A DNA stretch of 64,000 bases. It comes from Polynucleobacter meluiroseus (GTDB lineage Bacteria; Pseudomonadota; Gammaproteobacteria; Burkholderiales; Burkholderiaceae). A program made the translations under genes and the position numbers. Of this stretch, positions 1 to 64,000 are shown one piece after another (the stretch's first letter is position 1; every line of letters starts with the position of its first letter). Below the pieces are notes generated by a model. The model was given only the letters and a program-made list of their open reading frames with translations, ran no database searches and had not been told where the DNA came from. The DNA lies in the NCBI GenBank assembly GCA_945878885.1, contig CAMCUP010000004.1, forward strand, positions 29,030 to 93,029, read 5' to 3'.

Positions 1-116
1 GTCAATTTGCGATAGGAGTCCATGTCCTTGGTTGACTCAGATGAAGTTAAGAGAGAGTTGAGCTCAGCCAAACGGGTATCAAGATACTCCAGCTTAGCCC
101 GCATGCTGGGTTTCAT
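1..116 (-). CDS. prfA: Peptide chain release factor 1, N-terminal fragment (cut by window edge)
   Basis: Reading the minus strand from the ATG at 116 gives [20 protein letters not shown] and continues to the window edge. This is the usual N-terminus of class I release factor RF1, which recognises UAA and UAG and triggers hydrolysis of peptidyl-tRNA. Only about 38 codons are inside the window, so the GGQ and PxT motifs cannot be checked. The ATG follows the TAG stop of hemA directly, with no gap, so the two genes are very probably translated from one message. The hemA-prfA order is standard in betaproteobacteria, where prmC often comes next. Confidence 0.9.
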
Positions 117-1484
117 CTAATGTTTTGGCTTGGCTGGTTTGAAATCGCTAACGGAGTCTGATTGGTTATCTGTGCTAGAGCTTACAGCATGCGCTAGGAA
201 AAGTTTTGGTAAGAGTTTAATCAGGGCATCCCGTTCTGCGCCATTAGCGTGTTGCAAGGCATGCAATGAACCATGTAAAAATTTATTGGTTAAGCCTTGT
301 GCCATCAAATTTAAAACCTCGAGTGGATCATCGCCACGCATCAAGCGCTTCATTGCACGCTCTAATTCAATTTGCCGCAGATGTTCACCGCGTTGTTGAA
401 TATCTTGAATCAAGGGCACTGCATCGCGCCCTTGTAACCAATGCATAAAATTACCCACCCGATCAGTGATGATAGCTTCGGCTTGATCAACTGCCGCTAA
501 GCGGAGTGAGGCACCAGTTTGAATCATTGCGCCAAGATCGTCAACAGTATATAAATACACATCGTTGAGGCGAGCGATTTCGGGTTCAAAATCACGTGGG
601 ACTGCGAGATCGATCATCACCATGGGTTTGCGTCGTCGGAGTTTGAGAGCGCTCTCAACCATACCCAAGCCAATAATCGGCAATGAACTGGCGGTGCTTG
701 AAATGATAATATCAAAATCGTGTAGTCGGCTTGGCAACTCAGATAAGCGTAGTGTTTCAGTTTGTATGCCTTGTGCAGAAATTGCATCTGCTAACTCTTG
801 TCCACGTTCGAGGGTACGATTAGCTACGGCTGCAAGTGCCGGTTTTCGGGCTACAAAATGAGTAGCACATAGCGAGATCATTTCACCAGCACCAATAAAT
901 AAAATTTTTTGTTCCGAGAGTTTTTCAAAAATTCGTTCAGATAGGCGTACTGCGGCTGCCGCCATCGAAATTGAATGGGCGCCAATTTCAGTTGAGCCGC
1001 GCACTTCCTTGGCCACAGCAAAAGTTTTCTGAAATAACTGATTGAGATACGTGCCCAAGGTGCCAGCTTCATTAGCAGAGCGGACCGCCTCTTTCATTTG
1101 CCCCAAAATTTGGGTTTCACCGATTACCATCGAATCAAGACCACAAGCCACTCGAAAGACATGCCTTACTGCATCCGATTGCGGTAGTGAGTAGAGGTGT
1201 GGCTCTAAAGTGCTAGGAGCCAATTTTTGGCTTCTTGCCAGCCAATCGAAAGTGGCAGTGTGCAGTAGTGTTTCAGATTCAGCATCATTAGCGGCGCAAT
1301 AGAGCTCAGTGCGGTTACAGGTCGATAAAATGGTTGCTTCGGGCAGGTGAGCGCTATTTACGCTACTGAGATAGGAGCGTAAATCAAGGAGCGCATCTTG
1401 GAGAGATTCAGGATCAAAAGCCACCTTTTCCCGAACTGCCACTGGCGCTGTGTGATGATTGATGCCTAGTGTCAGCAGCTTCAT
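117..1484 (-). CDS. hemA: Glutamyl-tRNA reductase
   Basis: This enzyme reduces glutamyl-tRNA to glutamate-1-semialdehyde with NADPH, the first committed step of the C5 route to 5-aminolevulinate, and so feeds both heme and bacteriochlorophyll. The 455-residue protein is slightly longer than most family members. It shows GINHHTAP near residues 7-14, the catalytic cysteine in STCNRTE (Cys56), the family signature GETQILGQ at 122-129 and a nucleotide-binding GAGEM at about 198-202. It is followed immediately by prfA. The start is an ATG with no clear Shine-Dalgarno sequence; a perfect TATAAT lies 7 nt upstream on the same strand, so the message may be leaderless (see findings). In a phototroph it is a likely control point, but no PpsR-type box is visible upstream. 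Confidence 0.97.
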
Positions 1485-1527
1485 GTTGATGATTATAGAT
1501 ATGATGGCGTTATTAATGGGGATAGTA

Positions 1528-1797
1528 ATGGGGTTTTTAGCTTTTCTGTTGCTCGGAGGCGCGGTTGGCTGGTCAGCCTGGTATTTCTATCCCACAGCAA
1601 AAACTACACCGAGCCATGGCCTCAAGCGGCTAAAACCAATTATGGGTGCAAGCATTGCTGGTTTTATTGGGGCTTGGGCCGGCTCTTTTTTAGCCTTGCT
1701 TTGTGGCCTAGTAAAACCAGGTCAAATGCTCGAATGGTTGATTGCTATCTTAGCAGCGTGGTTGGTGGCAGCGGTTTACACGGCCTTTACGCAGTAG
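1528..1797 (+). CDS. Small GlsB/YeaQ/YmgE-like (transglycosylase-associated) membrane protein
   Basis: The ORF track gives 112 residues from 1459, but that start lies inside hemA on the other strand. The ATG at 1528 is preceded by GGGGA at a 5 nt gap and gives about 89 residues beginning [11 protein letters not shown]. Three hydrophobic segments rich in Gly and Ala are visible: a first helix ending in a Trp-Tyr-Phe-Tyr-Pro turn, a central [14 protein letters not shown] stretch, and a C-terminal helix. This matches the layout of the GlsB/YeaQ/YmgE family of small membrane proteins, whose molecular function is not established. Its stop codon overlaps the end of the convergent ung gene by 11 nt. 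Family assignment is by pattern only; other starts (1501, 1504, 1516) are possible. Confidence 0.6.
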
Positions 1798-2524
1798 CCC
1801 AGGTAATTTCTGCCTTACCAAGGTTTTTAAGCCATTGATTTGTTTGGATAAAATGCCCGCAACTGGCCATATTGCCAGGCTGTAAAAAAGGCTTGGTGGT
1901 TTTATAAACCCCTAGGCCTGAGGGATGAGAGGCCTGCAAAATGGCCGAACATTTTGTAGGATCCGACGATTCAATCAAGGGCAATTTAGATTGGGCATGA
2001 GCGCCCCATAAAAGCCAAACTAAATTAGGACGTTGCTGTACTAATTGACAAATAAGTTGATCAATTAGGCTATTCCAGCCCAACTGTGTATGGCTAGCTG
2101 GTTCACCCAGTCGCACGCTCAAGGCTGTATTGAGGAGCAAGACCCCTTGGCGTGCCCAATCGGTGAGGTCGCCATGTGCTAGAGGACCAAATCCTTCAAG
2201 CACAAGGGCTTTACTAATATTGCGCAATGAACTGGGAAATTGCTTAGAGCGCGGCGAAATCGTAGCGGGAATCGAGAATGCAAGTCCTTGCGCCAAACCT
2301 GGTGAGTGATAGGGGTCTTGGCCCAAAATGACCGCCTTAACTTGGTCGACTGGGGTAAGTTGCAGGGCCTTAAAAAAAGCTTCGGGAGGCGGGCAAATGG
2401 TTTTCGGATAGCAATCGATTTCAGCATGAAGGCGAGCTTCTAAATTGTGCCAGGCGGGTGTCTGTAAATAATCATGCAACAACGCTTGCCAAGCCAATGG
2501 AATAGCCTCAGTTAAATTTCTCAT
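1787..2524 (-). CDS. ung: Uracil-DNA glycosylase, family 1
   Basis: Ung removes uracil from DNA and starts base excision repair. The protein carries the catalytic water-activating loop GQDPYH (about residues 68-73 from the chosen start), the LLLNTALSVR segment, and the DNA-intercalating HPSGLG loop near residue 200. The ORF track starts at a TTG at 2551; I prefer the ATG at 2524, which gives 245 residues beginning MRNLTEAIPLAWQ and shortens the overlap with the upstream M61 peptidase gene to 17 nt. The gene is probably co-transcribed with that peptidase. It ends 11 nt inside the convergent small membrane-protein gene. Confidence 0.96.
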   Translation of the reverse strand: MRNLTEAIPLAWQALLHDYLQTPAWHNLEARLHAEIDCYPKTICPPPEAFFKALQLTPVDQVKAVILGQDPYHSPGLAQGLAFSIPATISPRSKQFPSSLRNISKALVLEGFGPLAHGDLTDWARQGVLLLNTALSVRLGEPASHTQLGWNSLIDQLICQLVQQRPNLVWLLWGAHAQSKLPLIESSDPTKCSAILQASHPSGLGVYKTTKPFLQPGNMASCGHFIQTNQWLKNLGKAEITWATA

Positions 2525-4331
2525 TGCTAGGCAGTAATTGATATTGGGCAATTGGCTCGGGCATTTTTAGTTGTAAGCGTGCCTCATGCTCAATATCTTG
2601 GCGAAAATAACGGATCCGTATTCGCTCACCAAGTATTAATTGTCCAAGAATTTGGTTCCAGCGAGGTACGGTCACACGTTGTTCATTAATGCTGATTAGC
2701 AAATCGTGAGGTGCGAGGCCAGCAATTTGCGCAAAACCCCCTTCAAATACGTGAGTAATTTTGAACCAGCCCTGCACGTCAACAAAACGTAAGCCAAAAT
2801 CAAGCTTAAGTTGTTCGGTCTGAGAAAAAGTTTTTAGTTTGACTCGCACAAAGTTTGGATCAAACCATTCCTCTAAAGGAATATCTTCAGTACCAAAAAT
2901 ATAACGCGCTTTAAATTCTTTCCATGGCTTCGCAAATTCAGGGCCTAAGAGCACCAATACAATTGCATCAAGCCCGTCTTCAGGGACACCTTTTTGGGTG
3001 CGGCCATGCCATTTCCAGAGTAAGCGCAAGGCGTCATCTAATGATTTTCTTTGTTGCGAAAAGTGACGAATTAGTAAATCCAGCCCCAAAGCTAGCAATG
3101 CCCCCTTGCCGTAATAACTAACGACAGCATTGGGAGTATTTTCATCGCTTTGATAGTATTTTGTCCAAGCGTCAAAAGAGCTATCGGCTAAGCTTTGTTT
3201 ATGTCGCCCTGCGCCGCGCAACACCCCATTCCAATTATTGGCGACACACTCGAGATAGACTTTAAGAGAAATACGCTTACTACGTAATAGTAGTAAATCA
3301 TCGTAGTAACTGGTAAAGCCTTCAAACAGCCACAGTAAACGGGTATGAATCCGCTGATCTAAGTGGTAAGGTTGAAATACTTTTGCTTGAATGCGTTTAA
3401 CTAACCAAGCATGAAAATATTCGTGACTACATAAACCCAAAAATTCGCGGTAAGTCGTTTCATCGAGATTTGCATTGATTTGCGGAATTTGATCGCGTCG
3501 GCAAAGTAAGGCCGTACTATTTCGGTGCTCAAGTCCGCCATAGCCGGCAAGCAAGGCATTCACTAAAAAAGTGTAGTTACTAAAGGGCGGTTTTTGTGTT
3601 TTCGGTTCAAAAATTTGAATCGCTGCATTACAGATGGCTTGTAAATCAGTACCAAGTCGCTTGGCATCAATTTCGAGTCGACATCCTTGTATGGCCATGG
3701 TGTGCGGTACGCCGCCAGCTTTCCAGCGCACGAATTGAAATTGACCCAGCGCAAAGGGGTGATCCAATAAATCATCATAGTTGCGCGCCAAATAAAATCC
3801 AAATCCTTGTGGATCAAGTTTGGCACTAGTCAGTGTAGTTTGGACTTGCCAGTCGTTCGCTTGCTTTAAAGTTTGTGCCGGTGGCACCAATATGAGTGAG
3901 CACGGAAGATCAGTTTGACCAAGCACGGCCAAACAAAGACTGCTGGCGTTAAAAAATCCACGGTCTTGATCTAGGTAGGCGCTTCGTACTGAAGAATCAA
4001 AGGCGTAAATTGAAGCATTGACTTCTACTGGACCATCGACGGGGGGTAGTCGCCAACGATCATTATCTAGGCGCTCTAATTTTAATGGCTTTAGGCTAGA
4101 GCCCTTTTTAGCAAAGGCCTCTAAAAATTCAATGTGTTTGCTAAAGTCGCGAATAAGATAGCTGCCTGGAATCCAAGCTGGCATTTGAATGATTTGCCCT
4201 TCGGGATGTGGCTTAAGAATTAGTAAATTTACCTGGAAATGATGGCCGATTAAATCTGCAGGCCAAATGGTGTACTGAATTTCAAAGGGTTCATCATCAT
4301 TTATGGGTGAATTGGTGAGGTGAGTAGACAT
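2508..4331 (-). CDS. M61-family metallopeptidase (glycyl aminopeptidase type) with PDZ domain
   Basis: The 607-residue protein has the zinc-binding HEYFH motif (residues 303-307) and the downstream glutamate in WLFEGF (about 337), the gluzincin arrangement of family M61. The N-terminal 170 or so residues match the beta-rich M61 N-terminal domain, and a PDZ-like segment sits near residues 500-590. Family members characterised in Sphingomonas release N-terminal glycine or alanine. No signal peptide is apparent, so a cytosolic location is likely. It is followed by ung and preceded by a DsbC-type gene on the same strand with a 17 nt gap. The substrate cannot be told from sequence. Confidence 0.9.
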   Translation of the reverse strand: MSTHLTNSPINDDEPFEIQYTIWPADLIGHHFQVNLLILKPHPEGQIIQMPAWIPGSYLIRDFSKHIEFLEAFAKKGSSLKPLKLERLDNDRWRLPPVDGPVEVNASIYAFDSSVRSAYLDQDRGFFNASSLCLAVLGQTDLPCSLILVPPAQTLKQANDWQVQTTLTSAKLDPQGFGFYLARNYDDLLDHPFALGQFQFVRWKAGGVPHTMAIQGCRLEIDAKRLGTDLQAICNAAIQIFEPKTQKPPFSNYTFLVNALLAGYGGLEHRNSTALLCRRDQIPQINANLDETTYREFLGLCSHEYFHAWLVKRIQAKVFQPYHLDQRIHTRLLWLFEGFTSYYDDLLLLRSKRISLKVYLECVANNWNGVLRGAGRHKQSLADSSFDAWTKYYQSDENTPNAVVSYYGKGALLALGLDLLIRHFSQQRKSLDDALRLLWKWHGRTQKGVPEDGLDAIVLVLLGPEFAKPWKEFKARYIFGTEDIPLEEWFDPNFVRVKLKTFSQTEQLKLDFGLRFVDVQGWFKITHVFEGGFAQIAGLAPHDLLISINEQRVTVPRWNQILGQLILGERIRIRYFRQDIEHEARLQLKMPEPIAQYQLLPSNEKFN

Positions 4332-4348
4332 AGCTCTGCGTTTGGCGC

Positions 4349-5167
4349 TTACTTTAAAGTGGCCAATTTTTTCTCAATATCGCTAACTTGAGCTGCACCT
4401 GGAATACGTGTTCCATCAGTAAAAAATAAAGTTGGCGTACCGGTGACAGAATAGGTTTTGGCCAGTGCCTGATTTTTTTCGATTGGCGTTGTGCAATCGC
4501 TTTTGCCCGTAGGCGAAACGTCCTTAATCATCCAGTCATGCCAAGCCTTTAATGGATCAGCCGCACACCAAATTTGTTTTGATTTTACAGCAGAGTCAGG
4601 TGAGAGAATGGGCGTTAAGTAGGTATAGATGGTTATATTATCTAAAGATTGGATAGCTTTTTCAAGGCGCTTACAGTAGCCGCAATTAGGATCAGCAAAA
4701 ATCGCAAGCTGCCTACTTCCGTTACCGCGCACATCTTTCAAGGCATTACTTGGTGCTAGATCGGCCCAGCGAATGCGATTTAAATCAGACTGACGAATTT
4801 CTGTCAGATTTTTACCGCTGGCTATTTCAATGAGATTACCTTGAATTAAATACTTGGTATTGGCATCGGTATAGATAATTTCATTACCCACCTGAACTTC
4901 ATAAATGCCAGCAACTGGGCTGGTAATCACCCCTTTCACATTTGCAGCCGAACCCAACTTTTTTTGTAGATCCGCTTTAATGGCGCGTTCAGCACTGCCA
5001 GAGCCGATGATCGCACTAGGGGCAGTTGGCACACTTGGAGTAGTCCCTGTACTTGGCGCAGTTGTTTTACTGGGAGCACTTTGCGCACTTACTTGCGCAA
5101 TAAATAGCGAGAGTAGCAATGTGCACCAAAAATTACTTATATATGGTGTAGCAAAAATCTTATTCAA
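4349..5167 (-). CDS. dsbC: Periplasmic thiol:disulfide interchange protein, DsbC family
   Basis: DsbC-type proteins isomerise wrong disulfides in periplasmic proteins. The 272-residue product has a signal peptide (hydrophobic core at about 14-25 ending VSAQS), a Ser/Thr/Pro-rich linker at 31-50, an N-terminal dimerisation-type domain at about 60-125, and a thioredoxin-fold domain with the redox motif CGYC at 162-165 followed by a TGTPTLFF cis-proline loop. No in-frame ATG lies near the signal peptide; the start is a TTG at 5167 with AGGAG about 9 nt upstream, overlapping the end of the UbiH-family gene by 8 nt. Translation is therefore probably coupled to that gene. Confidence 0.9.
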   Translation of the reverse strand: MNKIFATPYISNFWCTLLLSLFIAQVSAQSAPSKTTAPSTGTTPSVPTAPSAIIGSGSAERAIKADLQKKLGSAANVKGVITSPVAGIYEVQVGNEIIYTDANTKYLIQGNLIEIASGKNLTEIRQSDLNRIRWADLAPSNALKDVRGNGSRQLAIFADPNCGYCKRLEKAIQSLDNITIYTYLTPILSPDSAVKSKQIWCAADPLKAWHDWMIKDVSPTGKSDCTTPIEKNQALAKTYSVTGTPTLFFTDGTRIPGAAQVSDIEKKLATLK

Positions 5168-6407
5168 AGTGAGTTTCTCCTAAGGCTTGATGAATTAAAC
5201 GGCGTTTTAATAAATGACTGCGGTTAACAAAGCCTAGCCCCCAGTTACGAAGACCCTGTTCAAAGCTACTTTGAGCGCTAAAAAGTTTTTTCAACCGATC
5301 AGTTAACCAAAGTAAGGCACTAGTATCGCCTTGACGCTGTCGTTCATAGCGACGCAACAAAATAAGGTCGTTAATCTGGCGAAAAGATTCGCGCTTTTCC
5401 AGCACATGTAAGAGCCTGGCCACATCACGCAAGCCTAAATTAAGGCCTTGTCCTGCCAAGGGGTGCATAACATGCGCCGCATCACCCACCAACACTACTT
5501 GAGGGTTAAGCGCTGGACCAATCAGTTGGGCTGCACGAATTTTGCTTAAAGGAAATGCTGCTGGTTGAGAATTCAAATGAAGGCTTCCTAAGGTAGCAAC
5601 GATTGCGCCATGTGCCACTTCGGCAAATTGGGCTACCCAACCCGCCTTATCTAGGCTTAATAGCGTAGCAGCATTTTGTGGAGATGTAGACCACACCATC
5701 GAGACCTGTTTGCCAGGTAATGGCAACATGGCAAGAATATCACCGTTACCTAAAAACCATTGATAAGCAGTTTCAAGGTGCGGGTATTCACAAAGCCAAT
5801 TTGCGACCACTGCACTTTGTTGATACTCATCTTGTTTGACAGTAATGCCTGCCAAATCACGAATATATGAGCGCGCACCATCTGCACCTACCACTAACTT
5901 GACGCTAATTTCTGCATGGTTATCAAGGATTAGTTTGACTTCTGAGTCAGCAAATTCTAGTTGGCTAACAAGGGCATCAACCTGCTCGAGTTTATTTTGA
6001 AAGCGGCTGGCCTGATCAAGCGTATGTTCAATTAAATTAGCCTCACCAATCCACGCTAGTTGTGGCGTACCAGCCTCAAAAGCTGAAAAATGCAGTTGAT
6101 CTTGGGGGCCGTTGCGATCGCCAAAAATACGCATTTCTCTAACGACTTGTAAGCGATTTAATTCAAGCGCATCCCAGATCTGAATTTTCTTGAAGAGTGC
6201 TTGGGTGCTGGGTGAAAAAGCATAAATGCGTTGCCCCCATTGACCTGACTCAGGTGCTAGTAATGGCTGATTCTGCACCGGTGCAATGTGAGCGACAGAA
6301 AGCCCAAGTTGCGCTAATCCCAGGGCACAAGCTTTGCCAGTCAGCCCAGCTCCAACGACGGCAATATCAAATTGACGTGGCTTAAAAGAGGGCGGCAAAG
6401 AGGGCAT
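5160..6407 (-). CDS. FAD-dependent UbiH/UbiF/VisC-family ring hydroxylase (ubiquinone biosynthesis)
   Basis: The 415-residue protein shows the N-terminal FAD-binding GxGxxG (VVGAGLTG, about residues 17-24), the DG motif (VVGADGARS) and the second FAD contact [18 protein letters not shown], in the order expected for the ubiquinone-hydroxylase family of class A flavoprotein monooxygenases. These add hydroxyl groups to the polyprenyl-benzene ring during ubiquinone synthesis. Which position is hydroxylated (UbiH, UbiF, UbiI or UbiM) cannot be decided here, so no symbol is given. It overlaps the dsbC-type gene and starts 39 nt from the divergent ychF start. A Coq7 enzyme of the same pathway is also in the window (19.6 kb). 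Confidence 0.88.
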
Positions 6408-6446
6408 AACCTGATGATAGCGAAAAAGCCCCTTTACAATAGCCCT

Positions 6447-7541
6447 ATGTCTTTAAAATGTGGCATCGTCGGCCTGCCCAATGTCGGCAAATCAACTCTA
6501 TTTAATGCGCTTACCAAAGCTGGTATTGCGGCAGAAAATTACCCTTTTTGCACCATCGAGCCCAATGTAGGCATTGTCGAAGTGCCCGATCGTCGCTTGC
6601 AAGGGCTAGCGACGATAGTTGTGCCAGAGCGTATCTTGCCGGCGGTAGTCGAATTTGTCGACATTGCTGGCCTAGTAGCGGGGGCCTCAAAAGGCGAGGG
6701 CTTAGGCAATCAATTTTTAGCTAATATTCGCGAGACCGATGCCATTACCCATGTAGTGCGTTGTTTTGAAGATGCAAATGTGGTTCACGTGGCGGGCAAG
6801 ATTGATCCGATTTCCGATATCGAGGTGATCGATACCGAATTGGCTTTATCTGACTTAGCAACAGTCGAAAAAACCCTTAATCGCTCGAGTAAAGCAGCAA
6901 AATCGGGCAATGACAAAGAGGCAGCTGCACTAGTTGCAGTATTAACTAAAGTTCAGGCTCAGCTTGATTTAGCTAAGCCAGTACGCAGCATGGTATTAAG
7001 CGAGGATGAAAAAGCGCTTATAAAACCAATGTGTTTAATCACCGCCAAGCCGGCCATGTATGTTGCTAATGTCAAAGAAAATGGGTTTGAAAATAATCCT
7101 TATTTAGACGCTGTTAAAAATCATGCGGCTAAAGATGGTGCGCCGGTAGTGGCAGTGTGCGCAGCGATAGAGGCAGAAATTGCCGATTTAGATGAGGCAG
7201 ATAAAACCGAATTTTTGACTGACCTTGGCATGAGTGAACCTGGCTTAGATCGGGTGATTCGTGCGGCATATTCTCTATTAGGCTTGCATACCTATTTCAC
7301 TGCTGGTGTGAAAGAGGTGCGCGCTTGGACAATCGCTGTGGGCGCTACTGCTCCCCAAGCAGCAGGGGTAATTCATACCGATTTTGAGCGTGGATTTATT
7401 CGGGCACAAACCATTTCTTTCGCTGACTTCATCCAATATAAGGGTGAGGCTGGCGCCAAAGAGGCTGGCAAAATGCGCGCTGAAGGCAAAGAGTATGTCG
7501 TTAAAGATGGCGATGTACTGAATTTTCTCTTTAACGTTTAA
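6447..7541 (+). CDS. ychF: Ribosome-binding ATPase YchF (Obg-like GTPase family)
   Basis: YchF is a universally conserved P-loop NTPase that binds ribosomes and prefers ATP. The ORF track begins at 6372, but the conserved N-terminus [18 protein letters not shown] starts at the ATG at 6447, giving 364 residues, the usual length. Visible features are the P-loop GLPNVGKS, the G2 region with [20 protein letters not shown] for G3, and a C-terminal TGS-like domain ending [11 protein letters not shown]. Its TAA stop shares a TTAA tetranucleotide with the stop of the convergent trpC. Confidence 0.97.
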
Positions 7542-8341
7542 GTAAATAATTGGCTTAGGGCAACACCTGGTTGGGGTGCCCGCATAAAAGCCTCGCCAAC
7601 TAGAAACGCATTCACTCGATTGGCTCTCATCAGCTCTACGTCACAGCGCTGCAAAATTCCCGACTCGGTCACAATGCGCTTGTCGCTAGGAATATTAGGA
7701 AGCAAATCGAGTGTCGTTTGCAAAGACACATGAAATGTTTTTAAGTTGCGATTATTAATTCCCAATAAAGGCGTTTTTAGTTGCAAGGCTAAATCAAGCT
7801 CAGCACCATTGTGTACCTCAACTAAGACATCGAGCCCTAATTCGTGTGCACAAGATTCTAAATCTTGCATTTGTTTAAGGTCTAATGCTGCCACGATGAG
7901 TAAAATGGCATCGGCACCCATTGCTCTAGCTTCATAGACCTGATAAATATCAATAGTAAAATCTTTCCGTAAGACTGGTAAGGTACAGGCTGCCCGCGCT
8001 GTCTCAAGATAGGCGGTACAGCCTTGAAAATAATTAACATCAGTTAAAACCGATAAACAAGCGGCACCATGTTCTGCATACGATTTGGCAATTGCACTGG
8101 GATCAAAATTCTCTCGTAGTACCCCCTTGCTAGGGCTCGCTTTTTTTATTTCAGCAATGACAGCAGAACTGCCGGTCAAAATTGTATGTTCAATTGCTTG
8201 GGTAAAGCCGCGGGGCTGAAAGTCGGCATTACTTTGCTGGCGTTCGACTAGAGACCGCAATTGGGCAAGCGTAACAAGCGCTTGCGCAGTAAAGACTTCT
8301 TGGCGTTTAGTGGCCACAATCGTAGTGAGAATATCGCTCAT
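7538..8341 (-). CDS. trpC: Indole-3-glycerol phosphate synthase
   Basis: TrpC closes the indole ring of tryptophan by decarboxylative cyclisation of carboxyphenylamino-deoxyribulose phosphate. The 267-residue TIM barrel has the family motifs [11 protein letters not shown] (catalytic lysine near the N-terminus), [16 protein letters not shown] and the phosphate-binding VTESGI and [10 protein letters not shown]. It is a stand-alone enzyme, not fused to TrpF. It is the last gene of the rpe-trpE-trpG-trpD-trpC run, 18 nt after trpD. Confidence 0.97.
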
Positions 8342-8359
8342 AATAAATTGAACTAATAC

Positions 8360-9406
8360 TTAATTAGTGTTCTGCGTGGCAGTCACAAAAGCAGCCAGCT
8401 TATTTTGTGCCGCCCCAGTAGCAATCATTGTTTGCGCCAAGATAAAACCACTAGCGATATCGGGCACACAGTCTGCCGCATAAAGTGTAGCCCCTGCATT
8501 CAGACAAACAATCTCGCGCGCAGCATAAAAATCAGCACTAGCAGTGGGGTCTAAAACACCCAAGATAATCGCTTTTGATTCAGCAGCATTAGCCACTTGA
8601 AAAGTACTTGTCGGTCGGAGTTTTAAACCAAATTCAGACGGATTAATTTCATACTCACGCACTTGACCATCTTTTAATTCGCCAATTAGGGTTGGTCCTT
8701 GCAAGGAAATTTCATCTAAGCCATCGCGACCATAGACAACTAAGGCGTGTTTCATGCCTAAATTTTGTAAGACCCGAATTTGAATTCCGACTAAGTCTGG
8801 ATGAAAAACACCCATCAGCATATGCTTAGCATTAGCAGGATTGGTAAGGGGTCCTAATATATTAAATATAGTGCGAACCCCTAATTCCTTTCTAACAGGA
8901 CCAACATTTTTCATGGCAGGGTGGTGGTTTGGCGCAAACATAAAACCAGTCCCAAGGTTTTCAATGCATTGCGCTACTTGCGCTGGCGAAAGTTGTAAAT
9001 TAACGCCGAGAGCTTCGAGTACATCGGCGCTACCCGATTTACTACTCACACTACGGTTTCCGTGTTTAGCAATTTTTGCTCCAGCTGCTGCGGCTACAAA
9101 CATAGCTGCTGTAGAAATATTAAAAGTTTGCGCGCCATCACCACCCGTGCCCACTACATCGACTAAATGATCTGCTTGGGCAACTGCCACGGGCGTGACA
9201 AACTCACGCATCACTTGGGCAGCGGCCGTAATTTCGCCAACAGTTTCTTGCTTGGCACGCAAGGCAATCAAAAATCCTGTGGTTAGCACAGGCGAAAGTT
9301 CTCCTGCCATAATCAAGCGCATCATTGCCAGCATTTCGCCATGACTCAGTTCGCGCTGGTCAAGGCAGCGTTGGATAGCCTGTTGTGGTGTGATCGAAGA
9401 ATTCAT
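8360..9406 (-). CDS. trpD: Anthranilate phosphoribosyltransferase
   Basis: TrpD joins anthranilate to phosphoribosyl pyrophosphate. The 348-residue protein contains the PRPP-binding glycine-rich loop [15 protein letters not shown], the [21 protein letters not shown] segment typical of the family, and [10 protein letters not shown] near the middle. The length is normal. It is 18 nt after trpG and 18 nt before trpC, consistent with one operon. Confidence 0.97.
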
Positions 9407-9424
9407 CTAGGTTTACTTAAATAG

Positions 9425-9994
9425 TTAAGCGCTAAGCCGTAAAAAGTTTTTTAAAAGGGCATGGCCTTGCTCCGACAAGATTGATTCAGGATGAAATTGC
9501 ACCCCTTCAATTAAATGTTCGCGATGTCGTACTCCCATAATTTCGCTATCGGCCGACTCGGCAGTAATTTCTAAGCATTGCGGTAGAGTTGATCTTTCAA
9601 TGGCTAGGGAGTGATAACGGGTGACGGTAAAGGGGTTAGGCAAATTAGAAAAAACGCCAGCACTAGTATGGTGAATTAAGTCGGTTTTACCATGCATCAC
9701 TTTTTGTGCCCGAATCACCTTGCCACCAAATGCCTCGCCAATGGCTTGATGACCAAGACAGACACCTAGAATTGGAATTTTGCCCGCATAGGCTTGGATG
9801 GTCGCAACTGAAATACCTGCTTCATTAGGGCTACAAGGCCCAGGCGAAATACAAATCCGCTTTGCTCCTGTTTGCGCGATATCAGCGATACTAATTTCAT
9901 CATTACGCACGACCCTTACTTCTTCACCCAATTCAGCAAAGTACTGCACCAAGTTATAGGTAAATGAATCGTAGTTATCAATCATCAAGAGCAT
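9425..9994 (-). CDS. trpG: Anthranilate synthase component II (glutamine amidotransferase; may also serve aminodeoxychorismate synthase)
   Basis: This class I glutamine amidotransferase supplies ammonia to TrpE. The 189-residue protein shows the oxyanion motif [11 protein letters not shown], the nucleophile cysteine in [15 protein letters not shown], and the C-terminal His-Glu pair in [14 protein letters not shown]. It overlaps the 3' end of trpE by 17 nt, which suggests translational coupling of the two subunits. Since related bacteria often use one TrpG/PabA for both tryptophan and folate synthesis, a dual role is possible. Confidence 0.96.
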
Positions 9995-11483
9995 TGAGAC
10001 CCCCTTGGACTAAATCAGCTGCCATTAAAACTGCACGCGCTTTGGCTTCAGTTTCACGCCATTCTGAGTTTGGATCTGAATCGGCTACCACCCCAGCACC
10101 AGCTTGTGAATGGAGAACTCCATCACGAATAATGCCGGTTCGAATCGCAATCGCCACATCCATGTCGCCCGTAAAAGAAAGATAGCCAACTGCGCCACCA
10201 TAGATACCACGTTTGACAATTTCCATTTCATCAATAATTTCCATCGCCCGTATCTTCGGGGCGCCTGATAAAGTACCGGCTGGAAAAGTAGCGCGGAGTA
10301 CATCCATATTACTCATCCCCTTTTTTAAGGCGCCTTCGACTGAGCTCACAATGTGCTGTACGTGAGAGTATTTTTCAATCACCATTGATTCAGTTACTTT
10401 AACCGTACCGGTTTGCGCAATGCGACCTACATCATTACGAGCTAGGTCGATTAGCATGACATGTTCGGCAATTTCCTTAGGGTCTGCTAATAGCTCACGC
10501 GCTAAGCACTCGTCTTCTTCAGGTGTGGTGCCGCGTGGGCGTGTTCCAGCTAAAGGACGAATAGTGACTATTTTTTTTGTGTCACGGGGTTCTTGGCGGA
10601 CTAATATTTCGGGAGAAGAACCCACTACCTGAAAATCGCCAAAATCATAAAAATACATATAAGGCGATGGATTTAAAGAGCGGAGTGCACGATATAGCTC
10701 GAGCGGTGAGTCGGTATAGGGTTTACTAATGCGTTGTCCAACGACGACTTGCATACAGTCGCCAGCTAAGATGTACTCTTTAGTTTTGCCAATGGCTGCC
10801 TCAAAATCGGCTTGCTTAAATTTGCGGATTAATGTAGTTTTCTTACTTGCTCCTGATGGCCGCAGAGTAATCGGCTTATCGAGTAGGCTACGTAATTCAT
10901 GTAAGCGTTGCTGGGCCTGATCAAAGGCATTTGTTTGTGTGGGATCAGCATAAACAATCAGATAAATTCGTCCCAGTACATTATCAATCACCGCTAATTC
11001 TTCAGTGAGCAATAACTGAATATCAGGCAAACCTAACTCATCGGGTAATTGATGTTGCGCTAAGCGGGGCTCAATATAGCGCACAGTATCGTAAGCAAAG
11101 TAACCTGCTAAGCCACCGCAAAAGCGCGGCAACCCTGGTTTTAAAGCAACCTTGAAGCGCTTGAAATAACTATCGATAAAGTCTAATGGATTGTCGTAGT
11201 TGGTTTCTACAACCTCGCCATTCGTCATAATTTGCGTAATGGGTTGTCGGGGGCTACCAACCGTTTTAAGCAAGGTTTTTGCGGGTAAGCCGATAAAAGA
11301 AAAGCGTCCAAAACGTTCGCCTCCAATCACCGACTCTAAGAGGTAAGAATTTTTTTGGCCACAAGCCTGAGTAAGCTTAAGGTACAAGGAAACTGGTGTC
11401 TCTAGATCTGCAAGGACTTCTTCAATTACTGGAATACGATTAAAACCCGCCTGCGCTAAGGAGAGAAATTCGGTCTTTTGCAT
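9978..11483 (-). CDS. trpE: Anthranilate synthase component I
   Basis: TrpE converts chorismate plus ammonia to anthranilate. From the ATG at 11483 it has 501 residues. The C-terminal chorismate-binding domain shows the expected motifs [16 protein letters not shown]-type [29 protein letters not shown] and the [20 protein letters not shown] segment. The N-terminal domain has an LLES element (YLLESVIGG), the usual site of tryptophan feedback binding. The ORF track begins 9 codons upstream inside rpe; I chose the ATG that shares its A with the rpe stop (TAATG), giving tight coupling to rpe. Confidence 0.96.
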
Positions 11484-12199
11484 TACTGCTGACCCAACGC
11501 TTGGGCACATTCATTGCGCATTGCTGTAATAATTTCAGGATAGTTTGGTTTGCCAAAAATAGCCGAGCCAGCCACAAAGGTATCGGCGCCCGCCGCTGCA
11601 ATCGCCCCAATGTTATCCACTTTAATGCCGCCATCAACTTCAAGTCGGATGGGTTTATTGCTGGTGGTGAAGTGCTCGTTAAGTATTTTACGGACACGGC
11701 TAATTTTCCCTAAAGTGCTGGGGATGAACCCTTGTCCTCCAAAACCAGGGTTAACTGACATCAATAACACCAAGTCAATTAGCCCCAAAAATGGCAAGAG
11801 GATTTCTATTGGGGTGGCTGGATTTAAAACTAAACCAGCTTGACAGCCGTTGGCACGGATGAGTTGCAGAGTTTTTGCCACATCGGCACTAGCTTCAGGA
11901 TGAAAACTGATGAGATTAGCCCCCGCTTTTGCAAAATCGGGAATGATGCGATCCACTGGCTCGATCATGAGGTGGACATCGATCATGACCGGCTGACCGC
12001 CTTTTTGGGCATAGGGGCGTATAGCCTCACAAACTAAGGGGCCAATAGTTAAATTGGGTACAAAGTGATTGTCCATTACATCGAAGTGAATCCAGTCAGC
12101 CCCCCCCTTTAAAACGGCCTGAACCTCGGCTCCAAGGCAGGCAAAATCAGCCGATAAAATCGACGGGGCAATGAAGAGTGGGTTAATTTGACTAGCCAT
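11483..12199 (-). CDS. rpe: Ribulose-phosphate 3-epimerase
   Basis: Rpe interconverts ribulose 5-phosphate and xylulose 5-phosphate in the pentose phosphate pathway. The 238-residue TIM barrel carries [14 protein letters not shown], the metal-binding [36 protein letters not shown] and [11 protein letters not shown], which are all family signatures. It is the first gene of the rpe-trpEGDC run. In many Burkholderiales gph (phosphoglycolate phosphatase) lies between rpe and trpE; here it is absent. The start is 49 nt from the divergent apaG start. Confidence 0.97.
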
Positions 12200-12248
12200 C
12201 CCTAGATTCTAGCTTGCAGTTGGTCCAAGGATAGAGCAGAATTCGTGC

Positions 12249-12623
12249 ATGAAGACTCATGAAATCAGTATTACCGTGCGAACCCAGTATTTGCCCGAAC
12301 AATCCGACCCTGATAATCGGCAGTTTGCCTTTGCTTACACCATTACGATTCGTAATCGTGGCCAAACCAGTGTGCAATTGATTGCGCGCCATTGGTTTAT
12401 TACAGATGGTGATAGCGATGTACAGGAAGTACGGGGTTTAGGTGTAGTTGGCCAGCAACCCCTTTTACGCGCTGGTGAACAGTTTGAATACACCAGTTGG
12501 GCCACTTTGCCAACCCCCGCAGGCACAATGCGTGGGGAGTATTTCTGCGTTACCGAGGAGGCCCAGTTTTTTCAAGCGCCTATCCCTGAGTTTGCGCTAG
12601 TGATGCCTCGAACCTTGCATTAA
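12249..12623 (+). CDS. apaG: ApaG/CorD domain protein
   Basis: The 124-residue protein is a stand-alone ApaG domain, a fibronectin-like beta-sandwich. It shows the typical YLPEQSDPDNRQFAFAYTI, ARHWFITD, and VRGLGVVGQQPLLRAGEQFEYTS segments and the TPAGTMRGEY turn. ApaG was named from the E. coli apaGH operon linked to cobalt resistance and Ap4A metabolism; its biochemical role is not settled. It is divergent from rpe and followed by mltA. Confidence 0.95.
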   Translation: MKTHEISITVRTQYLPEQSDPDNRQFAFAYTITIRNRGQTSVQLIARHWFITDGDSDVQEVRGLGVVGQQPLLRAGEQFEYTSWATLPTPAGTMRGEYFCVTEEAQFFQAPIPEFALVMPRTLH

Positions 12624-12631
12624 TTTGGGGC

Positions 12632-12748
12632 CTAGTCTTTGCGCCCCGAGCCGGTCCAAAAAACAATGAACAGCAAGAGGCAGAGGGCTAATAAGGCCTC
12701 CAGCAGAAATAACAACGTTGGGTATTCATCAAATAAATTAGCAAGCAT
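12632..12748 (-). CDS. Candidate 38-residue single-helix membrane protein
   Basis: The last 38 codons of a longer minus-strand ORF (12632-13075) begin with an ATG at 12748 and read MLANLFDEYPTLLFLLEALL before a strongly hydrophobic stretch and a charged tail SGRKD. This part lies exactly in the gap between apaG (stop 12623) and the preferred mltA start (12747), and shares a CATG palindrome with it. The layout (short acidic head, one transmembrane helix, basic end) is typical of real small membrane proteins and not of chance antisense reading. No clear Shine-Dalgarno site is seen, which lowers confidence. Function unknown. Confidence 0.4.
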   Translation of the reverse strand: MLANLFDEYPTLLFLLEALLALCLLLFIVFWTGSGRKD

Positions 12749-13889
12749 GGCATTTTTCAATTTCTTTAGTATCTTAGCCTGTCTAGGGGTGTTACTGCTT
12801 TCGGCTTGTTCTTCGACCCCGCCTACTCGCCCAGTAATGGGCAATTTAAATACTAGTAGTAGTTCAACGGGTAGTTTGTCAAGCGCGCCATTTAAATCAG
12901 TGATTACGGGCTTTAAGGCAGTCGACTGGCAGCAAATTGCTGGTTGGCAAACGGATGATTTAAGGCAGGCTTGGCCAGCATGGTTAAAAAGTTGTGAAGC
13001 TTTGCGTAAACGCAAAAGTGAACTGCAATGGGCGCAAGTTTGCGCTCGGGCAGAAACACTTGCCCCGCAAGACACGCCGGCAATTAGACGCTATTTTGAA
13101 AACTATTTTCAAGCCTATGAAACTTATGCTTTAAATAATAATAATAATTCAGGCTTAGTTACAGGTTATTACGAGCCAATTATGGATGGTTCCCGCCAGC
13201 GTATCCCAGCATTTACTGTACCCTTATATGCTTATCCAAAAGCGTGGCAGAGCGCGAAACCTAATCCTGCTCCTACGCGAGCTGAATTAATTAAGTCAAA
13301 TAACTTAATAGGTAGCGAATTAGTCTGGGTGCAAGATCCAGTAGCAGCTGCATTTATGCAAATTCAAGGTTCAGGCAAGATTCGTTTAAACGATGGTCAA
13401 GTATTACGCTTAGGTTTTGCTGGCACAAACGATCAGCCTTTTAAATCATTTGCCCAATGGTTATTAAATCAAGGACTCATCACTCGTGGCGAAGCAACGA
13501 TGCAAGGTATTCAACAATGGGCACGTAATAATCCCAACCGCGTTGAGGAAATGCTAAATGCCAACCCGCGCTTTGTGTTCTTTAAACTTTTACCAAGTAA
13601 CGGGGCTGCCGACCTTGGTCCAATTGGCGCATTGGGAGTGTCGTTGACAGCTGAGCGCAGCATAGCAGTTGACCCACGGGCCTTACCACTAGGTGCCCCA
13701 GTGTTTTTGGCCACTACCGAGCCAGCAAGTTCACAAACCTTACAGCGCTTAGTCATGGCGCAAGATACGGGTACAGCGATTGTTGGTGCAGTGCGGGCAG
13801 ATTATTTCTGGGGCAGCGGTGATGGTGCTGGAGAAAGAGCCGGACGGATGAAACAAGCAGGTCGAGCTTGGCTTTTATTGCCCCGTTAA
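12747..13889 (+). CDS. mltA: Membrane-bound lytic murein transglycosylase A (lipoprotein)
   Basis: MltA cleaves the MurNAc-GlcNAc bond of peptidoglycan with formation of 1,6-anhydroMurNAc. From the ATG at 12747 the product starts with a hydrophobic segment and a lipobox LSAC, giving an outer-membrane lipoprotein of about 380 residues. Family motifs include TGYYEPIMDG, AAFMQIQGSGKIRLNDG, the 3D-type barrel VDPRALPLGAPVFL, and VMAQDTGTAIVGAVRADYFWGSG with catalytic aspartate. The n-region from 12747 has no basic residue, so the longer starts at 12639 or 12666, which add Arg and Lys residues, cannot be excluded. Its stop shares a TTAA with the convergent M20 gene. Confidence 0.93.
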   Translation: MAFFNFFSILACLGVLLLSACSSTPPTRPVMGNLNTSSSSTGSLSSAPFKSVITGFKAVDWQQIAGWQTDDLRQAWPAWLKSCEALRKRKSELQWAQVCARAETLAPQDTPAIRRYFENYFQAYETYALNNNNNSGLVTGYYEPIMDGSRQRIPAFTVPLYAYPKAWQSAKPNPAPTRAELIKSNNLIGSELVWVQDPVAAAFMQIQGSGKIRLNDGQVLRLGFAGTNDQPFKSFAQWLLNQGLITRGEATMQGIQQWARNNPNRVEEMLNANPRFVFFKLLPSNGAADLGPIGALGVSLTAERSIAVDPRALPLGAPVFLATTEPASSQTLQRLVMAQDTGTAIVGAVRADYFWGSGDGAGERAGRMKQAGRAWLLLPR

Positions 13890-15076
13890 GCCAAAAAACG
13901 TTGCGCTAGCTTAACCCAGTAATTAACGCCTACTGGAATTAATGAGTCGTTAAAGTCGTAGGATGGATTATGTAAATGACACGGCCCCATACCGTGGCCA
14001 ACAGCGCGGTGATCACCATCGCCATTACCCAGGAAAACATAACAACCAGGTTTTTCTAAAACCATAAAAGCAAAATCTTCTGCACCCATGGTGGGATCAA
14101 TCTGCGCATCGACATGCCCAGCGCCAACTAGATCGGTCATTACACTCACTGCAAAATCAACTTCTTGTTGATGATTAATCAGCGGTGGGTAGCTACGGAT
14201 AAATTCAATTTTTGCGCTACAGCCAAAGGCGCTTACCACACCCTGGGTAATTTCACGTAATCGCGTTTCAATGAGATCAAGCACCTCGAGTGTGAAGGTG
14301 CGTACTGTGCCACCAATAAAAGCACTATCAGGAATCACATTACTTGTTTCACCCGCATGGAATTGGGTAATGGATAAAACTGCGGCATCAACCGGCTTTT
14401 TATTGCGGGTGATGATGCTTTGTAAGGCTTGAACTACATTAACGCCAGCTAGCACGGGATCAGCACTATTGTGCGGCAAGGCAGCATGCCCACCGCGGCC
14501 CTTAACAGTAATTTGAAAGGCGTTACTTGAGGCCATCATTGGGCCGGCGGTTACGCCAAAATCGCCCACAGGAATACCGGGCCAATTATGCAAACCAAAG
14601 ACTGCATCACAAGGAAATTGTTTGAAGAGCCCATCTTTAATCATTTCACGAGCTCCACCGCCACCTTCTTCCGCGGGTTGAAAAATAAAAATAACACTAC
14701 CCTTAAAGTCGCGGTGATTGGATAAATATTGGGCTGCACCTAAGAGCATGGCGGTATGGCCATCATGTCCACAAGCATGCATCTTGCCAGGATGACGCGA
14801 GGCATGCGCAAAAGTATTATGTTCTTGCAATGGTAGTGCATCCATATCGGCGCGCAGACCAATCATTTTGCCGGGACCAAGTTCACCATCTAAACGACCA
14901 ACTACACCCGTTTTGCCCATGCCACGAACAATGGGAATACCCCAGCTTGAAAGTGCCTCGGCAACCAAGTCAGAAGTTAGCTTTTCTTCAAAGCGCAGCT
15001 CTGGGTGAGCATGAAGATTGCGCCGAATAGCCTGTATCTCATCTGCGCAGCCAAGGATCTCTGGAAGTAGTTGCAT
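13886..15076 (-). CDS. M20-family amidohydrolase (hippurate hydrolase/aminoacylase type)
   Basis: The 396-residue protein belongs to the peptidase M20D amidohydrolases, which split N-acyl amino acids or related amides using two metal ions. Visible are LHAHPELRFEE, GLRADMDALPL, the metal-binding MHACGHDGHTAMLLGAA, QPAEEGGGGAREMI with the catalytic and bridging glutamates, and a late PTMGAEDFAFM. The dimerisation domain (KGRGGHAALPH) is intact. The real substrate (hippurate, N-acetyl amino acid or other) is not predictable. No signal peptide is seen. Confidence 0.9.
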   Translation of the reverse strand: MQLLPEILGCADEIQAIRRNLHAHPELRFEEKLTSDLVAEALSSWGIPIVRGMGKTGVVGRLDGELGPGKMIGLRADMDALPLQEHNTFAHASRHPGKMHACGHDGHTAMLLGAAQYLSNHRDFKGSVIFIFQPAEEGGGGAREMIKDGLFKQFPCDAVFGLHNWPGIPVGDFGVTAGPMMASSNAFQITVKGRGGHAALPHNSADPVLAGVNVVQALQSIITRNKKPVDAAVLSITQFHAGETSNVIPDSAFIGGTVRTFTLEVLDLIETRLREITQGVVSAFGCSAKIEFIRSYPPLINHQQEVDFAVSVMTDLVGAGHVDAQIDPTMGAEDFAFMVLEKPGCYVFLGNGDGDHRAVGHGMGPCHLHNPSYDFNDSLIPVGVNYWVKLAQRFLA

Positions 15077-15143
15077 AGTTTCATCTTAGCCGAAAGCAAA
15101 TGACTATGCTTTTTTTAGCTTTTATTTAGGTAGTTTGGCTTAT

Positions 15144-15851
15144 TTAAGGCAAATTTAGCGACTTCATTGCAAATTCTAAGGCTGGCAAACTATAAGGAGC
15201 TGAGCTAATTTTTTTCAAAGCGGGAGGTAAATAATCAATTATCCCCAGTAAGGGCTCAGCAATACGTTCTTTTAAGCTAGCAATGTTCTCATGCAGTAAG
15301 GGCATTTGCGGATCTAAGGTATTAGCCACCCAACCCGCCAATTTAAGACCCCGTTGTTCAATTGCGGCTACCGTGAGTAAAGCATGGTTAAGGCACCCAA
15401 GACGTAGGCCAACGACGAGAATGACGGGTAACTTGAGCGCCACAGCAAAATCGGCCAAATCAAATTCATCACTGAATGGCACTAGAAAACCACCGGCACC
15501 TTCAACCACAACTGCGTCGACTTGCTGGCTTAATTGTTGATAGGCAGCTAGCATCGTAGCGAGATCAAGTTCGATACCAAGTTGTTTGGCTACTAAATGG
15601 GGTGCTGCTGCTTGGTCAAGTTGGTAGGGGCAGACTATTGTTGCTGGCAGAGAAAGAGTCGAAGCTAGCATGAGTGTTTCTACATCTTCATTGGCTAACT
15701 GATTATTTTTATTACGATACATCCCTGCGGCTACTGGTTTAAAGCCTGCGACCCGTTGGTATTGTTGGCGTAAGCGCAAAATCATCGCACCTGCCACTAA
15801 CGTTTTACCGATCTCGGTATCGGTACCAGTAATAAAGTAATGGCTAGCCAT
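15144..15851 (-). CDS. bioD: Dethiobiotin synthetase
   Basis: BioD carboxylates 7,8-diaminononanoate with ATP to close the ureido ring of dethiobiotin. The 235-residue protein has the P-loop-like GTDTEIGKT at residues 8-16, KPVAAGM, and VVEGAGGFLVPFSDE, the family's Glu-containing loop. Its start overlaps the end of bioF by 8 nt, and it is the last gene of the bioA-bioF-bioD run. Confidence 0.97.
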   Translation of the reverse strand: MASHYFITGTDTEIGKTLVAGAMILRLRQQYQRVAGFKPVAAGMYRNKNNQLANEDVETLMLASTLSLPATIVCPYQLDQAAAPHLVAKQLGIELDLATMLAAYQQLSQQVDAVVVEGAGGFLVPFSDEFDLADFAVALKLPVILVVGLRLGCLNHALLTVAAIEQRGLKLAGWVANTLDPQMPLLHENIASLKERIAEPLLGIIDYLPPALKKISSAPYSLPALEFAMKSLNLP

Positions 15852-17085
15852 GTAATTTTTCTTTACTTGCCAACACCTTTAACTCAATCTGTTGCAAAGT
15901 GCTAATAAGTGCGCGCACTTCGACGACAGTGTGACTAGCTGAGAAAGTGACTCGCAAACGCGCGCTACCATTTGGAACAGTAGGAGGCCGAATGGCAGGT
16001 ATCCAGTAACCTGCCTCACTTAGCAATTGAGCTACCGCAAGTGCTACCCTATTTTCACCCAATATGATAGGTTGAATAGCAGTATTGGAAGACATTTTTT
16101 CCCAACTAGAAAACACCATTTCAGCCTGCCAAATAGCAATTAAGTTGTAAAGCTGTTGGCGCCGCTGCTTACCTTCAGCCGAAGTAATCAGTTGCAGACT
16201 ACTTAATAATGCATGTGCAATTGCGGGTGGTGTAGCTGTACTATAAATATAGGGGCGGGCTTTTTGTAAAATAAATTCGATTAAAGTGCTTTCGCCGCAA
16301 ATGAATGCGCCACTAATGCCGGCGGCCTTTCCGAGAGTGCCAATATAAATAAGGCGCTGTGAATGTAGATCAAGCGCTTCTAAAATGCCGCAGCCTTCTT
16401 CACCAAGTACGCCAAAACCATGTGCATCATCGACGATCAGCAGAGTATCGTATCGCTCAGCTAAAGCAAGTAATTCAGTTATTGGTGCTAAGTCGCCATC
16501 CATACTAAAGACACCATCAGTCACAATTATTTTGAGCGTTGCTGAGTCAAGTTTTAGCTTGTGTTCTAAATCGAGCAGATCATGATGATCAAAGATGACG
16601 GTACTAGCCTTAGTTTGTGCTACTGCCAAGCGCACACCATCAATTAGCGAAGCATGATTGAGTTTGCCTGAATAAATTGTCGTTGAGCCTTTGGCAGAAT
16701 CATTTTCTAAACTTGCTAAAGCCGTAATGGCACTTAGGTTAGCCAAGTAACCAGTACAAAAAAATAAGGCTTTGGCATGGGGAATATACGGTGCCTGCAG
16801 GGTTGCTAAAGCACGCTCTAAGTTTTCATGGGCGATGCTGTGACCACTAATGAGATGTGATGCCCCGCTACCTGCACCGTAGCGCTTTGCACCAGCGGCT
16901 AAGGCAGCAATTAAGTCAGGATGGTTGGCCAAACCTAAATAATCATTACTACAAAAGGCTTTTAAGCGTTGACCATTTACTAAAGGAGATGTTTCGCAGG
17001 GTGAATCAGTTGTGCGTAGGCTGCGTCTTAAGAAGTCTTGATCAAGTTCGGTGAGGCGGGCTTGGGCTTTATTTAAGGCGTACAT
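15844..17085 (-). CDS. bioF: 8-amino-7-oxononanoate synthase
   Basis: BioF condenses pimeloyl-ACP (or -CoA) with alanine in a PLP-dependent decarboxylation. The 413-residue protein shows FCSNDYLGLANHPDLIAA, YGAGSGASHLISGH, the VTDGVFSMDGDLAP segment, DDAHGFGVLG and the PLP lysine region TLGKAAGISGAFICG. It begins one base after the bioA stop region and overlaps bioD, so the three genes form one transcript. Pimeloyl-ACP methyltransferase genes (bioC/bioH) are not in this window. Confidence 0.97.
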   Translation of the reverse strand: MYALNKAQARLTELDQDFLRRSLRTTDSPCETSPLVNGQRLKAFCSNDYLGLANHPDLIAALAAGAKRYGAGSGASHLISGHSIAHENLERALATLQAPYIPHAKALFFCTGYLANLSAITALASLENDSAKGSTTIYSGKLNHASLIDGVRLAVAQTKASTVIFDHHDLLDLEHKLKLDSATLKIIVTDGVFSMDGDLAPITELLALAERYDTLLIVDDAHGFGVLGEEGCGILEALDLHSQRLIYIGTLGKAAGISGAFICGESTLIEFILQKARPYIYSTATPPAIAHALLSSLQLITSAEGKQRRQQLYNLIAIWQAEMVFSSWEKMSSNTAIQPIILGENRVALAVAQLLSEAGYWIPAIRPPTVPNGSARLRVTFSASHTVVEVRALISTLQQIELKVLASKEKLHG

Positions 17086-17086
17086 A

Positions 17087-18451
17087 TCAGTTCGCTATTC
17101 GACCATCTAAAGTTTTTTCGTAGGCACTACGAATTTTGTCAGACATCATTTGAGTTTCTGCCGTACTAAGGATGTAGGGCGGCATTACATACACCGTATT
17201 GCCGATTGGACGCACCAGTACACCCGCTTGTAAACCTTGCTGAAATAGTTGGGGGCCGAAGGAGGCAGTTAAAGACGCGGCATGAAGCGTAGTATTTTTG
17301 ACATCAAAAGCTAAAATCATGCCTTGTTGGCGAAAGTGCTCAATCCGCTCATCTGCTTTAGCCCAAGCAAAAACACGATTTAATTCGCATGCCCGACCGA
17401 TATTTTTTTCGAGCACTTGCTCACTAGAAAAAATTGCCAAACTAGCTAAAGCGGCCGCACAAGCAAGCGGATTGCCGGTATACGAGTGGGAATGTAAAAA
17501 ACCTTGACGTACATCATCACGATAAAAAGCTTGGTAAATCTGCTCGTGCGTTAAAGACAGGGAAAGCGGTAAGTACCCCCCGCTAATACCTTTAGATAGA
17601 GTTAAAAAATCGGGCCAAATACCGGCTTGTTCACAGGCAAAAAAGTGGCCAGTACGCCCACAGCCTACCGCAATTTCATCGGCAATTAAGTGAATGGAGT
17701 AGCGATCACAGAGCTCACGCACCAGTTGTAAATAAGTAGCATCGTGCATGGCCATATGGCCGGCGCATTGCACTAGAGGTTCAATGATGAAGGCGGCTAT
17801 ATTTTCATGTTCGCGAGCAAATAATTCCGCTACGTCATGGGCCGCTCGCTGGGTTAATTCTGCAGGCGTTTCACCGGGTAGTGCTTGACGCAAATCGGGT
17901 GACATTACGGTATGTACGGTTTGGAGTAAGTCGCCATAGGCTTGTCTAAAAAGGGCGACATCGGTAACGGCTAGCGCACCTAAGGTTTCACCATGATAAC
18001 TATTTGCCAAACAGACAAATTGACGTTTTTTTGTTTGCCCATTAATGCGCCAAAAATGATGGCTCATTTTTAGCGCGATTTCTACAGCTGAAGCGCCATC
18101 GGAAGCATAAAAAGCATGGCCTAAATGCCCCCCAGTTAAAGCACTCAGTTTTTCAGATAGCTCTATTACTGGAGGATGGGTAAAACCAGCCAACATCACA
18201 TGCTCAATTTTTTCTAATTGCGCTTGAATCGCTTGATTAATTTGGTCATTCGCGTGACCAAAAAGATTCGTCCACCAAGAGCTAATCGCATCTAAAATAG
18301 CATTATTATTTGCATCGAAAAGCCATGGCCCTTTGCCATGGGTAATGGCTACTAAAGGAAATAATTCATGCTGCTTCATTTGCGTGCAAGGGTGCCAAAC
18401 AGCGGCAAGACTTCGCTTGACCCATGCCTCAGCAGTATTGGTGTTTGTCAT
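17087..18451 (-). CDS. bioA: Adenosylmethionine-8-amino-7-oxononanoate aminotransferase
   Basis: BioA makes 7,8-diaminononanoate using S-adenosylmethionine as amino donor and PLP as cofactor. The 454-residue protein carries VWHPCTQMKQHE near the N-terminus, ISSWWTNLFGHA, SDGASAVEIALKM, ADEIAVGCGRTG with the PLP aspartate, and LSKGISGGYLPLS with the PLP lysine. It is the first gene of bioA-bioF-bioD and is divergent from bioB over a 123 bp gap. Confidence 0.97.
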   Translation of the reverse strand: MTNTNTAEAWVKRSLAAVWHPCTQMKQHELFPLVAITHGKGPWLFDANNNAILDAISSWWTNLFGHANDQINQAIQAQLEKIEHVMLAGFTHPPVIELSEKLSALTGGHLGHAFYASDGASAVEIALKMSHHFWRINGQTKKRQFVCLANSYHGETLGALAVTDVALFRQAYGDLLQTVHTVMSPDLRQALPGETPAELTQRAAHDVAELFAREHENIAAFIIEPLVQCAGHMAMHDATYLQLVRELCDRYSIHLIADEIAVGCGRTGHFFACEQAGIWPDFLTLSKGISGGYLPLSLSLTHEQIYQAFYRDDVRQGFLHSHSYTGNPLACAAALASLAIFSSEQVLEKNIGRACELNRVFAWAKADERIEHFRQQGMILAFDVKNTTLHAASLTASFGPQLFQQGLQAGVLVRPIGNTVYVMPPYILSTAETQMMSDKIRSAYEKTLDGRIAN

Positions 18452-18481
18452 AAAGCTTATTTGAACACTAGTTTTTCTTTT

Positions 18482-18565
18482 CTGACAGATTGCTTTGCAG
18501 ATCTGGTATGTTAATGCTCGGGGCAGCTATTGCCCTAAGGCACTTTTGGCTTTATTTATAGGAAG
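18482..18565 (+). promoter_or_regulatory. Candidate bioB promoter and leader in the bioA-bioB gap
   Basis: CTGACA (18482-18487) and TATGTT (18507-18512), the latter with an upstream TG as in extended -10 promoters, could serve bioB, although the 19 nt spacer is long. Downstream a small GGGCA-TGCCC hairpin lies in the leader, and GGAAG (18561-18565) is the ribosome binding site. No recognisable BirA operator (TTGTAAACC-type dyad) is present. Confidence 0.35.
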
Positions 18566-18574
18566 TAGATCACC

Positions 18575-19627
18575 ATGACCCAAGCTCAAGCAAATACAAA
18601 ACCACTAACCCAGTTTCAGTCAAAATCTCTGGCGAACAATTTCTCATCGAGCAGCACAATCGGTAAGCAAGGGATCTGGAGCCATGCGGCAGTGGCGACA
18701 CTGTTTAATTTACCCTTGAATCAGCTAATTTGGCAGGCACAAGAAACGCATCGTGCTTATTTTCCCGATGGCGATATCGAACTGGCAACCTTGGTTTCAA
18801 TTAAAACGGGCGGCTGTCCAGAAGATTGCGGCTATTGTCCACAAGCTGCGCGTTATCAAACTGGCGTTGAGGCCACTAAGTTAATGACCCTTGAGGCAGT
18901 GCTTGCGGCAGCACAAGCCGCAAAGGCCGCTGGATCAAATCGATTTTGTATGGGGGCTGCTTGGCGAGAGCCTAAAGATCGTGATATCGAAAAAGTAGTA
19001 GCCATGATTCGTGGTGTTAAGGCGCTTGGCCTAGAGACTTGTGCCACGCTGGGTATGTTAGAACCTGAGCAGGCCAAAACCCTCAGCGATGCAGGGCTTG
19101 ATTTCTATAACCATAATCTCGATACCAGTGAAGATTTTTATTCTGAGGTAATTCAAACCCGGGTTTATCAAGATCGCTTAGATACAATTGACCATGTGCG
19201 GGCAGCGGGAATGTCGGTTTGTTGTGGGGGGATTGTTGGCATGGGCGAGTCGCGTGAACAACGGGTGGCTTTTTTGGCTCGTTTAGCCAATTTAAGTCCT
19301 TACCCAGAATCGGTGCCGATTAACCATCTTGTACCTGTAGTAGGTACCCCACTAGAGGCCCAAGTAGCTTTAGACCCTCTCGAATTTGTGCGCACGATTG
19401 CCGTAGCCCGCATCACAATGCCAAGCGCAAGAGTGCGTCTATCGGCTGGTCGTCAAGAGCTCGGTAGGGCCGTGCAAGCAATGTGTTTTATGGCAGGCGC
19501 AAACTCTATTTTCTATGGTGAGCAACTGCTTACTACCAGTAATCCTGAGGCAGAATATGACCGTGCTTTATTGGCCGACCTAGGGTTACAAGTCAAGGAA
19601 AGCTATAAAGCTGAGGTGGTAATTTAA
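18575..19627 (+). CDS. bioB: Biotin synthase (radical SAM)
   Basis: BioB inserts sulfur into dethiobiotin using a radical-SAM [4Fe-4S] cluster and a sacrificial [2Fe-2S] cluster. The 350-residue protein has the CxxxCxxC motif (Cys81, Cys85, Cys88), the [14 protein letters not shown] segment, and the conserved late [12 protein letters not shown] region. The first 30 residues are a low-complexity extension rich in Gln, Ser and Asn compared with E. coli BioB. The stop codon is immediately followed by the coq7 ATG. Confidence 0.97.
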
Positions 19628-20269
19628 ATGACTAGTTGGTTTGACCGCTGTATTATTGAATTTGATTTAGCTTTGCGTTCAGTAGTCGGAGGCTCTGTAG
19701 CTCAGCGGCCAAACCCTGCAAATCTATCCTCAGGCGCAGCAGTTTTGCCGCAACTAGATCAACAAGAGCGTAATCATGCGGCGGGCTTAATGCGCATTAA
19801 TCATGTTGGCGAAGTCTGTGCTCAAGCCCTGTATCAAGCACAAAAATTACTCGCCCGCGACCCCCAAATTGGCGCGATGTTAACCCAGGCGGGTCAAGAG
19901 GAATTAGATCATATGGCTTGGTGCGAAGAGCGACTAAGTGAGCTGGGATCTCACACCAGTTACTTAAATCCATTTTGGTATAGCGGGGCTTTTGCGATTG
20001 GATTGGCCGCCGGTTTAGCAGGCGATCGTTGGAGCCTTGGTTTTGTCGCAGAAACTGAAAAGCAAGTTGAGCGTCATTTAGACCATCATTTAAATACCTT
20101 ACCTATGAACGATGAACGTTCACGTGCCATCGTTGACCAAATGCGTCTTGATGAAATCGAACATGGCCAGGCTGCTTGGCAAGCAGGCGCTCAAGCTTTG
20201 CCAGAGCCGATTAAAAAAACCATGGGCCTCGTTTCTAAAATAATGACTGCAACGGCTTACCGTATTTAA
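19628..20269 (+). CDS. coq7: 3-demethoxyubiquinol 3-hydroxylase, di-iron Coq7 family
   Basis: Coq7 hydroxylates demethoxyubiquinol, the penultimate step of ubiquinone synthesis. The 213-residue protein has the ferritin-like di-iron ligands expected: [17 protein letters not shown] (E), [14 protein letters not shown] (ExxH), a middle glutamate in [15 protein letters not shown] and the late LDEIEHGQ (ExxH). It starts directly after the bioB stop, so it is probably co-transcribed with bioB. The window also has a UbiH-family flavin hydroxylase of the same pathway. Confidence 0.96.
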
Positions 20270-20285
20270 AACTGATTTAGATTAA

Positions 20286-20305
20286 TACTGTATTTAAAAA
20301 CAGTA
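20286..20305. promoter_or_regulatory. Near-consensus LexA (SOS) box
   Basis: The 20-mer TACTGTATTTAAAAACAGTA has the CTGT-N8-ACAG core of the LexA operator with an A/T-only centre, and matches 17 of 20 positions of the E. coli consensus TACTGTATATATATACAGTA. It lies 16 nt after coq7. A possible promoter with TTAATA (20282-20287) and TATATT (20304-20309), 16 nt apart, would be blocked by LexA here. Confidence 0.65.
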
Positions 20306-20353
20306 TATTAAGCGATTTTTAAGTATTATTAGCTTAAATAGCTAAGACATAAT

Positions 20354-20431
20354 ATGAAGTATATTTTCCAAGCCCTTGTTTATTTTAAGTATTTTATTCG
20401 CTTTAATTTCTTAAAAGAATTCGCTAAGTGA
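20354..20431 (+). CDS. Candidate 25-residue cationic, aromatic-rich peptide downstream of the SOS box
   Basis: An ORF too short for the ORF track starts with ATG at 20354 and reads MKYIFQALVYFKYFIRFNFL before ending KEFAK. It is rich in Phe and Tyr, with a net charge of about +4, as in small membrane-active peptides. It lies 48 nt after the LexA-like box, and its stop codon is inside the following palindrome. There is no good Shine-Dalgarno sequence and the region is AT-rich, so chance is a serious alternative. It resembles no family I recognise; the comparison with SOS-induced TisB is only by layout. Confidence 0.25.
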   Translation: MKYIFQALVYFKYFIRFNFLKEFAK

Positions 20432-20450
20432 TTGTAATCACTAGAGAATT
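20418..20450. repeat. Imperfect palindrome / hairpin upstream of the mra promoter
   Basis: AGTGATT-GT-AATCACT (20427-20442) is a perfect 7 bp inverted repeat, extended by CT/AG and AATTC/GAATT with one bulged A and one mismatch. As RNA it would form a stable hairpin that might end transcripts from the left; as DNA it could be an operator. No T-tract follows on the plus strand, so it is not a typical intrinsic terminator. Confidence 0.5.
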
Positions 20451-20474
20451 TGCTAAAAAAACCCTTTAAAACAC

Positions 20475-20503
20475 TTGACCCTAAGATACCTATCCTCTAA
20501 AGT
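20475..20503 (+). promoter_or_regulatory. Probable mra (dcw) promoter
   Basis: TTGACC (20475-20480) and TAAAGT (20498-20503) are separated by 17 nt, a good sigma-70 arrangement. Transcription would start near 20510, within the MraZ-type repeats, 20-25 nt upstream of the mraZ GTG start. Confidence 0.55.
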
Positions 20504-20526
20504 GGGAGGAAGTGTGAAAAAGTGGG
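20502..20526 (+). promoter_or_regulatory. MraZ operator: three GTGGG-type repeats at 10 bp spacing
   Basis: GTGGG (20502), GTGTG (20512) and GTGGG (20522) recur with an exact 10 bp period directly upstream of mraZ. This is the known MraZ binding pattern of GTGGG repeats with 5 nt spacers. It overlaps the expected transcription start, consistent with autorepression of the dcw operon. Confidence 0.75.
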
Positions 20527-20533
20527 GTAATTT

Positions 20534-20962
20534 GTGTTTCAAGGCGCGTCAGCTCTTAATTTGGATGCAAAAGGTCGCATGTCGGTGCCGGCTAAGCACC
20601 GCGACGCGCTTTTATTGCAGGGCGACGGTCGCGTTACCCTAACCAAACACCCCGATGGCTGTTTATTGGTTTTCCCACAACCCGAGTGGGAGGCTTTTCG
20701 GTCGCGAGTAGCTCAATTACCAATGGATGCCCATTGGTGGCGTAGGATTTTTTTGGGTAATGCAGCAGAAATTGAGCTAGATGGCTCGGGAAGAATATTA
20801 ATTAGTCCCGAACTACGAGCTGCAGCAAACATTGAGCGTGAAATTATTTTGCTGGGAATGGGTAGTCATTTGGAGTTATGGGATGCCCTAACTTATACCA
20901 GCAAAGAGCAAGCGGCAATTGCGCAAGGTATGCCAGAAGCCCTCAAGCAATTTACTTTTTAA
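20534..20962 (+). CDS. mraZ: Transcriptional regulator MraZ
   Basis: MraZ is an AbrB-like DNA-binding protein that represses its own dcw operon. The 142-residue protein contains two SpoVT/AbrB-type repeats: [17 protein letters not shown] at about 8-24 and [19 protein letters not shown] at about 79-97, each with the DxxGR core. It begins with GTG at 20534. The GTGGG repeats directly upstream fit autoregulation. Confidence 0.96.
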
Positions 20963-20974
20963 TGACGGGGCAAC

Positions 20975-21904
20975 ATGAACTATTCTCATCGCCCAGTTTT
21001 GCTGGCCGAGGCGGTAGCAGCGTTAAGCAGCAGCAAGTTCAGCAACAATGCAGTGCTAATCGATGGGACGTTTGGGCGCGGCGGCCATTCACAAGCTTTA
21101 CTCAACTTGCTCAACTCCACAGCACGCCTCATTGCATTCGACAAAGATTTGAGTGCGCTTACAAGTGCAAAACAAATAAGCGATCCACGCTTCACCATCA
21201 TCCACGGCAGTTTTGCGACGATGGCGCAGTATGCCAAGCCAAACTCAGTCGATGGCGTACTGCTCGATTTGGGAATCAGCTCGCCGCAAGTCGAAGAAGC
21301 GGTTCGCGGCTTTTCATTTCGACGAGATGGGCCACTCGATATGCGCATGGACACCTCTCAGGGCATCACTGCGCTGCAATGGTTGGAGCAAGCTAGTTGT
21401 GAGGAAATAACTGAAGTGATTAAGACTTATGGAGAAGAGCGCTATGCCCCAGCCATCGCCCGTGCGATTGTGGCTCTGCGTACCACCGAACAATTACCCA
21501 AAACAACCTTAGGTTTAGCCCAATTAGTTGCAAACGTTGTTCGGTCGCGCGAGCCAGGACAAGATCCAGCCACCCGAACCTTTCAAGCTTTACGCATTTT
21601 TATTAATCGTGAATTAGATGATTTACACCATGGATTAGAAGCCGCACTGGCACTCTTAAAACCTGGCGGTCGTTTAGTTGTCATTAGCTTTCATTCTTTG
21701 GAAGATCGTATTGTTAAGCAGTTTATGCAGTCCCATGCTACGGTGGTAATGCCACGTAAATTACCAATTCGCGCTAAAGATTTACCTCCCGCAGAGCTCA
21801 AACTTATTTCGCGAATTCGTCCTACCATAAATGAAATTGCAAGCAATCCACGTGCCCGTTCAGCCATTATGCGCGTTGCAGAAAAGCAGGCGCCTCAAAT
21901 ATGA
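20975..21904 (+). CDS. rsmH: 16S rRNA (cytosine(1402)-N(4))-methyltransferase
   Basis: RsmH methylates N4 of C1402 of 16S rRNA. The 309-residue protein has [10 protein letters not shown] at the N-terminus, the SAM-binding [44 protein letters not shown] and the late [15 protein letters not shown], all family signatures. It is second in the dcw operon, 12 nt after mraZ, and overlaps ftsL by 4 nt (ATGA). Confidence 0.97.
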
Positions 21905-22167
21905 ATCGAGCAACCCTAAGCTTGCTAACTTTATTATTAATTTGTGCCTTGTCTTTAGTGGCCGCACAACAGAAAGCGCGCAAACTATTTATAGAAATTG
22001 AACGCGCACAAATGGAAGAGCGACGTTTAAATCAAGAGGCTCTGCGCTTGGAATACGATCAGCGTACCTTATCAAAATCAGCACGCATTCAAGATAGCGC
22101 TCGCAATCAATTGCTTATGCTACCGATTACACCAGACCGAACTTTATATTTAAAGGAAGTCCCGTGA
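21901..22167 (+). CDS. ftsL: Cell division protein FtsL
   Basis: FtsL is a small bitopic divisome protein that works with FtsB and FtsQ. The 88-residue product has one N-terminal transmembrane helix (about residues 5-22) followed by a charged coiled-coil segment with heptad-like Leu and Glu/Arg spacing. Sequence conservation in this family is weak, but position between rsmH and ftsI with 4 nt overlaps on both sides makes the assignment safe. Confidence 0.92.
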
Positions 22168-23936
22168 AGCCATTGGGATTTTCAACTTCACCCAATTTGG
22201 TGTTGCGCCTGCCAATGTGGCGCTCGCGGCTAATGTTATTTTTATTATTTTTTGCATTCATGATGCTGTTATTACGCGCCTTATGGATTCAAGGCCCTGG
22301 CAATGCTTTTTATGAAGCTAAGGCAATTAAAGGAACGCAACGTGAGCTTGAACTTTCGGCTAGCCGTGGAAAAATTTTAGACCGTAATGGTCAAGTAATT
22401 GCAACTAGTTTAGAAGCCAAGTCGATAATTGCTTATAACGATGCCGTGCCCGATGATCTAGCGCCAGTAAAAATTCGTCAATTGGCGCAGTTATTACAAA
22501 TTAGTGAAAGCGAGTTACGTAAAAAATTACGTGACGAGCGTACGCAGATATTTTTAAAGCGCCAAGTTGAACCGCAAGTTGCTCAAGCTATTAAGCAGTT
22601 AGAAATACCGGGTATCGCAATTAATACGGTATATCGCCGTTACTATCCCGAAGGCGAGGCAATGGCACACGTAGTTGGTTTTACTAATGTTGAGGATCGC
22701 GGCCAAGAGGGTATGGAGCTTTCCTATCAGAATGATTTAGCTGGTCACTCGGGAAAACGAAAGGTTGTAGTTGATCGCTTGGGTCGCGTAGTAGAAGAAA
22801 TGGCAATTTTGCAATTACCCCAAAATGGTAAAGATTTACAACTTTCCATTGACAGCAAAATTCAGTATTTAGCTTACAACGCAGTAAAAAATGCAGTTGA
22901 GCAACACCATGCCAAAGCAGGGGGGGCAGTGGTGATCGATGTGCAGACGGGCGAAATTTTAGCTTTAGCAAATTGGCCAAGTTATAACCCTAATGACCGT
23001 CGCCATTTAAGTGGTGAGCAATTAAGAAATCGAGTGCTTACCGATACTTTTGAGCCGGGCTCGACGATGAAGCCATTTACTGTTTCTGCAGCATTGGAAA
23101 AGGGTATCGTTCAGCCCAGTACTTCAATGGCAATTGGGGCTAAGTTTTTAGTTGGACCCAAACCCATTACCGATACCCATCCTTACGGAGTATTAACAGT
23201 TTCACAAATTATTCAAAAATCTAGTAATATTGGTACGGCTAAAATTGCCTTACAAATGCCGCCTAAAGATATGTGGGATTTGTATACTGCCGTGGGCTTT
23301 GGTCAGGCCCCAAAAATTGGCTTCCCTGGTGCGGTTGGTGGCACCTTGCACCCATATCAAAAATGGGTACCTACTGATCAAGCGCGCATTGCATTTGGAT
23401 ATGGCATCTCAACTTCTTTATTTCAGCTGGCCCGAGCATATTCTGTTTTTGCGCGTGATGGCGAATTGATTCCATTAACGATTGAGCGTAGTCCCGGATT
23501 AAAAACTGGCCCTCGTGTGATGTCTGCTAAAACCGCAATTGAAATGCGTGACATGCTCGAATTAGTTACCGAGCAGGGTGGTACCGCAACTAAAGCGCGT
23601 GCTGAAGGGTATCGAGTAGGGGGTAAGACTGGTACCTCCCATAAATTATCCGGCAAGGGCTATTCGGCCAATCAATATCGCGCTTATTTTGCTGGGCTAG
23701 CCCCTTTAAGTGCGCCTCGCATTGTGGTGGCCGTGATGATTGATGAGCCTACTCGCGGCAGTCACTATGGTGGTGATGTAGCCGCACCTGTGTTTTCGGC
23801 AATTGTCGGAGAGACGCTGAGAACCTTGCATGTTGTGCCAGATAGCACTGTCAAGCAAATGGCCTTAAAAGATTTTCAAATCATTGATCAGACTACACCG
23901 AACATCAGCGCCCAAAAAGTGGTGATGAAGCAATGA
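22164..23936 (+). CDS. ftsI: Peptidoglycan D,D-transpeptidase FtsI (PBP3)
   Basis: FtsI cross-links septal peptidoglycan. The 590-residue protein has a cytoplasmic stub, one transmembrane helix (about 23-42), a pedestal domain starting with the SRGKILDRNGQVIA segment, and the penicillin-binding domain with the active-site STMK (Ser300), the SSN motif (KSSNIGTAK) and KTGT (GGKTGTSHK). Length and layout are normal for class B PBP3. Confidence 0.97.
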   Translation: MKPLGFSTSPNLVLRLPMWRSRLMLFLLFFAFMMLLLRALWIQGPGNAFYEAKAIKGTQRELELSASRGKILDRNGQVIATSLEAKSIIAYNDAVPDDLAPVKIRQLAQLLQISESELRKKLRDERTQIFLKRQVEPQVAQAIKQLEIPGIAINTVYRRYYPEGEAMAHVVGFTNVEDRGQEGMELSYQNDLAGHSGKRKVVVDRLGRVVEEMAILQLPQNGKDLQLSIDSKIQYLAYNAVKNAVEQHHAKAGGAVVIDVQTGEILALANWPSYNPNDRRHLSGEQLRNRVLTDTFEPGSTMKPFTVSAALEKGIVQPSTSMAIGAKFLVGPKPITDTHPYGVLTVSQIIQKSSNIGTAKIALQMPPKDMWDLYTAVGFGQAPKIGFPGAVGGTLHPYQKWVPTDQARIAFGYGISTSLFQLARAYSVFARDGELIPLTIERSPGLKTGPRVMSAKTAIEMRDMLELVTEQGGTATKARAEGYRVGGKTGTSHKLSGKGYSANQYRAYFAGLAPLSAPRIVVAVMIDEPTRGSHYGGDVAAPVFSAIVGETLRTLHVVPDSTVKQMALKDFQIIDQTTPNISAQKVVMKQ

Positions 23937-25540
23937 GAGTCACTGAATTGATGAAACCAATAGCAATCATCCAAACATTGCATAGTTTAGTAAAAACCGA
24001 TGCAAGAATGACAGTAGATACGCGCCAATTACGTCAAGGCGATATTTTTTTGGCTTATGCAGTAGGTCATGGGCTAGCTAGAAACGATAACTGTCAATAC
24101 ATTGATCAGGCCCTTGCATTGGGTGCAGGTGCCGTGTTATTTGACCAAGCTGATATTGATCAAAGTAATCAAGCCCTATCTAGCGCTTATCGTAACCGTT
24201 TGGATTGCATTGCTGTTGCACAGCTCAGCAGACATGCTGGTGTAATTTGTGCACAGTGGTATGGTTTTCCAAGTCAGCAGATGAATGTGATTGGCGTAAC
24301 GGGAACTAATGGTAAAACTACCGTGACCCAATGGTTAGCCCAAGCCCTAGATTCGCCAAAAAATAGCGTTGGCGAGCGTGCTGCCCTGATTGGCACCTTA
24401 GGTGTTGGCTTTGCTGGAGCCTTGGTTAAAACCGGCTATACCACTCCCGATGCACCCCGCTTGCAAACTGAGTTAGCGCGCCTACGTGAAAGGGGTGCTC
24501 AGTTTGTTGCCATGGAAGTCTCTTCGCATGCGCTTGAGCAACAGCGCGTTGCTGGAGTTGACTTTACTGCAGCAATTTTTACTAATTTAAGCCAAGATCA
24601 CTTAGATTATCACGGCAGTATGGTTGAATACGCCGCAGCCAAGGCCGCCTTATTTCAACAAGCAGAATTACGGTACGCGATAATAAATTTTGACGATGTA
24701 TTTGGTCGTGAATTAGCCATGCAACTATTGGCAAAAGAGGCTAGTAAAGAAAGTCTCCAAGTGTGGGGCTTTGCATTAAGCGCCCAAGCTTTCGCTGGCT
24801 TCGAAAAATTTGCTCAGCGCCTAAAGCGGGTACATGCCCAAAACACGCAACTGCAGCAAGCGGTATATAGCACTGAATTCGTCAGCGAAGGCAATGCCCC
24901 AGAAGCCGTTGTTGCTGCCGTACTTGGTGAGTTTAATCTGAGTAACTATTTAGCCGTCTGGACTACTCTACGTGCTTTGGGCTTTACGGGTGCTGAGGCG
25001 GGTTTACGCTTAAACCGAGTACAGCCTGTTCCTGGTCGCATGGAATTGATGCCTGTAGCTAAATCGCGCGAAGCAAAAGGGCCATTAGTAGTAGTTGATT
25101 ACGCGCATACATCCGACGCATTAACAAAGGCCTTGCAAGCTTTGCGTCCGCTAGCTGTGCAGCGTGGTGGTCAACTATGGTGTGTGTTTGGATGTGGCGG
25201 CGATCGTGATTTAGGTAAGCGAGCGCAGATGGGTCTTGCTGCTTCGCTAGAGGCCGATCAGCTGATCTTAACTAGTGATAACCCGCGTTCGGAAGATCCT
25301 GAAAAAATCATTGCGATGATTTTGGCTGGAATGACCGCTCCAGTTAGTAAGTCGGGCGCGGCAGTATTAAGCATCATCGATCGAGCCGCCGCAATTCTTG
25401 CTGCAGTTCGTAATGCTCAAGTAAACGATGTCGTCCTAGTAGCCGGTAAAGGGCATGAGTCATGCCAAGAAATCCGCGGTAAACGCTTTGAGTTTTCTGA
25501 CCAAGCCCATATTCAATTAGCGCTCGGAGATCGATCTTGA
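23933..25540 (+). CDS. murE: UDP-MurNAc-L-alanyl-D-glutamate--2,6-diaminopimelate ligase
   Basis: MurE adds meso-diaminopimelate to the peptidoglycan precursor. The 535-residue protein has the Mur-ligase P-loop [35 protein letters not shown], and the DNPRSEDPEKI motif that marks the diaminopimelate-adding type. It overlaps ftsI by 4 nt and murF by 4 nt. The first six residues may be dispensable, since a second ATG follows closely. Confidence 0.97.
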   Translation: MRVTELMKPIAIIQTLHSLVKTDARMTVDTRQLRQGDIFLAYAVGHGLARNDNCQYIDQALALGAGAVLFDQADIDQSNQALSSAYRNRLDCIAVAQLSRHAGVICAQWYGFPSQQMNVIGVTGTNGKTTVTQWLAQALDSPKNSVGERAALIGTLGVGFAGALVKTGYTTPDAPRLQTELARLRERGAQFVAMEVSSHALEQQRVAGVDFTAAIFTNLSQDHLDYHGSMVEYAAAKAALFQQAELRYAIINFDDVFGRELAMQLLAKEASKESLQVWGFALSAQAFAGFEKFAQRLKRVHAQNTQLQQAVYSTEFVSEGNAPEAVVAAVLGEFNLSNYLAVWTTLRALGFTGAEAGLRLNRVQPVPGRMELMPVAKSREAKGPLVVVDYAHTSDALTKALQALRPLAVQRGGQLWCVFGCGGDRDLGKRAQMGLAASLEADQLILTSDNPRSEDPEKIIAMILAGMTAPVSKSGAAVLSIIDRAAAILAAVRNAQVNDVVLVAGKGHESCQEIRGKRFEFSDQAHIQLALGDRS

Positions 25541-26961
25541 GTGCGGCAATGACAAATTTGGCCGCAATTCAGGCAATGCTGCCAAGCAGCCGCTTATTAA
25601 ATATTACGTCTGCTGCTGCCGCGCAACTCAAAATCCAATGCATTGGAAGTGATAGTCGCCATATTACCAAGGGTGAATTATTCGTTGCCTTAAGTGGCGA
25701 GCGTTTTAATGCCCACCAATTTTTAGACGAAGTACAGCGCGCTGGGGCAAGTGCAGCTTTAATTAGTGATACTGAAAAATGCCCCAATAGCTTGCCAGCG
25801 GTCTGCGTCAGTAATACTCGTTCTAGTTTAGGGGTATTAGCAAAAGCATGGCGTGCGCACTATGCATTACCACTCGCTATCATCGCCGGCAGTAACGGTA
25901 AAACTACCGTGAAAGAAATGATCGCAGCTATTTTTAAGGTCGCAGTAGGAGATGCCAAAGTATTATTTACACAAGGTAATTTTAATAATGATATTGGCTT
26001 ACCGTTAACACTTTTACGCTTACGTCCCGAACACGATTTAGCTGTGATTGAATTAGGGATGAATCATCCAGGCGAAACTGCCCAATTAGCCGGACTTGCA
26101 CAAGCAACAATTGCTGTAATTAATAATGCACAAAGAGAGCATCAAGAGTTTATGGGCACCGTTGCTGCAGTGGCTCTAGAGCATGCGGCAGTCTTAGCTG
26201 CCTTACCAGCTAATGGCAGCGCAGTTTTTCCAGCCGATTCAGAATTTACTGCTCAGTGGCAAAGTGCTGCGCAGCATTGCAAAATAATTGACTTTGCTTT
26301 GCAGACCAACAAACCAGTTTCAGCTGCAGTAGTGGGACGGCTTTTAGAGAATGGCGCAATTGCCATAAAAACTGCACAAGGTCAAATCGAGGTGCGCTTA
26401 GTCACTCTTGGGCAACATCATCTGCTTAATGCATTAGCGGCAACTGCAGTTGGCCTAGCTGCCGGGCTTGAGTTAGAGCAGATTAAGCGCGGATTAGAGG
26501 GCTTTACTCCAGTTGCGGGGCGAATGGCGAGCAAATGGTTAAGTACCACTCGCTTACTTATTGACGATAGTTATAACGCTAATCCAGACTCAGTTCGGGC
26601 GGCAATTGAAATGCTACAAGAGAGCGGTAAAGAATCTTGGTTAGTGCTAGGCGATATGGGTGAGGTTGGTAATCAGGGGCCTGCTTTTCATCGTGAGGTA
26701 GGTGCTTATGCTGCTGCCTGCAAGGTACAACGTTTATTTGCGCTTGGTGAACAAAGCGCTTATGCAGTAAGTAGTTTTAATGCGCTCAAATTTGGTGCTC
26801 AACATTTTTCGAGCATGGCAGAGCTATGTTGTGCATTAAACCAAGAACTTGCCCTCACTAAAGACACAGACGCTTTGCAAATATTAGTGAAGGGTTCACG
26901 CTTTATGCAAATGGAACGGGTCGCAAAAGCCTTATTACAGGAGGCCAAAGCATGCTCCTAA
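25537..26961 (+). CDS. murF: UDP-MurNAc-tripeptide--D-alanyl-D-alanine ligase
   Basis: MurF adds D-Ala-D-Ala to complete the pentapeptide. The 474-residue protein shows the P-loop [33 protein letters not shown], and [14 protein letters not shown], typical of MurF. The ORF start is a TTG sharing TTGA with the murE stop; an in-frame ATG lies four codons on at 25549 and could be the actual start. Confidence 0.97.
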
Positions 26962-28121
26962 TGTTAGCGCAATGGCTGCAAGACGATTTTAGCTTTTTTC
27001 GAGTTTTTAATTACATCACTTTTAGGGCAGTATTTGCTACCTTAACTGCTTTATTAATTGGTCTAGTGTGTGGGCCATCGGTGATTCGAAAACTCAGCGC
27101 TTTAAAAATGGGCCAAACAGTACGCAGTGATGGACCGCAATCACATCTTGAAAAATCAGGGACACCGACCATGGGTGGGGTGTTGATTTTGATTGGAATA
27201 TTTATCTCATGTATGTTGTGGGCCGATTTAAGTAACCGTTTTATTTGGATTGTATTTTTAATTACTTTTAGTTTTGGCCTGATTGGCTGGATTGATGATT
27301 ACCGTAAGGTAACCAGAAAAGATCCTAAAGGGATGTCATCGCGGGAAAAGTTTTTCTGGCAAACCTGCATCGGTTTATTTGCTGCACTTTATTTAGCATT
27401 TTCAGTTTCGGAAGTAAATAATCTAAAGGTGCTCCAGTTATTTATTGACTGGATTAAGAGTGGGTTTACTTTAGACCTACCGGCAAAATCTAATTTGTAT
27501 TTACCTTTTATGAAAGAAGTCAGTTATCCACTGGGAGTCTTTGGTTTCATTATCTTGAGTTATTTAGTCATTGTTGGCAGCAGTAATGCAGTGAATTTAA
27601 CCGATGGCTTAGATGGGCTGGTAATCATGCCAGTTATTTTAGTGGGCGCTGCCTTAGGCGCTTTTGCTTATGTAATGGGTAACGCGATATACGCAAAATA
27701 TTTACTCTTTCCATATATTCCTGGCGCTGGCGAACTCCTCATTTTTTGTGGCGCAATGGGTGGTGCAGGTTTAGCTTTCCTTTGGTACAACACCCATCCT
27801 GCCCAAGTATTTATGGGCGATGTAGGTGCGTTAGCTTTGGGCGGCGCACTTGGCACGATTGCAGTCATTGTGCGGCAAGAGATTGTTTTATTTGTAATGG
27901 GGGGAATATTTGTTGCTGAAACGTGTTCAGTCATGCTTCAAGTGGCATGGTTTAAGTACACCAAAAAAAAATATGGACAAGGCCGCAGAATTTTTAAGAT
28001 GGCCCCCTTGCATCATCATTTTGAATTAAGCGGTTGGCGCGAAACACAGGTTGTAGTGCGCTTTTGGATTATTACAATTTTATTGGTCTTAGTAGGCTTG
28101 TCTAGCTTGAAGTTACGGTGA
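26952..28121 (+). CDS. mraY: Phospho-N-acetylmuramoyl-pentapeptide-transferase
   Basis: MraY transfers phospho-MurNAc-pentapeptide to undecaprenyl phosphate, making lipid I at the inner membrane. The 389-residue protein has about ten hydrophobic segments and the motifs [52 protein letters not shown] and the late [13 protein letters not shown]. It overlaps murF by 10 nt. Confidence 0.98.
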
Positions 28122-28131
28122 AATAAAGGGA

Positions 28132-29790
28132 ATGATGCAAGTTTTAAAGCAAGTTTTTTCAAATATTGACGGCCAAGCAATACAGCCGATGCCAGACCAT
28201 TTTTTAGTCATTGGTTTGGGCGAATCTGGTTTGGCAATGGCTACTTGGTGTGTGCATCATGGCGCTAGAGTTGATCTAGCCGATACGCGAACACATGAAT
28301 TACTTTCTAGTCAACAACAAGAAGCGCTTACGACCTTAAAAAACAATGGTTTAGGGCAGCTGTTTTTAGGAAACTGGGCAAGCGAAGATCTACAGCAGAA
28401 TTTAGAAGCGATGTGTGCAGGAGTAAAAGTAATTGGCATTAGCCCAGGCTTGTCGCCACTACAAGAGCCATTAAAAACAATTTTGACCTATGCACAGCAT
28501 CATCAAATTGCAGTTTGGAGTGAAATTGAGTTTTTTGCTCGCGCTTTAGTAGCCTTAAAGCATGAAACTGGCTATCAACCAACTGTCTTGGCTATTACAG
28601 GTACTAATGGTAAAACAACAACAACTGCATTAACCCTGCAGATTTGTGAACGTGCCGGCAAAAAAGCAGTAATGGCTGGCAACATAAGCCCAGCTGCTTT
28701 AAGTAAGTTAAGCACCTGTCTTGACGAGGCTCAGGGCATACAAGATTTACCAGAAATCTGGGTGCTAGAGTTATCTAGCTTTCAGCTGCAATATACCGAG
28801 AGCTTAAATGCTACTGCAGTAGCAATTCTCAATATTACGCAAGACCATTTAGATTGGCATGGCGAGATGCAGGCCTACATAAGGGCTAAGGCCAAGATCA
28901 TTGGTACCGATAGTATTTGTATTTTAAATCGTGAAGACGCGGTGGTGGCCCAATTACGATCAGTCAATCGCTTAGGTATGCCAAACACAATTACATTTGG
29001 CAGTGGTAGCCCAATTGAACCTGGCTCGTTTGGTATTGAGCATGATTTACGTGCAGGCGGTATCGATTGGTTAGTTTGGGCAGAAATCGATGAAGAGCTG
29101 GAAAATTTACCAAAGCGACGCCGTAAAGTAAGTGGTGCAGCCCAAGCAGAATTGCGTTTAAAACGTTTAATTCCAGCAGATGCTTTACGCATTAGAGGCC
29201 GTCATAATGCCCTGAATGCCTTAGCCGCATTAGCATTAGCTCGCTGCGCTGGCTTGCCAATGAATTTATTGTTGCATGGTTTACGCGAATATCGGGGTGA
29301 GCCCCATCGGACCCAAACTGCGGCCGTTATTGATGGTGTGGAATACGTTGATGATAGTAAGGGGACCAATGTAGGCGCAACAGTAGCTGCACTCAATGGC
29401 CTTGGAATATCTGCAGTTGGTAAGCGCATTTGGTTGATTGCAGGTGGTGATGGCAAAGGCCAGGACTTTAGCCCGTTACGCGAACCCATTTTGCGTTTTG
29501 TCAAAGGCTTAATTCTAATTGGTAAAGACGCCCCATTAATACTTGCTGCTTTGGAAGACGATTTCGCCAAACATGATATCGACTGTGTGTTGGCTGAGTC
29601 ACTAGATTTGGCAACCCAAATAGCGTCACAACGCGCCCGAGCAGGCGATATTGTTTTACTTTCTCCGGCCTGCGCCAGTTTCGACCAATTTCGCGACTAT
29701 CGGCATCGGGCTGAAGTTTTTGTAGCTGCAGTTACCGAGTTAAAAATGCAATTTAGCTCAGTAAACCAAGTCACAGGAGCTATGGTATGA
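28132..29790 (+). CDS. murD: UDP-MurNAc-L-alanine--D-glutamate ligase
   Basis: MurD adds D-glutamate to UDP-MurNAc-Ala. The protein has the P-loop [50 protein letters not shown] and [15 protein letters not shown]. At 552 residues it is clearly longer than the E. coli enzyme (438). Part of the extra length is a charged insert with a KRRRK cluster just before the RGRHN motif, which I associate from memory with betaproteobacterial MurD. GGGA precedes the double ATG start at 28132. Confidence 0.96.
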
Positions 29791-31058
29791 GCGTCAAAGA
29801 AAAATTATCTTTAGCTAACCGCTTTTTCTTTAATCGGTTTTGGAATTTTTCGCGTGGCGGTATTAACCAATTTCATAGTGGCTTAAAGGATGCAGTTTCG
29901 GGAGTTGATCAAACGCGCTCTCGCATGATGGAGTACGACCAACTATTAGTTTGGGCAGTTTTATCGCTGACCTTAATTGGTTTGGTAATGGTGTACTCAG
30001 CCTCAATTACCCTAGCTGACAGCCCAAAATATGCTAACTACAGCAGCAATTTTTTCTTATATCGCCACCTTATTTCTTTATCAATTGCCTTTGCAGTTGG
30101 CGCTTGGGTGTTTAGGGTGCCAGTCAAAACCTGGGATCGTTTGGCGCCTAGCATTTTTATTTTTACTGTAGTGCTCTTAATTGCCGTATTAATTCCAGGT
30201 ATTGGTAAAGGTGTCAACGGTGCAAGGCGGTGGATTTCTCTTGGCGTAATGAATTTTCAGCCATCCGAATTAATGAAATTTGCAGTACTGATTTTTGCTG
30301 CAAGTTATACAGTCCGGCGCCAAGAGTATTTACATTCGTTTGTTAAGGGCGTAGTGCCAATGGGAGTTGCAGTTGCAATGGTTGGCACACTACTAATGTG
30401 GGAGCCAGATATGGGGGCATTTGTAGTTATCGCGCTCATTGCCTTTGGCATTTTATTTTTAGGTGGAATTAATGCGAAATTATTTGGTGGCTTAATTACT
30501 ATTGGAATTTTAAGTGCAGCTGCAATTATTGCTTTATCACCATTTCGGCGCGGTAGGATTTTGGCATTTTTAGATCCCTGGCAAGTTGATATCGCTGCTA
30601 ATAAGGGTTATCAATTAACCCATTCATTAATGGCATTTGGGCGTGGCGAATGGTTTGGTATTGGTTTGGGCGGTAGCGTAGAAAAATTAAATTATTTACC
30701 TGAAGCGCATACCGATTTTATTTTGGCAGTCATTGGCGAAGAACTCGGTTTCGTTGGTGTAATGGTAATTATTTTCTTGTTTTATTGGATTGTGCGCCGC
30801 GCATTTTTAATTGGCCGCACCGCCTTGCAACTCGATCGTAGTTTTGCTGGTTTAGCTGCTAAAGGTGTGGGTATTTGGATTGGTTGGCAGGCATTTATCA
30901 ATATGGGTGTGAATTTAGGTTTATTACCAACCAAAGGCCTTACCCTACCGTTAATTAGTTATGGTGGCTCGGGCATTTTGATGAATGTCGTGGCCTTTGC
31001 TTTACTGCTCAAAATTGATTATGAAAACCGAGTTTTAATGCGTGGGGGAAAGCTTTGA
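29787..31058 (+). CDS. ftsW: Septal peptidoglycan polymerase FtsW
   Basis: FtsW is the SEDS-family glycosyltransferase partner of FtsI. The 423-residue protein has a basic N-terminal stretch of about 45 residues before the first helix and about ten hydrophobic segments. SEDS landmarks are [53 protein letters not shown] and [10 protein letters not shown]. It overlaps murD (ATGA) and murG (TTGA). Confidence 0.97.
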
Positions 31059-32128
31059 AGCAACCCTCCATTTTATTGATGGCCGGAGGTACTGGTGGCC
31101 ATATTTTCCCTGGCTTAGCAGTGGCAGAGTTATTGCGCAGTCGGGGTTGGCAGGTGGCTTGGCTAGGCAATGTGAAGGGCATGGAATACCGTTTAGTACC
31201 AGCGCGCGGCTTTAGATTTGAGTCGGTGCAATTTGGCGGCTTGCGGGGCAAAGGTTGGCTCACAAAATTACTGTTGCCGTTTAATTTAGTGCGCGCATGT
31301 GCGCAAAGTTGGCGCATTATTATGCGCATCAAGCCGAGTGTTGTGTTGGGCATGGGTGGCTATATTACTTTTCCAGGAGGCCTAATTAGTTTTTGCTTAA
31401 ATAGGCCTTTAGTCTTGCACGAATCAAATGCAGTAGCTGGTAGTGCTAATCGCCTCTTAAATCATCTTGCCGATAAAACAGTTACTGGTTTTCCGCAGAC
31501 ATTGGCAAAAGGTAAATGGATTGGTAATCCGATTCGCTCAGAGTTTAGTCAAGTGGCAGAGCCTCGGCTACGTTATATTCAGCGACAGGGCTTACTCTCG
31601 ATATTGGTGGTGGGAGGTAGCCTTGGCGCACAAGTGCTCAATGAAGTGTTGCCAGTTGCTTTAGCGCTCATTCCCTTAGAACAAAGGCCCAAAGTAACTC
31701 ATCAAGCGGGCGAGCAACATTTCATCGAGCTCACTGAGCGTTATGAACAGTATGGGGTCCGAGCTGAAGTACAGCCATTTATTGCCGACATGGCGACTGC
31801 TTACGCACAAGCCGATGTAGTGATTTGTCGCGCAGGTGCCATGACTATTTCAGAATTAGCTGCTTGTGGCGTTGCAGCTTGTTTGGTGCCATTACCCCAC
31901 GCCATCGATGATCATCAAACTGCTAATGCACAATTTTTATCAAGTGCGGGGGCGGCAATTTTATTGCCCCAAACACAATTTAAAGCCGCCGTTTTAGCGC
32001 AGCTCATACAGACATGGACGCGACCTGAATTACAAAAAATGGCAGAGCGCGCACATGCTTTAGCTAAGCCTAATGCTACTGAACAACTTGCCGCAATTTG
32101 TGCAACAGTAGCGGGGATTGACGCATGA
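31055..32128 (+). CDS. murG: UDP-GlcNAc:lipid I N-acetylglucosaminyltransferase
   Basis: MurG makes lipid II on the inner face of the membrane. The 357-residue GT-B enzyme has [17 protein letters not shown], the GxGGY motif ([11 protein letters not shown]), [14 protein letters not shown], and [15 protein letters not shown] near the C-terminus. The start is a TTG that shares TTGA with the ftsW stop; no nearby ATG precedes the conserved region, so the TTG start is well supported. Confidence 0.97.
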
Positions 32129-33564
32129 AACACATCGTCCAACAAATTCACTTTGTGGGTATCGGCGGAGCTGGGATGAGTGGCATAGCTGAAGTGTTAT
32201 TGAATTTAGGATATCAAGTATCAGGCTCTGATTTGGCAGTCGGACCAGCAACTAAGCGTCTCGCCGAATTGGGCGCAGTAATTCATCTTGGACATGCAGT
32301 AGAAAATATCGGTACTGCAGAAGCAGTAGTCATTTCTACTGCAGTAGCCGGTAATAATCCCGAGGTATTAGCAGCGCGCGCCGCCAAAATTCCTGTGATT
32401 CAGCGCGCTGTGATGTTAGGCGAATTAATGCGCTTAAAACAAGGAATTGCAATTGCAGGTACGCATGGCAAAACGACCACTACCAGCTTGGTGGCATCGG
32501 TATTGGCCGAGGGTGGACTTGATCCGACTTTTGTTATTGGTGGAAAGCTAAATTCGGCTGGTGCAAATGCACGTCTAGGTCAGGGTGATTTCATCGTGGT
32601 TGAAGCAGACGAGTCAGACGCTTCTTTTTTACAGCTTTTTCCGGCGATGGAGGTGATCACCAATATCGATGCGGACCATATGGATACCTATAAGCATGAT
32701 ATGGCGCGATTAAAACAAGCTTTCGTGCAGTTTACACAACGAATGCCATTTTATGGAGTTGCGGTTTTATGCGTCGATGACCTCAATGTACGAGACATTA
32801 TTCCTTTTGTTTCTCAACCCGTTTTGCGCTACGGCTTAGCCGCTGATGCTGATATTCGCGCTAGCCAAATTGAAGCCGATGGAACAACCATGCATTTTAT
32901 GGTTGAGCGGCGCACGATTAGGCGTCATGGAGAAATGCCAGGAGTCTTAAAGGTCAGCTTAAATTTACCTGGTTTACATAATGTACGTAATGCGTTAGCG
33001 GCGATAGCAATTGCCACTGAACTAGGGGTGAGTGACCAAGCGATACAAAAAGCCTTAGCAGAATTTAGTGGAGTGGGACGTCGTTTTCAACGCTATGGCG
33101 AAATTCCTCTAGCTAGTGGCGGTAGCTACACCCTAATCGATGACTATGGCCATCACCCAGTAGAAATGGCGGCGACCTTAGCGGCAGCTCGAGGTGCTTT
33201 TCCGGGCCGACGTTTGGTACTGGCATTTCAGCCTCATCGCTATACCCGTACACGGGATTGCTTCGGCGATTTTGTGGCAGTGTTACGTAGCTTTGATGCA
33301 GTGGTCTTAACCGAAATTTATCCTGCTGGCGAAGCTCGTATACCGGGGGCGGATGGCAAAAGTTTACTGAAAGCCACGCTTGCTACAGAAGGCTTAGATA
33401 CTCAAAAAGTATTACAAAGTAAGACCGCAGTATTTGTTGCCCAAGTAGCTGAAATGCCTGCTGTCTTAAAAACCGTCTTACGCGCAAATGATGTGTTAAT
33501 TACCATGGGCGCAGGATCTATATCGAATTTACCGCATTTATTAAACGAGGCTATACATGGCTAA
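32125..33564 (+). CDS. murC: UDP-N-acetylmuramate--L-alanine ligase
   Basis: MurC adds the first amino acid to UDP-MurNAc. The 479-residue protein has the dinucleotide-like [16 protein letters not shown], the P-loop [33 protein letters not shown], and DDYGHHPVE followed by FQPHRYTRT. It overlaps murG by 4 nt and ddl by 8 nt. murB, which sits beside murC in some bacteria, is not in this cluster. Confidence 0.98.
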
Positions 33565-34543
33565 TGTAACCTTGACTAAAAATGTTTGGGGAGAACGGGT
33601 TGCCCGCGAACTTAGTAATTTAAATCCGCAATCGTTAGGCAAAGTAGGCGTGCTTTTGGGTGGTCGTTCGGGTGAGCGAGAAATCTCGCTGATGTCGGGT
33701 AACGGTGTTCTCGATGCCCTGCGCGAAAAAGGTGTTAATGCCCATGCTTTTGATACAGGGCAACTGAATCTAACTGAAATATCAGTGGCACATTTTGATC
33801 GGGTCTTTATTGCTTTACATGGGCGTTTTGGCGAAGATGGCACGATTCAAGGCCTACTTGAATTACTCGATATTCCGTACACAGGTAGTGGAGTATTAGC
33901 TTGTGCACTAGCAATAGACAAAATAGCCACTAAACGAATTTGGCAGAGCAGTGGTTTAGCAACGCCACCATTTGAATTACTCAGTGAAACTAGCAATTGG
34001 CCGGCAGTTGTAGCCCACTTGGGACTGCCACTTATCGTTAAGCCAGCACATGAAGGTTCATCCTTAGGCTTAACCAAAGTGCAGGCACTTGATGAGCTAC
34101 CAATTGCTTATGCCTTAGCAGCTAGCTTAGATAAAAAAGTGATGGCTGAAGCATGTATTGTTGGCCCCGAGCTCACCTGCCCACTTGTAGGCGAGGGTGA
34201 AACTGCCGAGGCCTTACCAGTCATTCAAATTATTCCACCCAATGCAAATTACGATTTTCATCATAAGTATTTTTCTAACGAAACCCAATACTTATGCCCT
34301 ACTGGCTTAGATGAAAAACTAAATCACGCAGTACAAAATTTAGCATTAGCTGCATATCGTTCGCTTGGTTGCAAAACCTGGGGTCGAGCCGACATCATGA
34401 TTGATGAACGAACTGGACAACCTTATTTACTCGAAATGAATACATCTCCAGGCATGACCTCACATTCACTAGTACCGATGGCAGCAAAAGCAGCGGGTGT
34501 TTCTTATGCTGATTTAGTGTTGTGGATCTTGAGTCAATCATGA
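33557..34543 (+). CDS. ddl: D-alanine--D-alanine ligase
   Basis: Ddl makes the D-Ala-D-Ala dipeptide. The 328-residue ATP-grasp protein has [60 protein letters not shown] and [17 protein letters not shown]. The chosen ATG at 33557 adds about 24 residues before the [14 protein letters not shown] core, slightly more than E. coli DdlB; a later start is possible. Confidence 0.96.
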
Positions 34544-35373
34544 AATATTTTTTTACGCGTTTAAGCGATCTTAGCAGTTTTATCATGTCACCCTTATGGA
34601 ACAATGCTGCACGAATGCAGTATCTAACTAAATGGCTAATGCGTGGCTTGGGTTTATGTCTTGTGATTGGCCTGTTGGTGTGGTTAAGTCAACGACCAGT
34701 GTTTACATTAAGGCAAATTCAAATTGAACCGGTTGGCAATCAAACCTTAAAGCACATTAATTTACCAATTGTCAAAAATCAAATCCTGGAAAAAGTCCAA
34801 GGTAATTTCTTTAGCGTGCGCTTAGAAGATGTCAAGCGAGCATTTGAAGAAATGCCTTGGGTACGACGTGCCACTGTGCGGCGTTCTTGGCCCAATGGAT
34901 TGGTGATTGGTATCGAAGAACAGACCGCACTAGGTACTTGGAATACAGCTGAGGGCCAAAAATTAATTAGTGAGTTAGGAGAAGTATTTAATGGCAGCGT
35001 CGCTGAAGTAGATGACGGGATAGTTTTAGTCAATTTTAGCGGCCCAGATGGGAGCAGTAAAGAGGTGCTGCGCTTATATCAAAAAGCCAATACTTGGTTT
35101 AAACCGTGGGATGCAGGTGTGAGCACGCTCAATCTCACAGAGCGTTATGCGTGGAGTGTCAAGTTATCGAATGGGCTGCGAGTTGAGTTTGGCCGCGACG
35201 AAGAAGACGTACAACAAAACTTAACCACCGAACGAGTTGCGCGCTTATTAAAGAACTGGCCTTTGGTTCAAGCTAAATGGCCCACTCAAATTGATGCGGT
35301 TGATTTGCGTTATGGCAATGGCTTTGCCGTGCATCTAGTAGCAAATAATTCAAAAAGGATAAGCACTAAATGA
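34540..35373 (+). CDS. ftsQ: Cell division protein FtsQ
   Basis: FtsQ is a bitopic inner-membrane protein that recruits FtsB-FtsL to the divisome. The ORF track begins with a GTG at 34522, but the ATG at 34540 overlaps the ddl stop in an ATGA and gives 277 residues. One transmembrane helix lies at about 29-49, followed by a POTRA-type segment ([18 protein letters not shown]) and a beta-domain with [24 protein letters not shown]. Confidence 0.95.
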
Positions 35374-36599
35374 GTAAGGATAATCGAGATCTATTAGTCG
35401 GCCTAGACATTGGTACCTCGAAAGTGGTGGCTTTAGTAGCTGAGTTAACACCCGACGGAAATTTTAATGTTGTTGGTGTTGGGCAAACCGCTTCAAAGGG
35501 ATTAAAAAAAGGCGTAGTAGTTAATATTGAGGCAACGGTACTATCAATTCAAAAGGCCTTGGAAGAGGCAGAAGTGATGGCTGATCGCCGCATTGTCCAA
35601 GTCTTTACCGGCATTGCTGGCAATCATATTGTGAGCTTTAACTCTAGCGGAATGGTTGCTATTCGCGATAAAGAAGTTGGCCCAAGTGATGTCGAGCGAG
35701 TATTAGAAACGGCCAAAGCAATCAATATCCCCACCGACCAACAAATTTTGCACATCTTAGTGCAAGAATTCATCATTGATGGCCAAGAAGATGTTCGCGA
35801 ACCCATTGGTATGAGCGGTTTAAGGCTAGAAGTTCAAGTGCATATTGTGACTGGCGCTGTTAGTGCAGCACAAAATATTGTGAAGTGTGTACGCCGTTGC
35901 GGGCTTGAAGTAAACGATTTAATTTTGCAACCCCTAGCATCAAGCCTGGCCGTTCTCACCGAAGATGAAAAAGAATTAGGTGTAGCTTTAATTGATATCG
36001 GTGGAGGCACTACTGATATTGCAATTTATTGTCAAGGCTCTATTCGGCATACCGCAGTAATACCGATCGCAGGAGATCAGATTACGAATGATATTGCGAT
36101 GGCCTTGCGGACACCCACTTTAGAAGCCGAAGATTTAAAAATTCAACATGGCATTGCGCGGCAAGAGATGGCAGATCCCAACATCATGATTGAGGTTGCA
36201 GGTGTTGGAGACCGTGAGCCAAGACCCATGTCAAAACAAGCCTTAGCTGCAGTGATTGAACCGCGGGTCGAAGAATTATTTATCTTAGTGCGCGATGTGA
36301 TGCGCGAATCGGGTTATGAAGAGTTGGTAGCGTCAGGCATTGTTTTGACGGGCGGATCAGCATTAATGCCTGGCATGGTTGAGTTGGCAGAACAAGTCTT
36401 TTTGCGACCAGCTCGCATTGGTGTGCCCGAATACCGCGGCCATTTACATGAAGTCTTACGTAGCCCACGATTTTCAACCAGCATTGGTCTTTTGCTTGAG
36501 GGACAAGCCCAACTATTGCGAGGTAGGCGGGTAGCCGATTCAGGAACCTTTCAAGGAGTTGTTTCGCGCTTAAAGGAATGGTTTACAGGAAATTTTTAG
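35370..36599 (+). CDS. ftsA: Cell division protein FtsA
   Basis: FtsA is an actin-like ATPase that tethers FtsZ to the membrane. The 409-residue protein has the phosphate-1 motif VGLDIGTSKVVALV, the IDIGGGTTDIAIY phosphate-2 loop, and ASGIVLTGGSALMPG. The C-terminal tail VVSRLKEWFTGNF is the expected amphipathic membrane-targeting helix. It overlaps ftsQ by 4 nt. Confidence 0.98.
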   Translation: MSKDNRDLLVGLDIGTSKVVALVAELTPDGNFNVVGVGQTASKGLKKGVVVNIEATVLSIQKALEEAEVMADRRIVQVFTGIAGNHIVSFNSSGMVAIRDKEVGPSDVERVLETAKAINIPTDQQILHILVQEFIIDGQEDVREPIGMSGLRLEVQVHIVTGAVSAAQNIVKCVRRCGLEVNDLILQPLASSLAVLTEDEKELGVALIDIGGGTTDIAIYCQGSIRHTAVIPIAGDQITNDIAMALRTPTLEAEDLKIQHGIARQEMADPNIMIEVAGVGDREPRPMSKQALAAVIEPRVEELFILVRDVMRESGYEELVASGIVLTGGSALMPGMVELAEQVFLRPARIGVPEYRGHLHEVLRSPRFSTSIGLLLEGQAQLLRGRRVADSGTFQGVVSRLKEWFTGNF

Positions 36600-36637
36600 T
36601 TTTTTCGTCGTCGTCAATGTCACACTTAGGAGGATTT

Positions 36638-37966
36638 ATGGAATTTGAAATGGTAGAACAAGAAGTAGCCGGTAAGACCATCATTAAAGTGGTTGGAATC
36701 GGGGGAGCTGGCGGCAATGCTATCCAGCATATGATTCGTCGCGGTGTCGATGGAGTCGAATTTATTTGTATGAATACCGATGCAGGCGCATTACAACGGT
36801 CTGAAGCAAAATTAAATTTGCAATTGGGCTCAAGTGGTTTAGGGGCTGGGGCAAAGCCTGAAGTTGGCGCAGCCTCAGCAGAAGAAGCACGGGCCCGCAT
36901 TGCCGATGCTTTGCAAGGTGCCCACATGGTGTTTATTACTGCGGGAATGGGAGGTGGCACAGGCACTGGAGCTGCGCCGATCGTAGCTCAGGTTGCCAAA
37001 GAAATGGGCATCCTGACCGTTGGAGTTATTAGTAAGCCATTCGATTTTGAGGGGGTTAAACGCTTAAAAGTCGCAGAAGATGGGGCGTCTGAATTAGAAC
37101 AATATGTTGACTCTTTAATTGTGGTCTTGAATGAGAAATTATTTGAAGTAATGGGTGAAGATGCTGAGTTTGATAAGGCCTTTGCTTGCGCTGATGACGT
37201 ATTACACAATGCTGTATCAGGCATTGCAGAAATTATTAATGTGCAAGGTTTGATCAATGTTGACTTTGAGGATGTCAAAACTGTCATGGGAGAACAAGGC
37301 AAAGCTATGATGGGTACGGCGACAGTATCTGGCATGGACCGGGCACGCTTAGCAGCAGAAGCGGCGGTTGCGTCACCATTGTTAGAGGGTGTTGATCTAT
37401 CGGGTGCACGTGGCGTACTAGTTAATATTACGGCTAGTCATTCCTTAAAACTTTCTGAAACCCGTGAAGTAATGGCTGCCATTCGAGGTTATGCAGCAGA
37501 CGATGCAACTGTTATTTTTGGCACCGTGTATGACGATAGTTTAGGTGATGCTCTCAGGGTAACAGTGGTGGCAACTGGACTTAATAATCCAGCACGCCAT
37601 CAACCTGAAGTCATTTGGCGTCAAGCTACTGGCACTCATGATGCGATGCCAGCAATTACTGATCTGAATAGCTTCGCTCCAACGAGTGCTTCTGCAGCCA
37701 TGAGCAAGGTGGGTTTAGAGGCTTCAGCTAGTTTTGCAAATCCTGAGCTGGGAAATGCCAGTACCCCTGGTGTGGCTATGGCCGCTGCAGGCCGAAGTGG
37801 GGTTGATTATGGCGATCTTGATCGACCTAGCGTTTTTCGTAATGCCCGCACAGGTGGGGCGGCCCCAACCCTAGGGCCGGATAGCTCTCCGCAGGCTAAA
37901 ACGATGCTTGATAAAGGCACCGATTACTATGAAATACCTGCTTTTTTACGCAAACAAGCTGATTAA
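36638..37966 (+). CDS. ftsZ: Cell division protein FtsZ
   Basis: FtsZ is the tubulin-like GTPase that forms the division ring. The start at ATG 36638 is decided by AGGAGG about 6 nt upstream; the ORF-track start at 36578 lies inside ftsA. The 442-residue protein has VVGIGGAGGNA, the tubulin signature GGGTGTGAAPIVAQ, and a variable linker rich in Ala, Ser and Gly. The C-terminal peptide YYEIPAFLRKQAD is the conserved tail that binds FtsA and ZipA. ZapD, a Z-ring stabiliser, is also in this window. ftsZ is the last gene of the dcw cluster. Confidence 0.98.
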   Translation: MEFEMVEQEVAGKTIIKVVGIGGAGGNAIQHMIRRGVDGVEFICMNTDAGALQRSEAKLNLQLGSSGLGAGAKPEVGAASAEEARARIADALQGAHMVFITAGMGGGTGTGAAPIVAQVAKEMGILTVGVISKPFDFEGVKRLKVAEDGASELEQYVDSLIVVLNEKLFEVMGEDAEFDKAFACADDVLHNAVSGIAEIINVQGLINVDFEDVKTVMGEQGKAMMGTATVSGMDRARLAAEAAVASPLLEGVDLSGARGVLVNITASHSLKLSETREVMAAIRGYAADDATVIFGTVYDDSLGDALRVTVVATGLNNPARHQPEVIWRQATGTHDAMPAITDLNSFAPTSASAAMSKVGLEASASFANPELGNASTPGVAMAAAGRSGVDYGDLDRPSVFRNARTGGAAPTLGPDSSPQAKTMLDKGTDYYEIPAFLRKQAD

Positions 37967-37980
37967 TAAAATGGTCAATA

Positions 37981-38068
37981 CAATAGGTAATTGAAAAATA
38001 CCAACGCACAGCACCTCCGGACGACGAATCCTTGCTGGCGTTGGTATCCTAAATTAATTAACCTATTG
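37981..38068 (+). promoter_or_regulatory. Long structured leader between ftsZ and the peroxiredoxin gene
   Basis: An inner hairpin pairs ATACCAACGC (37998-38007) plus CAGCA (38009-38013, one bulged A) with TGCTG-GCGTTGGTAT (38033-38047) around a 19 nt loop. An outer pair, CAATAGGTAATT with AATTAACCTATTG, extends it with one bulge and an interior loop. The outer right arm reaches the GGAG ribosome binding site of the next gene. No T-tract follows, so it is not a standard terminator. Confidence 0.55.
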
Positions 38069-38076
38069 GAGAAACC

Positions 38077-38577
38077 ATGATTGCAGTCGGACAAAAATTA
38101 CCAAATGCCACCCTCTATGAATTTTTAAATGAGGCATCAGAAGGCTGCGCTATTGGACCTAACGCCTTTGAGGTTGATAAATTAACGGCAGGAAAAAAAA
38201 TAGTTATTTTTGGTTTACCTGGGGCATTTACACCTACCTGTTCTGCTCAGCATGTACCTGGTTATTTAGAGCAATTTGATGCTATTAAAGCTAAAGGCGT
38301 TGATGAAATTTGGTGTGTATCGGTTAATGACCCCTTTGTCATGGGTGCTTGGGGCAGAGATTTAAAAGTTGCTAAAAAGGTACGGATGTTAGGTGATGGT
38401 AGTGCCGAATTGACCCAAAAACTGGGTTTGGAATTCGATTTGACTAAGCGTGGCCTGGGAGTACGTTCGCAGCGTTATGCCATGGTAGTTGACAATGGTA
38501 TGGTCAAGCATCTGGTTGTTGAGGAGCCAGGTAAATTTGATTTCAGCGATGCTAAGTCGATTTTGCAGCAACTCTAA
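38077..38577 (+). CDS. Peroxiredoxin, Prx5/hybrid type
   Basis: The 166-residue thiol peroxidase has the peroxidatic cysteine in PGAFTPTCSAQHVPGYL (about residue 49), the late arginine in the GVRSQRYAMVVDNG segment and an overall match to the peroxiredoxin-5 (AhpE/PMP20-like) group. Such enzymes reduce hydrogen and organic peroxides, usually with glutathione/glutaredoxin or thioredoxin as reductant. It has no fused glutaredoxin domain. The GGAG ribosome binding site lies about 5 nt before the ATG and is part of the potential leader structure described separately. Confidence 0.93.
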   Translation: MIAVGQKLPNATLYEFLNEASEGCAIGPNAFEVDKLTAGKKIVIFGLPGAFTPTCSAQHVPGYLEQFDAIKAKGVDEIWCVSVNDPFVMGAWGRDLKVAKKVRMLGDGSAELTQKLGLEFDLTKRGLGVRSQRYAMVVDNGMVKHLVVEEPGKFDFSDAKSILQQL

Positions 38578-38605
38578 AGGGCTACTTGAGTAGATTTAAC
38601 TTATT

Positions 38606-39520
38606 ATGTTGAAGCAAAAAACCATTGCCGCCGCGGTGAAAACCGTTGGCATTGGCTTGCATTCAGGCCGTAAGTCAACCCTAACAATTAAACCTGGCCC
38701 AATTAATTCAGGCATTCAATTTGTTCGAGTTGACTTACCCGAGCCCATGCAGATAGCTGCGCATGCTTTGGCAGTTTGTGATACACGCTTAGCATCGGTG
38801 ATTCAAAAAGATGGGGTGCGTATTTCCACTGTCGAGCATTTGTTATCGGCCTGCGCAGGACTTGGTTTAGATAATCTAGTAATCGAGCTAGATTGTGAGG
38901 AAGTGCCTATTATGGATGGCAGTGCCGCCTCATTTTTATTTCTAATTGAATCTGCAGGCATTGTTGAGCAAGCAGCACCTCGACAATTTATGGTGATTAA
39001 AAAACCAGTTGAGGTGCATGATGGTGACAAACTTGCAAGGCTTGAGCCTTTTGCTGGTTTTAAACTTGATTTTACGATTGATTTTAAACATCCTGCACTT
39101 GATAAAACTGGACAACATTTTATTATTGATTTTGCTGAACAAGCTTATCGCAGTGAAATTGGTAGGGCCCGGACTTTTGGCTTTGCGCATGAAGTAGAGG
39201 CTTTGCGGGAAATTGGTTTAGCTCGAGGTGGCAGCCTCGATAATGCGATCGTATTAGATGAGCACCGTATTCTGAATAACGAAGAATTACGTTATGAAGA
39301 CGAATTTGTGCGCCATAAAATCCTTGATGCCATTGGTGATTTATATTTAGCGGGTTACCCAATAATTGGTGCATATATTGCCAAAAAATCAGGACACGCT
39401 TTAAATAACGCTTTATTACGCCAGCTATTGGCCGACCCAAGCTCTTATGAAATTACTACTATCTCTAAAAGCCGAGCACCGGCAGCATATTTACATGAAT
39501 CTCAGCCCCTATTTATTTAG
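38606..39520 (+). CDS. lpxC: UDP-3-O-acyl-N-acetylglucosamine deacetylase
   Basis: LpxC performs the first committed step of lipid A synthesis and uses zinc. The 304-residue protein has [19 protein letters not shown], the zinc-ligand histidine in [41 protein letters not shown], and the second zinc site [16 protein letters not shown]. It follows the division cluster as in E. coli and in betaproteobacteria, with the peroxiredoxin gene in between. Confidence 0.98.
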
Positions 39521-40016
39521 GTTTTATGGCTAGTAAGCGTGTAATGGTGTGGCGCAGTTTTGATTCTGGTGGTAGGCGGCTTAATAAATTTAACCAAGCC
39601 GAACGGGCAACGGCATTTAGCCCTGTAGCTGGGCGACGATTTTGCGCTAGCGCAAGGTTTGACCCACTAGGCCTTCGTTGACTAGGAACTAAGCGCACTT
39701 TCAGCTGAATGCCGCGATAGCCATGCTCTGCTAGTTTAGAAGCTAGACTGGGCAGCACTTGCTCAAGACGCGCAGCTAGGGTTGCGTTTGGCACAATTAA
39801 AAGCAACTCTTCTGGGGGTGAAGTACGCCAACTAGGCTCAATACGATCACTAAAGTGACCCAAATTAAGGGTATTTAAGGACAGATTGAGTGCATTTTTT
39901 ACTTTCAATAGCTCTGCCGAGCGCGCCATAATTCCACTGGGCCCATTTTGACCGCGCAGCCAATCTAAGCAATCCTTTGCTAGTTTATTGGTAGGGTTTT
40001 TGTTGTCAGGATTCAT
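39513..40016 (-). CDS. DUF721/DciA-family protein
   Basis: The 167-residue protein (from ATG 40016; the ORF-track start is a TTG four codons earlier) has the short alpha-beta domain of DUF721: a segment [21 protein letters not shown] close to the middle and a basic C-terminal half. DciA proteins of this family load or assist the replicative helicase DnaB in many bacteria lacking DnaC. The place between lpxC and secA, in reverse, is characteristic. The gene overlaps the lpxC end by 8 nt. Family assignment is fairly safe; the helicase role is inferred from the family. Confidence 0.75.
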
Positions 40017-40087
40017 GGTTAATGGCAATCATGGTTAAAAGGTGTGGCGGGTGATAAACTCAAGGGCTTAATTTTCCTCAATATCCC

Positions 40088-42841
40088 ATGGTAATCGGTC
40101 TCATCAAAACGCTGGTCGGAAGTCGTAATGACCGCCTTTTAAAGCAATATCGCAAGATCGTTGCCAAGATTAATGCATTTGAGCCTGCTATGCAGGCCTT
40201 GGATGACGCTGCCTTGCAGGCTAAAACCGCTGAATTCAAAGACCGCTTGAAAGCGGGTGAATTACTTGAAGATATCGCCCCCGAGGCATTTGCAGTGGTG
40301 CGCGAAGCCACTTGCCGAGTAATGAAAATGCGGCACTTCGATGCTCAACTGATGGGCGGCTACGCTTTGCACCAAGGCAAAATTGCCGAAATGGGAACTG
40401 GCGAAGGCAAAACCCTAACGGCTACCTTACCAGTGTATTTAAATTCTTTGACTGGACAAGGCGTTCATGTCGTCACCGTAAATGATTATTTAGCCCAACG
40501 CGATGCCGAGTGGATGGCGACCATTTATAACTTTTTAGGCTTAAAGGTAGGAGTTAATTTATCGCAGATGGAGCACGCCACTAAGCAAGCAGCCTATGCC
40601 GCTGATATTACTTATGGCACCAATAATGAATTTGGCTTTGATTATTTACGTGACAACATGGTTCAAGATGTAGGTCAACGCGTGCAACGTGGTTTGGCGT
40701 ATGCAATTGTCGATGAAGTCGATTCAATTCTCATCGATGAAGCTCGCACCCCGCTGATTATTTCTGGGCAAGCTGAAGACCATACTGATTTATATCTGCT
40801 GATTAATGCATTGCCAGCTTATTTAGAACGGCAGATTGGCGAAGAAAAAGCCGATGGCACTGGCGTAGAGAAAGCTGGTGATTATTGGGTCGATGAAAAA
40901 TCGCAGCAAGTGTATCTCACTGAAATGGGGCACGAAAAAGCCGAGAATGTTTTAGTGCAGCTTGGCGCCTTGAAAGCTGGTGATTCTTTATATGCCCCGC
41001 AAAATATCACCTTAATGCACCATGTGTATGCTGCCTTACGGGCACACTCACTCTATAACCGCGACCAGCACTATGTAGTCCAAAATAAAGAAGTCATCAT
41101 CGTTGATGAGTTTACTGGGCGCTTAATGCAAGGTCGGCGCTGGTCTGATGGTCTGCATCAGGCAGTTGAGGCGAAAGAGGGTGTAGCGATTCAAAATGAA
41201 AATCAAACGCTAGCAACAATCACATTTCAAAATTATTTTCGAATGTACGGCAAGCTTGCGGGCATGACAGGAACAGCCGATACCGAAGCTTATGAATTTA
41301 AGGAAATTTATAATTTAGAAACTGTCGTTATTCCACCAAATCGCTTAAGTCAAAGAACCGATCGACAAGATCAAATTTATAAATCCTCCCGTGAGCGATA
41401 CGACGCAGTAATTAAAGACATTCAAGCATGCTACCAACGTGGCCAGCCAGTTTTAGTGGGCACCACTTCAATTGAAAACTCAGAATTAATTGCCGCGATG
41501 TTAGATCGCCTGCAATTACCTCACCAAGTACTCAATGCAAAGCAGCATGCCCGTGAAGCAGAAATTATCGCTCAGGCTGGGCGCCCCAAAATGATTACGA
41601 TTGCCACCAATATGGCTGGCCGAGGTACCGATATTGTTTTGGGTGGTAATGTCGAAAAACAGGCCGCCTTAGTGCATGCAGATGATGCCAAAATTAAGCA
41701 ATTACACGATGAATGGCAGGGTTTACACGACCAAGTTATTGCAGAAGGTGGTTTACATATTATTGGTACCGAGCGGCATGAAAGTCGCCGTATTGATAAT
41801 CAACTAAGAGGACGCTCGGGGCGCCAGGGCGACCCAGGATCATCCCGCTTTTTTCTTTCTTTAGACGACCCCCTTTTGCGTATTTTTGCAGGCGAACGCT
41901 TGCGCGCCGTAATGGAGCGCTTAAAAATGCCCGATGGTGAGCCAATTGAGGCTGGTATGGTCACGCGCTCAATCGAGTCTGCCCAACGTAAGGTAGAGGG
42001 ACGCAATTTTGATATGCGCAAACAGTTACTGCAATACGATGACGTTGCCAATGATCAGCGTAAAGAAACTTATCGCCTGAGAAACCAAATTCTCGAGTCC
42101 CAAGATATTGGCGAGCTCATTGCTAATTTACGCGAGGATGTTATGCAAGGGTTGTGTCGCGTTTATGTGCCCCTTGAATCAATGGAAGAGCAATGGGATT
42201 TACAGGGCTTAGAAAATGTTCTTGCTAACGATTGGGGGCTCAAAGTTGATTTGCGCCAATGGGTAGAGGCTGCTGAAACAGTTGACGACGAAGCTATCGT
42301 TGCACACCTGACGCAGTTGGCAATTGCAGAGTATGACGCTAAAGTGAATTTATCGGGACGCGAAGCTTTTGCTAGCTTTGAGCGTTCAGTTACTCTTTTT
42401 AGTTTAGATAGCCATTGGCGTGAGCATTTAGCTGCTCTTGATCATTTACGTCAAGGCATACATTTACGTGGCTATGCTCAAAAAGATCCTAAACAAGAAT
42501 ACCGTCGCGAAGCGTTTGAGCTTTATGCCGAATTACTTGATGTCATTAAAGCTGACGTCATAAAGACCATTATGACAGTGCAAATTCGAAGCGCTAATGA
42601 GCTTGAACAGGCCGCTGAATCGATGAATGAGGGCATTACTAATCTAACCGATGTGCAATATCAACATGCAGAAGCTAGCCCTGAATTAATGGGGTCTATC
42701 GCAGAATCTACTGAGCAGGCTCAGCCGTTGTCGACGCCCACGGTTACGCCGATTAAAGCTGGTCCTAAGGTAGGCAGAAACGATCCTTGTCCATGCGGTA
42801 GTGGCAAAAAATATAAACTGTGTCACGGTGCACTGAGCTAG
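40088..42841 (+). CDS. secA: Preprotein translocase ATPase SecA
   Basis: SecA drives export through SecYEG. The 917-residue protein has the Walker A region [62 protein letters not shown], and the helicase arginine region [14 protein letters not shown]. The C-terminus carries the zinc-binding SEC-C motif [17 protein letters not shown], which contacts SecB and lipids. Length is typical. Confidence 0.99.
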
Positions 42842-42852
42842 CAAATTAAGCT

Positions 42853-44088
42853 ATGCCTGTCAATTTACCTCTGCCAAATCCAAGCGAGCTAAAACCCATT
42901 GCAGGTTTTAAGCTAGGTATTGCTGAGGCAGGAATAAAAAACCCCAATCGTAAAGATGTATTGGTAATGACTTTTGTGCCAGGCACAGAAGTTGCTGGCG
43001 TATTTACGCAAAATCGTTTTTGTGCTGCCCCTGTCCAAGTTTGTATTAGTCATCTTGCGGCACAGACTGAGGCTAAAAAAATTCAGGCAATGGTAGTTAA
43101 CACTGGTAATGCTAATGCAGGCACGGGCGAAGAGGGCTTACAAAATGCACTTAATACTTGCGTTGCCTTAGCTGCCGATTTACAACTTGAGCCACTGCAA
43201 ATCTTGCCCTTTTCTACGGGGGTTATTTTAGAACCCTTACCCCTTGAAAAGATTATTGCCGCTATGCCACGAGCCATTGCTAACTTAGCTGAGCAACATT
43301 GGTTTGCTGCAGCAGAAGCGATTATGACCACTGATACTCAGCCTAAGGCTGCTTCGCTGACACTTGATACCCCGCAGGGCCAAATCAACCTGACTGGTAT
43401 TTGTAAGGGGGCTGGCATGATTCACCCCAATATGGCAACTATGCTGGGTTTTATTGCAACTGATGCAGGCTTTGCTCCTGGCTTACTGCAACAACTCACT
43501 CGCGAAGCTGCTGACCTATCCTTCAATGCAATTACGATTGATGGAGATACCTCGACAAACGATTCATTTATCGTTGTAGCTACTGGTCAGGCAGCGCCCA
43601 CCATTCAAAATCAAGATGACCCACTTTATGCATTAGTTGGCGATGCGCTTATTACATTAGCCAAGCAATTAGCACAAATGATTGTGCGTGATGGTGAGGG
43701 AGCGACAAAATTTATTACCATTACTGTCGGGGGCGGGAAAACAGCTCAAGAGTGCCGCTTGGTTGCTAAGGCAGTTGCCCATTCACCTTTGGTAAAAACA
43801 GCTTTTTTTGCTAGCGACCCAAATTTAGGTCGCATCTTAGCGGCTATTGGTTATGCTGGAATTGCCGATCTTGATGTTAGGCAGGTGCAACTCTGGCTTG
43901 GTGATGTATGGGTAGCTAAAAATGGTGGCCGTAATCCTAATTATCATGAAGCAGACGGACAAGCTGTTATGCAAGCAACTGAAATTACTGTCAAAATTGA
44001 TCTCGGTCGAGGCAGTGCTACGCAGACCATTTGGACTTGCGATTTATCGCATGATTACGTTTCAATTAATGCTGACTATCGCTCTTAA
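42853..44088 (+). CDS. argJ: Bifunctional ornithine acetyltransferase / N-acetylglutamate synthase
   Basis: ArgJ transfers acetyl from N-acetylornithine to glutamate, closing the cyclic arginine pathway, and may also use acetyl-CoA. The 411-residue protein has the autocleavage site [18 protein letters not shown], where the Thr of ATMLG becomes the nucleophile of the beta chain, and the late [15 protein letters not shown]. The C-terminus [11 protein letters not shown] is the usual end. It follows secA with an 11 nt gap. Confidence 0.97.
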
Positions 44089-44110
44089 GATTATTTACTA
44101 AGCAAACCGT

Positions 44111-44968
44111 ATGAACGACAAACTAGATCGGCTCTTATCTCACTTAGAAACATTTCTACCAAAGCCAATTACACCTAATGATTGGCTGACAGCGCGGGCA
44201 TTTCGCTGGCGTAGGCGCGACAGTATTTTTGGCAGCATTGGTTATTTACAGTCAGTCAAATACATTTCAGATATTACCTTTGAAGATCTGCAGCACATTG
44301 ACCGTCAGCGAGATGCCATTCGCAACAATACCCGTCAGTTTATTGAAAAAAAACCAGCCAATAATATTTTGTTAACAGGTGCTCGGGGTACTGGTAAATC
44401 ATCTTTAATTAAAGCCTGTTTACATGAATTTGCTGAGCAAGGGTTGCGTTTAGTCGAGGTCGATAAAGCCTATTTAGCTGATTTAGCTGATATTACTGAT
44501 TTATTAGCAGAGCGCCCAGAACGCTTTGTGATTTTTTGCGATGACTTATCATTTGATGAAGGTGAGACAGGCTACAAGGCCATGAAATCTGCTTTAGATG
44601 GCTCGGTATCGGCACAAGTTGATAATATTTTAATTTATGCCACCTCGAATCGTCGGCATTTATTGCCTGAATACATGAAGGATAACGAAAGCTATGCTTA
44701 CTCAGATGATGGTGAGATTCATCCTGGGGAAGTAGTTGAAGAAAAAATTTCTTTATCAGAACGTTTTGGCTTATGGCTCTCGTTTTACCCTCCTAAGCAA
44801 GATGAGTATTTGGCAATTGTGGCGCACTGGCTACAGCATTTTGGTTTAAGCACTGCTGAAATTGCAGCTGCAAGACCAGCAGCATTAGTTTGGGCCTTAG
44901 AGCGGGGTTCACGTTCCGGCCGAGTAGCGTGGCAATTTGCGAAGTTTTTTACTGGTAATCGTGCCTGA
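44111..44968 (+). CDS. DUF815-family P-loop ATPase (AAA-like)
   Basis: The 285-residue protein has a Walker A motif GARGTGKSSLIKA at about residues 86-98, a Walker B FVIFCDDLSFDE at about 138-149, and a sensor-like ATSNRRHLLPEYM, which together mark the DUF815 group of AAA-type ATPases of unknown role. It lies between argJ and mutT, as in other betaproteobacteria. The stop overlaps the mutT start. No partner or substrate can be predicted. Confidence 0.85.
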   Translation: MNDKLDRLLSHLETFLPKPITPNDWLTARAFRWRRRDSIFGSIGYLQSVKYISDITFEDLQHIDRQRDAIRNNTRQFIEKKPANNILLTGARGTGKSSLIKACLHEFAEQGLRLVEVDKAYLADLADITDLLAERPERFVIFCDDLSFDEGETGYKAMKSALDGSVSAQVDNILIYATSNRRHLLPEYMKDNESYAYSDDGEIHPGEVVEEKISLSERFGLWLSFYPPKQDEYLAIVAHWLQHFGLSTAEIAAARPAALVWALERGSRSGRVAWQFAKFFTGNRA

Positions 44969-45392
44969 TAACCCAGTCGCTGCAAGACCAATTGTTGAAG
45001 TAGCGGCGGGTATTCTGCTTGATACCCAAGGGCGATATTTATTAGGTCAACGTCCGCTTGGCAAACCTTATGCTGGGTATTGGGAAATACCGGGCGGTAA
45101 AATTGAGCCAGGTGAAACAGTGTTTTGTGCTCTGCAGCGCGAGCTGCAAGAAGAGCTTGGCATTCAAATTGAACAAGGCGAAGAACTTATTGTGCTTGAG
45201 CATGCTTATACGCATGCGCATGTACGTTTGCACGTCAGCATCATTCGGCAATGGCATGGAACACCCCTGGGCTGTGAAGGGCAAAATTTATCTTGGGAAT
45301 TATTGCATCAGGAAAAACCACAGGTTAGCCCTTTGTTACCGGCAGCGTGGCCAATGCTCGAGCACTTGCGTCAATACTTAGCTAAGCAATAA
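44961..45392 (+). CDS. mutT: NUDIX hydrolase, MutT type (8-oxo-dGTP diphosphatase)
   Basis: MutT removes oxidised dGTP from the nucleotide pool. The protein contains a full Nudix box, GKIEPGETVFCALQRELQEE followed by LGI, with the G-x5-E-x7-REUxEExGU pattern. The ORF track starts in the neighbouring ATPase gene; I prefer the GTG at 44961, which overlaps that gene's stop by 8 nt and gives 143 residues beginning VPDNPVAARPIVEVAAGI. A fused thiamine-phosphate synthase domain, present in some betaproteobacterial homologues, is absent. Confidence 0.88.
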   Translation: MPDNPVAARPIVEVAAGILLDTQGRYLLGQRPLGKPYAGYWEIPGGKIEPGETVFCALQRELQEELGIQIEQGEELIVLEHAYTHAHVRLHVSIIRQWHGTPLGCEGQNLSWELLHQEKPQVSPLLPAAWPMLEHLRQYLAKQ

Positions 45393-45416
45393 CAGGGGTT
45401 AGCCAATGTAGACGTT

Positions 45417-46169
45417 TTAAAACTGACAGAGGGTTAGTTTAAAGCTGATTTCTGCATTGCAAATTTGTGGTTTTGATTCTCGATCGGTTTTTAGAAAACG
45501 AATAGAGAGTAAATATTTATTGGCACTAATTTCTGCAAAGAGGGTGTCATCTTCTACTGCAATACGCATTAGTTGAAAAATTTTTCCCGCAGGAGCTTGC
45601 TGAAATGTACCTTGATGGGCTATTACTTCATGGGCTTCACCCGACTCTCGCAATAAGCGTAAAAATAATTGGCAGGCCTGATGCCAAGGTAACAGGGGGG
45701 CAATATATTTTTGTAGGGTTTCGCGTCGTTTACTAGCTGGACTATTTTTCCAAGCGTGATAATTTGGTAAATCGATTGGGCTAGTACCACCAGGAATATT
45801 TAAGCGGGTGCGAATCGAGTTGAGCCATTCACTATCTGCAATGATCGAGTTAGGCTTACCAAGCGATTGATTAATTAGTTCGGCAGTTTTTTCAATCTCA
45901 TGAATAGTTAGATTTAAGGTTTCTTGATCAACCCGTTTAGAGTTTTTTAGTCCATGTAGAGTATATTTTTGCCGTTCAAACTCTTTCAGTAAGAGCGATT
46001 TAATATCACCCCGCGCACCAATATCACCAAGCTCAAATAAGGTAGTAATACCATTGTGGTGCAATTCAGGGTCATCAGACCTTAAAAAGTGGTTAAAGCG
46101 AAAGAAAAGGTACTCCAGCCGAAGCATGCTTCGGACAAGTTCATTAAAAGGATATTCATAAATAATCAC
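45417..46169 (-). CDS. zapD: Z-ring associated protein ZapD
   Basis: ZapD bundles FtsZ filaments and stabilises the Z-ring. The 250-residue protein begins IIYEYPFNELVRSMLRLEYL, the family's typical N-terminus, and is mainly alpha-helical then beta-rich, without membrane segments. The start is a GTG at 46169. It is downstream of coaE with a 56 nt gap, in the conserved pilBCD-coaE-zapD order. Its partner FtsZ is encoded 8 kb away. Confidence 0.94.
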   Translation of the reverse strand: MIIYEYPFNELVRSMLRLEYLFFRFNHFLRSDDPELHHNGITTLFELGDIGARGDIKSLLLKEFERQKYTLHGLKNSKRVDQETLNLTIHEIEKTAELINQSLGKPNSIIADSEWLNSIRTRLNIPGGTSPIDLPNYHAWKNSPASKRRETLQKYIAPLLPWHQACQLFLRLLRESGEAHEVIAHQGTFQQAPAGKIFQLMRIAVEDDTLFAEISANKYLLSIRFLKTDRESKPQICNAEISFKLTLCQF

Positions 46170-46225
46170 AGGGCTTAATTCTATGCTGAACTGGCATTAG
46201 TTGGCAAAAAAGCCTGAAAGGGCGA

Positions 46226-46888
46226 TTATCTACGGGTTAAATGCTGATGTAGCTCGTTGGTTTGCTGTAGGGCTACTGCGAGATCGCCATCATTATTAAT
46301 CACGGTGTTGGCATGGACTAGTCTGGCAGCCCGAGTAGCTTGTGCCAGAATGATTTGCTCAATTTCAGCCCGTTTGAGCTGGCTACGCCGCATCACTCGC
46401 AGAATTTGGTTTTCTGTCGAGCAATCTACCACTACCAGGTGATTTAAATGCTCTAGCCACCGACCCGATTCAATTAGAAGTGGGATAACAAAAACTAAGT
46501 AGTCGGCCCCATCTTCCAGATGAATTTGTGCCTGCTGTAGGGTTTCCTGACGAATGAGAGGGTGGGTTATGGCCTCTAGTTGCAATTTAGCTTGGGCATC
46601 AGTAAAGACTAGACTACGCATTTTCTGGCGATTTAAGGCGCCGGAATCTAGCAGATAGTCGCCGCCAAAGGTATCGCAAATAGCTTGAATGGCCGCGCCA
46701 TTGGGGCCAGTAATTTGATGGGCAATTTGATCGCTATCAATAATACTAGCGCCTAGCTCAGCTAAATGTGATGCTATGGCAGATTTACCCGAGCCAATGC
46801 CTCCTGTAAGGCCTACCAAAGGAATTTTGCCCTTGAAAAAATCCAGATCTAGAGTAGACGGGTGGGGAGCTGAAGAAAAGTGGGCCAT
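46226..46888 (-). CDS. coaE: Dephospho-CoA kinase
   Basis: CoaE phosphorylates dephospho-CoA, the last step of coenzyme A synthesis. The kinase core starts with the P-loop VGLTGGIGSGKSAIASHLAELG and contains DSDQIAHQITGPNG and the lid region VDCSTENQILRVMRR. The ORF track runs upstream through the prepilin peptidase gene; the ATG at 46888 gives 220 residues and a 40 nt overlap with that gene. A shorter start nearer the P-loop is possible. Confidence 0.94.
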   Translation of the reverse strand: MAHFSSAPHPSTLDLDFFKGKIPLVGLTGGIGSGKSAIASHLAELGASIIDSDQIAHQITGPNGAAIQAICDTFGGDYLLDSGALNRQKMRSLVFTDAQAKLQLEAITHPLIRQETLQQAQIHLEDGADYLVFVIPLLIESGRWLEHLNHLVVVDCSTENQILRVMRRSQLKRAEIEQIILAQATRAARLVHANTVINNDGDLAVALQQTNELHQHLTRR

Positions 46889-47346
46889 AACAATGCAATG
46901 ATGCCAGCAAAGGCTAAAAAAGGGCCAAATGGAAAGGCTTGAGAAATTGCTTGGCGTTGCCATCGCAACCAAATCGAGCCACCGATTAGACCCATCAAAG
47001 CGGCCAATAAAAGGATTCCAGGTAGCGCTTGCCACCCCAGCCAAGCACCAAGGGTGGCAAGTAATTTGGCATCGCCTAGACCAATACCATCCTGTTTTTT
47101 AAGTAAGCGGTAGCTCAAATTTAAACCCCAGAGAAACACGAAACCTAAAACACTTCCAATTAAAGCACTGCTTGCGGGGGCAAAATTGGGTTCCCAAAAA
47201 AAATTAAATAATAAGCCGATCACTAACAGAGGCAAGGTAATCAGATCAGGTAAGCGAAAGGTACGAAAATCGATTATTGCGAGCACAATTAATGAAACAA
47301 GCAAAAAACTGCCGGCGACTATTAGCGGAAGCTGTATGGATGCCAT
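46849..47346 (-). CDS. Short prepilin peptidase (A24 domain only)
   Basis: Type IV prepilin peptidases are membrane aspartyl proteases that cut and usually methylate prepilins. This 165-residue protein has the two catalytic aspartates in IDFRTFRLPD (near residue 26) and GLGDAKLLATLG (near 93), with about five hydrophobic segments. The N-terminal half found in PilD (methyltransferase part with paired cysteines, about 100-120 residues) is missing. The start codon is only 2 nt after pilC, so there is no room for a lost N-terminal exon or frameshifted part. It may be processing-only, like TadV/CpaA-type enzymes, although context says PilD. Confidence 0.85.
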   Translation of the reverse strand: MASIQLPLIVAGSFLLVSLIVLAIIDFRTFRLPDLITLPLLVIGLLFNFFWEPNFAPASSALIGSVLGFVFLWGLNLSYRLLKKQDGIGLGDAKLLATLGAWLGWQALPGILLLAALMGLIGGSIWLRWQRQAISQAFPFGPFLAFAGIIALLWPTFLQLPTRLL

Positions 47347-47348
47347 AG

Positions 47349-48458
47349 TTAAACAATTTGTCCTAAATTAAAAATGGGCAAGTATAAGATCAACACTAAT
47401 GCACCAATCAGTAAGCCAACTACAGCAATTAAAACAGGTTCTAGATTGTGACTCAACGATTTCAACTGCCGGCTTAATTGAGAAGATAAAGCATTCGCGC
47501 GATTGAGGAGCATGGCAGGTAATGCGCTACTTTCCGAGCCAATACAAATCATTTGCCATGTCTGCCGATCAAAATACCGATAGCGGGGATCTGCTTTTAA
47601 TAAGGCCTCACCTAATGGCCAGCCCTGCGCAAGTAAAGTAAATACATTGGCACTCAGATCATGCGTAAGCCAATGGTTAGAAGAGCGCGCAGTAATGCGC
47701 AGAGCATCGAGCAAAGGAATTTCAGCGCTTAATAAATGACCCAAAGTACGACACCAAAAGGATAGCGCTGAAAGTCTTAGCAACTCGCCAAGCAAGGGAA
47801 TTCGAAGCCATAGACGATCGCAATAATTTTGTAAGCGCGGCAAACGTTGCCACGCTAGTATCCAAAGCATACAAAGTACAATGATGCCGAAGATGAGCTT
47901 AAAAAAATGGGTTTGGAAGGCGGTAGCATAATAGAGTAAAAGACGGGTTGCCCAGGGCAGTTCGGCTTGAAATTGGGCGAATACATCTCGAAAAATTGGA
48001 ACGACCCAAAAGGCCATCGCAATAAATAAAAAAAGTGCCGAAGCCAGCGCAATGCACGGATATGCAAGCGCCTGCTGAATTTGCTGGCGTAAGTCAATTT
48101 GGCTTGCGAGTTTACTAGCAATTGAATTAAGTGCCTGGCTTAGCTGTCCCGATCGCTCACTAATTTCAACCAAGCCAATAAAGCTATGATCAAGGGGATG
48201 CAGCGCATGGCGTAAGCAAAAAGAAAATGGATTTCCTTGGCGCAATTGAGTTTCTAACTGTGCAAGAAAGCCATGCCAATGAGGAGGTGCAGATTGACGC
48301 AATAAGATTAAGGCATTGAGTAGGGGTAGGCCCGCCTGTAATAGCATAGCTAGTTGAGTAGCAAAATTGCATTGATCGTGTAAATTAAATGGTCGAACTA
48401 ATAAGACTCTGAACAGACTGCTACGGAAGAAACTCAAGGGCTGGGAAATGATTAGCAT
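47349..48458 (-). CDS. pilC: Type IV pilus inner-membrane platform protein PilC (GspF family)
   Basis: PilC anchors the assembly ATPase at the inner membrane. The 369-residue protein from the ATG at 48458 (the ORF-track start at 48491 lies in pilB) has two GspF-type repeats, each starting with a cytosolic helical part such as FATQLAMLLQAGLPLLNAL and FWCRTLGHLLSAEIPLLDAL, and three transmembrane segments near 130-155, 180-200 and the C-terminus (VGLLIGALVLILYLPIF). It starts one base after the pilB stop. Somewhat shorter than typical PilC (about 400). Confidence 0.92.
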   Translation of the reverse strand: MLIISQPLSFFRSSLFRVLLVRPFNLHDQCNFATQLAMLLQAGLPLLNALILLRQSAPPHWHGFLAQLETQLRQGNPFSFCLRHALHPLDHSFIGLVEISERSGQLSQALNSIASKLASQIDLRQQIQQALAYPCIALASALFLFIAMAFWVVPIFRDVFAQFQAELPWATRLLLYYATAFQTHFFKLIFGIIVLCMLWILAWQRLPRLQNYCDRLWLRIPLLGELLRLSALSFWCRTLGHLLSAEIPLLDALRITARSSNHWLTHDLSANVFTLLAQGWPLGEALLKADPRYRYFDRQTWQMICIGSESSALPAMLLNRANALSSQLSRQLKSLSHNLEPVLIAVVGLLIGALVLILYLPIFNLGQIV

Positions 48459-48459
48459 A

Positions 48460-49566
48460 TTATTGAATCTGTCTGTGCAGCTCGACCTCACTAATGAGCC
48501 CCTGATGAACTTGAGTTAAGCCTGCCGATAAGAGGTTAAGATGACCTAAGGACAGCGCCTGTTGGCGTAATTGTGGGGTACTGGCTCCCGCACAATACGC
48601 TTGGGCAAGATCACCCGCAAAGGGGATAACCTCATGAATGCCAAGCCGACCAAAAAAGCCATTACCTAAACATAATTCACAATTATTATTTTTACCTTGG
48701 CAGGCACTACAAATACGTCTTACTAAACGCTGTGCGCTAAGACAATGTAAACAACTACTAAGCGCTTCAGAGTTAATGCCAAGATGATGCAATCGATCGA
48801 TTGCCCCAAGAGCGTCTTGGGTATGTAGGGTACTTAAGACTAAGTGGCCTGTTTGCGCCGCTTGAATCGTTAACTCAGCTGTAGCATGATCACGAATTTC
48901 TCCAATCATCATAATATCGGGATCTTGTCGCAATAAAGCCCGAATAATAGTGGGAAAATCGAGCCCGGCTTTGGGCTGATAAGCCACTTGGTTGACACCA
49001 GCTAGGCGAATCTCGATGGGATCTTCAATCGAACAAAGATTACTGCGCAGATGATTAAGATGATGCAAAAAGGTATAAAGGGTACGGGTTTTACCGCTAC
49101 CAGTAGGACCGCATACTAAAAATAAGCCGTGAGGTTTTTCAATCGCCGCTTTTGCAAGTACAAGTTGAAGTGGTAGTAGCCCGAGTTGATCAAGCGCTAG
49201 CTCGTCTAAATTACTGGGTAACAAGCGAACGACTATTTTTTCGCCGAATAAAGTCGGTAAACTAGAAACGCGACAATGGATATCGGCTTGATTTAATTGA
49301 AGACCAATACACACCCGACCATCTTGTGGAATGCGTTGTTCTGCAATATCGAGGCGAGCTAAAATTTTAATGCGGGTAACAAGGCGTTCATGTAGTGCTT
49401 TATTTTGTCTACTGAGCACATGAAGGTAGCCATCAACCCGAATGCGAATTAAGGTAATGTGTTCTTGGGGTTCAATATGAATATCAGTAGCTCGCGCAGA
49501 GATCGCTTTAGCAGCGATTTCTTGCCAAGCACGAATAATGAGAGAGTCATCGGCTAAGAGCGTCAA
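48460..49566 (-). CDS. pilB: Short type IV pilus assembly ATPase PilB (GspE family)
   Basis: PilB powers pilus extension. The 368-residue protein includes the N2 domain (ATDIHIEPQEH), Walker A GPTGSGKTRTLYT, the Asp box and Walker B DIMMIGEIRDHATAE, the His box STLHTQDALGAI, and the tetracysteine zinc site CSACQGKNNNCELC. The N-terminal T2SSE_N/MshEN domain of about 150-200 residues is absent; family members are usually about 570 residues. Start is a TTG 2 nt after the CNNM gene stop, and no earlier in-frame part is visible. No clear ribosome binding site. Confidence 0.88.
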   Translation of the reverse strand: MTLLADDSLIIRAWQEIAAKAISARATDIHIEPQEHITLIRIRVDGYLHVLSRQNKALHERLVTRIKILARLDIAEQRIPQDGRVCIGLQLNQADIHCRVSSLPTLFGEKIVVRLLPSNLDELALDQLGLLPLQLVLAKAAIEKPHGLFLVCGPTGSGKTRTLYTFLHHLNHLRSNLCSIEDPIEIRLAGVNQVAYQPKAGLDFPTIIRALLRQDPDIMMIGEIRDHATAELTIQAAQTGHLVLSTLHTQDALGAIDRLHHLGINSEALSSCLHCLSAQRLVRRICSACQGKNNNCELCLGNGFFGRLGIHEVIPFAGDLAQAYCAGASTPQLRQQALSLGHLNLLSAGLTQVHQGLISEVELHRQIQ

Positions 49567-49568
49567 AC

Positions 49569-50855
49569 TTAAATAGAGCGACTAACAGTAGGCCGATGCA
49601 AGCGCACAGTTTTAATACCTTGGTCATCAAATTGCATAATTTCCATAACTACCCCCGCAATTTTGATACTGACATCGTGTTCTGGAATTTGTTCTAGATC
49701 TTCTAAAATTAAGCCATTTAAAGTGCGCGGCCCATTGATTGGTAAAGAAATTTGCAAGAGGCGATTAAGATCGCGTAAGTTTGCGCTACCATTTGCTAGG
49801 TAGGTGCCGTTAGCCTGCCAACGGGGCTCGTGGGATAAATTTGAGAATGAGGTAGTAAACTCGCCAATGAGCTCTTCAACAATATCTTCAAAAGTAACCA
49901 AGCCCATGACATCGCCATACTCATTAACAACTAGGCTAAGCCGTTGTTGATTATCTTGAAAAAATTGCATTTGCTGTAGCACTGGAGTGCCACAAGGAAT
50001 GAAGTAGGGCTCTTGCAGTAATTCATGGAAATCAGCATGAGTTAGCTCGTCATTACCTAATAAAGATAACGCTTTTTTAACCGAAAGAATGCCGATAATG
50101 CGCTCAGAGTCGCCAGCAGTTACTGGAAGCTTATTGTGATAACAGGTTTCTAATTGCTGCACAACTTCATCGATAGGGCGCGATAAATCGAGTATTTCAA
50201 TTTTTGCTTTCGGGGTCATTACATCGTCGACCAAGATATTTTTTAAATTAAATAAATTAAGCAAGATATTACGGTATTGACTTGAGACAAAATGATTAGA
50301 CTCTAAAACTAAGCTACGTAATTCATCTGCTGACATAGCCGTGTTATTGCCAGCAGTTGAAAGCCCAAACAGCCGCATTAAGCCAGAGACAAAACTATTA
50401 ATTAACCACAGCAACGGTCTAAGAAGATAAGTGAGCGGCAGAATGATCCAACTGACTTTGCTCGCGATTGATTCTGGAAAAGCAGCCCCAATAACTTTAG
50501 GTGTAATTTCGCTAAAAATAATAATTAGAAGTGCAATGGAAATGGTTGAGATCGATAAGACTAAACCACTATGCCCAAACAAATGCAGCGCCAAACTTGT
50601 TACTAAGATGGGCAAAATGGTATTAATTAAATTATTCGAAATAAGCAATACAGAAAGTAAAGAGTCGATGCGCTGGAGGAGGCGATCGGCGATGGCGGCA
50701 CCAGGATGGCCTTGACTTGCCATTACGCCTAAACGATGGCGATTTGAGGCCAACATACTAGTTTCTGACATCGAAAAAAAGCCCGACAGAGCTAATAAAA
50801 AAATTACTAAGACAGCTTGACTCCAGAGGGGCCAGCCATCAAAAAAAGTATCCAT
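49569..50855 (-). CDS. CNNM/CorC (HlyC/CorC) family protein with DUF21, CBS and CorC_HlyC domains
   Basis: The 428-residue protein has a signal-anchor-like first helix, a DUF21 membrane domain with three to four helices (about 10-165), a pair of CBS domains (about 210-330, including VDDVMTPKAKIEILD) and a C-terminal CorC_HlyC domain (about 345-425). Such proteins are linked to magnesium or cobalt export. It begins the run that continues with pilB, pilC and the prepilin peptidase, with a 2 nt gap to pilB. It is divergent from ogt over about 106 bp. Confidence 0.92.
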   Translation of the reverse strand: MDTFFDGWPLWSQAVLVIFLLALSGFFSMSETSMLASNRHRLGVMASQGHPGAAIADRLLQRIDSLLSVLLISNNLINTILPILVTSLALHLFGHSGLVLSISTISIALLIIIFSEITPKVIGAAFPESIASKVSWIILPLTYLLRPLLWLINSFVSGLMRLFGLSTAGNNTAMSADELRSLVLESNHFVSSQYRNILLNLFNLKNILVDDVMTPKAKIEILDLSRPIDEVVQQLETCYHNKLPVTAGDSERIIGILSVKKALSLLGNDELTHADFHELLQEPYFIPCGTPVLQQMQFFQDNQQRLSLVVNEYGDVMGLVTFEDIVEELIGEFTTSFSNLSHEPRWQANGTYLANGSANLRDLNRLLQISLPINGPRTLNGLILEDLEQIPEHDVSIKIAGVVMEIMQFDDQGIKTVRLHRPTVSRSI

Positions 50856-50961
50856 AACAGTTTCCTAAATGGGACAATGAGCGTTTTAATATAGCAAACA
50901 TCAATCAAAAATGTGTCAGATTAAACAGATTAAGTTGTAAGTAATTACCGAATTGTCTTCA

Positions 50962-51489
50962 ATGCCTAAAAAAAACCTAAATTCCCCGCTTGCTATAGTA
51001 GTGAGTGCCGATTTTTGTGTAATAGCCGCCCCTTTTGGCAGATTAGGAATTCAGACTGAAATCGTCGATGGTAGTTTAATGGTCGCAAATATTGTTTATT
51101 TACCACTGCAGACCCCCTTGCAAAGACCAAACAATGATTTAGCCAAGCAGTTGGCGTATCAGTGCGCCGAATATTTTCACAATCCTGAGTTTATTTTTGA
51201 TTTACCCCTTAAACCAGTGGGCACCATTCATCAGCAAAAGGTTTGGGCCACAGTTGCTCAAATTCCAGTGGGCTTAACCAGCACTTATGGGGAAATAGCC
51301 AAAAAAATTAAAAGTGGTCCACGAGCCGTAGGTTCTGCTTGTGGTGCTAATTATTATCCCTTAGTGATTCCTTGCCATCGCGTAGTGGCAGCAAGTAGCC
51401 TAGGCGGTTTTATGCAGGAAGATGCCCCAGGTTTTTATCGGCAAATTAAGCGTTGGTTATTACGACACGAGGGTGCAATTTTAGTTTAA
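50962..51489 (+). CDS. ogt: Methylated-DNA--protein-cysteine methyltransferase (Ogt/AGT type)
   Basis: This suicide enzyme takes the alkyl group from O6-alkylguanine onto its cysteine. The active site IPCHRVVAASSLGGF is intact, preceded by the DNA-binding helix segment GLTSTYGEIAKKI and the arginine-finger region GPRAVGSACGAN. From the ATG at 50962 it has 175 residues; no fused Ada N-terminal domain. Its stop shares a TTAA with the convergent squalene/phytoene synthase-family gene. Confidence 0.93.
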   Translation: MPKKNLNSPLAIVVSADFCVIAAPFGRLGIQTEIVDGSLMVANIVYLPLQTPLQRPNNDLAKQLAYQCAEYFHNPEFIFDLPLKPVGTIHQQKVWATVAQIPVGLTSTYGEIAKKIKSGPRAVGSACGANYYPLVIPCHRVVAASSLGGFMQEDAPGFYRQIKRWLLRHEGAILV

Positions 51490-52463
51490 CGCTGGCCCAA
51501 AGCTCTTTTTACGGGCTGGGCTGCGAAAAAGAAAAAAATTCGTATTAAAGTATTCGAGTGTGCGGCTATTTTGGTAAATTGATAAAAAATCGCAACTGCA
51601 CGACGAGAAATTTTCCGCTGTGGTGGGGCGCTGGTTTTGTCATCTACTACTAGACTATTGAGAGTAAGCACTGCCAAACCCAGGGCAAGCAAACAAAAGC
51701 GACGCATACCAATTTCTGCTTTGGGAATAAGGAGAATATAGGCTAGAGCGGCAGCAATTTTTTTCAAAGCTAAATCTAAGAGCGCGCTTTGCGACAGATT
51801 TTGGGGAATCCACGAAACACCTCGGGCATGGTCGTCAAATGAATCTTTCAAAATATTGGTCATTTGTAGTGCTTGACCAAATGCAATTGCGAGCGATTCT
51901 TGGTTGGTAATTGCTTGCGCAAATTTAACTGAGTGCGCAGCAAAAAGGGCGGTGAGCATTTCTCCCACTACTCCAGCTACTACATAGCAATATTCCTCAA
52001 ACTCTTGAAGATCTTTCAGTCCTAATTGATTTTGTTTAGCATGAAAACGGGCCATGCCTTGCGACATAATGGTAATGCAACGCAAAATAGCAGTTTGTTG
52101 TGCAGCAGAACAACGCTGTAAAATACGTAGCACTGTATCGGTATGGGCGATTAAGTCACGTTCTGCCAGATGTGGGTGTAATTCAAGGGCTAATCGACAG
52201 GCCTCAATAAATTCAGTAACCGGCTTTTGTGCCAGACAAACTGCTAGAAAAAGCTCAGATAAGCTAACTTTTTCTGTTGGAGAAAGGCAGCTAGCATCTT
52301 CAATCGTGTCGACAATACGGCAAAGTAGATAGGCACATGCAACTGCGGGCTCGACTGCTGGAGGCAAGAGTGGAATGGTAATAGCAAAGGTTCGCGACAC
52401 TAAATTCAGGGCTGCATTTTGATAGGCCAGGTCGGCTAAGGCTAAGTCGATTTCAGAAGGCAT
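51486..52463 (-). CDS. Squalene/phytoene synthase-family prenyltransferase
   Basis: Head-to-head prenyl synthases join two farnesyl or geranylgeranyl diphosphates. The 325-residue protein has both Asp-rich motifs: DTIED in LLCRIVDTIEDAS (about residues 52-56) and DSFDD in QMTNILKDSFDDHARG (about 210). The wording around the first motif (SRTFAIT, CRIVDTIED) is closer to squalene synthase (farnesyltransferase) types than to CrtB phytoene synthases, which read DDAVDD. In a phototroph a role in carotenoids is possible, hopanoid or squalene synthesis is the alternative. A C-terminal segment may be membrane-associated. Confidence 0.82.
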   Translation of the reverse strand: MPSEIDLALADLAYQNAALNLVSRTFAITIPLLPPAVEPAVACAYLLCRIVDTIEDASCLSPTEKVSLSELFLAVCLAQKPVTEFIEACRLALELHPHLAERDLIAHTDTVLRILQRCSAAQQTAILRCITIMSQGMARFHAKQNQLGLKDLQEFEEYCYVVAGVVGEMLTALFAAHSVKFAQAITNQESLAIAFGQALQMTNILKDSFDDHARGVSWIPQNLSQSALLDLALKKIAAALAYILLIPKAEIGMRRFCLLALGLAVLTLNSLVVDDKTSAPPQRKISRRAVAIFYQFTKIAAHSNTLIRIFFFFAAQPVKRALGQR

Positions 52464-52531
52464 GCGGGCATTATGTCAGACGATTTACTTGGCAAACCTT
52501 TGCTTGGCACAGAATCAACTTATCATAGGAT

Positions 52532-53206
52532 ATGTGCACCTTAATAATTCGTTTTCTAACGTATTCCTTTGGGTTATTTTCACTCCTGTTAACGCAACCA
52601 TCTATGGCTATTGAAGAACCTAAATATACGGTAATTGAGCAGCAAGCCCCGTTTGAATTAAGGGCTTATGCGCCGCACATTGTGGCCGAGGTTTTAGTTG
52701 AAGGAGACATGGATAGCGCTTCAAATAAAGGCTTTCGGCTTATCGCAGGTTATATTTTTGGCGGTAACCAAGCCCGCTCTAACCCTAGTAATCTTGCTTC
52801 TACTGGCCCTACTAGCGAAAAAATTGCGATGACCGTGCCAGTCAGTATTCAGCCATTTGAACCTGCAACAGCCATACCAGACCAACAGAATCAGCCCGTA
52901 TTAATGGAGCAAAAAGCGGGAAAGTGGAAAGTCTCATTTTTAATGCCTAGTCAATATAGTTTGACTACTTTACCGCTGCCGCTAGATCAGCAAATTCAGC
53001 TACGTGAAATTCCAGCAATGCAAAAAGCAGCCATTAATTTTTCGGGTTTTAATAGCGCCGAAAAGGTTGCAGAAAAAACTTCCGAACTGTTGTTATGGAT
53101 GGAAAAAAAAGGGCTAAAGCCAAAGGGTGAGCCACAATTTGCTCGCTACAACCCACCTTGGAGCTTGCCATTTATGCGCCGTAGCGAAGTACTGTGGCAA
53201 TATTGA
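52532..53206 (+). CDS. SOUL-family heme-binding protein, exported
   Basis: The 224-residue protein has a signal peptide (hydrophobic core at about 6-22, ending SMA) and the SOUL/HBP fold signature: YTVIEQQAPFELRAY, a central KIAMTVPVSIQ strand and the late VSFLMPSQYSLTTLPLP. SOUL proteins bind heme or other tetrapyrroles; the heme contact residue is variable and cannot be assigned. Divergent from the prenyl-synthase gene over 68 bp and followed by an epimerase gene after 9 nt. Presence near tetrapyrrole genes is suggestive but not proof of a pigment role. Confidence 0.85.
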   Translation: MCTLIIRFLTYSFGLFSLLLTQPSMAIEEPKYTVIEQQAPFELRAYAPHIVAEVLVEGDMDSASNKGFRLIAGYIFGGNQARSNPSNLASTGPTSEKIAMTVPVSIQPFEPATAIPDQQNQPVLMEQKAGKWKVSFLMPSQYSLTTLPLPLDQQIQLREIPAMQKAAINFSGFNSAEKVAEKTSELLLWMEKKGLKPKGEPQFARYNPPWSLPFMRRSEVLWQY

Positions 53207-53215
53207 AGTCTATTT

Positions 53216-54205
53216 TTGCTGACTATTTTCTTAACAGGCGCTAGCGGTTTTATTGGTCAGGCGCTACTAAAAAAATTACTCGCTAGTCAGTATCGAATCA
53301 TTTGTCATGTACGCTCGGCCGCAGCGCGTGACCAAGTTGAGGCGCTTGGAGGGATTGCTTGGCAGTTTGAGCTAGATAGGCTAAGCGACCTTGAGACCCA
53401 ATTAAGACATTGTGACGTCGTCATTCATCTGGCCGCCTTATTAAAACTGGGGAGTACGCCAGCAGAATTTGCTAGTGCGAATATTCAACTAACACGCATA
53501 CTTTTAAAAGTGGCCCAAGCAGCAGCAATTAAAAAATTTATTTACCTTAGTGCCGCATCAGTAGTGATGCATGGGCCGCAAGACTTATTGGATCTAGATG
53601 AAACTGCGCCTTTAACTCAACGGGCTGAATTGCCTTATTCATTCAGTAAAGCGCGCGCTGAGGAGCTAGTCTTGTCAGCAGCAAGCGCTTCATTTCAAAC
53701 AGTGGCTTTACGCCCCGCTTTTGTTTGGGGGCCAAATGATGCAATCGAACGGATTATTGGGCCTGCTATCAAGTTAGGCAAATTTGCTTGGTTTGGTCAT
53801 GGCAGTTATTTGTTTTCAACCTGTTATGTGGGAAATTTATGCGCAGCTGTATTACAGGCAATTAATCACGAGGTAGTGGGTCAAGCTTTTTATATTAGTG
53901 ATGGTGAACCCGTGACCTTTAAGAAATTTATGCTCGCTCGTTTGCAAGCAGGCGGTTTTCAAGCACCAAGCTGGTCAATGCCAAAAAGCTTAGCTTGGGC
54001 CTTAGCCCATTTTGCAGAAACAGGTTGGGCATATTTGCGGTTAGTAGGCAAGCCGCCTTTAGTGCGGGAAATGGTAAGGCTGATGGGCTATGCTTTTACT
54101 TTAAATATTACCGCAGCACGAAGACAACTCAATTACGTGCCAGCATATTCAATCGCTGAAGGATTGGCTGAAATAAAAGTCAATCCAAAACCCAAGTACA
54201 GTTAG
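53216..54205 (+). CDS. NAD-dependent epimerase/dehydratase (extended SDR)
   Basis: The 329-residue protein starts with the dinucleotide-binding FLTGASGFIGQALLKKL, has LSAASVVMHGP, and the catalytic YxxxK as YSFSKARAEE near residue 142. The closest wording is to 3-beta-hydroxysteroid dehydrogenase/epimerase-like extended SDRs of unknown substrate. The start is a TTG at 53216 with GAAG about 7 nt upstream, 9 nt after the SOUL gene. Function not assigned; a tie to pigment or lipid metabolism is only guessed from location. Confidence 0.78.
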   Translation: MLTIFLTGASGFIGQALLKKLLASQYRIICHVRSAAARDQVEALGGIAWQFELDRLSDLETQLRHCDVVIHLAALLKLGSTPAEFASANIQLTRILLKVAQAAAIKKFIYLSAASVVMHGPQDLLDLDETAPLTQRAELPYSFSKARAEELVLSAASASFQTVALRPAFVWGPNDAIERIIGPAIKLGKFAWFGHGSYLFSTCYVGNLCAAVLQAINHEVVGQAFYISDGEPVTFKKFMLARLQAGGFQAPSWSMPKSLAWALAHFAETGWAYLRLVGKPPLVREMVRLMGYAFTLNITAARRQLNYVPAYSIAEGLAEIKVNPKPKYS

Positions 54206-54211
54206 TTTTAC

Positions 54212-55150
54212 TTAGCCTTGGCGCTGTAGCGAGCGAGGGTGTCGACCATGAATTTTGGTCAACAAAATCTCTGCCTGCTCGAGAGCTTGTTCCGCATCAA
54301 CTCCGGTAATATCCGCACCTACCTGCGCTATAAGTTCAGGGTGAGCGACAAAAATAGGTCCGCCAACCATAATGCCAATTTTAGGATTCTGCGAGTTGGC
54401 CCGAATAACGTTAATAAAGCTTGCTAAGGCATCGAACTGATCTTGTATGCTCACAGAAATGCCGATTAAATCAAACCATTCAGCTTTGATGAGGGCAAGA
54501 ATTTCAGCTTCTGAGTTTGCCCATTCGCCCCATACTTTCCAGCCGGCGCGACGAAAAAATTCAGAGACCATAAATAAACCCATGGTGTGTTGTGAATCCG
54601 GCATGGGGATCAGAATAGCGCGCGCACCCAGGGTATCAGAGCGGGCAAACTCTTGAAATAGTGGGCTCAGGTCATACATGAGTTGTTTTAGGCGCCACAA
54701 AGCTACTGTCACCTGATGAAAGGAGCATTCATCGTTATCCCACATTTCACCTAAACGGCGAGCAACCGGAGCAAGCAAGCGTAAATAGATTTCATCTAAG
54801 GGAATACCGCTCGCATGTAACTTGCTTACGTAGCGGCCGGCAACCAAGTTTTCATCAGCCAACACCAGCTTTGCTAAAGTAGCGATTTTTTCGGGATCTT
54901 CGATTGACTTGGATAAAAAGTGTTTGGCATCATCCGCAGTTTCGGCATTTAAATGGGTCGAGAGTAAGCGGGGAATAATCGATTTTTCTATGGTACGCAC
55001 TAACCAACCCAGGTGCTCTTGAGGACCTGAATAGATTGGCAGCGGCTCGATCAAAACCGATTGCTGTAGTGAATTTTGTTGCAAACCATTTTTATCGCTT
55101 AGGTCTAGGCTGTCATCACACGAAAAGTCTGCGGCTTTTGATAATTTCAC
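54212..55150 (-). CDS. aerR: B12-binding transcriptional antirepressor of the AerR/PpaA type
   Basis: AerR/PpaA proteins bind cobalamin and relieve CrtJ/PpsR repression of photosynthesis genes in a light- and oxygen-dependent way. The 312-residue product has a helical B12-cap region with LGEMWDNDECSFHQVTVALW (Trp137), and a C-terminal Rossmann-like B12 domain with the lower axial histidine in SQHTMG (His188) and VGGPIF near the end. The Glu-His pair that follows the Trp in CarH-type caps is replaced by Val-Thr, as I recall for the AerR group. Start is GTG with GAAGG upstream at a 6 nt gap. The divergent position beside bchH supports the call. No PpsR gene is in the window. Confidence 0.85.
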   Translation of the reverse strand: MKLSKAADFSCDDSLDLSDKNGLQQNSLQQSVLIEPLPIYSGPQEHLGWLVRTIEKSIIPRLLSTHLNAETADDAKHFLSKSIEDPEKIATLAKLVLADENLVAGRYVSKLHASGIPLDEIYLRLLAPVARRLGEMWDNDECSFHQVTVALWRLKQLMYDLSPLFQEFARSDTLGARAILIPMPDSQHTMGLFMVSEFFRRAGWKVWGEWANSEAEILALIKAEWFDLIGISVSIQDQFDALASFINVIRANSQNPKIGIMVGGPIFVAHPELIAQVGADITGVDAEQALEQAEILLTKIHGRHPRSLQRQG

Positions 55151-55255
55151 TAAAAACCTTCATTTCAAATAAATAAATCATCAGCGATGTTGCTGAATAG
55201 GTTCTTAATAATTTAAGTCTAGATAGGGGATTGGAGAATCCTGATTTACTTTTAA

Positions 55256-55265
55256 GGGTATACCC
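55256..55265. repeat. Perfect 10 bp palindrome GGGTATACCC in the aerR-bchH gap
   Basis: This self-complementary 10-mer lies 5 bp before the first PpsR-like box. No regulator with this exact site is known to me; it could be an operator or chance. Confidence 0.3.
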
Positions 55266-55270
55266 GATTT

Positions 55271-55314
55271 TGTAACTAAGTTTTTACCCTATATTATGTA
55301 AAATTTAATTGACA
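55271..55314. promoter_or_regulatory. Double CrtJ/PpsR-type operator upstream of bchH
   Basis: Two TGT-N12-ACA-type sites lie here. The second, TGT-AAAATTTAATTG-ACA (55297-55314), is perfect; the first, TGT-AACTAAGTTTTT-ACC (55271-55288), differs in the last base. They are separated by 8 bp, the spacing known for paired CrtJ sites. The right half-site of the second contains TTGACA (55309-55314), a perfect -35 hexamer, so binding would block a bchH promoter; the -10 candidate (TAAAAA at 55331-55336) is weak. Confidence 0.65.
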
Positions 55315-55355
55315 CTTTATTTATTTTTATTAAAAATGGGTGTTGGAGACTATAA

Positions 55356-58300
55356 ATGGCTGAACTAGCTGCATTACGCGCTCAAAAAAAGTCAATGAAC
55401 ATAGTGTTAATCACTATGGATACACACTTAAATAGTGCTGCGCGTCGTGCTGAGCAAGAGTTACAAAAAACCATACCCGGCCTTTCCCTAAAAATTCACT
55501 CTGCCAGCGAATATGCGACCAGCGAAAAATTATTAACTGAGTGCAAAAATGATATTGCTGAAGGCGATATTGTGATTGTCACGATGCTGTTTCTTGAAGA
55601 TCATTACTTACCAATCGTAGAAAACTTGCGCGCACGACGTGAGCATTGTGATGCGATGTTGTGTGCGATGTCGGCAGGAGACGTCACTAAGCTAACCCGT
55701 TTAAGTAAGCTGGATATGAGTTTGCCAGCCAGCCCCTTAATGGCGTTAATGAAAAAGTTACGCCCCACAAGTAAAGATAAGGACGGCAAAAGTAAGGGGG
55801 GCGCTACTGCTGGAGCAAAACAAATGAAGATGTTGCGCTTGATACCCCAAGTATTACGTTTTGTACCAGGTACGGCACAGGATTTGCGAGCCTATTTCCT
55901 ATCTTTGCAATACTGGTTAGGTGGCTCGCAAGAAAATTTATTTAATTTAATGAGTTATCTGATCAACCGTTATGCGGCAGGTGCACGAGCAAGTTTGCGG
56001 GAGAGCGCCAAAGCCATTGATCCCGTGGCTTACCCGGATCTCGGTGTCTATCACCCCCGCATGAAGGGGCGGCTAAGCGAGCGTTTACAAGACCTGCCAG
56101 TTGTAGTGCCGCAACCCAAGGCACGGGGCAAAGTAGGCATCTTACTGTTGCGCTCTTATTTAGTTTCAGGTAATAGCGGGCACTACGATCCGGTAATTAC
56201 TGCCCTAGAAGCCCAAGGCCTGCAAGTCATTCCAGCCTTTTCATCAGGACTAGATTCGCGCCCTGCGATAGATGCTTTTTTTACGCAAAACGGTGAAGCA
56301 AGTATTGACGCGCTAATTTCTTTAACTGGCTTCTCATTAGTTGGCGGACCTGCATATAACGATGCTAAAGCGGCTGAAGAAGTTTTAGCAAAATTAAATG
56401 TACCTTATATTGCAGCCCATCCAGTTGAGTTTCAGAACCTAGAACAATGGGGCAGCTCTAATCGTGGCCTACTGCCCGTAGAGAGCACGATTATGGTTGC
56501 CATTCCAGAGCTTGATGGCTCAACCGTGCCGATGGTTTATGGAGGTCGACCTGGCGCTGCTGGCAAGACCTGTCATGGTTGTCATAAAGAGTGCACATTT
56601 ACTGAGGCCCATAATCCCCAAGATATGTTTACCTGTGTAGAGCGCGTTGGCATGTTAGCTGCACGGGTGGGCAAGTTAGTTGATTTACGCCGCTCCGAAC
56701 GAGCCCAACGTAAAGTTGCGATTGTTTTATTTAATTTTCCACCCAATGCTGGCAATATTGGTAGCGCAGCTTATTTAAGTGTCTTTGAGTCCGTACATAA
56801 TTTACTGTTGGGCATGAAAGCGAGGGGCTACATAGTAGATGTGCCTGCCACTACCGATGAATTACGTGAACAACTATTAAAAGGGAATGCTCAGCAATAT
56901 GGGGCTGACGCTAATGTCCATACTTTAATTTCTGCGAATGACCATGTTAAGCGAGAACGTTGGCTCAAAGAAATTGAAGCGCAGTGGGGTGCTGCCCCTG
57001 GTAAACAATTAAGTAATGGCAGCTCTATCTTTGTTTTAGGCAAACAATTTGGCAATATTTTATTAGCAGTTCAGCCTTCATTTGGATATGAAGGCGATCC
57101 GATGAGATTGTTGTTTGAGCATGGGTTTGCTCCAACCCATGCCTTCTCAGCTTTTTATCGCTACCTAAGAGAAGATTTTGCTGCCAATGCGGTAGTGCAT
57201 TTTGGGACTCACGGCGCACTCGAGTTTATGCCAGGCAAGCAAACTGGTATGAGCGGCGCATGTTGGCCCGATCGCCTGATTGATGACTTACCTAATATTT
57301 ACCTATACGCATCAAACAATCCTTCTGAAGGGGCGATCGCTAAACGCCGTTCGGGCGCCACTTTGGTTAGTTATTTAACCCCACCAGTAACTCAGGCAGG
57401 CCTCTATGCTGGGCTAGCCGATTTAAAAGTATCGATTGAACGGTGGCGCAGTCTCGAGCCTGAATTAGAAAATGAAAGTCGTGATTTAGCAGTTTTAATT
57501 CAAGCGCAAGCCGCAGAAATAGATTTATGCCAAGCTGACCCGCTTTGGGATGCGGCTGATAAACGCGCATTAGAGGGCTTGGTTAGTAATTTATATACTG
57601 ATTTGCTTGAGCTTGAGTACACGTTGATACCGCACGGCTTGCATATTGTGGGCGCTGTTCCGCCGCTCGCAGAACGTTTTGGTTTATTAAAAGCAATGGC
57701 AGATGTAGCCTTAGATCATCCGGTGGACGATTCAGTCGTGCAAGACTTACTGGATGGCCAGATGCCGAGTGACGTCTTGAGTCGGCATCAAGACCTCCTG
57801 CAGTATGGCTCGCAAGAAACCTTAGAAGAATTATTCGCAAAAATGATTCGCGCCAATCAACTCATGTCACAAGAGACTGAGGTTACTGGCATGCTCGACG
57901 CCCTCGATTGTCGTTTTATTCGACCGGCTGCCGGTGGTGATGTGATGCGCAATCCTGAAGTTTTGCCGACGGGTCGTAATTTGCACGGCTTTGATCCTTT
58001 TCGCATTCCCAGTATTTTTGCAGTGAAAGACGGTGCTAAGCAAGCTGAAAAAATCGTCCAAAAATTTATTGATGATGGCAATGCAATACCTGAATCAATA
58101 GCCATGGTTTTATGGGGTAGTGATAACTTAAAATCAGAGGGCGGTCAAATTGGTCAGGCATTAGCCCTGATGGGCGCCTTGCCGCGCTTCGATAGTTATG
58201 GTCGACTTGCTGGTGCGCAGTTAATTCCGCTCGCAGAATTAGGCAGACCCCGAATTGATGTGGTGATTACGCTATCTGGCATCTTCCGCGACTTACTGCC

Positions 58301-59177
58301 TTTGCAAATTAAATTATTGGCTGAAGCCGCATTTATGGCGGCAAGCGCCGATGAACCGTTGGAGCAAAATTTTATTCGCAAACATTCCTTGGCTTACCAA
58401 GCAGAGCATGGCTGTGATTTGGAAACCGCAGCGTTACGTGTTTACGGTAATGCGGATGGCGCATACGGCTCTAATGTCAGCAACATGGTTGAGAATAGCG
58501 TGTGGGAAGAAGAAGATGAGTTGGCCGAAACTTATACTAGGCGTAAAGGGTTTGCCTTTGGCAGAGCTGGTAAGCCGATTCAAAATAACGCACTTTTGAA
58601 AAGCGTCTTGGCCAATGTTGAAATGACCTATCAAAATCTTGACTCTATGGAACTAGGGGTCACTACAATTGATAATTATTTTGATACCTTAGGCGGCATA
58701 ACACGCGCAGTTAAGCGCGCGAAGGGCGGTATAGATGTGCCAGTTTATATTGGCGATCAAACTAAAGGCGAAGGTACCGTTCGCTCCCTCGCTGAGCAAG
58801 TTGCATTAGAAACACGTACCCGTATGCTTAATCCAAAATGGTATGAGGGGATGTTGCAACATGGTTATGAGGGCGTGCGGCAAATTGAAGTGCATATTAC
58901 CAATACCATGGGTTGGTCGGCAACTACTGGTCAGGTCCAGCCTTGGGTGTATAAACAATTAACTGAAACATTCATGCTTGACCCAGAAATGCGCGAGCGT
59001 TTAGCTAAATTAAATCCAACCGCTGCTGCGCGTCTAGCAAATCGCTTAACTGAAGCCTCGCAACGCAATTATTGGCAGCCCGATTCTGCGATGTTGTCGG
59101 CCATGCAACAGGCCAACGATGAGCTAGAAGATCGGCTTGAAGGGGTGTACGAAGGAAGTGTTCGCGAAGCTGCTTAA
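55356..59177 (+). CDS. bchH: Magnesium chelatase, large subunit BchH
   Basis: BchH binds protoporphyrin IX and is the catalytic subunit of magnesium chelatase, the first step dedicated to bacteriochlorophyll. The 1273-residue protein has the CobN/Mg-chelatase-type body, including VHFGTHGALEFMPGKQTGMS near residue 620 and a normal overall length for BchH. GGAG about 8 nt upstream sets the ATG at 55356. CobN, the aerobic cobaltochelatase homologue, is excluded by the closer wording, the bchI and bchD genes 2 kb downstream and the PpsR-like boxes upstream. It is not adjacent to bchI/bchD: an antisense hydrolase gene and the LPOR gene lie between. Confidence 0.96.
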   Translation: MAELAALRAQKKSMNIVLITMDTHLNSAARRAEQELQKTIPGLSLKIHSASEYATSEKLLTECKNDIAEGDIVIVTMLFLEDHYLPIVENLRARREHCDAMLCAMSAGDVTKLTRLSKLDMSLPASPLMALMKKLRPTSKDKDGKSKGGATAGAKQMKMLRLIPQVLRFVPGTAQDLRAYFLSLQYWLGGSQENLFNLMSYLINRYAAGARASLRESAKAIDPVAYPDLGVYHPRMKGRLSERLQDLPVVVPQPKARGKVGILLLRSYLVSGNSGHYDPVITALEAQGLQVIPAFSSGLDSRPAIDAFFTQNGEASIDALISLTGFSLVGGPAYNDAKAAEEVLAKLNVPYIAAHPVEFQNLEQWGSSNRGLLPVESTIMVAIPELDGSTVPMVYGGRPGAAGKTCHGCHKECTFTEAHNPQDMFTCVERVGMLAARVGKLVDLRRSERAQRKVAIVLFNFPPNAGNIGSAAYLSVFESVHNLLLGMKARGYIVDVPATTDELREQLLKGNAQQYGADANVHTLISANDHVKRERWLKEIEAQWGAAPGKQLSNGSSIFVLGKQFGNILLAVQPSFGYEGDPMRLLFEHGFAPTHAFSAFYRYLREDFAANAVVHFGTHGALEFMPGKQTGMSGACWPDRLIDDLPNIYLYASNNPSEGAIAKRRSGATLVSYLTPPVTQAGLYAGLADLKVSIERWRSLEPELENESRDLAVLIQAQAAEIDLCQADPLWDAADKRALEGLVSNLYTDLLELEYTLIPHGLHIVGAVPPLAERFGLLKAMADVALDHPVDDSVVQDLLDGQMPSDVLSRHQDLLQYGSQETLEELFAKMIRANQLMSQETEVTGMLDALDCRFIRPAAGGDVMRNPEVLPTGRNLHGFDPFRIPSIFAVKDGAKQAEKIVQKFIDDGNAIPESIAMVLWGSDNLKSEGGQIGQALALMGALPRFDSYGRLAGAQLIPLAELGRPRIDVVITLSGIFRDLLPLQIKLLAEAAFMAASADEPLEQNFIRKHSLAYQAEHGCDLETAALRVYGNADGAYGSNVSNMVENSVWEEEDELAETYTRRKGFAFGRAGKPIQNNALLKSVLANVEMTYQNLDSMELGVTTIDNYFDTLGGITRAVKRAKGGIDVPVYIGDQTKGEGTVRSLAEQVALETRTRMLNPKWYEGMLQHGYEGVRQIEVHITNTMGWSATTGQVQPWVYKQLTETFMLDPEMRERLAKLNPTAAARLANRLTEASQRNYWQPDSAMLSAMQQANDELEDRLEGVYEGSVREAA

Positions 59178-59194
59178 AAAAACGGACCCCAGCT

Positions 59195-60148
59195 TTACGA
59201 TTTTAAAAACTCCCAAAGTGCTTTAAGTCCCTCTTGCGGTTTTTCTTCTTGTGGGATGTGACCAATATTGGGCAGTGCAACTAATTTAGCTTTGGGCATC
59301 AGGCGCAAATAATCTTGCGCATTGGTAATCGGAATAAAGCCATCACGCTCGCCCCAGAGCAGTAAGGTAGGCACTTGAATTCGTCCCAATAGTGGACGGG
59401 GATCTTCTAAAATATGTTGCCTCATGAGTTCGATCAGACTTTCGCGCACGCCGGGCGCAAGCATTAAATCATAATAGCGTTGGGCTAGCGCCGCATCCAT
59501 AGTTGCGGGGTTGGCATAAGCGGGCTTTAAATTCATTTCTAAAATAGATTGGGGCAAAAAATAGCGCATCGCATGCAGAATGGGTGAGATAGAAGGTTTT
59601 TCACCATATTGAAAGCCCTTACTAGCAAAACCATCGGGTGAAATTAAGACCAATTTATCCACACGCTGTGGTTGCGCGACTGCCATTTCCCAGGCAAAGC
59701 GGCCACCCATCGAGTTACCAATCCATACTGCGCTTTGAATGCCAAGTTGATCTGCAAAAGCACTTAAAAATTGCAATACAAATGCATCAGAATAGTCACC
59801 GCTCGGATTTGCGCCAGTGAGGCCAAAGCCAGGCAAGTCAAGGCTGATCACTCGATAATCTTGCGCTAGGGTAGGCGCCCAAGCATCCCAGGTGTGGAGA
59901 CTTGAGCCAAACCCATGCAAAAAGATTAAGGTTTGCGGTGCTGGCTTCGTTGCGATGGGCGGCCCAAGATCACGGTAATGCACGCGCATACCCAATACTT
60001 GAAAAAAGGCACTTGGCGCTGGTGCATAGATTTTTTCTAAGTCGGCACGATTTTTATCGGGTGCCCACGCCCAAATAAGAATGGCAATGATGAGAAAACC
60101 CCCAACTCCTGTAAACCAAAACATAACTGATTTAAACTGATTCATCAT
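59195..60148 (-). CDS. Alpha/beta-hydrolase fold protein with N-terminal membrane anchor
   Basis: The 317-residue protein has one N-terminal transmembrane segment (about 8-27), then a complete alpha/beta-hydrolase domain: HGFGSS oxyanion loop, nucleophile elbow GNSMGG with Ser, acid in WGERDGFIP and the catalytic histidine in NIGHIPQEEKP. BchO, a hydrolase of photosynthesis clusters, lacks such an anchor to my knowledge, so I do not call it bchO, but that remains possible. It lies antisense between bchH and the LPOR gene, 38 bp from the LPOR start. Substrate unknown; ester or haloalkane-type compounds are family options. Confidence 0.8.
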   Translation of the reverse strand: MMNQFKSVMFWFTGVGGFLIIAILIWAWAPDKNRADLEKIYAPAPSAFFQVLGMRVHYRDLGPPIATKPAPQTLIFLHGFGSSLHTWDAWAPTLAQDYRVISLDLPGFGLTGANPSGDYSDAFVLQFLSAFADQLGIQSAVWIGNSMGGRFAWEMAVAQPQRVDKLVLISPDGFASKGFQYGEKPSISPILHAMRYFLPQSILEMNLKPAYANPATMDAALAQRYYDLMLAPGVRESLIELMRQHILEDPRPLLGRIQVPTLLLWGERDGFIPITNAQDYLRLMPKAKLVALPNIGHIPQEEKPQEGLKALWEFLKS

Positions 60149-60186
60149 CTTGTACGAAGTTTAACTGACTAAAGATACAAATATTA

Positions 60187-61170
60187 ATGAGCTCTACCGC
60201 ATCTCGACCTTTAGCAATCATTACTGGCGCTTCTTCTGGAGTTGGCTTATATGCGGCAAAAGCATTGTTACGTCGCAATTGGCAATTAATCTTTGCGGTT
60301 CGCGATAGTGAGAAAATGAATGCAGTAGCAATCAGCCATCAATTTTCGCCAGATCAATTTGTAATTTGGCCGATCAATTTAGGTGACCTTGATTCAGTCA
60401 ATCAATTTGTGAAGCGTTTTCAAGAGACTCATAATTCATTAAATGCCCTGGTATGTAATGCTGCAACATATTTACCTTTGCTGAAAGAGCCTCAACGCTC
60501 CCCCCAGGGTTATGAAATTAGTGTTGCAACCAATTACTTTGGTCACTATGTGTTGAGTCGTTTATTCATTCCCAATTTACAAGTTGCTGCTGATGCTAAT
60601 CAAGTTGCACGCCTCATCACCCTGGGCACGGTGACGGCGAACTCAGCAGAGTTTGGTGGTAAGGTGCCCATTCCAGCACCAGCAGACTTAGGTAATTTAG
60701 ATGGCTTAGCAGCTGGCTTTAAGGCGCCCATTGCAATGATTAATGCCAAAGCATTTAAGCCTGGTAAAGCTTATAAAGATAGTAAATTATGCAATATGGT
60801 GATGAATCGTGAAATGCAAAAGCGGTATCACGCCAATACGGGCATTATTTTTAATACTTTGTATCCAGGGTGTGTTGCTGAAACAGCATTATTCCGTGAT
60901 ACGCCACCCCTCTTTCAGAAGATTTTTCCTTGGTTTCAAAAAAATATAACCAAAGGTTATGTAACCCAGGAATTAGCAGGCGAGCGGGTTGCCCAAGTTG
61001 TAGCCGACGTTCAGTTTAGTCAATCAGGAGTGCATTGGAGTTGGGGAAATCGTAATTCAGCGATTCGACAGCCATTTGCCCAAGCGCTTTCCATGAAAGC
61101 CAATAGCGAATCACTGGCGAAAAAATTGTGGGAATACACGGCAAAATTAGTCGGTTTAGAGGCGACTTAA
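60187..61170 (+). CDS. por: Light-dependent protochlorophyllide oxidoreductase (LPOR)
   Basis: LPOR reduces the C17-C18 double bond of protochlorophyllide with NADPH on light absorption. The 327-residue short-chain dehydrogenase has [16 protein letters not shown] at 13-28, [13 protein letters not shown] with [17 protein letters not shown], the loop before the active site, [11 protein letters not shown] with Tyr196 and Lys200, and [14 protein letters not shown] with the conserved Cys229. The next segments, [13 protein letters not shown] and [10 protein letters not shown], occur in LPORs and in no ordinary SDR. It heads the operon with bchI and bchD (27 nt gap). The ribosome binding site is weak. 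LPOR is typical of cyanobacteria and plants, and I recall it in a few aerobic anoxygenic phototrophs such as Dinoroseobacter shibae. Confidence 0.93.
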
Positions 61171-61197
61171 TCAGGTTTGATTTTTAGGAGAAGCAGT

Positions 61198-62274
61198 ATG
61201 GCGCGGTACTATCCGTTTTCAGCGATCGTTGGACAAGAAGACATGAAGCGTGCTATTTTGGTCGCGGCCCTAGAGCCAGCAATTGGCGGTGTTTTAGTGA
61301 TGGGCGATCGCGGTACTGGCAAGTCAACTGCAGTTAGGGCGTTAGCTGCATTATTACCGCCAATGGATGCAGTTGCCGATTGTCCTTATGGCTGCGATCC
61401 CTTAGCACCAGCAGGCCTCTGCTTTTATTGTGATGGTTTGCGCGCCAATCTGCAGGCCCTTAATGTAAGTCAAATCGCCGTAGGAAAAAAAGGTAGGCCA
61501 GTCAAATTAAAAACCATTAAACGCAATGTGCCAGTGGTCGATTTGCCATTAGGTGCTACCGAAGACCGGGTAGTGGGTGCTTTAGATATTGAGAAAGCGT
61601 TAACTTTAGGGGAAAAATCCTTTGATCCCGGTTTATTGGCGCGTGCCAATCGCGGCTTTCTTTATATAGATGAAGTCAATTTACTCGATGACCATTTAGT
61701 TGATTTACTGATCGACGTGGCAGCATCGGGCGAAAACGTAGTTGAACGAGAGGGCTTAAGTATTCGTCATCCAGCTAAATTTGTTTTGGTTGGAAGTGGC
61801 AATCCAGAGGAAGGCGAGTTAAGGCCTCAGCTACTAGATCGCTTTGGTCTGGCAGTTGAAGTGAAAACCCCTACTAACATGCAAGAGCGGGTCGCCATTA
61901 TTAAACGCCGCGATGCCTTTGAGCGTGATTCAATTGCATTTCTAGCAGAATGGCAGGGACAAGAAGATACCATTCGTCACTCACTGCAGATAGCACGCAA
62001 GAAATTACCGCATATTAAAGTTGACGATAAATTGTTAGAGCAGGCTTCAACTTTATGCAGCCATCTAGGTACTGATGGCTTACGGGGCGAACTCACTTTA
62101 TTGCGTGCTGCACGTGCGGTAGCAGCTTTAAGTGGTAAAAACAAAGCGAACCTAGAAGATTTGCGGGCGATTGCAATCCCAGCTTTGCAGCACCGCTTAA
62201 GACGCAACCCTTTAGATGATTCAAGCTCAGCAGTTCGAATTGAGCGCGCCTTAGCTGAAGTGTTCCCTGTATGA
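61198..62274 (+). CDS. bchI: Magnesium chelatase, ATPase subunit BchI
   Basis: BchI is the AAA+ motor of magnesium chelatase. The start at ATG 61198 is preceded by AGGAG with a 7 nt gap; the ORF-track start at a TTG 21 nt earlier lies across that site. The 358-residue protein has Walker [15 protein letters not shown] (about 36-49), the BchI insert with [16 protein letters not shown], Walker [26 protein letters not shown], and arginine-finger region [15 protein letters not shown]. It overlaps bchD by 4 nt (ATGA). Confidence 0.97.
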
Positions 62275-64000
62275 GTCTTGCGCTGTGGTTGCGTGCACTT
62301 TTGGTGGCACATATTCTAGTGAGCGATCCACATGGCTTTGGCGGTATTATTTTGCGTGCGCGGGCTGGTCCCGTTAGAGAGCGCTGGCTCCATTATTTAC
62401 AAACCTTGGCCCACCAAGCAGGTCTCAAGACACCCCTGCGTCGAATTCCACTGGGCATTAGCGATGAAAATTTATTGGGTGGACTCGATTTAGAGGCCAC
62501 TATCCATACTGGTAAGCCTGTGTTTAGAAGTGGTGTGATGGCGAATAGCGATAGGCAGATTCTGTTATTGCCGATGGCCGAACGAGTCGACGTGAATGTG
62601 GTATCCCGAATTAGTATGGCCTTAGATCAAGGACTGTTGCGCCTTGAGCGTGATGGTCAAAGCCATCTATTACCTTGCCATTTTGGTGTCGTTGCCTTAG
62701 ATGAAGGCATTGAAGCTGAAGAGCGAGCCAATATTAAATTACAGGACCGATTGGCTTTTCATTTGAGTTTAGATGAAATTCATTGGCATGACTTACCAGT
62801 AAATGAAGATGGGTTAATTGATGTTAACGCCAGCCAGCGAGAACAAATATCAACTCAAGTAGTGGACACAGATAATTACGTCCTTACCGATGAGCAGTGG
62901 CTAGTAATCGCCGAAACCGCTATGTATTTAGGGGTTCACTCGGTTCGTGCTTTACATTACGCGGCAAAAACAGCAGTTTATTTAGCGGCTATGCAGGGTG
63001 CAGATCAAATTAGCGATAGCCACCTCAGTGAAGCCATAGCTTTAGTGATTTCACCCCGGGCAACCCAATTACCCAGTGCCGAATCAGCGCCTACCGATAC
63101 TGATCTAGAAAATGATGCAGAGCGCGATGAACCCCCCGAACAAAATAATGTTCCCGAGAATAATGTAGAGCAGCCGCAAGCGCCTGCAGAAACTCCGCCA
63201 CCAGAAAATCAGCAGGATGTAGTTGAGGAAATTGAAGACAGCGTGCTAGAAGCTGCTAAAGCGGCTATTCCAGCTGATTTATTAAGTGAGTTATTAAAGG
63301 GTTCATTAATACAGAATCAAAAAGCCTTTGGTGGGAAAACCGGCGCTCGAAAAATCGGTCGTTTGCGTGGTCGACCACTGGGCTCTATTCCTGGCAATCC
63401 ACATGCAGGCATGGCGCTATCTTTAATCGATACCTTGCGCACGGCTGCGCCATGGCAAGCGATCCGCAAAAAACAAAATGAATCGTTGGCTGTGCCGCGA
63501 GCCAGTAAAACTATTCACATCTCTAAAAGTGATTTTAGGGTGCGAAGATATCAAGAGCGAACCCAAACGCTCACGATCTTTGCAGTGGATGCATCGGGTT
63601 CAGCAGCAATGCATCGCTTAGCCGAGGCCAAGGGTGCAGTCGAGCTTTTGTTGGCAGAGTGCTATGTCAGGCGCGATCAAGTGGCAGTGCTTTCATTTCG
63701 GGGCACGGGTGCAGAAATCCTTTTACCATCAACCCGCTCACTGGTGCGGGCTAAACGTAGTTTGGCTGAAATGCCTGGCGGCGGCGGTACGCCATTAGCT
63801 GACGCAATTTATATCGCAACCGAAGTGGCGCAAAATGCTCAACGCCATGGCTTAACGCCAGTGATTGTTTTTCTCACGGATGGTCGAGCCAATATTGGCC
63901 GTAATGGGATGCCGGGTCGCGCACAAGCTCAATTGGATGCGGAACAAGCAGCGCGTTATTTGGCGCGCGCTGCCATTAAATCCTTGTGGATTGATACCTC
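62271..64000 (+). CDS. bchD: Magnesium chelatase subunit BchD, cut by window end
   Basis: Not in the ORF track because no stop occurs before the window end. From the ATG at 62271, overlapping bchI in an ATGA, the reading frame stays open for 576 codons. It shows an AAA-like N-terminal domain without an intact Walker A ([21 protein letters not shown] region), an acidic, Pro- and Glu-rich linker at about 280-320 ([16 protein letters not shown]), the [13 protein letters not shown] segment, and a von Willebrand A domain with the MIDAS DASGSA near residue 443. BchD is the scaffold that joins BchI to BchH. The last part of the VWA domain is beyond the edge. Confidence 0.95.

Follow-up and report, generated by a model that had tools for sequence, protein, structure and literature searches.

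Introduction

SOS control of cell division is usually attributed to dedicated inhibitors such as SulA. SulA, YneA and DinR, which are proteins or sRNAs dedicated to this purpose, all couple the SOS response to division, whereas the operator described here fronts the division operon itself. The closest described precedent comes from Gram-positive gut bacteria, in which a LexA site preceding a mraZ homolog was predicted, and was bound by B. subtilis LexA in EMSA (PMC3998124). That site likewise places a LexA operator before mraZ, but it has the Gram-positive LexA motif, belongs to a separate lineage, and was reported as binding only, without a function. In B. cenocepacia, no dcw promoter other than PmraBc was found, with mraZ to ftsZ forming a single transcript regulated through MraZ repeats, and promoter fragments of 161-bp and 289-bp showed similar activity (PMC7761207).

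We analyzed the region upstream of mraZ in a 64-kb stretch of Polynucleobacter meluiroseus DNA (the window, 64,000 nucleotides). The features of the locus are collected in Table 1. A LexA site before mraZ in Polynucleobacter or other proteobacteria was not found in the open-access literature. Compared with the Gram-positive case, the site is of the proteobacterial CTGT-N8-ACAG type and appears to have been gained independently inside Polynucleobacter, a predicted new, independently evolved and lineage-specific variant of SOS-division coupling.

Table 1. Features between coq7 and mraZ, with both flanking genes (positions in the window)
Feature	Position	Strand	Description
coq7, upstream neighbor	19628..20269	+	Same strand as mraZ; Pfam COQ7
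Candidate LexA-controlled promoter	20282..20309	+	-35 TTAATA (20282-20287), spacer 16, -10 TATATT (20304-20309)
LexA (SOS) box TACTGTATTTAAAAACAGTA	20286..20305	+	Consensus match 17/20, half-site conservation, clade-wide presence
Conserved noncoding cis-element, box to mraZ promoter	20338..20450	+	Core TAAGT-N2-TTGT at 20425-20435, family-wide
Proposed 25-codon ORF	20354..20431	+	Judged not a gene; no Pfam match
Short dyad (CTAAGTGATTGTAATCACTAG)	20424..20444	.	Conserved core of reported hairpin
Main dcw promoter (Pmra)	20475..20503	+	TTGACC, spacer 17, TAAAGT; almost invariant across family
MraZ-box repeats GTGGGA / GTGTGA / GTGGGG	20502..20527	+	10-nt spacing; family-conserved; downstream of both promoters
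mraZ, first dcw gene	20534..20962	+	Pfam MraZ

Results

The initial annotation of this region claimed a 17/20 match to the LexA consensus between coq7 and mraZ, and the site was confirmed and found to be conserved across a clade. It is the sole LexA-type match in the window, with no match in 100 shuffles, and forms a CTGT-N8-ACAG palindrome within an intergenic promoter region. A search of the entire 2.2 Mb genome, by pattern matching only (ACTGT-W4-N2-W2-ACAGT), found three sites without mismatches, namely this box and sites upstream of recA and of umuDC. lexA has its own one-mismatch site just 5' of its start. Two-mismatch sites occurred at chance level in the genome-wide count and were outnumbered by matches to a reversed control pattern, which leaves only the best sites informative. 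The genome encodes RecA, and a LexA with DNA-binding and S24 domains. Judged from its sequence, the box is a real and strong LexA-type site. The plasmid collection gave no matches. The LexA-like site of lexA (L036 ~1483-1518) runs up to the predicted start codon, and that of umuD (L032 ~1498-1518) is placed likewise; leaderless transcripts or mis-called starts are possible for these two genes.

In the E. coli recA promoter, the LexA box lies between the -35 and -10 elements. The candidate promoter is built alike, with the box in the 16-bp spacer and a -10 that overlaps the box end, and transcription would be expected to start near position 20316. The -10 hexamer TATATT is present on the mraZ side, directly after the box, in 65/90 relatives. 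On the minus strand, any single hexamer occurs in at most 9/90, and because none is comparably conserved, the promoter faces mraZ. The arrangement differs from the recA type in that the -35 is weak, variable and not conserved among relatives, and in that its target is the division operon, not a repair gene.

To define the occurrence of the box, the locus was located via MraZ in 120 of 121 Polynucleobacter genomes, and the upstream regions were read in about 110. The box was strongly upheld by this comparison, being present in all genomes of one Polynucleobacter clade (89/89). It lies 233-238 bp from mraZ in nearly all bearers (225 in one genome). In the species of the window and in two close relatives, where a 10-bp insertion directly follows the -10, the distance is 246 bp. 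In contrast to this fixed spacing, the gap between coq7 and the box can be anywhere between about 6 and 82 bp. Alignment of 90 boxes showed that seven half-site positions (A2, T4, G5 and A15-C16-A17-G18) are invariant (90/90), with C3 present in 89/90 and T6 in 84/90, while the spacer positions vary. Six relatives have G at the T6 position, giving a CTGG half-site that is probably weaker.

Neither the 12 small genomes of a Polynucleobacter sister group nor five deep-branching Polynucleobacter genomes have the box. No LexA box was found upstream of mraZ in 36 sampled genomes of other Burkholderiaceae genera, or in 29 further genomes of the class. A scan of named genomes identified the bearer group as Polynucleobacter. 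In a tree of mraZ coding DNA, the 89 bearers form one side of a single branch, requiring one change (0/500 shuffles as low); the support of 89 for this branch comes from a short gene and a quick method. A single gain of the box is the simplest history suggested by these sequences. Absence of the box through loss of LexA was rejected, since the box-less clade still encodes LexA. One 1.55 Mb Polynucleobacter genome (G016) has mraZ in two frames, an apparent frameshift (L129, G016:C1:87221-87645), and also has a degenerate box (TATTGGACATAAATACAGTA).

Downstream of mraZ lie rsmH, ftsL, ftsI and murE (Pfam MraW, FtsL, PBP and Mur ligase). The main dcw promoter, about 195 bp downstream of the box promoter, is the positional homolog of the mapped PmraBc of B. 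cenocepacia (PMC7761207), and together with the MraZ-box repeats (20475-20527) is the counterpart of the MraZ-regulated promoters of E. coli and B. cenocepacia. A second, LexA-controlled promoter is unreported in B. cenocepacia (PMC7761207).

The sequence between the box and the main promoter contains an element whose conservation extends to the box-less clade and, in broad outline, throughout Burkholderiaceae. Its core, TAAGTC-N-TTGTTCT, precedes the main-promoter -35 by about 55 bp. Among Burkholderiaceae genomes carrying the 14-mer TAAGTCNTTGTTCT, nearly all have a single copy, located upstream of mraZ; the sole exception seen is a Polynucleobacter genome (G015), in which it lies elsewhere. 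Because this sequence is conserved without the box, and is found once per genome upstream of mraZ, we regard it as a long-standing cis-acting part of the dcw promoter and not of an SOS cassette. TAAGTCNTTGTTCT (20425-20435; family loci L132-L163) matched no known regulator. In the box-less sister clade, the gap between coq7 and mraZ is only about 197 bp (L104, L108-L110, L112, L113, L115, L117, L119, L121, L122), so that the element starts right after the coq7 stop. A 13-nt direct repeat spotted by eye in the element was rejected, being no better than shuffles. A structured RNA was also rejected, as alifold gave six pairs only, the single-sequence z was -0.9, and there was no Rfam match.

A strong hairpin at 20418-20450 had also been reported. 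It does fold in this sequence (about 20417-20451, -10.8 kcal/mol, z -2.8), but only the short core dyad is conserved, and the hairpin is not an intrinsic terminator, since neither strand carries a T run. The outer helix of six pairs is mostly broken in relatives. The core dyad (CTA.GTG..CAC.TAG) is kept in the box clade by sequence identity, and its pairing is lost in the box-less sister clade. No covariation was detected in the dyad, and the low column-shuffle z of the hairpin rests on sequence identity. The dyad is a possible operator. It occurs about once per genome, and a multi-site regulon defined by the dyad or by TAAGTCNTTGTTCT was rejected, with about one site per genome. No terminator-like site was found between the box and mraZ in 89/90 relatives.

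Within the same region, a 25-codon ORF had been proposed as a TisB-like SOS toxin. Its frame is open in the window, and its composition is aromatic and cationic. Comparison with the relatives refuted the ORF: the start is ATG in 1/90 box-bearing genomes, that of the window itself, and CTT in 84, and in-frame stops break the frame in many. It has no evident Shine-Dalgarno sequence, and a scan of both strands revealed no other small ORF closed by a conserved start and stop. By this sequence comparison, the ORF is an artefact.

Discussion

We propose with moderate confidence that the box is a functional LexA operator in an accessory promoter (P_SOS), from which the SOS response would drive additional transcription of mraZ and the dcw operon. 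In undamaged cells, LexA would cover P_SOS. Upon DNA damage, LexA cleavage would free the promoter, and polymerase initiating near the predicted start would traverse the noncoding element and then the main promoter to reach mraZ and the rest of the operon. The outcome would be extra MraZ, interference with the main promoter, or both, tying division-gene expression to the SOS response. The sequences themselves show the box, its conservation, the orientation of its promoter and the lack of a terminator or conserved ORF; LexA binding in vivo, SOS induction, read-through into mraZ and an effect on division are what we infer.

Several observations argue for an accessory promoter. The box equals those of recA and umuDC in quality, in a genome that encodes LexA. 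It has a single apparent origin and has been retained in every member of the clade, with fixed half-sites and a free spacer. Its distance is fixed relative to mraZ and variable relative to coq7, and the -10 lies on the mraZ side, with no terminator-like site in nearly all relatives. The LexA site of the Gram-positive mraZ homolog (PMC3998124) and the mraZ-to-ftsZ transcript of B. cenocepacia (PMC7761207) provide precedents. The unconserved -35 and the six CTGG half-sites count against it. An SOS link to division, as the initial annotation had suggested, is thus supported at the level of sequence by a conserved, dcw-proximal box with a promoter that faces mraZ.

A rise in division-operon mRNA during SOS makes little intuitive sense unless the action of MraZ or interference prevails. 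In E. coli and M. genitalium, MraZ represses dcw (PMC8475190). Extra MraZ would accordingly repress the main promoter, and passing polymerase could disturb it too; the RNA from P_SOS would itself also carry the division genes. Because the MraZ repeats lie downstream of both promoters, they could throttle both. Against the proposal, MraZ is reported to act as an activator in certain mycoplasmas (PMC7761207).

An SOS-induced transcript could instead end before mraZ as a separate sRNA of about 100-200 nt, with targets in trans such as division mRNAs. Klebsiella DinR, a LexA-controlled sRNA, represses ftsZ (PMC10907235), and the sequence downstream of the box is strongly conserved and noncoding. 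However, no intrinsic terminator is present, 20310-20530 shows no fold excess (z -0.9), and neither the covariation nor the conserved RNA structure expected of a DinR-like sRNA was found, nor an Rfam match. An SOS transcript does not account for the conservation, because the sequence predates the box and persists in genomes without it, and we consider an sRNA unlikely. It is also quite improbable that LexA, while bound to its site, works chiefly by regulating the main promoter, through looping or occlusion of the element, and not by repressing its own promoter: the fixed spacing from the box to the element and promoter would fit, but 195 bp is far for direct occlusion, and the conserved -10 next to the box suggests promoter occlusion of the classical kind.

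The remaining explanations fare worse. Two-mismatch LexA-like sites are common by chance in this genome, but a functionless chance match is very hard to reconcile with the lack of shuffled matches in the window, the 89/89 retention and the fixed half-sites. A box driving a 25-aa cationic peptide resembles TisB/IstR in this strain alone, in which a short cationic ORF follows the LexA box. Unlike in TisB/IstR, the ORF is not conserved, and no antisense RNA gene was found by Rfam search (19000-22000, no match even at E up to 1, a search that an undescribed antisense RNA would escape). With its start in a single genome, its broken frame and no conserved ORF in its place, we regard a toxin as extremely improbable.

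Returning to the accessory promoter, a more far-reaching version is tentative, and we would not presently favor it. In one clade, the whole division operon (mraZ through fts) might have come under direct LexA control via a second promoter gained once, with division throttled by MraZ produced under SOS, by transcription running across the main promoter, or by both, in place of a SulA-type inhibitor. SulA (PF03846) was not found above the cut-off in 25 genomes of the genus, which is weak evidence of absence because Burkholderiales SulA-like proteins score near the Pfam cut-off. If true, a clade-wide, never-lost LexA promoter at the division operon would represent a different, transcriptional route of SOS-division control, in free-living freshwater bacteria in which the system would be easy to test.

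The analysis also flagged, in the dcw promoter, an undescribed cis-element conserved throughout Burkholderiaceae. Many Burkholderiaceae share a second family-wide motif in front of mraZ, roughly TCACTTTCACAA ... TAGCTCATTCATTTATAACG, which precedes the TAAGT core by about 60-110 bp (L132-L158).
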